Assembly: GCA_029907315.1 (NCBI GenBank)
Contig: JARYME010000023.1
Coordinates: forward strand, 1 to 36,896
DNA from: Armatimonadota bacterium
GTDB taxonomy: Bacteria; Armatimonadota; UBA5829
Length of the DNA stretch: 36,896 nucleotides
Direction of reading: 5' to 3'
This document shows positions 1 to 36,896 of the stretch, piece after piece (the first letter of the stretch is position 1; every line of letters begins with the position of its first letter). The notes beneath the pieces are model-generated. The model was given only the letters and a program-made list of their open reading frames with translations. It searched no databases and had not been told where the DNA came from. The translations under genes and the position numbers were made by a program.

Positions 1-1008
1 CGCAGTTGGTTCAAGCCCAACGACCTGCGCGAAGCAGTCTTCGCCTATCTGGAACGACCAGGCAAGCGTCTCAGACCAGCAGTGCTGATGTGGTCGTGCG
101 GGGCTGTCGGAGGAAACGAGGATTCGGTTTTGCCGGCGGCTGCTGCGGTTGAGGTGTTCCACACGTGGACGCTCGTCCATGACGACTTGATAGACAACGA
201 CGACCTACGAAGGGGCGGTCCGACAATTCACAAACTAGGTGAAACCATCGCTGCCCAGAGAATGGGCTTCAATGCGCAGAACAGTAAGGATTATGGGCGC
301 GACCTTGCCGTACTGACAGGCGATTCACAACACGGCTTTACGATAAGTCTGCTGTGCGAGTGTGCCCGTTCTAGCGCGATTGACCCATACGTTGTGCTCG
401 ACGTCATATACCACTTGGAATCCTACGTAGTCAACACGCTTTTAGAGGGCGAGATACTCGATGTGCAATACTCGTTCAGAGCAATCGAAGAACTCACCGA
501 GCAGGACATAATGCGGATGCTCTGGATGAAGACAGGCGCGCTGTACGAGTTCGCCGCCAGAACCGGGGCGATGCTCGGCCTCAACACGCGCAGCAGTGAA
601 CACCCTTGGGTTGCATCCCTCTCTAGATTCGCAAGCAGCTGCGGAACGGCATTTCAGCTTCAAGATGATATTCTGGGAATTGTGGGCAGCGAATCGCAGC
701 TAGGAAAGCCCGTCGGCTCAGACATAAGAGAAGGCAAGAAGACGATTATCGTTCTGCAGGCGCTTAAGAATGCGTCGGAAGAAGAGCAGCGGTTTCTGAA
801 ATCTGTCCTTGGAAACTCGAATGCGTCAGGCGAAGAGGTGAAAAAAGCAGCCGATATCATGGTTCAGGTTGGGGCTGTCGAGGAAACAGCAAGAATGGCA
901 CGGCAGTATATCGACACTGCGATGAAAGAACTGGAGGCTCTGCCAGACTCTCGCTACAAACAGCTTCTTGCCGCCTGGGCGCAGTATATGATCGAGCGGG
1001 AGTTCTGA
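1..1008 (+). CDS. polyprenyl diphosphate synthase, 5' end outside window
   Basis: Type I trans-isoprenyl diphosphate synthase, which condenses isopentenyl diphosphate onto an allylic diphosphate to supply quinone, carotenoid or undecaprenyl precursors. The frame is open from base 1, so the start and roughly 20-30 N-terminal residues lie upstream. Visible motifs, in order, are GKRLRPAVL for diphosphate binding, the first Asp-rich motif DDLID (in VHDDLIDND), a KTGAL segment, and the second Asp-rich motif QLQDDILG followed by GKPVGSDIREGKKT. The last Asp of the second motif is Gly, a variant I recall from geranylgeranyl-type enzymes. The fifth residue before the first motif is a bulky Trp, which in this family tends to favour short C15-C20 products; that product call is inference. 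It is followed after 17 bases by a sugar kinase on the same strand. Confidence 0.93.
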   Translation, partial: RSWFKPNDLREAVFAYLERPGKRLRPAVLMWSCGAVGGNEDSVLPAAAAVEVFHTWTLVHDDLIDNDDLRRGGPTIHKLGETIAAQRMGFNAQNSKDYGRDLAVLTGDSQHGFTISLLCECARSSAIDPYVVLDVIYHLESYVVNTLLEGEILDVQYSFRAIEELTEQDIMRMLWMKTGALYEFAARTGAMLGLNTRSSEHPWVASLSRFASSCGTAFQLQDDILGIVGSESQLGKPVGSDIREGKKTIIVLQALKNASEEEQRFLKSVLGNSNASGEEVKKAADIMVQVGAVEETARMARQYIDTAMKELEALPDSRYKQLLAAWAQYMIEREF

Positions 1009-1025
1009 AAGAGCTTCAGCCGACA

Positions 1026-1964
1026 TTGGCCTACCGATATCCGCAAGACGTGAAAAGACCTTGCATAGTAGGATTTGGAATAGCCTGCCTAGATTACTTG
1101 TATCTGGCGCCCAAAGCTCAACCAGGCGGATTTGCACCCATACTCGACTACAAGGTCGAGGGTGGAGGGCTTACAGGAACTGCTCTAGTTGCGGCGTCGC
1201 GGCTGGGTGCTGAGACGATAATGCTCGGCCGAATTGGGGACGACGACACCGGCGAACAAATCGTAAAAGGTCTGCAAGCCGAAGGGGTCGACACTTCCAA
1301 TCTCATTCGTGTACCCGGAGCCGCAAGCTACTTCTCCATCGTTCATGTGGACGCCGAAACTGCTGAGCGCACAATCTACGGCCGCGAAGAAAAAAACATC
1401 GACTGCCCCACGGACTTAATCCCACTAGACGTGATATCCCAAGGCGACATACTTGTCCTTGATCCCCACTGGCCAGAAGGCGCTCTCACCGTCGCACGAA
1501 AGGCTCGCGAGCTCGGTATTCCAATCGTTCTTGACTCCAGTCTTAAGCCCAGCCACATGGCGGTAGTTGCAGCAAGCGATTATGCTGTGGTCTCGCGCCG
1601 TGCCGCGCTGAAGTTCGCAGGAACTGAGGACTGTCTCGAAGCAGCTCGAAAACTGCGGTCGTTCGGTCCGCACACTGTCGTGATTACCTGCGGCTCCGAG
1701 GGTTCATACTATGCAGATGAGAACGAAGAAGGATACGTTCCAGCGTTTGAGGTGCGAGCCGTTGACACAACGGGGGCAGGTGACGTGTTCCACGGAGCAT
1801 TTGCTTTTGCCGCCGCGCAGGGGTGGAACCTGCGCGATGTTATTATTTTCGCCTCAGCAGTGGCAGCGATCAAGTGTACAAAACTTGGAGGCCGAGCAGG
1901 CATACCAGATTTGGATCAGACCCTACTGTTCCTTAAAGAACATGGCGTACAACTGCCGCTCTGA
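1026..1964 (+). CDS. PfkB-family carbohydrate (ribokinase-like) kinase
   Basis: ATP-dependent sugar or nucleoside kinase of the ribokinase fold, cytosolic, substrate unknown. The N-terminal substrate-binding part shows GGGLTGTALVAASRLG and GRIGDDDTG (PfkB signature 1 region). The C-terminal signature DTTGAGD lies at residues 247-253 and supplies the anion hole and the catalytic Asp. Length (312 residues) is normal for the family. The start is uncertain: TTG at 1026 gives an N-terminal extension, GTG at 1050 would begin immediately before the first beta strand (VKRPCIVGFGIA), and neither has a strong ribosome-binding site. It sits 17 bases after the prenyl synthase, probably in the same transcript. 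A separate promoter follows it, before the dehydrogenase gene. Confidence 0.92.
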   Translation: MAYRYPQDVKRPCIVGFGIACLDYLYLAPKAQPGGFAPILDYKVEGGGLTGTALVAASRLGAETIMLGRIGDDDTGEQIVKGLQAEGVDTSNLIRVPGAASYFSIVHVDAETAERTIYGREEKNIDCPTDLIPLDVISQGDILVLDPHWPEGALTVARKARELGIPIVLDSSLKPSHMAVVAASDYAVVSRRAALKFAGTEDCLEAARKLRSFGPHTVVITCGSEGSYYADENEEGYVPAFEVRAVDTTGAGDVFHGAFAFAAAQGWNLRDVIIFASAVAAIKCTKLGGRAGIPDLDQTLLFLKEHGVQLPL

Positions 1965-1971
1965 GCCGCGA

Positions 1972-2001
1972 TTGACAGCCCCGAAAGCTCAATGTTAGAC
2001 T
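1972..2001 (+). promoter_or_regulatory. sigma-70 type promoter for the dehydrogenase operon
   Basis: A perfect TTGACA -35 box at 1972-1977 is followed by an 18-base spacer and TAGACT at 1996-2001 as a 4/6 -10 box. It lies in the 68-base gap between the sugar kinase and the isocitrate-dehydrogenase-like gene, so the downstream genes could be transcribed independently. An A/GGAGGT ribosome-binding site precedes the ATG at 2033. Confidence 0.5.
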
Positions 2002-2032
2002 CTGGTTCGAAAATGGACTGGAGGTTGGTGTA

Positions 2033-3175
2033 ATGGCACATCGTATTACGCTGATACCAGGGGACGGCACAGGACCAGAGATTGCCGAGGCTGCTCGCCG
2101 CGCCATTGAGGCGACGGGCGTTCAGATAGAATGGGAAGTGATGCATGCCGGCATAGACGTGATGGAAAAGTACGGCACACCTCTGCCGGACGAGGTTCTG
2201 GAGAGTATTAGGCGGAACAAAGTTGCGCTGAAGGGACCGATTACAACACCCATCGGAGAAGGATTTCGAAGCGTCAACGTTGCGCTCCGGAAGGCGCTGG
2301 ACCTCTACGCGTGCATACGACCCTGCAAGTACTACCCGGGCATCAGGTCCAAGTATACCGACGTGGACCTCGTCGTTGTAAGGGAAAATACGGAGGATTT
2401 GTACGCTGGTGTCGAGTGGGACGTCGGAACGCCGGAAGCCAAGCGCATAATCGAGATGAGCGAAGGTAAGATCAGGGAAGACTCGGCGATTTCGATCAAA
2501 CCTATCTCGATAACCGGCAGCAGAAGGATCGTCAAACTCGCTTTCGACTATGCAATCGCCAACGGTCGCAAGACCGTGACTGCCGTGTGCAAAGCCAATA
2601 TTATGAAGTTCACAGACGGGCTATTCTACCGAGTGGCACGGCAGGTCGCGAAAGCTTACGGCGCACAATTCGAGCCCGGCACTCCGGAACCCGAATGTCC
2701 CGATCCGGAGCTGCAAGCAGAGTCGGGGCGCGGTGCACACCTAGTTTATAACGAGAGACTCGTGGATAACATGTGTATGCAGTTGGTGCAAAAACCGGAG
2801 CTCTACGACGTAATAGTGCTTCCGAACCTTTATGGAGACATTATCTCAGACCTCTGCGCCGGACTCGTTGGAGGGCTGGGCGTCGCACCCGGCGCCAACA
2901 TAGGCACCGAAGCCGCGGTCTTCGAGCCTACTCACGGCAGTGCACCCAAGTATAAAGGCCAGAACAAGGTTAACCCCATCGCCATGATACTCTCAGGTGT
3001 GCTTATGCTTAGGCATATCGGGAAAAATGAGGCGGCGGACAAGCTTGAACGCGCAGTTGCAAAAGTCATCGCAGAAGGCAAGTCCGTAACATACGACATG
3101 AAGCCGACCAGGGATGACCCGACTGCCGTTGGCACAAGCGAAGTGGCCGACGCGATAATAGAGGCAATGAAGTGA
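2033..3175 (+). CDS. isocitrate/isopropylmalate dehydrogenase family protein, probably isocitrate dehydrogenase
   Basis: Beta-hydroxyacid oxidative decarboxylase, most likely converting isocitrate to 2-oxoglutarate. The substrate-loop motif RSVNVALR has Ser80 where isocitrate dehydrogenases carry their phosphate/substrate-contacting Ser, whereas isopropylmalate dehydrogenases have a Leu-rich segment. Metal and substrate motifs NLYGDIISD and [13 protein letters not shown] are present. By the E. coli Icd scheme as I remember it, Lys306 and Tyr307 (in APKY) and Tyr354 match NADP-type determinants, but the position equivalent to Arg395 is Pro, so the cofactor is open. Length (380) fits the short single-domain class. 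ATG 2033 is preceded by GGAGGT. Homoisocitrate or tartrate/isopropylmalate specificity is less likely but not excluded. Its last codons overlap the start of the Fe-S gene by 4 bases. Confidence 0.9.
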
Positions 3176-3897
3176 ATCAAGACGGAAACAAAACAGCAAA
3201 TGCCCACTACGATGCAAAGCTCCTTTCCAGACGCCGCCGACTAGTGCAGTGGGTGCTCGCCCCGATCACCATAATCGTGATCGCTTTGGGTTGGAGATAT
3301 CCACTGTTGGGATTCGCTGTGCCTATAGTCATGCTCACAGGCATTGCCGGAGCGTTCATAAACGGTCGATACGTGTGTGGACACCTGTGCCCACGAGGAG
3401 CGTTTTTCGACCGAATTATCGCGCCGCTGAGTCCCGGCAGACCCATCCCGGCATTCCTGCGAACGAAGCCGCTACGGTGGACGCTGGTCGTTCTTCTAAT
3501 GGGTTTTATGACCTACCAAATAGCGCAAAATCCCGGGGACGTTTACCATTGGGGCAGGGTGTTTTGGTTGATGTGCGTAATAACGACAGGTGCAGGTGTG
3601 CTGCTTGCCGTCATCAACCAGCGGACCTGGTGTGCACTTTGCCCAATAGGAACAATTCAGGCAGCAATCGGGGGTAGCAAGGGGGAACTCCTGATAGACC
3701 CCGAGACCTGCCGTGAATGCGGGGCCTGCGAGAAGGTATGCCCGATCAACATCCCCATCGTAAAGCATAAAGCCGAGGGGGTGGTTAGAGAACCGGACTG
3801 CCTTAGATGCCCAGAGTGTATAAGAGTTTGTCCTGTGGGTGCACTTCGGTGGCCCGATTCTGACAAGCAGTTTGCTGCCCAGGAGAAAAACAAATGA
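3172..3897 (+). CDS. NapH/YccM-like membrane 4Fe-4S protein
   Basis: Membrane-anchored electron-transfer protein. Hydrophobic segments lie near residues 20-60, 103-120 and 130-150. Two cytoplasm-facing Cys clusters typical of NapH/NosR C-termini follow the membrane segments (CGHLCPRG and CALCPIG). The C-terminal part carries a 2x[4Fe-4S] ferredoxin domain with [12 protein letters not shown] and [12 protein letters not shown]. The GTG start at 3172 overlaps the dehydrogenase stop (GTGA), with GAGG about 8 bases upstream, so translation is probably coupled. No periplasmic nitrate or nitrous-oxide reductase gene is nearby, so its redox partner cannot be named. Its position right after an isocitrate-dehydrogenase-like gene and before exported PHP proteins is unusual. 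Confidence 0.88.
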
Positions 3898-4955
3898 TCC
3901 GACTGAAGTATGTAGCTCTAACAACCGCACTTCTTATCGCCGCGCTCACCGCCACGCTAGCCGAGCCGCCCAGGCACGACTTCCCGCCTGTTGGCTGCTG
4001 GCAGGTGTTGTGCGGAGATTTCCACATGCATACGATCAACTCCGACGGCAAACTTACGACCCGCGAACGCGTCGAGGAATCGTACAACCTCGGCTATGAC
4101 GTGATAGCGATAACCGATCACGGAAAGCCCGGGTCATACAGGGTGGCAAAATACGTCGCGGAGCCGCTGGGGCTCCTAGTGCTACCCGGCTTCGAAACGG
4201 GAGTGCTGGGCAAGGAACACTACGTGGCGCTGGGCGTTCCCGCAACGTTCAAACCGCGTGATCCGCACAAGTTGTCCGAAAAACCCGGCGACAAAACAGT
4301 TTATTATCGAGATGAAATGCTGGCGATAGCGGAGGCGGGAGGTATTCTTTTCCAAGCGCATCCGCCAAACGAGTGGCGCGATCCCACAGATTGGGGAGTC
4401 AGAGAAGGAATCATTGTAGGCGTTGAGATACAAAACGGGTACGGAAAAGTTGAAGAAGGCTCCGGACCTTTGGGCGGCGTCCACTGCTACCCGCATTCGT
4501 TCGACTGGGCGCTAAAGCACAACTTGGCATTGTTTGCAAACACCGACATACATCCTGCGCGCAAGCAGGGTCAGCAGCCGGTTACCCTGGTATTCGTCGC
4601 CGAGCGCACACCTGCCGGCGTGATGGATGCAATACGTGCTCGGCGAACCGTGGCGTGGTTCAACAACGTAGTCTGCGGGCGAGAAGAGCTTCTGACCAAG
4701 CTTGTAGAAGCCTGTGTATTGGTCAAGCCCTCCGGATCCACGCAGCTTGCCTTTGAGAACCGAAGTCCCATTGCGTTCCGAGTGGCCCTGGCAGGTAGCA
4801 CCGTCGAAGTGCCGCCATATGGGAACGCAGTGTGCGAATGGACCGGCGGAAACAGCGCAACGCTTAAGTGGCTAAATGTGTGGACAAGCCCCACAAGCAA
4901 TTTGGAAACTGAGATCAAAATCGGCGAACTTGCGGCGGCAGCAACTTCAAAGTAA
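3894..4955 (+). CDS. exported PHP-domain metal-dependent hydrolase, copy 1
   Basis: Predicted exported member of the polymerase-and-histidinol-phosphatase (PHP) superfamily, which hydrolyses phosphoester bonds with a multi-metal centre. An N-terminal signal sequence ([16 protein letters not shown] onward, likely cut near Ala-Glu at LA/EPP) precedes the catalytic domain. Motifs are HMH at residues 44-46, NSDG, ITDHG, a Glu in PGFETG, AHP and TDIH. The C-terminal ~80 residues form a small beta-rich domain ending in LKWLNVW. ATG 3894 overlaps the upstream stop as ATGA and has AGGAG 8 bases before it. The substrate is unknown; export argues against a DNA-polymerase or histidinol-phosphatase role. 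It is a close paralogue of the next gene. Confidence 0.88.
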   Translation: MIRLKYVALTTALLIAALTATLAEPPRHDFPPVGCWQVLCGDFHMHTINSDGKLTTRERVEESYNLGYDVIAITDHGKPGSYRVAKYVAEPLGLLVLPGFETGVLGKEHYVALGVPATFKPRDPHKLSEKPGDKTVYYRDEMLAIAEAGGILFQAHPPNEWRDPTDWGVREGIIVGVEIQNGYGKVEEGSGPLGGVHCYPHSFDWALKHNLALFANTDIHPARKQGQQPVTLVFVAERTPAGVMDAIRARRTVAWFNNVVCGREELLTKLVEACVLVKPSGSTQLAFENRSPIAFRVALAGSTVEVPPYGNAVCEWTGGNSATLKWLNVWTSPTSNLETEIKIGELAAAATSK

Positions 4956-5001
4956 GCAAGCCCCACATTCAACAAGATCAAAGATGAGGTGACAACGGGC
5001 A

Positions 5002-6039
5002 ATGATTAGAAAGTATTACTCGAGGTTTGTTTGCATTCTTGCCGTTTTGGCAATCGTTGCGGGCACTGCGGCGTTTGGTCAGTCGCAGCGCTTCGATTTT
5101 CCCAAAGTCGGCAACTATTACGTCCTGCGCGGCGATTTTCACATGCACACAATCAACTCAGACGGCAGCTTTACTACACGCGATCGCGTCGAGGAGTCTA
5201 AGGAACTCGGTTACGATGTTATCGCTATAACAGACCACGGTCGGACAAGGGCATACCGAGTAGCGAAATATTTGGGTGACCAACTCGGACTGATAGTAAT
5301 CCGCGGTCACGAAACAGGGATGAACAAGGGCGAACACTACGTGGTTCTGGGTGTGGATTCGACATATACGCCGATCGATTCCCACCGGTGGGCAAGAAAC
5401 AGAGGCGAGGAAACAATCTTCTACCAAGACGCGATGAAAGACGTGGCAAAACACGGCGGTATCATCATCTGGGCACATCCGCACACTGGTCTTAACGAAT
5501 GCACGATTTGGGGTGCCGAACAGGGAATTATAGTAGGAGTTGAGCTGAAAAACGACGTCGTGGGTGAAGGTTGGAACACGGAAAAGAGCCATGGGACGAG
5601 TTGGTACCCGTCGGCAGTCGACTGGGCACTCAAGTACAATTGGGCGATGCTTGCCTGCACCGATGCTCACGGAAAGCGCAAGCAGAACCCGGCGGTAACG
5701 CTTGTGTTTGCGAAAGAACGCAGCGAGCAAGGCGTATTGGAAGCTATACGGGCTCGCAGAACTATTGCCTGGTTCGATGGCATGCTGTGGGGCCGCAAGG
5801 AGCTTTTGTCAGAACTGATGAGCGCGATGGTAAAAGCAGAGCGAACCCCCAACGGCAAGCTTGTGCTGAAAAACCTGGGTCCCGTCGACCTGGACGGCGA
5901 AGTGCAAGGCGCAACTGGAAAGGTCTTTGACTTGAAACCTTACGGCGAAACTGTTGTCGACCCGCCGGACAAGACCCTTACAATACGGTGGCTGAACGTG
6001 TGGTACGGCCTGAAGGAGAACTTGACGAGGGTTTACTAG
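5002..6039 (+). CDS. exported PHP-domain metal-dependent hydrolase, copy 2
   Basis: Paralogue of the preceding gene with the same layout: a signal sequence (residues 1 to about 27, cut near FGQ), a catalytic PHP domain with HMH at 47-49, NSDG, ITDHG, Glu in RGHETG, AHPH and TDAHGKRK, and a C-terminal beta domain ending in IRWLNVW. It differs at the third motif, where copy 1 has AHPPNEW and copy 2 has AHPHTGL, adding a potential metal-binding His. The shared NSDG to ITDHG segment is nearly identical, indicating tandem duplication with later divergence. A GAGGTGA-like site lies about 10 bases before ATG 5002, 46 bases after the copy-1 stop. Substrate unknown. Confidence 0.88.
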   Translation: MIRKYYSRFVCILAVLAIVAGTAAFGQSQRFDFPKVGNYYVLRGDFHMHTINSDGSFTTRDRVEESKELGYDVIAITDHGRTRAYRVAKYLGDQLGLIVIRGHETGMNKGEHYVVLGVDSTYTPIDSHRWARNRGEETIFYQDAMKDVAKHGGIIIWAHPHTGLNECTIWGAEQGIIVGVELKNDVVGEGWNTEKSHGTSWYPSAVDWALKYNWAMLACTDAHGKRKQNPAVTLVFAKERSEQGVLEAIRARRTIAWFDGMLWGRKELLSELMSAMVKAERTPNGKLVLKNLGPVDLDGEVQGATGKVFDLKPYGETVVDPPDKTLTIRWLNVWYGLKENLTRVY

Positions 6040-6123
6040 TCTTCGCGACGCTCAAAACTACGTCCTCAGCCCTGTGACGCCCGCACTGGAAGCCAGCCAC
6101 TTGGTGGGCCACGGGAGAGAATT

Positions 6124-6237
6124 ATGACTGGTGAAAAGGATCAGTCGTCTTACAAGACCAGAACCTTCGCACTGTTAGCGTGCTTACTTGTCCTGATAGT
6201 AAGCCTCCCGCTGCACCGCTTGGAACTAGCCGAATAA
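6124..6237 (+). CDS. possible 37-residue single-span membrane peptide
   Basis: A short open frame with a GGGAGAG site about 5 bases before its ATG. The product has a charged N-terminus (MTGEKDQSSYKTR), one hydrophobic stretch (FALLACLLVLIVSLPL) and a short polar tail ending in LAE. It lies 84 bases after the second PHP gene on the same strand, so it could be the last gene of that operon. I do not recognise it. It could equally be chance, or a decayed gene start, because the frame is short and the remaining ~165 bases to the convergent gene hold only the stem-loop listed next. Confidence 0.4.
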   Translation: MTGEKDQSSYKTRTFALLACLLVLIVSLPLHRLELAE

Positions 6238-6359
6238 AACCACGCAGTAGAATTCTGCCGACGCCATCTGCGGAAAATCGGCGAATCCCGCTTCTTCGAA
6301 ATCTACAGGTAGCAACTATTTATGATGCGCAGCAGCCCAGATTGACAACATTATACTTT

Positions 6360-6397
6360 CAGACCCGGCATGCAACTCTTGGCATCTGCCGGGTCTG
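6360..6397. terminator. perfect 11-bp stem-loop between convergent genes
   Basis: CAGACCCGGCA (6360-6370) and TGCCGGGTCTG (6387-6397) are exact reverse complements around a 16-base loop. It sits 7 bases beyond the stop of the minus-strand oxidoreductase and downstream of the plus-strand PHP operon. Neither side has a clean T tract, so it may be a weak bidirectional terminator or a 3'-end processing/stabilising hairpin. Confidence 0.5.
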
Positions 6398-6403
6398 ACG
6401 GGC

Positions 6404-7477
6404 TTAATCTATATCCACCACCCTGCCAGTGGCGGCACTCTCGTGCACTGCTGCAGCTATCTTGGTAACTTCCAAACCCTCTTCGCCCGACGGATATTTG
6501 CCCTTCAGATCTTCAAGAGTAGCACCCTGCTGAAGAGCCAATATGTTGTATGCAAAGTCCTCAATCGACTCGATACCGTATCCTTTGTAGACGACACGAC
6601 CCTGCTTATCCGTTGATTCGCGAATAAAGCTGTTGTTATAGGTTCTCATTCCCTCGCCCGCGATGCAGGAGCGCGATCCTCGATATTGAGTATCTATCTC
6701 CCATACGCCCTTTGTGCCTACGAGTCTGATGTCCTGGTTAACGATTGCTTCGAACTCGCGCGGGAGTATCCAACTTAGGTCGAAACTAACGACTGCACCG
6801 TTTTTGAACTCCACCATCGCACTTATCGAGTCGTAAGTGTCGATACCGTAGTCGTTCTTTAACGTCTCCTTCCTGCCGACAGCGTATACTCGCTTGCCCG
6901 TTGTTTTCATCGTCCAACAGACAAGATCAAAGAAGTGAACTCCCAGGAACCATCCCGGGCTTGAAGAAGGCGCCCAATGCGGAAACCATTCCACAGGAAC
7001 CTCAATGCGATCCTCCATGCAAACTTGCCCGTAGAGGATCTTGCCCAATTCGCCGGACGACACGCGGCGCTCCATGGCGATGTGTTCCGGGTCGTATCGC
7101 TTGTGGAAATCGACCTGCAAAAGCACTTTGGCTTTGCGGGCAGCCTCGACCATCTCTTGGCAGCCTTCCACAGTGGTATCGAGGGGCTTCTCACACAACA
7201 CATGCTTGCCAGCCTCACAAGCGGCGAGCACCACCGGTTTATGAAGGTGATCCGGAGTAACGACCGTGATGCCGTCGAGATCCTCTTTAGCCAGCATCTC
7301 GTTGTAGTCCGCATATACCGGGCAGCCGTAAGTTTTCCGCACCCACTCGGCTCTCTCGGGGTTGATCTCTGCGACGGCCGCCAGCTCTGCTACACCGATG
7401 CGCGAAAGCTGTGTGAACGTGTTTAGGTGGTTGACGCCGAATATTCCGGCACCCACTACACCGATCCTGATGGGCAT
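6404..7477 (-). CDS. Gfo/Idh/MocA family NAD(P)-dependent oxidoreductase
   Basis: Cytosolic sugar or cyclitol dehydrogenase family. The N-terminal Rossmann fold starts with IGVVGAGIFG and continues to the conserved CEKPL motif (Lys contacts cofactor and substrate). The C-terminal alpha/beta domain carries GVHFFDLVCW, the region that supplies the catalytic His in this family. Length (357) is typical; closest functional types would be inositol 2-dehydrogenase-like or deoxysugar oxidoreductases, but the substrate cannot be read from sequence. The start at 7477 is supported by an AGGAGG site 7 bases upstream. It lies 92 bases downstream of the exported glycoside-hydrolase-like gene on the same strand, which suggests a role in using sugars released outside the cell. 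Confidence 0.9.
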   Translation of the reverse strand: MPIRIGVVGAGIFGVNHLNTFTQLSRIGVAELAAVAEINPERAEWVRKTYGCPVYADYNEMLAKEDLDGITVVTPDHLHKPVVLAACEAGKHVLCEKPLDTTVEGCQEMVEAARKAKVLLQVDFHKRYDPEHIAMERRVSSGELGKILYGQVCMEDRIEVPVEWFPHWAPSSSPGWFLGVHFFDLVCWTMKTTGKRVYAVGRKETLKNDYGIDTYDSISAMVEFKNGAVVSFDLSWILPREFEAIVNQDIRLVGTKGVWEIDTQYRGSRSCIAGEGMRTYNNSFIRESTDKQGRVVYKGYGIESIEDFAYNILALQQGATLEDLKGKYPSGEEGLEVTKIAAAVHESAATGRVVDID

Positions 7478-7569
7478 TGCGACCTTACCTCCTTGTTCTT
7501 CAGCTTGAGCATTTTACGACTAACGACCAGACAAGTGCAACGATGCCAACCGGAATTATACTATCGTGC

Positions 7570-10158
7570 TCATTGCCATTTGATCTCGAGGGTAACCGAC
7601 TCAGGCTTATTAGAAAACCGCACGGCCAACGTCTGGGCGTCTTCCTCGACCAAACATTCGGCCGGTGAAACCTCAGCAGGCCGCCGTCCGTTCTTGGCTA
7701 CACGCACGATTCCTTTTGTCCCTTCAGGACCCGACACCCTGAAACGGCTATAATCCGCTGTTTCTGTCTTTTCTTCGAGCCTGTACGCACAATGCAGCAA
7801 CCTAGGCTCACCCGCAAGCTGGTTCGTTACATCGCGGTAGAATGCGCACCTCTGCGGACCGACCACAGGATCCTTCACGACAGGCAGGTTGGGGTCCAGA
7901 ATATCGACGTACCAACCCTCGAGCCGTTTTTCGTCTTCAAAGGTTCGAACGGCAACGTAAGGTCCCCTGCGGACAGCCATATGCCGTTGCTCGCGATATC
8001 TCATGCCGGCTTTACCACAAGCATAAGCTGTGATCCTGCGTAGGATATCCGCCGCCTCCTTCGACGATGCGAAATAGGACGGTGCAATTCCCACATGGAT
8101 CAAACTGCCTTTGCCGCAGGGATGCTCAACCACCGCACAGTCGTCTCCCGGACCGGAATACAGCTGTCCTTGTAGAAGTTTGTCCGAGCAAAGCGAAACG
8201 AGCGTAAGGGGAAATTGCGAGGGAACTTCGAACCAGCCCTTGGGCTCGAACAAAGGTTTACCGCGGATGCTGAACTGCGGAGTCTGTGGGTCGATGCTTA
8301 CCTCAACAACGAACTGATTCTCCATCTCTACTTCCAAAATGGGCTTCGAATCCGACGAAACAGGGAACCTGTAAACCCAGAATGCGTCGCCATCGGCAAA
8401 GCGCACCCGGCCGTTGAAAAAGCTCCCGCCGTCTTGAGCGAGGTATTCCTTTTCCTGTTCGCTCCCAGCTTTGAAGAAAGCTTTAACGACGCCGTCGACA
8501 ACAAGCCTCACCCAGGAAACCGCAGCGCCCCAGCCGTCCTCGGGAAATGCATCTCGAAACCTGACGTATATCGCATCGCCGCTGTCGATCTGCTCAGCAA
8601 ATCTTGTGAGGTCGTAGCGATAGACTCTACGGTTTCTTGCGTCCCTGACCGCCTTCTTTTCACGATCAATCTCCTCATAAACACCCGGACCTATGTGTGA
8701 AACGAGCCTACACCGTGCCCCCAGCCGGGCATACAGGTCTGCCTGCGGCGAGTCGTATCCCCGCTTCTTCCACCACTCCGGCAGGTTGTTGTAAGCATCA
8801 GTCCCCCCGAAAAAGACCAGCACACCACCCTGTTTAACCCAGTCGGCAAGGGCCTGGTTGTACTCCGGCTTCATAGGTTTCATTATGTCGTACGAGAGGA
8901 GAATCACCTTGTAAGGGTCAAGGTAACCCCTCTCTGGCGTTCGCTCCAGTTGAGCTACCTGAACGGGTATCCCCCTGTAAACCAAAGGTAGGGTAAGCCC
9001 GTAGAAGCAGTCGTAGTTGCTCATATGAGGCGAACCACGCTGCCAACCCATAGAGTCTGCTACAAATACGGCAATGCCCTGCGTGCCTGTGTCCCACCGT
9101 GCGTCCTTGTGGTTGTGCATGTCCTGAAGCGCGTTTACAATGGAACCTATCTCCGTGCTAAACTCATCCGGAACGCGCCCATAGATGCGGGTTGGCCAAG
9201 GCATAACCTCATAGGCGTCGACCTCAGGAAACATAAGCGAAGCGACGAGGGTTTTGTGATAGTTGTCCCGATAGTCCTCCATAGTGCGGTCGGGATTGTC
9301 CTCAAGAGGGTCCATTAGAAACCACAACCGCTTGCCCGATCCTCGCACAAGGTTATACAAACTCGAGTACTCGAGAAAACCGTTTTCGAATGTGCGCTCA
9401 GCCATCACGCCTTCATATCGACACGCAGAGCGAGCCGTGCCAGTCCATACCTGCCCAATAATTTCCTGAAGGTTCGGTAGAGCAAAGCACTGGTAGTGTG
9501 GGTAAACAATCCCCCAGCCGTAGTAGTTCACAGCCGAATGACACGCCACCATACGACGAACCCGCGGGTTTTGTTTCTCCGCGGCATCCATGATGGCTTT
9601 CACCATATCGTACTCCATCTTTGCCTTGAGCCGCTCGGATTTCCATCGGGCCTGAACCGAGCTAGCTGGATCCAACCAGGGCTCGCCGTAGTACTCTCGC
9701 CAAGCCTGCTTAAACGACTCGGAATATCCAGCGGATGCGAAGAACTCAGGCTCCTCCGGAATTACCGCAGACGTGCCGTTGGCAATAGCATTCGTAAAGT
9801 AGTCGAGCGCCGCTTTTATCCTGTTCGGAGTGGGAACCATATAGTACGAACCCGGACCGCACGTGAGCAAAGTTCCGTCGGCCGTGGTTTGTACCTCGCC
9901 GCGGTGCTCCTCGACATACTCCTCACCTGTTCTAAAGCCATACATCGTTTGGACCACGTAGCCCTTGTCCTTCCAGCTCTGTATGCGTTCTTTGATGTCG
10001 GAGTAGACAATTACGGCGTCCGTGCGGATGTCATTGTCGAGACGGTATTCGGTAGGAGTCTGGAAAGAAGTGTAGGGCTGCATCGTCTTATAATCACCAG
10101 TGGACGCCTCTGAGGCGGCCAACAAGCACACTAACACCAAAGCGAGACATGAGATCAT
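7570..10158 (-). CDS. exported glycoside-hydrolase-like protein with GATase-like middle domain
   Basis: A large predicted exported protein (862 residues) whose architecture resembles beta-galactosidase-type hydrolases. It has a signal sequence (MISCLALVLVCLLAASEAS), then a probable TIM-barrel region to about residue 390 containing VIPEEPEFF as a candidate acid/base segment. A glutamine-amidotransferase-like flavodoxin fold follows at about 395-500 (IAVFVADSMGW, VILLSYDIM, GGVLVFFGG), as in the trimerisation domain of family-42-like enzymes. The C-terminal half is beta-sandwich-like. The start is taken as ATG 10158 because GGAGGTGA lies 8 bases upstream; a GTG at 10170 is itself part of that ribosome-binding site. 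Specificity is unknown, and the catalytic assignment is weak. Confidence 0.75.
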   Translation of the reverse strand: MISCLALVLVCLLAASEASTGDYKTMQPYTSFQTPTEYRLDNDIRTDAVIVYSDIKERIQSWKDKGYVVQTMYGFRTGEEYVEEHRGEVQTTADGTLLTCGPGSYYMVPTPNRIKAALDYFTNAIANGTSAVIPEEPEFFASAGYSESFKQAWREYYGEPWLDPASSVQARWKSERLKAKMEYDMVKAIMDAAEKQNPRVRRMVACHSAVNYYGWGIVYPHYQCFALPNLQEIIGQVWTGTARSACRYEGVMAERTFENGFLEYSSLYNLVRGSGKRLWFLMDPLEDNPDRTMEDYRDNYHKTLVASLMFPEVDAYEVMPWPTRIYGRVPDEFSTEIGSIVNALQDMHNHKDARWDTGTQGIAVFVADSMGWQRGSPHMSNYDCFYGLTLPLVYRGIPVQVAQLERTPERGYLDPYKVILLSYDIMKPMKPEYNQALADWVKQGGVLVFFGGTDAYNNLPEWWKKRGYDSPQADLYARLGARCRLVSHIGPGVYEEIDREKKAVRDARNRRVYRYDLTRFAEQIDSGDAIYVRFRDAFPEDGWGAAVSWVRLVVDGVVKAFFKAGSEQEKEYLAQDGGSFFNGRVRFADGDAFWVYRFPVSSDSKPILEVEMENQFVVEVSIDPQTPQFSIRGKPLFEPKGWFEVPSQFPLTLVSLCSDKLLQGQLYSGPGDDCAVVEHPCGKGSLIHVGIAPSYFASSKEAADILRRITAYACGKAGMRYREQRHMAVRRGPYVAVRTFEDEKRLEGWYVDILDPNLPVVKDPVVGPQRCAFYRDVTNQLAGEPRLLHCAYRLEEKTETADYSRFRVSGPEGTKGIVRVAKNGRRPAEVSPAECLVEEDAQTLAVRFSNKPESVTLEIKWQ

Positions 10159-10268
10159 TTCTGCCGTCACCTCCGGTGCATGTTACGAGCAAGAGCACAC
10201 ACTTCGCAAGGAGAACTGCTCAGGCGCGTCAGTGCAGAACCCAGGGGCGCTTGAATTCGTCATTTGAA

Positions 10269-10296
10269 TTGACACCAGCCTCGTGCGTGATATAAT
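10269..10296 (+). promoter_or_regulatory. near-consensus sigma-70 promoter of the S41 protease operon
   Basis: TTGACA (10269-10274), a 16-base spacer, and TATAAT (10291-10296). Both hexamers are perfect. The predicted transcript would start at about 10303, 45 bases before the first protease gene, immediately at the base of a hairpin. Confidence 0.8.
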
Positions 10297-10303
10297 TTAA
10301 GCA

Positions 10304-10330
10304 GCCGGGTGGTGCTATCCCGGCAGTTTT
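10304..10330 (+). promoter_or_regulatory. 5'-terminal hairpin with T tract in the protease operon leader
   Basis: GCCGGG (10304-10309) pairs with CCCGGC (10319-10324) around a 9-base loop and is followed by AGTTTTT. It has the form of an intrinsic terminator but begins at the predicted transcription start. It may protect the 5' end of the mRNA or act as an early attenuator. It cannot terminate an upstream plus-strand gene, because the upstream gene is divergent. Confidence 0.5.
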
Positions 10331-10346
10331 TGTTACGACCAACGGC

Positions 10347-11756
10347 ATGAAAAACTATAAAGCGTCTATTTTAGTCCTGCTTATTGCAGCCTTCTTCGCC
10401 GCCGGCTGGGCAGCAAGAATTGCATCTATAGCGCAAGAACGAGCAGCCATTCGGCAGTTCGGCGCTTCTCCCGTACGGGCGCCTGGAGTTCCGATAGCCG
10501 CAACGCGCCTGGACAGCGCAGCGGATATCGACCTCGGCCCTTTGGAGGTAATGCTCACCGTACTGCGAAGCGTACGGGAGCACTTCGTAGACCCCATAAA
10601 ACCGAGCGACGAAGGACGGATGGCCCGTGAGGCGCTGCGGGCAATGTTGGCTTCCCTGGATGATCCCAATACGCGTTTTCTGGACCCCGACCAAATGAAG
10701 CTTGTGGGCGAAGCCCTCAACGGGCAGTATCACGGTATAGGTGCATTTCTAGCCATTAAGAAGATAAAGGTGGGCAACATCCAGGAAGAGCACTTGGTAG
10801 TAATAACACCCATCGACAACGGCCCCGCAGCCAAAGCCGGACTTAGACCTGGCGACGATATCGTAGCAATCGATGGCCGAGATGTTCTTCCGCTTGATCC
10901 ATTCCAGCGAGCAAGTGAGGTTATCAAAGAAGAGCGGAAGAAGGCTGTCGACAAGGACGTAATAAGAAAGCACATCGAGTCGGAAACGAAGCGAATAGAA
11001 GAAGGTATCCCCATACTGAAGGCTGAGCGCACGCTGATAAGTGAGGACGACAAGGAGTTCGAACTCACCGTTGTCAGAAAAGGCACACCGAAACCGATCA
11101 AGGTCAGAATTAAGACCCAAGCTTTCAGTGTTGACCCGGTCTCGTGGAAGTTGATCAACAACGATAGATTCGCCTGCATTAGAATAAGCTGTTTCACCGA
11201 CCGCACTGCTGACGAGCTTGAAGGAGCAGTGCGCGACCTGAAATCCAAGGGTGTTAAGGGGGTTATCCTAGACCTGCGGAATACTGCGGCCGGCAGTTTG
11301 GAAACCGTGCTGTCTGCAGCCAAAGTCTTCATACCCGGCAGGGTCTTTGCGGTGGAGCACAAGTCGCGCAATCGTAAGCTGCCCATCAGGGTGGAGCAGT
11401 GTTCCGAAGATCGTGTTTGGAGCGGTCCGCTTGTGGTTCTAGTAAATTCTGGAACTGCTCGGATGGCGGAGGTTCTTGCCGCGGCGCTGAAGGATAACCT
11501 GTCCACAAAGTTGGTGGGGGAATCTTCGTATGGGGATCCGTCCGCGGTGACGCTCGTAGAACTTCGAGATGGCTCCGGCATAACAATGACGACCGGTAGG
11601 TTGGTCCCGCTCAGGAGCCCGGACATCTACGGAAAAGGCCTTTCTCCCGATGTACCGGTAGCTTCGGACGGGACGCAAGACAAACAACTGAACGAAGCCG
11701 TCGAGCTCCTGCAGTCGCTCGCGGCTAAGACCATGCAGGCGCGGGCTGGGAAATAG
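10347..11756 (+). CDS. S41 (CtpA/Prc-type) peptidase homologue lacking the catalytic Ser and Lys
   Basis: Membrane-anchored or exported homologue of C-terminal processing peptidases. An N-terminal hydrophobic segment (about residues 6-23) is followed by the helical region with TRFLDPDQMK, a PDZ domain (from GIGAFL, about 130-255) and an S41 core. Aligned to the next gene, the nucleophile motif SASASE is replaced by GTARMAE, so the Ser becomes Arg372. The general-base motif FGKG is replaced by YGDP, giving Asp397. The 25-residue spacing between these positions is preserved and the frame is intact, so this looks like a maintained pseudoenzyme rather than decay. The PDZ domain also carries a charged, Lys/Glu-rich insertion of about 55 residues absent from the paralogue. 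It probably binds substrates or regulates the active partner encoded 2 bases downstream. No clear ribosome-binding site precedes ATG 10347. Confidence 0.85.
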   Translation: MKNYKASILVLLIAAFFAAGWAARIASIAQERAAIRQFGASPVRAPGVPIAATRLDSAADIDLGPLEVMLTVLRSVREHFVDPIKPSDEGRMAREALRAMLASLDDPNTRFLDPDQMKLVGEALNGQYHGIGAFLAIKKIKVGNIQEEHLVVITPIDNGPAAKAGLRPGDDIVAIDGRDVLPLDPFQRASEVIKEERKKAVDKDVIRKHIESETKRIEEGIPILKAERTLISEDDKEFELTVVRKGTPKPIKVRIKTQAFSVDPVSWKLINNDRFACIRISCFTDRTADELEGAVRDLKSKGVKGVILDLRNTAAGSLETVLSAAKVFIPGRVFAVEHKSRNRKLPIRVEQCSEDRVWSGPLVVLVNSGTARMAEVLAAALKDNLSTKLVGESSYGDPSAVTLVELRDGSGITMTTGRLVPLRSPDIYGKGLSPDVPVASDGTQDKQLNEAVELLQSLAAKTMQARAGK

Positions 11757-11758
11757 AT

Positions 11759-13132
11759 ATGAAGCGGATAAGTATTGACAAGTTAGTACCGGCGCTCTTT
11801 CTGGTGTTCTCGGCATTTGTCGTGGGTTTTCTCAGCCCAGATGTTTTGGCAAGCCGCGGCGACCTGCGCAAAGTCACAGCCAGTCTTCAGCTGCTACCCC
11901 AGCGGCTGGAAGGCCTCCTCGTACAGGCTCAAGATCAAGATAAGGAACAAAGTGAGCCTCTGCCTGTCATCGAGACATATTCGGCGGTACTTGAGCGGCT
12001 GAAAGCCGACTATTACGGTAGCGTAGATGAACGCAAGCTCACTTACAGCGCGATTCGCGGAATGCTGAGTGCGCTGGACGATCCTTTCACCCGCTTCCTC
12101 GACCCAGAAGAGTACAAGAGTATGCGGGAAGAAAACGAGGGAAATTTCACCGGTATAGGAGCCCAGCTGGATACAAATAAGAACGGCGAGGTATACGTTA
12201 AGGAACCGTTACCTGATACGCCCGCAATGCGGGCCGGCGTGAAAGCCAACGATGTAATCGTTAGCGTAGACGACAAGCCGATAAAGAATCTCGACATCGA
12301 GCAGGTCGTAAAAATGATCCGCGGACCGGCCGGGACGAAAGTCAAGTTGGGACTTAGGCGTGCAGGGGTGCCGAAAATCATCTATAAGGTCATAACGCGC
12401 CAGGTCGTGCAGTTCCGCATGGTCAAGTCCCAGATGTTGGACGAGAAAAACGGCATTGGCTACATCCGCCTATATCAGTTCAACGAACAGTGCGACGCAC
12501 AGTTCGACCAAGCCTTGACGCAGCTTGAGAAACACAATCTGAAAGGCCTGATATTGGACCTGAGAGGCAACCCTGGGGGACTCCTGCAGGCAGCAGTTGA
12601 TATCGGAAGCAGATTTATTCCCAGCGGTCCGGTGGTTGTTATCCAGGAGCGCGGCGGGCAAAAGAACCCCATTTACGTAAAAGAAGAGAAGCACAACCAC
12701 AAGAGATATCCGTTGGTGGTGTTGGTCGACAAGCATAGTGCCAGCGCCTCAGAGATTGTCTCTGGCGCGATCAAGGATACCGGTGTCGGAACTCTTGTGG
12801 GAACGAAGACATTCGGAAAGGGACGAGTGCAAACCATAATGCCGCTGCAAGACGGTTCGGCGGTTGCCATCACCACAGCCAAATACCTCACGCCAAGTGG
12901 AACCGACATTCACAAGAAGGGTATCGAACCTGATATCAAAGTTGATCCTCCGGACACATTCGAGGTAGGAGACCTCAAGACGGACGTGCAGCTGACGAAG
13001 GGCATCCAGGTTTTGAAGGTCCAGATGGGTCTGCTGCCAAAGAGCGTTCTTGACGAGCTGAAGAGGGCCGCACAAGCTGGCTCGACATCCGACACCGCTG
13101 TCGGTGCCGCCGGCCGAACCGCAAAGCCCTAG
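11759..13132 (+). CDS. C-terminal processing peptidase, S41 family, catalytically complete
   Basis: Serine protease of the CtpA/Prc family that trims C-termini of exported proteins. It has an N-terminal membrane segment (residues about 10-30), a helical region with TRFLDPEEY, a PDZ domain (GIGAQLDTNKNGEV to about residue 210) and the S41 core. The Ser-Lys dyad is intact: Ser329 within HSASASE and Lys354 within TFGKGRVQ, with a Gln four residues after Lys. Length (457) is ordinary. It begins 2 bases after the stop of the inactive paralogue, so the two are probably made together in a fixed ratio. A polysaccharide deacetylase follows, which points to cell-wall or envelope maintenance as its setting. 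Confidence 0.95.
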   Translation: MKRISIDKLVPALFLVFSAFVVGFLSPDVLASRGDLRKVTASLQLLPQRLEGLLVQAQDQDKEQSEPLPVIETYSAVLERLKADYYGSVDERKLTYSAIRGMLSALDDPFTRFLDPEEYKSMREENEGNFTGIGAQLDTNKNGEVYVKEPLPDTPAMRAGVKANDVIVSVDDKPIKNLDIEQVVKMIRGPAGTKVKLGLRRAGVPKIIYKVITRQVVQFRMVKSQMLDEKNGIGYIRLYQFNEQCDAQFDQALTQLEKHNLKGLILDLRGNPGGLLQAAVDIGSRFIPSGPVVVIQERGGQKNPIYVKEEKHNHKRYPLVVLVDKHSASASEIVSGAIKDTGVGTLVGTKTFGKGRVQTIMPLQDGSAVAITTAKYLTPSGTDIHKKGIEPDIKVDPPDTFEVGDLKTDVQLTKGIQVLKVQMGLLPKSVLDELKRAAQAGSTSDTAVGAAGRTAKP

Positions 13133-13157
13133 CAAATATCAGCCACCATACCCGTAC

Positions 13158-14150
13158 ATGTCCCCAAAAAGAAAAGCCAAACGGAAGAGTTCCGAGTCAA
13201 GACTTCTGTTGGCAGTGCTAACAGTCGCCGTAGTTATAGGCGTGGCTGCCGGAAACTACCTCGGAAGGATGAGCACCAACAGCGCGGCACCACCGATCGA
13301 TGCAACCTCTCCGAGCGGGAAACACGGTAACCAACCCTCCGTCGTCCGAGAAGAACGGTCAGAACACGCTTCGGCCGCAGACCGGCTTCCCGAGCGCCGC
13401 GACTTGAAAGCTGAGGCATCGCAGCCCAGTGCTGATACCCACTCGAGTCCAACTGAGAACCCCAACGCCTCCAAACCCGAAGAGCACAGTACACACAGTT
13501 CTGCTGCTTTGCTCGAGCCTCGCAAACCAAGAGGCTTAGCGGGCGGCAGAGAACTGGCCCAGAGCAGGAGTTCGAATCTCATCGCACTCACGTTCGACGC
13601 GGGAGCTTCGAGCGCTCCAACTGCCAGTTTGTTGGACACTTTGAGATCTGCCGGGTTGCACGTGACGTTCTTCCTAACGGGTAAGTGGTGCGAACGCAAC
13701 GAAACCCTCGTCAGAAGAATAGCAAACGAGGGCCACGAGATCGCTAATCACACCTACTCACATCCGGACCTGCGCAAGCTGAGCAGTGAAGCGATTCGCG
13801 AAGAACTGACAAAAACGGATGAGATAGTAACGCGGATAACGGGACAGCATTGTGCTCCCTACTTTCGGCCGCCCTACGGCTCACGAGACAGACGAGTAAT
13901 TGAAGCAGCCCGCCAGGCAGGTTTCACCTGCGTTTATTGGTCTGTAGACAGCTGGGACGCGTTCAAGCGTGGCATAACGCCAGACGAAATCAAGACGCGC
14001 GTGCTGTCAAAGGCGAAGGCCGGCGATATTGTGCTCATGCACTGCGGAAGTCCCGCCACAGCCGAAGCGCTGCCCGAAATAATCCAGGAGCTGGAATCAC
14101 GCGGGTTGCGGATAGTGCCTGTCTCAGAGCTGCTTTCTTCGCAGGAATAA
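13158..14150 (+). CDS. membrane-anchored polysaccharide deacetylase (NodB domain)
   Basis: Carbohydrate esterase family 4-like protein that would remove acetyl groups from peptidoglycan or another N-acetylglucosamine polymer. A basic N-terminus and one membrane segment (LLLAVLTVAVVIGVAAG) are followed by about 110 residues of low-complexity Ser/Glu/Pro-rich linker. The NodB domain then shows LTFDAGAS (motif 1, with Ala in place of the second Asp of TFDDG), NHTYSH (motif 2, two metal His), FRPPYGSR (motif 3), VDSWD (motif 4) and DIVLMHCG (motif 5). The start is uncertain: ATG 13158 lies 25 bases after the protease stop, while GTG 13104 would overlap the protease gene by 29 bases and add 18 residues. 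Neither has a clear ribosome-binding site. Confidence 0.9.
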   Translation: MSPKRKAKRKSSESRLLLAVLTVAVVIGVAAGNYLGRMSTNSAAPPIDATSPSGKHGNQPSVVREERSEHASAADRLPERRDLKAEASQPSADTHSSPTENPNASKPEEHSTHSSAALLEPRKPRGLAGGRELAQSRSSNLIALTFDAGASSAPTASLLDTLRSAGLHVTFFLTGKWCERNETLVRRIANEGHEIANHTYSHPDLRKLSSEAIREELTKTDEIVTRITGQHCAPYFRPPYGSRDRRVIEAARQAGFTCVYWSVDSWDAFKRGITPDEIKTRVLSKAKAGDIVLMHCGSPATAEALPEIIQELESRGLRIVPVSELLSSQE

Positions 14151-14190
14151 AAGGCTATCGTGTCCCCCAACCCAATACGCGCACCCTGAG

Positions 14191-15864
14191 CTAGGGGCGA
14201 ACAACCGTCCAATCCTCGGGCGAAGCCACGAGGACCGTATACGCCAGATACTCATCGCCGCTGTAAGGTGGTGGTTTGGGGTCCACAAATTCTATGGACA
14301 GCACGCCTGTAGCAATCACATAGTCCCCAATCTGCACACCGTAGCTACTTCCCGGCAGCTTGACCCTCAAACCTCTTGGGGCACTCATACGAGGCGGCAG
14401 CTGATTGGCGACGGCAGCTCCGTCGTCGATCACCGCGGTTGCGTTCCACCAGGGCAGCGAGCAGTCCACCCACACAACTCTACCGCACACGCGCACCCTC
14501 AGACCGACACTGCACGGACCAACACCGGAAAACAGAGACGGCTGCACAGCCGTGCCGGCCCCTCCGACGCTCTTGCTCGAGATACCAAGCGGCGCAGGAA
14601 GCGGCGCGTCACTTGGCACAGAAGTCCAATCATATGCAACCACAGCTGCTTCCAGGTTGTGGTTCACCAGTGAACCCCACACCGTTGCTTTTTCCCCAAT
14701 CTGCGGAACCCGCCCAGCCGCAGCATCAAACAACACCGCTATGCCCGCAGTCCGATCAGGTTCTTCCAAATACACCTTGTAGTACGAAGCGTCCAGACTT
14801 GTTGTAGGTTCGCCAGACACGAACGTAACTGGTTTGCTCTCGAGCACGACGCCAAAGTCGCCGAGTGAGGCTTTGAGAGCGCCTACGCTCATCGAAATCG
14901 GCAAGGTCAGCGTCGCGTGATCAACTGCAACCACATGCCATTCGAGCTCCCATCGCTGTCGGATGTCGATAAAGACAGTCACGATCCCGCGTTTCCCAGC
15001 AACTGCCGAGACGCTTGCCAGATACCACTTGTTGTCGTCTGTCTGCGGAATGGCGGTCCACCATCTCACAGAAGAGGCGCCCGGGTCAACCCCGCCCTCA
15101 GGATCGATACCTACACGAACTCTGGTGTCCCACCGAATTCCGCCTCGATTGAACGCCGCATACCGCACTGAAAAGGTACACCGTTCCCCCGGCGGCCAAA
15201 TAACTCGCTGGAACACTCCTCCGTTCTTGCAAGCCCAATGCGCAGCCGCACCCAGAAAGAACGAACCGTCGAATGCTTTGATGCCGCCGACCCAAGAACC
15301 GGCCGCCGAAGAACCATACGGACCAACTATGCCATCGATCGGATTGTACCCGAATGTCTCATCGCCGGTCGTATACTGAACCCATGGGTAGAGGCTGCGA
15401 GCTGAGTCCGTGACGCGTTCGTCAAAACTGCCGTTGAGCAGCATCGGCGAAGGAGGCGGCAGCGTAAAAAACGTGTAGTCCGTAGAGCAAAATCGAGGAG
15501 AGCCAATGCCGGCGCTGCCGCAAACTCGGAAGTGATACAGCTTATCACCTTGCAAATCCGTTAGCACTACAGCGTGGCGCTCTACAAGTCTAAGATCCTC
15601 AGGCGTTTCCTTACCGTAAGAAGCCGTGGTTCCGTATTCCACTTTCGAAGTGGTCGGCACATTGGTCACCCAACGAATGACCACATCGCCGTTCGCGGTA
15701 GGACTTGCACACACCTGTGCGAACTGGATATTGACGTCGGAAAGGCTCGTTGATTGGACACGCTGAGAGTCCTCAGCGTCCGCGGGAAACTGCGAACCTG
15801 CCGCAGACCCTAACGCCGCAGCGAAGGCAAGCCATACCACCACCTGCGCGGAAAGTCCTCTCAT
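14191..15864 (-). CDS. exported multi-domain surface protein (FnIII-like, jelly-roll-like, two OB-like modules)
   Basis: Predicted exported protein of unknown function. A signal sequence (to about residue 24) is followed by a fibronectin-III/phosphatase-N-terminal-like domain at about 45-135 (VIRWVTNVPTTSKVEYG, YHFRVCG). Next is a probable jelly-roll carbohydrate-binding-like domain at about 140-325. Two tandem beta-rich modules complete the protein, at about 325-424 (YYKVYLEEPDRTAGIAVLF) and 425-557 (SSKSVGGAG, VGLRVRVCGRVV, IDDGA). The last module is related to the C-termini of the two neighbouring minus-strand proteins. An OB-like fold is my inference from the strand pattern. There is no PEP-CTERM or other anchor. 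It faces the deacetylase gene with only 40 bases between stops and no obvious terminator. Confidence 0.8.
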   Translation of the reverse strand: MRGLSAQVVVWLAFAAALGSAAGSQFPADAEDSQRVQSTSLSDVNIQFAQVCASPTANGDVVIRWVTNVPTTSKVEYGTTASYGKETPEDLRLVERHAVVLTDLQGDKLYHFRVCGSAGIGSPRFCSTDYTFFTLPPPSPMLLNGSFDERVTDSARSLYPWVQYTTGDETFGYNPIDGIVGPYGSSAAGSWVGGIKAFDGSFFLGAAAHWACKNGGVFQRVIWPPGERCTFSVRYAAFNRGGIRWDTRVRVGIDPEGGVDPGASSVRWWTAIPQTDDNKWYLASVSAVAGKRGIVTVFIDIRQRWELEWHVVAVDHATLTLPISMSVGALKASLGDFGVVLESKPVTFVSGEPTTSLDASYYKVYLEEPDRTAGIAVLFDAAAGRVPQIGEKATVWGSLVNHNLEAAVVAYDWTSVPSDAPLPAPLGISSKSVGGAGTAVQPSLFSGVGPCSVGLRVRVCGRVVWVDCSLPWWNATAVIDDGAAVANQLPPRMSAPRGLRVKLPGSSYGVQIGDYVIATGVLSIEFVDPKPPPYSGDEYLAYTVLVASPEDWTVVRP

Positions 15865-15890
15865 GGATTACCCCCGGCTGCCGTCCAACC

Positions 15891-15925
15891 TAAATGCAAA
15901 GTGGCACGCACACTCTGCGTGCCAC
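15891..15925 (-). terminator. intrinsic terminator of the 151-residue protein gene
   Basis: GTGGCACGCA (15901-15910) and TGCGTGCCAC (15916-15925) form a perfect 10-bp stem with a 5-base loop. On the minus strand it is followed by TTTGCATTTA. It lies 70 bases after the small module-protein gene and upstream of the 557-residue gene, so the two are probably separate transcripts. Confidence 0.75.
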
Positions 15926-15994
15926 CCGCTGACGAACGAGCCTACCCACCCATCAGTAATCAGGACTATGAGTTTTTCTAACTGCGAATGAGTG

Positions 15995-16450
15995 CTATGA
16001 CCCCGGAGGGGCTATCACAGTTATGTCATCCTGCCGCCGTGGCCTCAAATTCGGATGTATCTTGCCTGCCGGATTCCGCCACGTGCTGCAGATGCAAGTC
16101 ACCGCCACGTATGAGCCGACCGGCGGCGGTTCGATCGTATTGCCCGGTGCTAGATTATCATAGCTGACTCTCAAACCAATATGCCCCGACCCGTCATCAC
16201 GATTCGCACCATCGTTTATGTAGAAGAACTTGTTGACGGTGTCGACAAATGTCACCTTACCCCAAGTTCTGATCAGAAGTCCTATATTGTTCAGTCCCGT
16301 GCCGCCTTCTACGCCAGGCGTATACTGGTTCAGTGCGGCGCCCCCCACATCCTTGTTCGACAAAGCTATCGGAGCGGGACCATCCGCAGCGGCTGATGCG
16401 GTCAAGACCGCTAAAGCCATAATGACGCTAGCGACCGTCGCCAGTCTCAT
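15995..16450 (-). CDS. exported stand-alone OB-like module protein
   Basis: A 151-residue exported protein consisting of a signal sequence (MRLATVASVIMALAVLTASAAA) and one copy of the module found at the C-termini of its two neighbours. Recognisable parts are LSNKDVGG, GLNNIGLLIRTWGKV, FYINDG, GLRV and GSYVAVTCI. This single-module form defines the module boundaries at about 125 residues. Function is unknown; the strand pattern suggests a compact beta barrel that could bind ligand or partner proteins. The start at 16450 is supported by AGGTGA about 5 bases upstream and by a promoter ~80 bases upstream. Confidence 0.8.
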   Translation of the reverse strand: MRLATVASVIMALAVLTASAAADGPAPIALSNKDVGGAALNQYTPGVEGGTGLNNIGLLIRTWGKVTFVDTVNKFFYINDGANRDDGSGHIGLRVSYDNLAPGNTIEPPPVGSYVAVTCICSTWRNPAGKIHPNLRPRRQDDITVIAPPGS

Positions 16451-16530
16451 TTTCTCACCTCATACTGATTCTCAATCCCAGACCGACTCGTCGTCACACC
16501 GACGATCGATGAAGTCTATACTCTATTTGC

Positions 16531-16559
16531 TTTATACCTCAGAATTGCCCAATTGGCAA
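16531..16559 (-). promoter_or_regulatory. sigma-70 type promoter of the 151-residue protein gene
   Basis: On the minus strand, TTGCCA (16559-16554), a 17-base spacer and TATAAA (16536-16531). The predicted start at about 16524 leaves a 74-base leader before ATG 16450. Confidence 0.6.
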
Positions 16560-16570
16560 GACCTTGCAAG

Positions 16571-16622
16571 AAAATCATGGGGTGCCCCATTTGCGTGCGC
16601 CCGAGGCACCCCACAGACAGCT
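16571..16622 (-). terminator. probable terminator of the 1214-residue surface protein gene
   Basis: GGGGTGCC (16579-16586) and GGCACCCC (16615-16622) form an 8-bp stem around a 28-base loop. On the minus strand the stem is followed by ATGATTTTC. It begins 18 bases after the gene's stop codon. The large loop lowers confidence. Confidence 0.55.
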
Positions 16623-16640
16623 AACCAAACAGTCTGACCG

Positions 16641-19600
16641 CTACGGGTTGACCCATTCGAGCTGGTCGAGACCGCCGCCGCCAGTACCCGGCACGCAGCG
16701 CATGTGGAGCATACGGATCCGACCGGTTCCGGAAACGTACTTGTTAGTGCAGATTCCGGTCACTACAGCCATTCTGCCGATGTCACTCGGATCGCGCGGC
16801 CAGTTCTCAAACCAGTTGAACAACCGCACGCACTTGATTCCGGTCATTCGAGTGTTCGGCGGGTAGTCGGTCTCAGCACTTACGTCGCTCACTGTACCGC
16901 TACCGTCATCGATCCAACACCACATGTATCTGTAAGCCGAATCCCAACCGTAACCGACGACTTTTCCAACCACTTTCACCAGCACACCCTCGGTGTTCAA
17001 CCCGGTAGCAAACACCGCAGGCGGACCAATCTGATCAATGACAGCCGGTGTTCCCTGACCGGCGCCCGGGTTCGGAACATCGCTCAGCCAACCGCCGCCG
17101 AAGGACTTCACTGTCACCTCCAGGAACGGAGGCAGCGAAGCAGGCGGGCCGACAGTGGGCATCTCGGTTAACTGGAGTTCGCGAGGCCTGTCCATATAGT
17201 TGTTTTGAGCGGTTCCGGTGCTGTCAAGCTGGCCTTTCATGTGAGTAATTGTGTCGCCTATTTGCAGTCCGGGCGGCAGATACTGGGCATTCGATCCAGT
17301 GTAGACCTTCAGCCCTGAAACACCGGCTTTCGGATCGCTGGTCTTGTTCATTTGCTCGACCCAGAACCACTTACCGGCGTCGTAGCCCCCGACATCACCC
17401 ACATCGACGTAGGTCACGACAAGCGGATTCGTCGTGCTGTCGAAAATCGCCGTGCCGTCTGAGGCCCTCTTAATCACACCCAGCTCCGAAGCAATCGGGA
17501 TCACGTGCACGTCGCCGGGCTTACCGGGTCTGAGAGCACGCGCTCCCGGTTCGTGCTGATCCAAGATGCAATACATGTCGACCCTGTCTCCCTGCTTCGG
17601 CAGAGTAATACCGGTGGTAGCCAGGGTATCTACATCGCAGAGAGCCTGATATCCGTCATACGGCAGCTTCACCGTAAAATGCTGATTGGCAGGGTCTACT
17701 GACACGACCTCAGCATCAAGCACGCGGTAGAAGCTGTAAAGCACGTTGCCTGTGAAGTAGGTGCCGCGGTCCATGGTTCGCACCGGCAGCTGTGCATTAT
17801 TATGGGACAGCACAACCGGCGCCTTCGTCGGCGTTACGACACCTGCCGAGTATCCGCTGGCTTTATCGTAGTTGCCTATCACAACAACGCGGTCCAGTTC
17901 GACAACGTCTGGATCGCCAGCGCGAACGTTTATCTTGACGCCCATATTGACGTTGAGCATCTTGGTGTCGCCGACGAAGTAGTAGCCGTTGAAGCCCTTC
18001 CTATTCTTCGCCGGATCAGCTGCCTGGCGAGTGACCACACCCATCGCGCAGACCGTTCGACCGCCGGGCCGATAACCGCCTATGGACCACTTGTAGACGA
18101 TCTGGGTCGCCACCAGCGGCCAGACACGCCCGTTTACACCGGTGGTCGTGCCACCCAGCGTCACGCTGATATTGCTCTTGGGCCAGTCGGTCTCACCCAG
18201 GTTGTCGGGCCACGTGCCGGTGGCTCCGTGAGCATTCGCGACGTTGAACTCCGCAGGGTATGTTGCACCAGGATACGTCTTGCCCGAGTAGACCTCGTCA
18301 GGCTGCTGGGCAGGATAGATCACGTTGTTCGCACCCTCAGTGGCATCAATCACGTAGTTGCCGTCCGCGTCGGTAACGGCTTCCGTCGTCCAGGTGCCAT
18401 AGGCATCGGTAACGCTGCACTTGACTGTGACGTTGGCGGCCGGGTAGCCCGTGTAGCCTTCAGTTATGCGGCCTGCGATCTTACCCGCCGTGACGTATAT
18501 CTGCAGCGAACCTTCCTGAACAGGCACCTGCGGATAGTGCACATCGAACATATAAACCTTGACCGTGTGCCAACCCGCAGCGGAACCCCGTGCCACGGTT
18601 GCATCGTTCCAGTAGGTGTTTTGATATCCGTTTCGGCTGCGCAGCGTCATAGACCAGCCGCTGTTGGGATCACCCACTGTTCCCCAACCCAGACTCGGAC
18701 AGTGGATCTTAACTGAGGCAATATCGTTCACCGTCTGCGTGTTGTTTCGGTCCTCAGCCACCACCGTAATGCGTGTCGGCGTATTCCCATCGGCAATGAT
18801 AGGATTGGACACAGCATTGCCGGGTGCCACTGAACCGGACACGAATACAGGGATGTACTCGCCGGGCCAATAGACCTCCATCCGGCTGGTGGTAGTGTGG
18901 GAGGTCGGCACTCCGAGAGGCTCTTCGTACAGGCCGAAGAAAGCCGTAGTAGTGCCGATAATGGTGTTCTGACCACCGGTGATAAGCACGTTACCGGCAG
19001 GATCAGCCTTTATAAAGAATGGCCATTTGTTGCCCGAGTAGTTCGTACCTACACCGTAGGTCTTGAACGACGAAGGCGGGTTGTTGTAGGGGTCAATATT
19101 TGCGATTTGGTCAAGCGGAAACTTGTAAACTGTCTGATGCGGAACGTCGGTGTCGCGGGGATCAGTATAGTTGTAGTTGTCCGCATTGACCATGCCCGTT
19201 ATTCGTGAGATCCAAACAGTCCCGTTGTAGATATCAATGCCCGTGGGCCGGCTGTACTGCGGATAGCGTATAGGAGTCGGCTGCCAGGGCGTCATCTGAT
19301 CCGTATCCCACACAGAGATCTCGCCCTTCTCCGGATATGCACCGTTACCTACGGCTCCCGCGACGTACAGGTAGTTGCCCACAAAGCAACAGCCCAGAAA
19401 CGTATCGTCTATCGCACCGCCGTACGCAAGTGGTGTTCTGATATCCGGAGGAGCAGGAGTTGCACCCTTACCGTATGCCAACCGGCTGTTGGTCGAAGGC
19501 GGTACACTAGGCGCGAAGTATGTTTCTGCGATCCTAAAGGTATCGCCTTTCCCTGTAACAGCGATTCCCCGACCCTGTTGGCAGATCTTGGTGGCAACCT

Positions 19601-20285
19601 GCACCCACTTCGTGCCGTCCCACCTGAACTGCCAATATCTTGCGTTTGAGCGGTCTTCGATGTAGAGATTGTCGTCTTCATCGAAGTCGAGGCCCCAAGG
19701 TGCACTGCCGCCGAAACCCTCGGTCGGCACGGGCAGCATACCCTTGAGCGTGCCGTCGGCGTAGAACTCGTATACTCCCTTAGCTATGCCGCCGGCGTTA
19801 GACCAGTTCGAAACGTAGATTCGCCCGTAGAGCTCGCTGTTGGGGTTGCGGTTTATAGTAATGCCGTAGGGTCTCCAACCTTCGGAGGTGCCGTCGGGGT
19901 TCACCTTCTCCCATACGGGCACCAACATCTTGTTGTCCGGCGGATCACCAGGACCGTACACTGCCGCCCCAGTAGCACTGACTCGAACTTTATAGTTGCC
20001 GGCGCTCGGGACCGGTGATTGGCTTGCCGGATCCCACTGGAGATCGGCGTGCATCCCCTTCGCGCAATGGCTGTCCGGCGCTGTGAACGACCAGGACTTC
20101 GCCACCCAGCCGTCCGAAGTCCGGACGATCTCCACTGTAACACTGGCAGCGTCTTTGTTTAGGAGGTAAGTGATCTGGTAGGGACAATCACCCGTCAGAC
20201 TTACCTCGTACACGCCTATGCCTGCCCAAGACGCACCAGCAGCCAGACAAGCAATGCATAGGACTGCGAAGAACACTTTCCTCAT
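16641..20285 (-). CDS. very large exported surface protein (Ig-like, beta-propeller, CarboxypepD-reg-like, OB-like modules)
   Basis: A 1214-residue predicted exported protein of unknown function. It starts with a signal sequence (MRKVFFAVLCIACLAAGASWA). An N-terminal FlgD/Ig-like domain covers about 22-110. A long region to about 470, with repeated WGLDFDEDDNLYIEDRS-like and GRIYVSNWSN-like elements, suggests an NHL-type beta-propeller. A beta-sandwich region follows, then a carboxypeptidase-regulatory-like domain at about 600-690 (KIAGRITEGYTGYPAANVTV). Further beta domains precede two OB-like modules at about 925-1055 (WFWVEQMN, GLKVYTG, LQIGDTI) and 1055-1214 (KSFGGG, LVKVVGKVVG, WIDDGSG). 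The final module is related to the C-terminus of both neighbouring minus-strand proteins. A purine-rich GGGGGGAG site lies about 9 bases before ATG 20285. It has no sorting signal that I recognise. Confidence 0.82.
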   Translation of the reverse strand: MRKVFFAVLCIACLAAGASWAGIGVYEVSLTGDCPYQITYLLNKDAASVTVEIVRTSDGWVAKSWSFTAPDSHCAKGMHADLQWDPASQSPVPSAGNYKVRVSATGAAVYGPGDPPDNKMLVPVWEKVNPDGTSEGWRPYGITINRNPNSELYGRIYVSNWSNAGGIAKGVYEFYADGTLKGMLPVPTEGFGGSAPWGLDFDEDDNLYIEDRSNARYWQFRWDGTKWVQVATKICQQGRGIAVTGKGDTFRIAETYFAPSVPPSTNSRLAYGKGATPAPPDIRTPLAYGGAIDDTFLGCCFVGNYLYVAGAVGNGAYPEKGEISVWDTDQMTPWQPTPIRYPQYSRPTGIDIYNGTVWISRITGMVNADNYNYTDPRDTDVPHQTVYKFPLDQIANIDPYNNPPSSFKTYGVGTNYSGNKWPFFIKADPAGNVLITGGQNTIIGTTTAFFGLYEEPLGVPTSHTTTSRMEVYWPGEYIPVFVSGSVAPGNAVSNPIIADGNTPTRITVVAEDRNNTQTVNDIASVKIHCPSLGWGTVGDPNSGWSMTLRSRNGYQNTYWNDATVARGSAAGWHTVKVYMFDVHYPQVPVQEGSLQIYVTAGKIAGRITEGYTGYPAANVTVKCSVTDAYGTWTTEAVTDADGNYVIDATEGANNVIYPAQQPDEVYSGKTYPGATYPAEFNVANAHGATGTWPDNLGETDWPKSNISVTLGGTTTGVNGRVWPLVATQIVYKWSIGGYRPGGRTVCAMGVVTRQAADPAKNRKGFNGYYFVGDTKMLNVNMGVKINVRAGDPDVVELDRVVVIGNYDKASGYSAGVVTPTKAPVVLSHNNAQLPVRTMDRGTYFTGNVLYSFYRVLDAEVVSVDPANQHFTVKLPYDGYQALCDVDTLATTGITLPKQGDRVDMYCILDQHEPGARALRPGKPGDVHVIPIASELGVIKRASDGTAIFDSTTNPLVVTYVDVGDVGGYDAGKWFWVEQMNKTSDPKAGVSGLKVYTGSNAQYLPPGLQIGDTITHMKGQLDSTGTAQNNYMDRPRELQLTEMPTVGPPASLPPFLEVTVKSFGGGWLSDVPNPGAGQGTPAVIDQIGPPAVFATGLNTEGVLVKVVGKVVGYGWDSAYRYMWCWIDDGSGTVSDVSAETDYPPNTRMTGIKCVRLFNWFENWPRDPSDIGRMAVVTGICTNKYVSGTGRIRMLHMRCVPGTGGGGLDQLEWVNP

Positions 20286-20346
20286 TTCAAGGACTCCCCC
20301 CTCTCGACAATAGAAAAGCGAACACCGAATACGGGTTCAGCGATTA

Positions 20347-20376
20347 ATTATTCCCTACGCCTTGCGCAATTAGCAA
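20347..20376 (-). promoter_or_regulatory. candidate sigma-70 promoter of the 1214-residue protein gene
   Basis: On the minus strand, TTGCTA (20376-20371), an 18-base spacer and AATAAT (20352-20347), about 60 bases upstream of ATG 20285. The match is moderate. Confidence 0.4.
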
Positions 20377-20429
20377 TGGTTTTGTTTCCAGCGGTTTTCG
20401 TTCTCAGAGCAAGTTGGTGTTATGAAACA

Positions 20430-20472
20430 GGGGCGGCACCCTCGGAGCGGCGCTCCGGTCGGCTGCCACCCC
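20430..20472 (-). terminator. nested stem-loop after the two-repeat exported protein gene
   Basis: An outer 9-bp stem with one mismatch (GGGGCGGCA at 20430-20438 with TGCCACCCC at 20464-20472) encloses a perfect inner hairpin CGGAGC-ggc-GCTCCG (20443-20457). On the minus strand it is followed by TGTTTCATAA. It lies 82 bases past the stop of the gene ending at 20554. A competing hairpin CCCCTT-ttc-AAGGGG overlaps its right arm. Confidence 0.5.
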
Positions 20473-20553
20473 TTTTCAAGGGGGACAACGCCCCATAGTT
20501 TCGTAGTGGCCGGATCTTTCGTTTTGTTTGTTACGCGTTGTCTAGTTTGTAAC

Positions 20554-21243
20554 CTACTGCGGATTGTAGGCCGGGATGATCATAGCCAAGTTGTCTTTGT
20601 AGGTTCGCACCCAATAAGAATTCTTGGCTCTGAGGGTGTCGTCGTCACCCCAACCTTCGTAGGTCATAACCAGCTGGCTTTGTGAAGCGGCATCCCAGTA
20701 CTGCATGGCACTCTCGACCCATCCGGCTGCTACGGCCTCACCCCAAGTCTTCAGGGTAGTACCGTCGGTGAACCAGATGTTGTCACCAGTTCCTGCGGGA
20801 CCGTTGGTCGGCGTGTCATGGTTGAACGGGTGACCGATCAGATGCCATCCACCAGCGTTTGCTCCGTCCAGCTGGTTGCCCGGCAGAGAGATCCACATAT
20901 CGGTCATCGTGCCGGAACCATCCGGAACACCATCGGGCACACCATTGTAGGTGAATCCGCTAGCTCCACTGGCGTTGTTCAGATAGTAACCCTCACCGAG
21001 AAGAATGTTGCCGAAGGCACCACCCGGCTCGAAGTACACCTCACTCTGGCTGGGAGCGTCCCACCTAAACAGGTTAAAGTCAATGTCGATTCCGCTGAAC
21101 ACGGAATAGGGATCCGGGTCAAACGGCACCAGCGGGCACGCGATGAAGTTCCATCCACCGTAAAGATCCACCGTAACCGAATCAGCCAGACACATTCCGG
21201 AACCTACAACTAGCAACGCAAGCACTAAACCCAACGTTCTCAT
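20554..21243 (-). CDS. exported protein with two tandem W-D-A-x-S-Q-S repeats
   Basis: A 229-residue predicted exported protein of unknown function. After the signal sequence (MRTLGLVLALLVVGSGMCLA) it contains two homologous halves. The first (from about residue 29) runs GGWNFIACPL to FRWDAPSQSEVYFE and LLGEGYYL. The second (from about 135) runs GGWHLIGHPF to QYWDAASQSQLVMTYEG and AKNSYWV. The paired GW and WDAxSQS signatures show an internal duplication. There is no PEP-CTERM tail. ATG 21243 has a textbook AAGGAGGTGA site, 4 bases away. An in-frame GTG at 21297 also has its own GGGGGAGGTGG site 7 bases upstream, so a second, longer product is possible. Confidence 0.8.
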   Translation of the reverse strand: MRTLGLVLALLVVGSGMCLADSVTVDLYGGWNFIACPLVPFDPDPYSVFSGIDIDFNLFRWDAPSQSEVYFEPGGAFGNILLGEGYYLNNASGASGFTYNGVPDGVPDGSGTMTDMWISLPGNQLDGANAGGWHLIGHPFNHDTPTNGPAGTGDNIWFTDGTTLKTWGEAVAAGWVESAMQYWDAASQSQLVMTYEGWGDDDTLRAKNSYWVRTYKDNLAMIIPAYNPQ

Positions 21244-21477
21244 CTTTTCACCTCCTTTCGCTGTTTTCACGATTGACGAGTAAGATGTTTTCAACACGCT
21301 TCCACCTCCCCCTTGCTGTTTTCTTGCCTACTGCCTCCCCCATTTCTCGGGCTCGGCAGACCGCGAAATCTCAATTTCTGATGAAACCTGTTCTTGTCTG
21401 GTTCAATAATTGCTATTTGCGATTCCCGCACGTCCACTTCCCTTCCTGCGTAGTCACACCACTCTTCGAGGAAGGGA

Positions 21478-21502
21478 GCCGCCGGCCGGATCGACCGGCG
21501 GC
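21478..21502 (-). terminator. GC-rich stem-loop downstream of the PEP-CTERM gene
   Basis: GCCGCCGG (21478-21485) and CCGGCGGC (21495-21502) form a perfect 8-bp stem with a 9-base loop, 43 bases past the PEP-CTERM stop. On the minus strand it is followed by a pyrimidine-rich TCCCTTCCTC rather than a pure T run; on the plus strand it is followed by TTTT. It is likely a terminator or 3'-end stabiliser. Confidence 0.5.
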
Positions 21503-21544
21503 TTTTCAGTTGGTGCACCAAACGCTATTTCGCTGTTTTCGATT

Positions 21545-22207
21545 CTACTTCCTGCGTCGGATGCCGAACCCCGCGAGACCGACAAGACCGGTCGCCAAGG
21601 CGAGCATGCTGCCGGGCTCAGGAACGGGCTCGCGAACGAGTCGGAACATATTCTCGATCGTCTGACCCGGCTGGATGTCATACACCGCTGAGAACTGCGG
21701 CGCCGTAGAAGTGCCGTTCTCCTGCGGGTTGAACGTGTAGAGCAACTGGTCGCCCTTGTAAAGCCTCACGAAGAACGCTTCCGGGTCCGGGCTGACCGGC
21801 TTGATGTCCGGCTGGGTACCAGTTACACCACCCCAGTTGTCGTCCAGATCATTGGTCGCGCTGGATTCGTTCCACGCGGTCAGTTTAAACTGCGTCGCCG
21901 GATAACCGGACTTTGCAGCCACGGTCAGTTTCCACTCCATCACGACATAGTGCGGCTCGGGAGCTCTAATCTCGCGGAAGTAGTAGTTCGGCTCAGAGCC
22001 GGCGAGATACATAAATACGACCGACGGACCTGGCGTCTGGGAGTTGCGACCCGTGGTTCCAGTTCCATACTGATTGATGGAACCGGCGTTCGCACCATTC
22101 AGGTCGCTCACTTTGAGCTTGATCACCCACGCCGTGTCAAGAGCAGCGGACGCTGCCGTCGCCAGTGCTACGAGCATGACGACTGAGAGAACGATTAGCC
22201 TTTTCAT
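21545..22207 (-). CDS. PEP-CTERM sorting-domain surface protein
   Basis: A 220-residue exported protein with a signal sequence (MKRLIVLSVVMLVALATAASA), a beta-rich body of about 160 residues and a complete C-terminal PEP-CTERM signal: VPEPGS, a hydrophobic span (LALATGLVGLAGFG) and the basic tail IRRRK. Proteins of this type are cleaved and sorted to the surface by an exosortase, often together with exopolysaccharide. No exosortase gene is in this window. The start is taken at the second of two adjacent ATGs (22207; first at 22210) because GGAGGTGA then has a 4-base spacing, as in the neighbouring gene. The frame stays open upstream to 22351, but the sigma-54 promoter lies there. Expression is probably RpoN-dependent. 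Confidence 0.88.
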   Translation of the reverse strand: MKRLIVLSVVMLVALATAASAALDTAWVIKLKVSDLNGANAGSINQYGTGTTGRNSQTPGPSVVFMYLAGSEPNYYFREIRAPEPHYVVMEWKLTVAAKSGYPATQFKLTAWNESSATNDLDDNWGGVTGTQPDIKPVSPDPEAFFVRLYKGDQLLYTFNPQENGTSTAPQFSAVYDIQPGQTIENMFRLVREPVPEPGSMLALATGLVGLAGFGIRRRK

Positions 22208-22333
22208 CATTTCACCTCCTCCTCTCTGCTTTAGAGATGCGACTGTTGATGTAGATTTGCCGCTCCTTCTTGTGCTCATCAATTCGCTGTCCCCTTTCTT
22301 CTCGAGTTTCGAGCGATGTGCCCACAGCATAAG

Positions 22334-22351
22334 CTGCAAATTTCGTGCCAA
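22334..22351 (-). promoter_or_regulatory. full-consensus sigma-54 (-24/-12) promoter of the PEP-CTERM gene
   Basis: Minus-strand TTGGCACGAAATTTGCAG contains TGGCACG, four bases, then TTGCA, with exactly 10 bases between the invariant GG and GC. This is the classical RpoN consensus. The predicted start at about 22325 leaves a ~115-base leader before the PEP-CTERM start. Confidence 0.75.
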
Positions 22352-22414
22352 TCGCCTTCACTCGGTCGGTGCACCACGCCGCGGGATCGCAGAGCACAAG
22401 CTTTGAGACACTTT

Positions 22415-22429
22415 AGGGTGGAGCACCCT
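22415..22429. repeat. short inverted repeat between the two promoters
   Basis: AGGGTG-gag-CACCCT, 6-bp arms and a 3-base loop, lies about 25 bases downstream of the predicted sigma-70 start and upstream of the sigma-54 site. It could be an activator/repressor site or a leader hairpin. Confidence 0.35.
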
Positions 22430-22461
22430 TTCCGCCCGTTTTGGGCTTCTTTCTCTGCTGG

Positions 22462-22490
22462 ATTGTATCACCGCATCTTGTCACCGTCAA
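22462..22490 (-). promoter_or_regulatory. sigma-70 type promoter upstream of the PEP-CTERM gene
   Basis: On the minus strand, TTGACG (22490-22485), a 17-base spacer and TACAAT (22467-22462), each 5/6 to consensus. A transcript from here would have a leader of about 245 bases that runs through the sigma-54 site. Confidence 0.6.
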
Positions 22491-22868
22491 CCCCCGCTTT
22501 CAAAATCAGGTATTTTTACCTATACTGACCAAGACCGAGGCTGCAACGGCACTTTCTGATGCGGCAGGCTTGTCCGGTACCAGTCCGTCGGACTAAGCCC
22601 TTGATACGTTTTTCTCCCTCCACTACGAATTTGCTCAGTGCTCCTGAGCCATACTATCATCAGACCGCACTGGGCCTTCACTCGCAATCTATCACCAAAT
22701 ATGCAATCAGTCAAGGGGGACATGCAAAAATTTTTTCACGTGTTTTCGCAGCCTCTGTGCTCGAGCTGTTGGCGATGCGTAGCCGCGCACGGAAGGTAAC
22801 ACCGCTGAAAACGGGTAAGTACGTTTCGGTCGGAAAACGCCAAAACGCCATCATTGGGGGTTTGGGAA
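22491..22868. other. 378-base non-coding stretch between divergent genes
   Basis: I see no convincing gene here. It holds an inverted repeat AGGTA-tttt-TACCT at 22508-22521, directly followed by TATACT at 22521-22526, which could be a plus-strand -10 box with a weak TTCAAA -35 box. A second small dyad AGTCCG-t-CGGACT lies near 22580-22592. No tRNA or known riboswitch core was recognised. It probably carries the control region for the MEMO-family gene. Confidence 0.4.
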
Positions 22869-23741
22869 ATGATTCGGCGGCCCGCTGTTGCTGGAATGTT
22901 CTATGAAGCCGATGCGCAGGCTCTGCGAGAAAGCATAACGGATTGCTTCTTGAGTCAATTGGGTCCACGTAAGCTTCCTCACCCGACTGCCCGCGGAGAA
23001 CGCCGCGTGATCGGGTTGGTGTGTCCGCACGCAGGTTATATGTATTCGGGCCCAGCGGCAGCCCACTCGTACGGCATGCTCGCCGAAGACGGCATACCGG
23101 AAGTGGCGGTCATACTAGGACCAAACCACCACGGCCTGGGAGAAACAGTGGCGGTAAGCACAGCTGACAAATGGGAGACGCCGCTGGGGCTGATAGAAGT
23201 GGACACCCTGACGGCGCGCGCGATAATAGAGTATTCGGGATACGCACAGGAAGACGAACTTGCTCATGCTCGAGAGCATTCCATTGAGGTACAGATTCCT
23301 TTTTTGCAGTATATTGCCACTGTGGCTCAGCGCACCATTCGAATAGTGCCAATCGCGATAGGTCATCTGGGATATTCGTCCGCGCGGACCCTTGTTGCCG
23401 ATCTCGGTCCAGCGATCGCTGAGGCCCTGGTCGAGAAAGATGCTGTCATAATCGCCAGCACCGACCTAACACATTATGAATCGAAAGCCAGAGCACAGTT
23501 CAAGGACAACTTGGCGCTTGAGCAGATTCTTAGCCTCAACCCCGACGGGCTCCTGCGGGTAGTGGAGGAAGACTCCATATCCATGTGCGGCGCGACAGGC
23601 ACGGCTGTTATGTTGGCGGCGTGCAAAGCGCTGGGAGCCACATCGGCCCGCCGGCTTGCTTACTACACTTCAGGCGACGTCACTGGCGACACCCGGCAGG
23701 TCGTCGGGTATGCCTCGGTGGCAATACTGGCGCAGCCCTAG
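22869..23741 (+). CDS. amrB: MEMO1 / AmmeMemoRadiSam system protein B family
   Basis: Member of the MEMO1 family, structurally related to class III non-haem iron extradiol dioxygenases; the bacterial biochemical role is not established. Family landmarks are RRPAVAGMFYE at the N-terminus, CPHAGYMYSGP (His54), GPNHHG, HSIEVQIPFLQ, ASTDLTHYE and MCGATGTAV (Cys240), which together give the conserved His/Cys pocket. Length (290) is standard. ATG 22869 is preferred; a TTG at 22854 would add five residues that are not part of the conserved start. In many genomes this gene is found with an AMMECR1-domain gene and a radical SAM gene, neither of which is in this window. It converges on the TPR protein gene with a 6-base gap. 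Confidence 0.9.
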   Translation: MIRRPAVAGMFYEADAQALRESITDCFLSQLGPRKLPHPTARGERRVIGLVCPHAGYMYSGPAAAHSYGMLAEDGIPEVAVILGPNHHGLGETVAVSTADKWETPLGLIEVDTLTARAIIEYSGYAQEDELAHAREHSIEVQIPFLQYIATVAQRTIRIVPIAIGHLGYSSARTLVADLGPAIAEALVEKDAVIIASTDLTHYESKARAQFKDNLALEQILSLNPDGLLRVVEEDSISMCGATGTAVMLAACKALGATSARRLAYYTSGDVTGDTRQVVGYASVAILAQP

Positions 23742-23747
23742 CCGTGA

Positions 23748-25838
23748 TCAGTCGCCACCTGCCGGTTCGGGCATTTTTGCGCGCAGCGCTGCCAGGAATC
23801 CCGGATGAGGCTTTATGCCTCGTTTCTGGGCTTCGCGCACGTGAGACCAAGCCTCAGCATACCGCCCGCGGTCGTAAAGTGCCAAGGCTAGGTTTAGATG
23901 AGCCTCTGCGAGGTCCGGTCGAAGCTTCAGCACAGACGCGAATTGCCTTGCCGCCTCATTGGAATCACCAAGGCTCAAAAGCAGCCGCCCCAGTTCGAAG
24001 CGTGAGACGGCGTCCGCAGGCCTAAACCGGACCACTATCCTATACTGAGAAACCGCACCATTCAAATCGCCTGCTTGAGATAAGAGCAACGCAAGGGTGC
24101 GTCGAAATCGGACGGTGCGCGGGCTGAGATTCACTGCCGTCTCAGCACTCTCAACGGCTTCCTTCAAGTTGCCAATGTGTGCTAGCGCAAGGGCAAGATC
24201 GTTGTACGCGTCGGCGTAATCGGACCTAATCTTGATCGCCTGCCGGAACGCCTGCGCTGCAGCCGCATACTCGCGCTTTTTCAACAGTGCAAGACCCAGG
24301 TTATAATGCGCTTCGGCTACCCCAGGCGATAAGCTCACGGCCCGTGTGAAGTATGCAAGTGCCTCATCAAGCTTTCCCTGGCGCATCAGCACTGCACCCA
24401 GGCAGGTGTAGGCAGGACTGTAACGAGGATTGGCATCCACGGCCGCGCGAAATTGCTCCAGGGCTTTTTCGATGTTTCCCATCCTCTCATAGGCAAGACC
24501 CAGGTGGGTGTGAGCCACGGCGTTGCGCTGAGTCACGCGGATTGCATGACCGAAGAGGGTGAAATCATTGCGCCAGTACTTCACTTGCCGGTGCGCAAGA
24601 ACTGCAAAGGCGCAAATCACCCCGACGGTTATCCATGCGACAGCCCTTCCTATCGGACGCAGAGCAATTCTGCCCACAAGTTCCGACACACCCCAAGCAG
24701 CCACTATGAAGATACCGATCAGGGGAACGTAAGTGTAACGGTCGGCCATCCCCTGCAATCCAACTTGAACAATGCCAATCACGGGGACAAGGGTGACAAG
24801 ATACCAAAACCATCCGACCGCGATGTAGGGACGTTTGTACACGCTCCTCAGTGCGGCCCCGCTCACCACCGCCAGAAGAACCGCCGATGCCGTCACCTGC
24901 CATGTGGGAAGAGTATCCTCCGGATGAGGATAGAACGCAGCAAGCCGTGCGGGCCACATCGCTTTCCACAGATATGCCGTATAAGAGACAACTGCGTTCG
25001 CGAGGCGAACCCCGATCGGATAATAATCCAGCCTGCCGACAGCACCGCCTTGAAGCTGCGCAACATAAGTTATCACGCACGAGGCACACGCAAGAGCAAA
25101 AAGGGGAAGTTTCTCGATTACAAATGGCATAAGCCTACGACTCTCAGAGGAGCCGAATCTGATCCTGGCCAGCGGCCACAGATCGAACAGGAGCAATATA
25201 ATAGGTAGCGATACCAGCATAGGCTTTGATAGAAGCCCGAGAATGTAAGCCACCAACAAAGCACCATAACCAGCCAGCGAAGGATTTCGAGCCCACCGCA
25301 AATACGCAAGCATAGAAAGCATCCAAAAGAACGTGGAGAGCACGTCTTTGCGCTCGGATACCCAAGCGACCGACTCTACGTGCAGCGGATGAACAGCGAA
25401 CAACGCAGCAACAACTGCACTGGGCAGGCGACTGCCTGTTGCTGCTTCAAGCAATATGAAGAGCAGGAGTGTATTTGCTATGTGGAGGATCACATTGGTT
25501 AAGTGGAGCAGGCGAGCACCTGAGCGGTCGAGCGTGCAATCAAGCTGAAGAGACACCCATGTGAGCGGATGCCAGTTTGACTCGGTAAACGTTCGAAAAG
25601 CCCAAGCAACGTTGGCTATGGACAGGCCTGACCGCACGTGAGGGTTTTTGGTGACGTAGAAGTGGTCGTCAAGGTTGACCAAACCGAAGTTCACCACCGG
25701 CAGGTAAATCGCCAGCGTAACCAATGCCAAGAGCGCGCATATTGCCGGTTTGCCCCAAGCAATAACCCGCCCACTCTTGACCGAAACAGAACTGCCTGCC
25801 TGCGAGTTCTCTACCATCAGACAACTTACACTCGGCAC
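23748..25838 (-). CDS. TMTC-like multi-span membrane protein with C-terminal TPR repeats
   Basis: A 696-residue membrane protein resembling bacterial homologues of TMTC/GT-C-fold O-mannosyltransferases. The N-terminal ~420 residues hold about 10-12 hydrophobic helices and the family-typical motifs NLDDHFYVTKNPHV, NWHPLTW and HPLHVESVAWVSERKDVLS. The acidic pair in LDD is where GT-C enzymes place their catalytic Asp. Residues about 438-680 form about seven tetratricopeptide repeats, for example AHTHLGLAYERMGNIEKAL and AEAHYNLGLALLKKREYAAA. It may glycosylate exported proteins, possibly those of the neighbouring surface island, but this is inference. The start is uncertain (GTG 25838 or ATG 25817) and no clear ribosome-binding site is visible for either. 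Confidence 0.85.
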   Translation of the reverse strand: MPSVSCLMVENSQAGSSVSVKSGRVIAWGKPAICALLALVTLAIYLPVVNFGLVNLDDHFYVTKNPHVRSGLSIANVAWAFRTFTESNWHPLTWVSLQLDCTLDRSGARLLHLTNVILHIANTLLLFILLEAATGSRLPSAVVAALFAVHPLHVESVAWVSERKDVLSTFFWMLSMLAYLRWARNPSLAGYGALLVAYILGLLSKPMLVSLPIILLLFDLWPLARIRFGSSESRRLMPFVIEKLPLFALACASCVITYVAQLQGGAVGRLDYYPIGVRLANAVVSYTAYLWKAMWPARLAAFYPHPEDTLPTWQVTASAVLLAVVSGAALRSVYKRPYIAVGWFWYLVTLVPVIGIVQVGLQGMADRYTYVPLIGIFIVAAWGVSELVGRIALRPIGRAVAWITVGVICAFAVLAHRQVKYWRNDFTLFGHAIRVTQRNAVAHTHLGLAYERMGNIEKALEQFRAAVDANPRYSPAYTCLGAVLMRQGKLDEALAYFTRAVSLSPGVAEAHYNLGLALLKKREYAAAAQAFRQAIKIRSDYADAYNDLALALAHIGNLKEAVESAETAVNLSPRTVRFRRTLALLLSQAGDLNGAVSQYRIVVRFRPADAVSRFELGRLLLSLGDSNEAARQFASVLKLRPDLAEAHLNLALALYDRGRYAEAWSHVREAQKRGIKPHPGFLAALRAKMPEPAGGD

Positions 25839-25962
25839 AATTCGAACAATACGGGTTCACATGCTTGCGCTGCCGAAAGGTCTCCGAGTAAGATTTTTGG
25901 TTCTCAGCAGCGCAGCGCTCGCCCTCTCGCATCGATGGATTAGTTCCGCCCAAGGAGACGAA

Positions 25963-25980
25963 ATACCTGCCCGCAGGTAT
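25963..25980. promoter_or_regulatory. 18-bp perfect inverted repeat, possible operator
   Basis: ATACCTGC-cc-GCAGGTAT, with 8-bp arms and a 2-base centre, lies in the 260-base gap between the divergent TPR and uronate-isomerase-like genes, about 120 bases before the latter. Its symmetry and location fit a dimeric repressor site. The rest of the gap shows nothing I can support. Confidence 0.45.
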
Positions 25981-26098
25981 AGACCCCGTCTTTGGATAAA
26001 TCTGGCATGGCTCCAAGACAGATGCGCTGACTCCGCGCAGTAGTAGAGGGGCCGCCCAGTCGAAATCTTAATAAGTGCACCAAAGGAGGGTGAGGAGC

Positions 26099-27343
26099 GT
26101 GGACGTGTTCCAGAGTCTGTCGGAAGAAATTGAGCAGATCCCTGCTATTGACGTGCATACGCACATAAGAATGGCGAATCCTGCTGCGTCTGATCTGGCA
26201 CAAATCGCCTTATACCACTTTATAATGTCGGAACTGGAGTCGGCAGGTATCAGCTTGACGGCACCTGATACTCTGAGCCCGCAAAAAAAGCTGGTGGAAG
26301 CATCAGTCGGCTTTCCACGAATAAGAAATACTGCCAGCTGCTGGTGTCTGGAGCAGATACTGCGCGACTTGTTCGATTTGCCCCTGCCCCATGAATCCGA
26401 TATAGAAGAGGCATTCAAGCGCGTAGACGCGTGTAAGAGCAGTCCGAACTGGACCGGTGAGGTGATGAGGAAAGCCAACGTGTCTAAAGCGCTGAGTTGC
26501 GAAGACTGGAGAAAGCCCGCGCATCCTGGAGACAGCTTGTTTGCTCCGGTTCTGCGAGTAGACGACCTGATAAACGAAGCCCACTCAGCGCACACGCTCG
26601 ACCAGCTCAGCAAAGCAACAGGGCACCCGGTGTACGAAGCAGGAGACTTGAAAAAGGCTGTGGGTGAACTGGTCGAGAACGCCAAGAAGCGGGGAGTTGT
26701 CGCACTGGGGGCAGCGTTCGAACCGCAGATTGATTTCGGACCGGGAGATCGAGTCGCTGCCGGAAGCGTAATGTCGCTGGCGCTTTTGGGCCAGAAAATC
26801 ACACGCGAGGATAGGAAGACAATACGATCATACGTGCTGGATGTAATACTGCAATCTTGTGCGGAACACGAGCTCCCGTTTCAACTTATGCTGGGCATTC
26901 GGCATATTCCAAATACTGAACACGCCATCACAGGACACGAAGTCGGCACGGCGGCCATGTACGCCGATCTTTTCAAACGCCACAGCAAGGTCGTGTTCGA
27001 TGTCCTCGTCTCCCACGCTGTCCTTGCCGGGGAGCTTGCGGTTGTAGCTCGGAGTTGTCCTAACGTTGTGCTATCGGGAGCTTGGTGGTACCTTGCTTTT
27101 CCGAGTAGTATTCGCAGGGTTCTGAGGGAACGCATCGAAATGCTGCCAATGACCAAGTGCTGTGGGTTCTTTTCAGACGCGCAGTGTGTTGAATGGATAT
27201 ACGGCAGGGCAAAGCTGTTCAGAAAAGAGCTTGCCGTTGTTCTCTCGCAGCTGGCGTCAGAGGGTTACTTGTCGCGCGACGATGCGCTCAAACTCGCCCA
27301 CTGCTACCTGCATGAGAACCCAAAGCGGGTATACAAATTGTGA
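26099..27343 (+). CDS. divergent uronate-isomerase-like amidohydrolase-superfamily protein
   Basis: A 414-residue TIM-barrel protein related to uronate isomerase (UxaC), which interconverts glucuronate and fructuronate. The first metal motif is DVHTHI (His20, His22). The C-terminal block SGAWWYLAFPSS, then GFFSDAQ (Asp360) and the basic RAKLFRKEL stretch parallels AWWF, TDSRSF and RHEYFRR of UxaC, placing the catalytic Asp. Divergence is large enough that the substrate may differ. The start is GTG 26099, 8 bases after AAAGGAGGG; an earlier in-frame GTG (26075) lies upstream of that ribosome-binding site. The stop overlaps the start of mtaB, so the two are probably cotranslated although functionally unrelated. 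Confidence 0.78.
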   Translation: MDVFQSLSEEIEQIPAIDVHTHIRMANPAASDLAQIALYHFIMSELESAGISLTAPDTLSPQKKLVEASVGFPRIRNTASCWCLEQILRDLFDLPLPHESDIEEAFKRVDACKSSPNWTGEVMRKANVSKALSCEDWRKPAHPGDSLFAPVLRVDDLINEAHSAHTLDQLSKATGHPVYEAGDLKKAVGELVENAKKRGVVALGAAFEPQIDFGPGDRVAAGSVMSLALLGQKITREDRKTIRSYVLDVILQSCAEHELPFQLMLGIRHIPNTEHAITGHEVGTAAMYADLFKRHSKVVFDVLVSHAVLAGELAVVARSCPNVVLSGAWWYLAFPSSIRRVLRERIEMLPMTKCCGFFSDAQCVEWIYGRAKLFRKELAVVLSQLASEGYLSRDDALKLAHCYLHENPKRVYKL

Positions 27344-28779
27344 TGCTGACGGCTGCATACTATACCCTAGGATGCAAAGTAAACCAATACGAAACCGAGC
27401 AAATCCGGACCGCTCTGGAAAAGGCCGGGTTTCGAACCGTACCTTTCACCTCAAAAGCCGACGTCTACGTTATAAACACCTGCACTGTTACTGCCGCTGC
27501 GGATGCTAAATCGCGCGCCGCGGTAAGAAAGGCGCACAGAATTAACCCGCAAGCCTGTGTCGTCGTAACAGGATGCTATGCAGAAACTAGCCGTGATGCA
27601 GTCTCGCGGATCGAGGGCGTAGGTCTGGTGGTAGGAAATCGAGACAAGGACGTCCTTGCGGATAAGATTATCAGTTACATCAGGGCGCGGGAACAAGGAC
27701 TGGGTTCAATCGACGATGCATTGGGTGGCGAGTCGGCGTCTGACAACCCACCTCGAGCAGTGCTTCCTCGCACGCGGACGCGGGCACTGGTCAAAGTTCA
27801 AGACGGCTGCGATCACTTTTGCTCGTATTGCATCGTGCCGTTCGCGAGGCCTGAGATGCACAGCCGACCGATCGGCGAAGTATTGGAAGAAATCAGGCGG
27901 CTGGCTGATTACGGCTACAAGGAGATTGTGCTGACCGGTATTAGACTGGGTTCGTATCGAGACTCCGACCAAGGTCTACCAGATCTCGTCCTGCAGGCGG
28001 CCGAGATATCGGGAATCGAACGAATCCGGCTGAGCTCTATTGAACCGTGGGAGATTGACGAGGCACTCATCGGAGTATTTCAACATCCGAAGGTCTGCCG
28101 ACATTTGCACATTCCGCTGCAAAGTGGGGACGACGAAATTCTGGCACGGATGAACCGACCGTATCGCGCAGACGACTATCTATCGTTAGTGAATAAAATT
28201 CGAGATGAGACACCGGGTATCGGAATAACCACAGACGTTATCGTTGGCTTCCCAGGAGAAACGGAAGAAGCCTTTGAGAACACGTGCGAGGTAGTGCGTC
28301 GCGCAGGTTTCTCCAGACTGCACGTGTTTCGATACTCACCAAGGCACTTGACCCGAGCGGCAGAGATGCCGAACCAAGTGCCTGAAGCTCTCAAGAAGGA
28401 AAGAGCTGAAATTTTGTCCACTATCGGACTAGAGTGCGCAAGGGCTTTCGCACAGAGTTGGATAGGTCAGACCCTGCCGGTGCTCGCAGAACACCGCGTC
28501 CGGGGCAGTCGTTTACCAACCGCCGATAACATAAGCGCCAAGACAGACTTAGTTTTGCTGCGGGGGTTTACCGATAATTACATCGAGGTAACGTTCCCGG
28601 GCGAGCTATCGCTGGCAGGCAGCGTTGCCGGCGTAACGATTACGGGCGTAGACGAAAACGGCAGAGCAGTCGGCAGGGCAGAAGAGCACTCTGGCGAACA
28701 GATGCTTTGCTCCAGCAGCGGTCGTTTGCCGTCCGCAAAAGACGATACGGCCGCAGAAAATTGCCGGAAAGGAGGATGA
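27343..28779 (+). CDS. mtaB: tRNA t6A37 methylthiotransferase MtaB
   Basis: Radical SAM methylthiotransferase that converts t6A37 to ms2t6A37 in ANN-decoding tRNAs. It has an N-terminal UPF0004 domain with TLGCKVNQYE (the GCKVNQYE form is typical of MtaB), INTCTV and TGCYAE, supplying three Cys for the auxiliary cluster. The radical SAM CxxxCxxC motif is DGCDHFCSYC at about residues 155-164, followed by HIPLQSGDDEIL and a C-terminal TRAM-like region. A poorly conserved tail of about 35 residues follows the TRAM region. ATG 27343 overlaps the upstream stop (TGATG); an adjacent GTG at 27340 is an alternative. It shares the window with tsaE and tsaB, whose pathway makes its substrate t6A. Confidence 0.93.
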   Translation: MLTAAYYTLGCKVNQYETEQIRTALEKAGFRTVPFTSKADVYVINTCTVTAAADAKSRAAVRKAHRINPQACVVVTGCYAETSRDAVSRIEGVGLVVGNRDKDVLADKIISYIRAREQGLGSIDDALGGESASDNPPRAVLPRTRTRALVKVQDGCDHFCSYCIVPFARPEMHSRPIGEVLEEIRRLADYGYKEIVLTGIRLGSYRDSDQGLPDLVLQAAEISGIERIRLSSIEPWEIDEALIGVFQHPKVCRHLHIPLQSGDDEILARMNRPYRADDYLSLVNKIRDETPGIGITTDVIVGFPGETEEAFENTCEVVRRAGFSRLHVFRYSPRHLTRAAEMPNQVPEALKKERAEILSTIGLECARAFAQSWIGQTLPVLAEHRVRGSRLPTADNISAKTDLVLLRGFTDNYIEVTFPGELSLAGSVAGVTITGVDENGRAVGRAEEHSGEQMLCSSSGRLPSAKDDTAAENCRKGG

Positions 28780-28786
28780 TGATAAT

Positions 28787-29128
28787 TTGACCGACTGTAT
28801 TTTCTGTAAGATCGCCCGTAAGGAGATGGGCTCGCTTATCTACGAAGACGAGCTGGTCGCAGCCTTTGACGACGTCAATCCGCAAGCACCGGTACACGTG
28901 CTCATAGTACCTAAGAATCACGTAGAGAGGTTGCTGGACGTCGGAGACGACGACAAGCTGTTGTTGGGGCATATACTCGTTGTAGCGAACAAAATCGCGC
29001 GCGAGCGCGGCGTTGCTGAAGCTGGCTACAGAGTTGTAGTCAACTGCAACAGGGAGGCGGGTCAGTCCGTGTGGCACCTGCACTTCCACCTGTTGGGGGG
29101 CCGCAAGATGGGTTGGCCGCCCGGATAG
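28787..29128 (+). CDS. HIT family nucleotide-binding hydrolase (HinT-like)
   Basis: Small histidine-triad protein (113 residues) that hydrolyses AMP-linked phosphoramidates or similar nucleotides in the cytosol. It begins with CIFCKIA and has the catalytic triad HLHFHLLGG preceded by GQSVW, then the HinT-typical GRKMGWPPG end. The start is TTG 28787, supported by GGAGGATG about 10 bases upstream, which overlaps the mtaB stop region. It is a standard neighbour of mtaB and rpsU in many bacteria. Confidence 0.93.
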   Translation: MTDCIFCKIARKEMGSLIYEDELVAAFDDVNPQAPVHVLIVPKNHVERLLDVGDDDKLLLGHILVVANKIARERGVAEAGYRVVVNCNREAGQSVWHLHFHLLGGRKMGWPPG

Positions 29129-29131
29129 GCA

Positions 29132-29161
29132 TTGACAGTTCAATTGTGTGAGGACTATAAT
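29132..29161 (+). promoter_or_regulatory. near-consensus sigma-70 promoter of the rpsU operon
   Basis: TTGACA (29132-29137), an 18-base spacer and TATAAT (29156-29161), both perfect hexamers, 3 bases after the HIT gene stop. The transcript would start at about 29168 and have a leader of about 150 bases before rpsU. Confidence 0.8.
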
Positions 29162-29256
29162 AAGTTCGCGGTAATATTCGGCAAATGGCTAACGTCATCG
29201 TGGGTTAAGCGGATTTGGCTATGTAGCTACGCTTTGTACGCAAGGTTTAGCGGCGT

Positions 29257-29325
29257 GCCAATCCTCCCCCACCTAGTTTCTGAAATTGGCCATAGGCTTG
29301 CGATGGAGGAGGGATAATGATTGGC
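29257..29325 (+). promoter_or_regulatory. possible structured leader controlling rpsU translation
   Basis: GCCAATCCTCC at 29257-29267 can pair two ways. GCCAAT can pair with ATTGGC at 29285-29290, forming a local hairpin. Alternatively, GCCAA and TCCTCC can pair with TTGGC (which includes the TTG start) and GGAGGA (the Shine-Dalgarno sequence) at 29305-29325, with a ~10-base bulge. The first leaves the ribosome-binding site open; the second hides it. This resembles an autogenous control element for ribosomal protein S21; no folding was computed. Confidence 0.4.
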
Positions 29326-29506
29326 GCAAGTTCAGGTAAAGCCGAATGAGAGCCTTGACAGCGCTTTGAAGCGGTTTAAGAAGGTGCTTCAGCAGGCAGG
29401 GATTCTCAAGGAAGCCAAAGAGCACGAGCACTACGAGAAACCGTCCGACAAGCGCCGCAAGGCGGAAGCGGCAAGGCGCCGGAAGCTAGCGAAGAAACAG
29501 CGCTAG
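29321..29506 (+). CDS. rpsU: 30S ribosomal protein bS21
   Basis: Small basic ribosomal protein of 61 residues that binds the 30S platform near the 3' end of 16S rRNA. It has the family pattern [30 protein letters not shown] and the Arg/Lys-rich tail [10 protein letters not shown]. The start is a weak TTG (29321) behind an unusually strong GGAGGAGGG site; an ATG at 29317 is out of frame and closes after ten codons. Its own promoter and structured leader suggest individual control. yqeY follows after 17 bases, a very common pairing. Confidence 0.97.
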
Positions 29507-29523
29507 CTCAGCGGAGCTTAGAC

Positions 29524-29970
29524 ATGTCGCTCATTGAAAAGCTTCAAAACGATATGAAGCTTGCCCTTAAAAACAAGGATGAGTTGAGGTTATCAACCAT
29601 CCGGCTTCTTCTGTCGTCGGTGAGCTATGCTCGTATTGAAAAAGGCGATGAGCTCACCGACGACGAAGTATGCCAAGTGCTGGCCAAGGAAGCAAAAAAG
29701 AGAAGGGAATCCATCGAGGCAGCTGAGCATGCTGGCAGAGAGGACGTAGCTCAGAGAGAAAAAGCCGAACTGGCTATAATCAACGAGTATCTCCCAACAC
29801 AACTCGACGAGTCGGAGATAGAAACGATAGCTAGGCGAGTCATCGAGGAGGTCGGAGCAAAAGATCCAAAAGACCGCGGCAAAGTCATGGGGAGGCTGAT
29901 GCAAGAAATCCGCGGTCGAGCCGACGGACGAGTCGCCAGCGAAGTAGTCGAGAGAATCCTGCGAGGGTAA
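29524..29970 (+). CDS. yqeY: YqeY / GatB-like domain protein
   Basis: Cytosolic protein of 148 residues from the YqeY family, homologous to the tRNA-binding tail domain of GatB. Recognisable segments are LRLSTIRLLLSS near the N-terminus, KEAKKRRESIEAA, YLPTQLDESEI and GKVMGRLMQEIRGRADGR near the C-terminus. The exact role is unknown; a link to tRNA-dependent amidation or translation is usually assumed. It follows rpsU. The stop codon lies in the loop of a small hairpin (GCGAGG-gtaa-CCTCGC, 29961-29976) that separates it from the next gene. Confidence 0.95.
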   Translation: MSLIEKLQNDMKLALKNKDELRLSTIRLLLSSVSYARIEKGDELTDDEVCQVLAKEAKKRRESIEAAEHAGREDVAQREKAELAIINEYLPTQLDESEIETIARRVIEEVGAKDPKDRGKVMGRLMQEIRGRADGRVASEVVERILRG

Positions 29971-29983
29971 CCTCGCCCTCACA

Positions 29984-32227
29984 ATGAAACCGCACTTGCC
30001 TCTTCTCAACCGACACACCAAATCCAAATCCGACAACAGCAGCAGATATTCGATCAACCTGCTGAGGATAACCATCGCTGCGCTGACGATCGCCGCGCTT
30101 TCGTTTTTGCTATCGATTCACATGCTGCCTAACAAAGTGACGCTGAAGGTCGGCGATGTTGCCCCGGAGGACATAATCGCTCAGCGGACAGTGCGCTACG
30201 TAGACACGACGCAAACGGAACTGCGAAGGGCTCAGGCAGCAGCAAGCGCGGGCAGGGTATTCGATCCAGTGCCGAACGCGACGGACCAAGCCCTCGCAGC
30301 CTTGCGCAGCATAGTACGCACGATTGCGGCTGCTCGACAAATCGAAGGCTTCAGATCAGACGCTCGCGCCTTGAGCGTGATCAGGGAGCGGGTGAGTCCG
30401 CTTGTCGGCACACAGCTCTCAAACGAGACACTCACGTGTCTGCTTTCTTGCGATACTGCAGCACTGCAAGCTATCGAGGAGAAAGCCGCAAACGTGGTGA
30501 CCACCGTTATGAGCCGCGAGATAAAGGAGGATCCGGCTGAGCTAAGAACGGCTCGCAAGCACGCTCTGTCCGAAGCCCAAAAAGCAGCATCCGAACCGGT
30601 TTTTCGAAAGGCGATCAGCGAGCTAGCATCAGCCGTAATTCGTCCCAACCAGGTCTACAACGAACAGAAGACGCTAGAGAGACAGGAACGCGCCAGGCGA
30701 GAGGTGCAGCCATCATACGCGATGATTATGAGGGGTGAGAAGGTCATCGCGAAAGGCGAAAAAGTCCTGCCAGAGCACATTGAAAAGTTCGAGGCTCTGG
30801 GACTTCGCCGACCAAAGCTCCAGCCGGAGTCGGTGGTTGCAGTCACGCTGTTGGTAACCGCGGCAGTGTTGCTGGTTGCGACATACCTGCGCAGATTTCA
30901 TCCGGAAGTTTATGAGAACACGAAGGCGTTGGCGCTGCTGTCGATTCTCGTTCTTGTGAGTACGTTCGCACTGCGAATCGGGGGCGCGTTGCTTGGTATC
31001 CAGTTGAGCCCTGAGCAGGTGGGTTATGTAGGAACACTGTGGGTTGTCGCTGCGGCGATGTTTATTGCGGTGCTTGTAGACCGCCAGGTGGCAGTCCTGG
31101 TAACTGCGCTGCTTTCCATTGTCCTAGCGACGGTGCTTTCGAATGAACTGCGTTATGCTTCCGGAGCTCTTATAACCGGATTGGTTGCGATATACTGCGT
31201 TGCGGACATAAAGGGGCGCCAGGATCTGCTTCGCACGGTAGGATGGATATCGGCAACCGGAGTCCTGCTGGTATGGGTCTACGGCGCCATAACCGGTGAC
31301 TCCGTCTCGGATATGGTGGCAGGAACTTTTTGGGCCGGCGTGTTGGTACCGTTTGTGGCAACCACTTTGTTCTTCTTCGGAACCATTGCGCTCGAAAGGC
31401 CGTTCGAGCGCGTGACGCACCTATCGCTTCTCGAACTCGCCGACACAAACAGCCCGCTGCTCAGACGGCTGCTGATGGAAGCCCCCGGAACGTATACGCA
31501 TTCGCTCGCAGTGGGACATTTGGCGGAAGGAGCAGCTGCGGCAATAGGTGCGGACACTTTGATTGCCAGGGTGGCCTCCTATTACCATGACATAGGCAAG
31601 CTTAGGCGGCCACACTTTTTCATTGAGAACCAGCACGTGGAAAACGTTCACGACGGGATTAACCCAACGCTTTCCACGATAGTCATAACAAGCCACGTTC
31701 GGGACGGAATAGAGATCGCCAAGGAACATCGTTTGCCGAAAATAGTGCAGGACGTAATAGCCCAGCACCACGGAACGTCGTTGGTTCAGTACTTTTACAA
31801 TCAGTTCACCGACGAGTTCGACCCGTCTACTGCTGTCGAGCAGCAGTTCAGGTATCCCGGTCCGAAACCTCAGACCAAGGAAGCCGCAATCGTGATGCTG
31901 GCGGACTCCGTTGAAGCTGCGTCGCGGACGCTGGACAAGCCGAGCGTCGCGAAAATAGAGACGCTCGTTAACCGAGTGGTCGCCGACAAGCTGCGAGACG
32001 GACAATTGGACGAATCCGAACTGACTTTTCGAGAGGTCAGCAAAATAACCACGACGTTTGCCAAAGCGCTTATCGGCACCATGCACGCAAGGATAGAATA
32101 TCCGGAGCCGATACAGTCCAATGAAAGGAAGGGGATTACAAACGCAGATTCTGATTCGGAACGAACAACAGCGCAAGGTGAACACTCAGCGGCTGCGGAG
32201 GACGGCTCGACGGCTGCTTTCAGCTGA
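29984..32227 (+). CDS. pgpH: 7TM receptor-type HD phosphohydrolase (PgpH-like)
   Basis: A 747-residue membrane protein of the PgpH type, known elsewhere to hydrolyse cyclic di-AMP. One membrane helix (about residues 22-45) leads to an extracytoplasmic 7TMR-HDED domain (about 50-280), then seven hydrophobic helices (about 285-470). A cytoplasmic HD domain follows with HSLAVGHLAEG, HDIGK (His535, Asp536), TSHVRDG and AQHHGT. Homology ends at about residue 712 (ALIGTMHARIEYPE). The last ~35 residues are low-complexity and overlap ybeY in another frame. The ATG 29984 start has no strong ribosome-binding site, only 13 bases after yqeY, so coupling is plausible. Confidence 0.93.
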   Translation: MKPHLPLLNRHTKSKSDNSSRYSINLLRITIAALTIAALSFLLSIHMLPNKVTLKVGDVAPEDIIAQRTVRYVDTTQTELRRAQAAASAGRVFDPVPNATDQALAALRSIVRTIAAARQIEGFRSDARALSVIRERVSPLVGTQLSNETLTCLLSCDTAALQAIEEKAANVVTTVMSREIKEDPAELRTARKHALSEAQKAASEPVFRKAISELASAVIRPNQVYNEQKTLERQERARREVQPSYAMIMRGEKVIAKGEKVLPEHIEKFEALGLRRPKLQPESVVAVTLLVTAAVLLVATYLRRFHPEVYENTKALALLSILVLVSTFALRIGGALLGIQLSPEQVGYVGTLWVVAAAMFIAVLVDRQVAVLVTALLSIVLATVLSNELRYASGALITGLVAIYCVADIKGRQDLLRTVGWISATGVLLVWVYGAITGDSVSDMVAGTFWAGVLVPFVATTLFFFGTIALERPFERVTHLSLLELADTNSPLLRRLLMEAPGTYTHSLAVGHLAEGAAAAIGADTLIARVASYYHDIGKLRRPHFFIENQHVENVHDGINPTLSTIVITSHVRDGIEIAKEHRLPKIVQDVIAQHHGTSLVQYFYNQFTDEFDPSTAVEQQFRYPGPKPQTKEAAIVMLADSVEAASRTLDKPSVAKIETLVNRVVADKLRDGQLDESELTFREVSKITTTFAKALIGTMHARIEYPEPIQSNERKGITNADSDSERTTAQGEHSAAAEDGSTAAFS

Positions 32228-32570
32228 GAACTGTCCAGAGGAAGCAGAGGTAAGCATTCTGTTGGTCGATGACGATACGATACATGAACTGAACCGGCAG
32301 TATCGCGGAGTGGACGCACCAACGGACGTATTAGCCTTTTCTCAGCTAGAAGGTGAGGACTTCGGCTCGGAGGGTGAATTGGTGCTAGGCGACGTCGTCA
32401 TTTCCGTAGACACGGCAGCTCGTCAAGCAGAAGAACAAGGACACTCACTTGAGGAAGAGTTGGACCTGCTTCTGGCTCACGGTCTGCTGCATTTACTGGG
32501 CTATGATCACGAAACCCCGGAAGACGAGCGAAGAATGTTCGACAGACAGAGAGAACTTGTAGGAAAGTAG
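32121..32570 (+). CDS. ybeY: endoribonuclease YbeY (rRNA maturation factor)
   Basis: Single-strand metallo-endoribonuclease of 149 residues involved in 16S rRNA 3'-end maturation and ribosome quality control. The zinc motif HGLLHLLGYDHE is complete, and APTDVLAF and LGDVVIS are conserved upstream elements. The family-typical beginning QILIRNEQ lies inside the region overlapped by pgpH, so a real overlap of about 80-107 bases exists even if the start were slightly later. ATG 32121 is the only standard start before the conserved region. It ends one base before the DgkA-PAP2 gene. Confidence 0.94.
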   Translation: MKGRGLQTQILIRNEQQRKVNTQRLRRTARRLLSAENCPEEAEVSILLVDDDTIHELNRQYRGVDAPTDVLAFSQLEGEDFGSEGELVLGDVVISVDTAARQAEEQGHSLEEELDLLLAHGLLHLLGYDHETPEDERRMFDRQRELVGK

Positions 32571-32571
32571 T

Positions 32572-33282
32572 ATGAGACTGCTGAGAAATCCTCTAAACGG
32601 GTTCAAATACGCCATAGAAGGCGTGGTGCATGTTCTGCGAACCCAGCGGCACATGAGGTTTCACTTCCTGACGCTGCTGCTGGTACTCATAGTGAGCCTC
32701 ATATTCCAGCTTTCCAGGACGGAAGTGATGGTTTTGTTGTTCACCATTACCCTGGTGCTGGTGGCTGAAATGTTCAACACTGCAATAGAAGCAGTGACCG
32801 ACTTGGTTGTTCAAACCTACCATCCGCTGGCAAAATTCGCCAAGGACATCGCAGCAGGTGCCGTGCTGATTACCACAGTCAATGCGCTTGCCATCGGCTT
32901 CCTGCTCTTTCTGGGTGGAGGAAACCGCGGGCTTAGAGAAGAGCTAGGTGTCCATCCACCTGATGCGCTCACGGTTCTGGTGGTAGCCCTTATCCTTGTA
33001 GCTACCATGGTCGTGTTATGGAAGATCGCCGGAGGCAAGGGCAAGCTATGGCGAGGCGGTATTGTAAGCGGGCATGCTGCGTTAGGTTTTTTCCTCGCGA
33101 CGACAATACTTTTTATGTCTAAGAAAGTTATAGTGGGAGCGTTGGCTTTCCTTTTGGCAGCTCTTGTAGCACAAAGTCGAGTGGAAGGAGGTATACACAC
33201 CCTCGGGGAGGTCTTAACGGGCGCGCTGCTCGCCACGGTTGTCTCCTGCCTGGCGTATTACGTGCTTGCGCCGGTGTTGTAA
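32572..33282 (+). CDS. DgkA-type undecaprenol kinase fused to PAP2 phosphatase
   Basis: A 236-residue membrane fusion. Residues 1 to about 118 are a DgkA/UdpK kinase with three helices and the active-site pattern AEMFNTAIEAVTD (Glu66, Asn69, Glu73, Asp77) and KDIAAGAV. Residues about 125-236 form a PAP2 domain with VSGHAA and SRVEGGIHTLGEV, giving the phosphatase Ser-Gly-His and Arg-His residues; the usual last Asp is Glu. In Gram-positive bacteria DgkA homologues phosphorylate undecaprenol, and PAP2 enzymes dephosphorylate undecaprenyl pyrophosphate or phosphatidyl-type lipids, so the fusion joins two steps of lipid-carrier recycling. It sits between ybeY and the CBS-domain gene, where dgkA alone is common. 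Confidence 0.92.
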   Translation: MRLLRNPLNGFKYAIEGVVHVLRTQRHMRFHFLTLLLVLIVSLIFQLSRTEVMVLLFTITLVLVAEMFNTAIEAVTDLVVQTYHPLAKFAKDIAAGAVLITTVNALAIGFLLFLGGGNRGLREELGVHPPDALTVLVVALILVATMVVLWKIAGGKGKLWRGGIVSGHAALGFFLATTILFMSKKVIVGALAFLLAALVAQSRVEGGIHTLGEVLTGALLATVVSCLAYYVLAPVL

Positions 33283-33297
33283 GAGGGTGGCAAGAAA

Positions 33298-34698
33298 GTG
33301 GACGAGGATCCAAACCGTATACTGCTTCGCATCGCAGTCGTACTACTTCTCGTTCTGCTGAATGCGTTTTTCGCCGCCGCTGAGATAGCACTGGTTTCGG
33401 TCAGAAGAACAAGAATCAAACAGCTTATCGAGGAAGGCGATAAACGGGCCGAGCTTGTGCAGAGGCTGTTGGAGCACCCGACCAGCTTTATGGCGACGGT
33501 GCAGATAGGGGTAACGCTCGTCGGATTCCTAGCTTCTGCATATACGGCGGTGGGGCTTGCGGGTATACCCGCGCAGTGGCTTCAGTACCTCGGCTTGACC
33601 GAACAGACGGCCCGGAGCATAGCCGTTTTCGTGATGACCTGTGCGATCGGGTTTGTCACGCTGGTGCTGGGCGAAATTGCGCCAAAGAGCCTGGCAATGG
33701 TCCATTCAGAGAAGATCGCACTGGCCCTGGCAGCGCCTATTCACGCGCTTTCAGTGATTGCCTTGCCAGCTGTAGCGGTTGTCGGATTCTTCAGTGACAT
33801 CTTAGTCAGACCATTCGGAGCACACGTCAAGTTCTCCGCTCCGATTCTCACGGAAGAAGAGCTGCGAATGCTACTTGAAGCTGGCGAGGAGGAAGGCGTA
33901 ATCGAAGAAGAAGAAAAGGAGATGATTCACTCCATCTTCGACTTCTCAGACACGGTGGTTCGACAGGTCATGAAGCCGCGGACCGACATGAAGGCGGCGC
34001 CGATAACGAGCTCCCTCGACGACTTGCTGGACATAATCACAACCACAGGACACTCCCGTATACCGATATACGAAGACAACATAGACAACATAGTGGGCGT
34101 CGTGCACGCCAAGGACCTACTGCCGATCCTGAGGCAACCGAGACGAAGCTTTGACATAAGGGCTGTCATGCGCGAAGCCTACTTTATTCCGGAGACCAAG
34201 CCCGTGGACGAGCTTCTGGCGGATTTCAAGCGCGGGAACGTGCAGATGGCGATAGTCCGCGACGAGTACGGCGGGACAGCCGGGTTGGTCACGGTTGAAG
34301 ACTTGCTGGAAGAGATCGTAGGCGAGATCCGAGACGAATACGACGTCGAGGAACCTCTGATTCAGATCATAGACGAAAACCACGCGATAGTGAATGCGCG
34401 CATGCGAGTCGATGAACTTAATGAGCAGATGCGACTCAACATACCAGAAAGCGAGGAATACGACACAATCGGGGGCTTTGTCTTCGACTTGTTCGGACGC
34501 CAGCCCAACGAGGGCGAGACCATCAGCTACGAAAACATAGACTTCATCGTCCGCGAGATCGAAAACGGTCGGCTGCGAACAATCGAAATCGTGCGCACTG
34601 AGAAACCATCGGAAGCCGACCAGGAAGATGCCCTAACGAACGGAAAGACTAAACCAAACGGTCGTAACAACAATGCGCTCAACGGCAGTAAGCACTAG
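33298..34698 (+). CDS. CorC/HlyC-type protein with DUF21 and CBS domains
   Basis: Inner-membrane protein of 466 residues in the CNNM/CorC family, linked to magnesium or cobalt efflux. The DUF21 domain (residues 1 to about 190) has several membrane helices, including NAFFAAAEIALVSVRRTR and GEIAPKSLA. A CBS pair spans about 210-325 (VMKPRTDM, GHSRIPIYE, RDEYGGTAGLVTVEDLLEE). The CorC_HlyC domain spans about 350-425 (DTIGGFVFDLFGRQPNEGE), followed by a short polar tail. The GTG 33298 start lies 15 bases after the fusion gene, with a GAGGGTGG site upstream. Function is assigned by family only. Confidence 0.93.
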   Translation: MDEDPNRILLRIAVVLLLVLLNAFFAAAEIALVSVRRTRIKQLIEEGDKRAELVQRLLEHPTSFMATVQIGVTLVGFLASAYTAVGLAGIPAQWLQYLGLTEQTARSIAVFVMTCAIGFVTLVLGEIAPKSLAMVHSEKIALALAAPIHALSVIALPAVAVVGFFSDILVRPFGAHVKFSAPILTEEELRMLLEAGEEEGVIEEEEKEMIHSIFDFSDTVVRQVMKPRTDMKAAPITSSLDDLLDIITTTGHSRIPIYEDNIDNIVGVVHAKDLLPILRQPRRSFDIRAVMREAYFIPETKPVDELLADFKRGNVQMAIVRDEYGGTAGLVTVEDLLEEIVGEIRDEYDVEEPLIQIIDENHAIVNARMRVDELNEQMRLNIPESEEYDTIGGFVFDLFGRQPNEGETISYENIDFIVREIENGRLRTIEIVRTEKPSEADQEDALTNGKTKPNGRNNNALNGSKH

Positions 34699-34768
34699 AG
34701 CACACCGTTCGGTGCCGGGGTGAGCAAGCTGCCGGTCATCTAAGCTGCGCCTGTTACAAAATGAGCAG

Positions 34769-35785
34769 ATGAAAATCTCCAAGTTCGGAGGCGAAGATGC
34801 CCTAATAAGGTTGATCAGGGATAGTTACTCAGCAGCACCAAACGCTGAGCTTACCCTAAGTGTCGGCGACGACGCCGCACTGATTGATATCGGCGGCAAA
34901 CTCCTCGTGGTCACAACCGACCTCCTGATAGAGAACACCCACTTTCGTATGGACATAAACGAACCCTACCTGCTCGGCTGGAAAAGCGCCGCGGTGAACA
35001 TCAGCGACGTAGCGGCTATGGGCGGCGAACCCACTTACTCATTCGTGTCCATAGGACTGCCTGATATTGATGTTGAAACTGTCAAGAAAATCTATGAGGG
35101 CCTGGCTGACGCAAATGCTGCATTTGGAAGTGCAGTGGCGGGCGGCGACACTGCGCTTTGCGAAGAGGGCATTGTAATTAACGTAACACAGCTTGGGGTA
35201 GTCGAGCCTGAGTTGGCCGCACGGCGTTCCGGAGCTAAAGCCGGAGATGCCATAATCGTGACCAACACGTTGGGGGACTCCCTGGCAGGCTTGCAGCTGC
35301 TTCTCAAGCTCGGACTTGAACAAGCCAGGCGCGCCAGCGCTTATTGCGTGGAGAAGCACCTGAAGCCGGAACCGAGAGTTGCTGAGGCCAGGGCAGCTGT
35401 CCGAACGGGCAAGGTGCATGCTATGATGGATATCTCCGACGGCCTAGCCGCAGATTTGCCGCGGTTATGCGCTGCATCCAATGTGGGAGCGCGCGTTTGG
35501 GCTCAGGCGATGCCGCTGTCCAGCGATCTATACATAGCGGCGGCAAGACTGGATGCCGAACCCGTAGAGCTGGCGGCGGCCGGAGGAGAAGACTACGAAT
35601 TGCTCATAACCTGTTCCCGCGAGGACGCAGCCGTTGTGATTCAAGCGATAGAAACTGCGGGTTCGAGGGCGAGCATCATTGGAGAAACAACGACCGATCC
35701 CAAAGTCCGTCTTGTGATGCCCGATGGAACCGAGACAAATCTTCCCAAAGGATGGGAACACTTTCAGACAGGTGCACAACCGTGA
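34769..35785 (+). CDS. thiL: thiamine-monophosphate kinase
   Basis: ATP-dependent kinase converting thiamine monophosphate to thiamine diphosphate, of the PurM/ThiL fold. Visible features are the N-terminal FGGEDALIRLI, SVGDDAALI, TTDLLIENTHFR, NISDVAAMGG, AGGDTA and the C-terminal MDISDGLAADL and GGEDYELLI. Length (338) is normal. ATG 34769 is used; an ATG at 34761 is out of frame. The 70-base gap before it contains no clear terminator or promoter. Its stop overlaps the tsaE start as GTGA. Confidence 0.95.
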   Translation: MKISKFGGEDALIRLIRDSYSAAPNAELTLSVGDDAALIDIGGKLLVVTTDLLIENTHFRMDINEPYLLGWKSAAVNISDVAAMGGEPTYSFVSIGLPDIDVETVKKIYEGLADANAAFGSAVAGGDTALCEEGIVINVTQLGVVEPELAARRSGAKAGDAIIVTNTLGDSLAGLQLLLKLGLEQARRASAYCVEKHLKPEPRVAEARAAVRTGKVHAMMDISDGLAADLPRLCAASNVGARVWAQAMPLSSDLYIAAARLDAEPVELAAAGGEDYELLITCSREDAAVVIQAIETAGSRASIIGETTTDPKVRLVMPDGTETNLPKGWEHFQTGAQP

Positions 35786-36270
35786 CAGAATATACTCGCT
35801 CGGTTGAGCTGATCTCGCACAGTCCGGAAGAGACTTTAACCATCGGGGAGCGGCTGGGTAATCTGCTCCGCCCGGGGGATGTTGTCGCGCTCTATGGGGA
35901 GTTGGGCACGGGCAAAACCGTTTTAGTGAAAGGCATCGCCCGAGGGATGGGCATTCAAGCCGCGGTTCATAGCCCCACATTCACACTAGTGCACGAGTAT
36001 AGAGGTCCGGTGGTTCTCTATCATGTCGACTTGTATCGAATTGACGAGGCAGAGGTTGACTCACTGGGTTTAGACGAATATATCGAATCCGGAGGCGTGG
36101 TAGCGGTCGAATGGGCTGAAAAGATGAACTTGCTCCTGCCTGCAGAGAGAGTGGATGTCCATCTTAAGAAGGCGAATGAGTCGGCTCGGAAAATCGTTAT
36201 CAGCAGCAGGGGACCGAGGGCTCAGACGATCATTGAGGAGTTCACGCGAAATGCTGGTGCTTGCCTTTGA
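35782..36270 (+). CDS. tsaE: tRNA t6A biosynthesis ATPase TsaE
   Basis: ATPase of the threonylcarbamoyl-adenosine complex, partner of TsaB and TsaD. The Walker A loop GELGTGKT is followed by HSPTFTLVHEY, HVDLYRI and GLDEYIESGGVVAVEWAEK, all typical. The GTG 35782 start overlaps the thiL stop by 4 bases (GTGA), giving 162 residues, the family's usual size. The frame is open far upstream inside thiL, but that extension is Arg/Cys-rich and unlike the family, so it is not coding. tsaB starts within its last 20 bases. Confidence 0.95.
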   Translation: MTEYTRSVELISHSPEETLTIGERLGNLLRPGDVVALYGELGTGKTVLVKGIARGMGIQAAVHSPTFTLVHEYRGPVVLYHVDLYRIDEAEVDSLGLDEYIESGGVVAVEWAEKMNLLLPAERVDVHLKKANESARKIVISSRGPRAQTIIEEFTRNAGACL

Positions 36271-36896
36271 CACTTCGGGCGATGTTTGTACCATCGCGGT
36301 AGCACAGGACGGAACAGTTCTGAGCGAGTATAGGTTTTGCCACAAGATGAGTCTGCTCAGACGTCTGCTTCCCAACATCGAGCGAACGCTTTCGGACGCT
36401 GCATACCGCATTTCCGACGTGGAAGCTTTTGTAGTTGGCTTGGGTCCGGGTTCATTCACCGGCCTTAGGATAGGCGTAACGATCGCCAAATCTCTCGCTT
36501 ACAGTTTGGAAAAGCCGATCTATGGAGTAGGCAGCCTGGATGCTCTGGCGTGGAGCATCGCACCAGCGGGGACTGAACTTATATGTCCGCTAACCCACGC
36601 TCGCGCCGATGAGGCGTATTGGACGCTGACCGATTCTTCTGCTGCCGTCAGGCTCGCCGAATACCGAGCCGCTCCTATCCGAGAGGTCTTGGACGACCTA
36701 GCAGCAAGGAATGCCGCCGTTTACTTCTGCGGGAGCGCCGCACTGCGCCACCAGGAAGCAATCCGAAATCGGTTGGGCGCACTAGCTGTGATAGGGCACC
36801 CGGGGACCGCACACCCTTCAGCCTGGGGCCTGGTGGCACTCGGCATGCACAGGATTCAGACAGGAGAACCCGACAATCCCCTTATGCTGACGCCTC
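36251..36896 (+). CDS. tsaB: tRNA t6A biosynthesis protein TsaB, 3' end outside window
   Basis: Scaffold subunit of the t6A complex, an ASKHA-fold protein. The frame starts at ATG 36251 with LVLAFDTSGD and contains the diagnostic GLGPGSFTGLRIG. The next recognisable part is PLTHARADEAYW in place of the usual D-A-R region. It runs open to the window end at residue 215, so only the last residues are missing. A GAGGAG site lies about 10 bases before the start, inside tsaE, with which it overlaps by 20 bases. Together with tsaE and mtaB it places two steps of position-37 adenosine modification in this region; tsaC and tsaD are not in view. Confidence 0.95.
   Translation, partial: MLVLAFDTSGDVCTIAVAQDGTVLSEYRFCHKMSLLRRLLPNIERTLSDAAYRISDVEAFVVGLGPGSFTGLRIGVTIAKSLAYSLEKPIYGVGSLDALAWSIAPAGTELICPLTHARADEAYWTLTDSSAAVRLAEYRAAPIREVLDDLAARNAAVYFCGSAALRHQEAIRNRLGALAVIGHPGTAHPSAWGLVALGMHRIQTGEPDNPLMLTP

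Follow-up and report, generated by a model that had tools for sequence, protein, structure and literature searches.

Results

A tandem pair of S41 genes at one locus

The window, meaning the whole stretch of 36,896 nucleotides of Armatimonadota DNA analyzed here, contains two S41 genes in tandem, designated copy A and copy B (Table 1). Both open reading frames were unbroken and separated by only 2 bp, and they were preceded by a predicted promoter, called as a match to the sigma-70 consensus. The intact frame of copy A, the close spacing of the genes and the strong promoter had been described in an earlier note on this DNA, and all three were found again.

Table 1. Features of the S41 tandem locus, with positions counted from the first nucleotide of the window
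Feature	Position	Strand	Evidence
Sigma-70-like promoter, TTGACA-16 nt-TATAAT, TG before −10 (extended −10)	10269-10296	+	12/12 consensus match
Copy A, catalytically dead S41/PDZ protein (pseudo-CTP), 469 aa, hydrophobic N-terminal helix	10347-11756	+	
Copy A-specific PDZ insertion, ~35 aa, ~residues 185-219	10899-11003	+	Length counts; AlphaFold2 helices
Copy A Arg372, Ser nucleophile position	11460-11462	+	Alignment
Copy A Asp397, catalytic Lys position	11535-11537	+	Alignment
Copy B, S41A carboxyl-terminal processing protease (CTP) with intact dyad, 457 aa	11759-13132	+	
Copy B Ser329, nucleophile	12743-12745	+	Alignment
Copy B Lys354, general base	12818-12820	+	Alignment
Polysaccharide deacetylase (PF01522), directly 3' of copy B	13158-14150	+	Longest ORF from 13104, ATG 13158

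Both products scored above the Pfam S41 cut-off and possess PDZ domains. In the domain search, copy B was matched by PF03572 with 204.7 bits, by PDZ_6 and by a CtpB_N-like domain, and it reached 360.7 bits against TIGR00225, the model of the CTP subfamily with a cut-off of 218.6 bits. Copy A was matched by PF03572 with 105.4 bits and contains the same domains as copy B despite a TIGR00225 score of 202 bits, which is under the cut-off. The order of the domains, with a membrane or N-terminal dimerization region, a PDZ domain and the S41 core, is shared with CtpA from Pseudomonas aeruginosa and Helicobacter pylori and with CtpB from Bacillus subtilis.

An alignment to P. aeruginosa CtpA placed Ser329, Lys354 and Gln358 of copy B at the canonical positions, so that copy B, like CtpA and CtpB of MEROPS family S41A, keeps the Ser-Lys-Gln set. 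From its domains and the dyad, copy B is an S41A CTP predicted to cleave substrates at their C terminus. Arg372 and Asp397 of copy A aligned on the Ser and Lys of copy B with the same spacing of 25 residues, as had been noticed by eye before, and the position of Gln358 is occupied by Val. Copy A lacks the Ser-Lys dyad of the S41A CTPs but retains the S41 core and the PDZ fold. A third S41 protein was not found in the genome of the window, a metagenome-assembled genome of 3.3 Mb in 186 contigs with a completeness of 97%.

Other genes in the window were also inspected. A gene for an 866-aa protein (7570-10170, minus strand) lies immediately 5' of the pair on the opposite strand, also in genome G002, and its product gave no Pfam match at an E value of 0.001, the same result as for a 1,214-aa protein (16641-20285, minus strand). 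Two genes with similar "GDFHMHT" starts of their products adjoin each other (3894-4955 and 5002-6039), again also in G002, and the first of them yielded a sub-threshold match to a PHP domain. The product of 21545-22351 (minus strand) carries a C-terminal PEP-CTERM motif, and 29984-32227 encodes a 7TM receptor with an intracellular HD hydrolase domain.

Distribution of the pair and loss of catalytic residues

The pair was followed through the family, order, class and phylum, with the families being sampled rather than covered exhaustively. Read from the DNA, 61 genomes from 22 families had copy A directly upstream of copy B with both genes on one strand, and the reverse order never occurred; in further genomes beyond these 61, A and B were positioned on contig ends. 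Numerous other families of the Armatimonadota contained B-type enzymes only. Frame decay of copy A was looked for in the related genomes, and none was seen. Outside the Armatimonadota, a contig scan with a single peptide pattern recovered only two S41 proteins, which were more distant and scored better as B-type.

All 64 A copies were without the catalytic Lys, with Asp at this position in 51 of them and N, Q, L, T, E, S, R or H in the others. The Ser position was occupied by G, N, R, S, K or A, and Ser itself was kept in 10 of 64 copies. Loss of the Gln following the Lys position, which had been listed before as a further sign of inactivation, applies to copy A of the window but is not a general trait because this Gln was retained in 25 of 63 A copies. 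All B copies with a readable site kept Ser, Lys and Gln, and an A-type copy without catalytic loss was not seen among the 64. Since the Gln and the Ser were each retained in part of the A copies, the Lys is the constant loss. P. aeruginosa CtpA depends on this Lys, as its K327A exchange abolishes activity (PMC11021448). Some families possess A copies with the Ser but without the Lys, so that the Lys was probably lost before the Ser. Because none of the 64 A copies kept the Lys and every B copy did, neither chance nor local decay accounts for the pattern. Dead and active paralogues are co-encoded and co-conserved, as in a pseudoprotease/protease partner pair.

Conservation among the A copies was also used to search for a replacement of the dyad elsewhere in the protein. 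Neither a Ser nor a Lys residue reached 80% conservation across A in the alignment, the best candidates being Ser410 with 0.77, Ser103 with 0.73 and Lys163 with 0.70, and a replacement Ser/Lys was rejected on this basis. Alternatively, copy A may have acquired a new catalytic or ligand-binding activity independent of copy B, comparable to the S41-like modules of IRBP, which bind ligands and do not perform proteolysis. IRBP, which shares the S41 fold, was among the fold matches of the structural model of copy A, and the frequent Asp at the Lys position together with a Thr370 that is invariant among the A copies would agree with such an activity. A constant catalytic set was not visible, however, because some A copies lack the Asp and the residue at the Ser position is free to vary, and the constant place of copy A beside copy B would be left unexplained, which renders this possibility very unlikely.

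Copy B of genome G010 (L042, 8609-9995) is composed of two overlapping open reading frames, probably due to a frameshift in the assembly or in the gene. Genome G193 contains an S41 tandem (L115, 3495-4952 and 5292-6776) with Ser, Lys and Gln kept in both genes; it stems from a recent duplication of its own and does not belong to the A/B group. In genome G016, a third S41 protein, only distantly related (L093, 2483-3793), has Ala in the column of the catalytic Lys and may be another inactive copy, although the alignment is weak at this site.

Origin and selection of copy A

Trees were built without the catalytic columns and were unrooted. In a tree of 124 rows, A and B formed the two sides of one branch with an SH-aLRT value of 100, and in a 67-row tree without overlong branches, the bootstrap and SH-aLRT values of this branch were 100/100. 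In the tree, copy A has a single origin. The dN/dS ratios, calculated for pairs with unsaturated dS, ranged from 0.07 to 0.27 for A and from 0.04 to 0.16 for B. Copy A is under purifying selection. The identity between A copies relative to that between B copies was 0.79 in the dimerization region and 0.86 in the PDZ domain, and 0.58 and 0.65 in the two parts of the core.

These data also bear on the possibility that copy A is a functionless duplicate in decay, or that dead copies arose many times independently. Copy A evolves faster than copy B, and long branches can group wrongly; nevertheless, the single branch was recovered with the longest rows left out, the A copies share an insertion in the PDZ domain, the frames are intact and the dN/dS ratios are well below 1. 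Decay into a pseudogene was rejected on the basis of the frames, the dN/dS ratios and the conservation, a repeated origin found no support, and both may be regarded as extremely improbable. The occurrence of the pair in 61 genomes of 22 families, the single origin and the purifying selection bear out the earlier view of a retained pseudoprotease beside its active sibling.

The PDZ domain of copy A

The length of the PDZ domain between two fixed points was 55 to 83 residues in 61 of 63 A copies and 27 residues in nearly all B copies, with a maximum of 38. In the AlphaFold2 model of copy A, the insertion consists of two helices from residues 187 to 198 and 203 to 219. Only the A copies of G194 and G196, both of family f29, were without it; these could have had a separate origin or could have lost the insertion later.

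In CtpB, Arg168 of the PDZ domain is crucial for substrate sensing (PMC12749690). Arg188 of copy B is located 141 residues before the Ser, the same distance as for CtpB Arg168. Arg or Lys was present at this position in 80 of 81 B copies, and an Arg equivalent by position was present in only 3 of 63 A copies. It had been proposed that copy A binds substrate or gates its sibling. Plain substrate binding by A is weakened by the loss of the PDZ Arg and by the helical insertion in its PDZ domain, and copy A would more readily be understood as a gate or a partner of copy B. The observation at the locus was confirmed, and the interpretation placed on it is partly supported.

Copy A could still act as a separate substrate-binding or chaperone-like adaptor of copy B without replacing a subunit of the dimer, similar to NlpI or LbcA, which are used by CTPs of other bacteria. 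Like copy A, both are non-catalytic, and elsewhere they are tied to the control of cell-wall hydrolases, but they are TPR lipoproteins and not CTP relatives, whereas copy A is a protease paralogue. The retained PDZ fold with its additional helical hairpin would suit an adaptor, as would the fact that the PDZ domain is the best-conserved part of A. The loss of the substrate-sensing Arg opposes this explanation, and so does the similarly well-conserved N-terminal dimerization region, which would be superfluous in a monomeric adaptor. An adaptor function is unlikely, albeit not far-fetched.

Structure models

The AlphaFold2 model of copy A, calculated from an alignment of 10 sequences, had a mean pLDDT of 79.3 and a pTM of 0.74 and matched CtpA, CtpB and the D1 protease with Z scores of 25 to 33. 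It was closer to the resting chain 8sxf_B (TMq 0.57) than to the active chain 8sxf_A (0.46), with the active and resting chains of the CtpA-LbcA entries being assigned from the front/back description in the respective paper and from the scores. Likewise, the Z score was 30.7 with the resting structure 4c2e and 26.1 with the active structure 4c2c. A linked A-B chain was obtained by reading through one stop codon (locus L117, TAG read as Gly). Its B half was nearest to active chains (4c2c, Z score 34.8; 8sxg_A, 34.2), and its A half was matched to the resting 4c2e with a Z score of 29.6; the pTM of this model was 0.43, with the dimerization regions at low confidence and no usable interface. In the models, copy A was nearest to resting and copy B to active CTP states. 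The alignments comprised only 7 to 10 sequences, and the state preferred by AlphaFold2 gives a hint only and does not amount to a measurement.

Gene neighborhood of the pair

In families f5, f31, f32 and f33, and partly in f29, a gene for an M23 peptidase containing a PcsB-type coiled coil precedes A-B, together with genes for FtsX and FtsE where the contig extends that far, leading to the order ftsE-ftsX-M23-A-B. The family to which the window belongs has no such ftsEX neighborhood near the pair. A polysaccharide deacetylase gene is located directly 3' of copy B in 15 loci of seven families, including the window. CtpA of P. aeruginosa degrades cell-wall hydrolases (PMC6050968, PMC11021448), which makes it reasonable to infer that the A-B pair has a part in hydrolase control.

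Discussion

Each N-dimer of CtpA from P. aeruginosa or H. pylori has a single active subunit, the other being at rest (PMC11021448, PMC12749690). This asymmetry is not universal because both subunits can be active in B. subtilis CtpB (PMC11021448, PMC12749690). The oligomers of CtpA and CtpB are the product of one gene, so that either subunit can rest, whereas the pair described here is encoded by two genes, one of them without the dyad. The chances appear about even that copy A is an ancient, functional pseudo-CTP kept as the non-catalytic partner of copy B, plausibly as the resting half of an N-dimer, in the control of wall hydrolases. Following a gene duplication, one CTP copy would have lost the Lys, and later in many lineages the Ser, while retaining its dimerization region. 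The two proteins would most likely pair via their N-terminal dimerization regions, with copy A filling the position of the resting subunit required in every N-dimer of some CTP homo-oligomers. If copy A is permanently resting, opening and cutting would always fall to copy B. The altered PDZ domain of copy A may form a fixed lid, or it may offer an adaptor or a substrate a place to dock. The complex would probably trim or remove cell-wall hydrolases, a target suggested because several families possess the order ftsE-ftsX-M23-A-B and several have the deacetylase gene next to copy B; the lack of ftsEX around A-B in the family of the window speaks against it.

A more far-reaching version of this proposal is that the asymmetry of the CTP N-dimer has become genetically fixed, with A always resting and B always cutting, after a single loss of the Lys before much of the Armatimonadota diverged; this is tentative and held with somewhat less than even confidence. 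Alternatively, copy A may be an inhibitor that lowers the activity of copy B in mixed dimers, with the A:B ratio setting the dose. Dead subunits are frequently dominant negative, and the ratio would be fixed by encoding both proteins together with only 2 bp between the genes. Every sampled copy A was co-encoded upstream of copy B, however, so that the inhibition would be constant, and the data do not separate inhibition from activation. Inhibition as the function of copy A is considered quite unlikely.

Active and inactive paralogues in one assembly occur in ClpP/ClpR of cyanobacteria and plastids and in the alpha and beta subunits of the mitochondrial processing peptidase, which differ from S41 proteases in fold and catalytic chemistry. 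CspC and CspA of Clostridioides difficile are reported to be soluble pseudoproteases that form a heterodimer (PMC12880746). The CspB/CspA/CspC system is an example of pseudoproteases working with related active proteases, as proposed for A and B, but it belongs to the subtilisin family and to spore germination, whereas A/B are S41 proteins in another process. A published S41 or CTP protease-pseudoprotease pair was not found in the open-access literature searched. As far as this literature shows, A/B would be the first described S41 protease/pseudoprotease pair.

The data suggest that one subunit of a two-part protease has been evolutionarily fixed in the "off" state and yet kept as a partner across much of the Armatimonadota. 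Being a natural pair, A and B would make it testable whether the asymmetry of the CtpA N-dimer is needed or incidental. If they form the dimer, the resting half would have a non-catalytic job. The pair also points to a regulation of cell-wall hydrolases in this phylum, which has been little studied.
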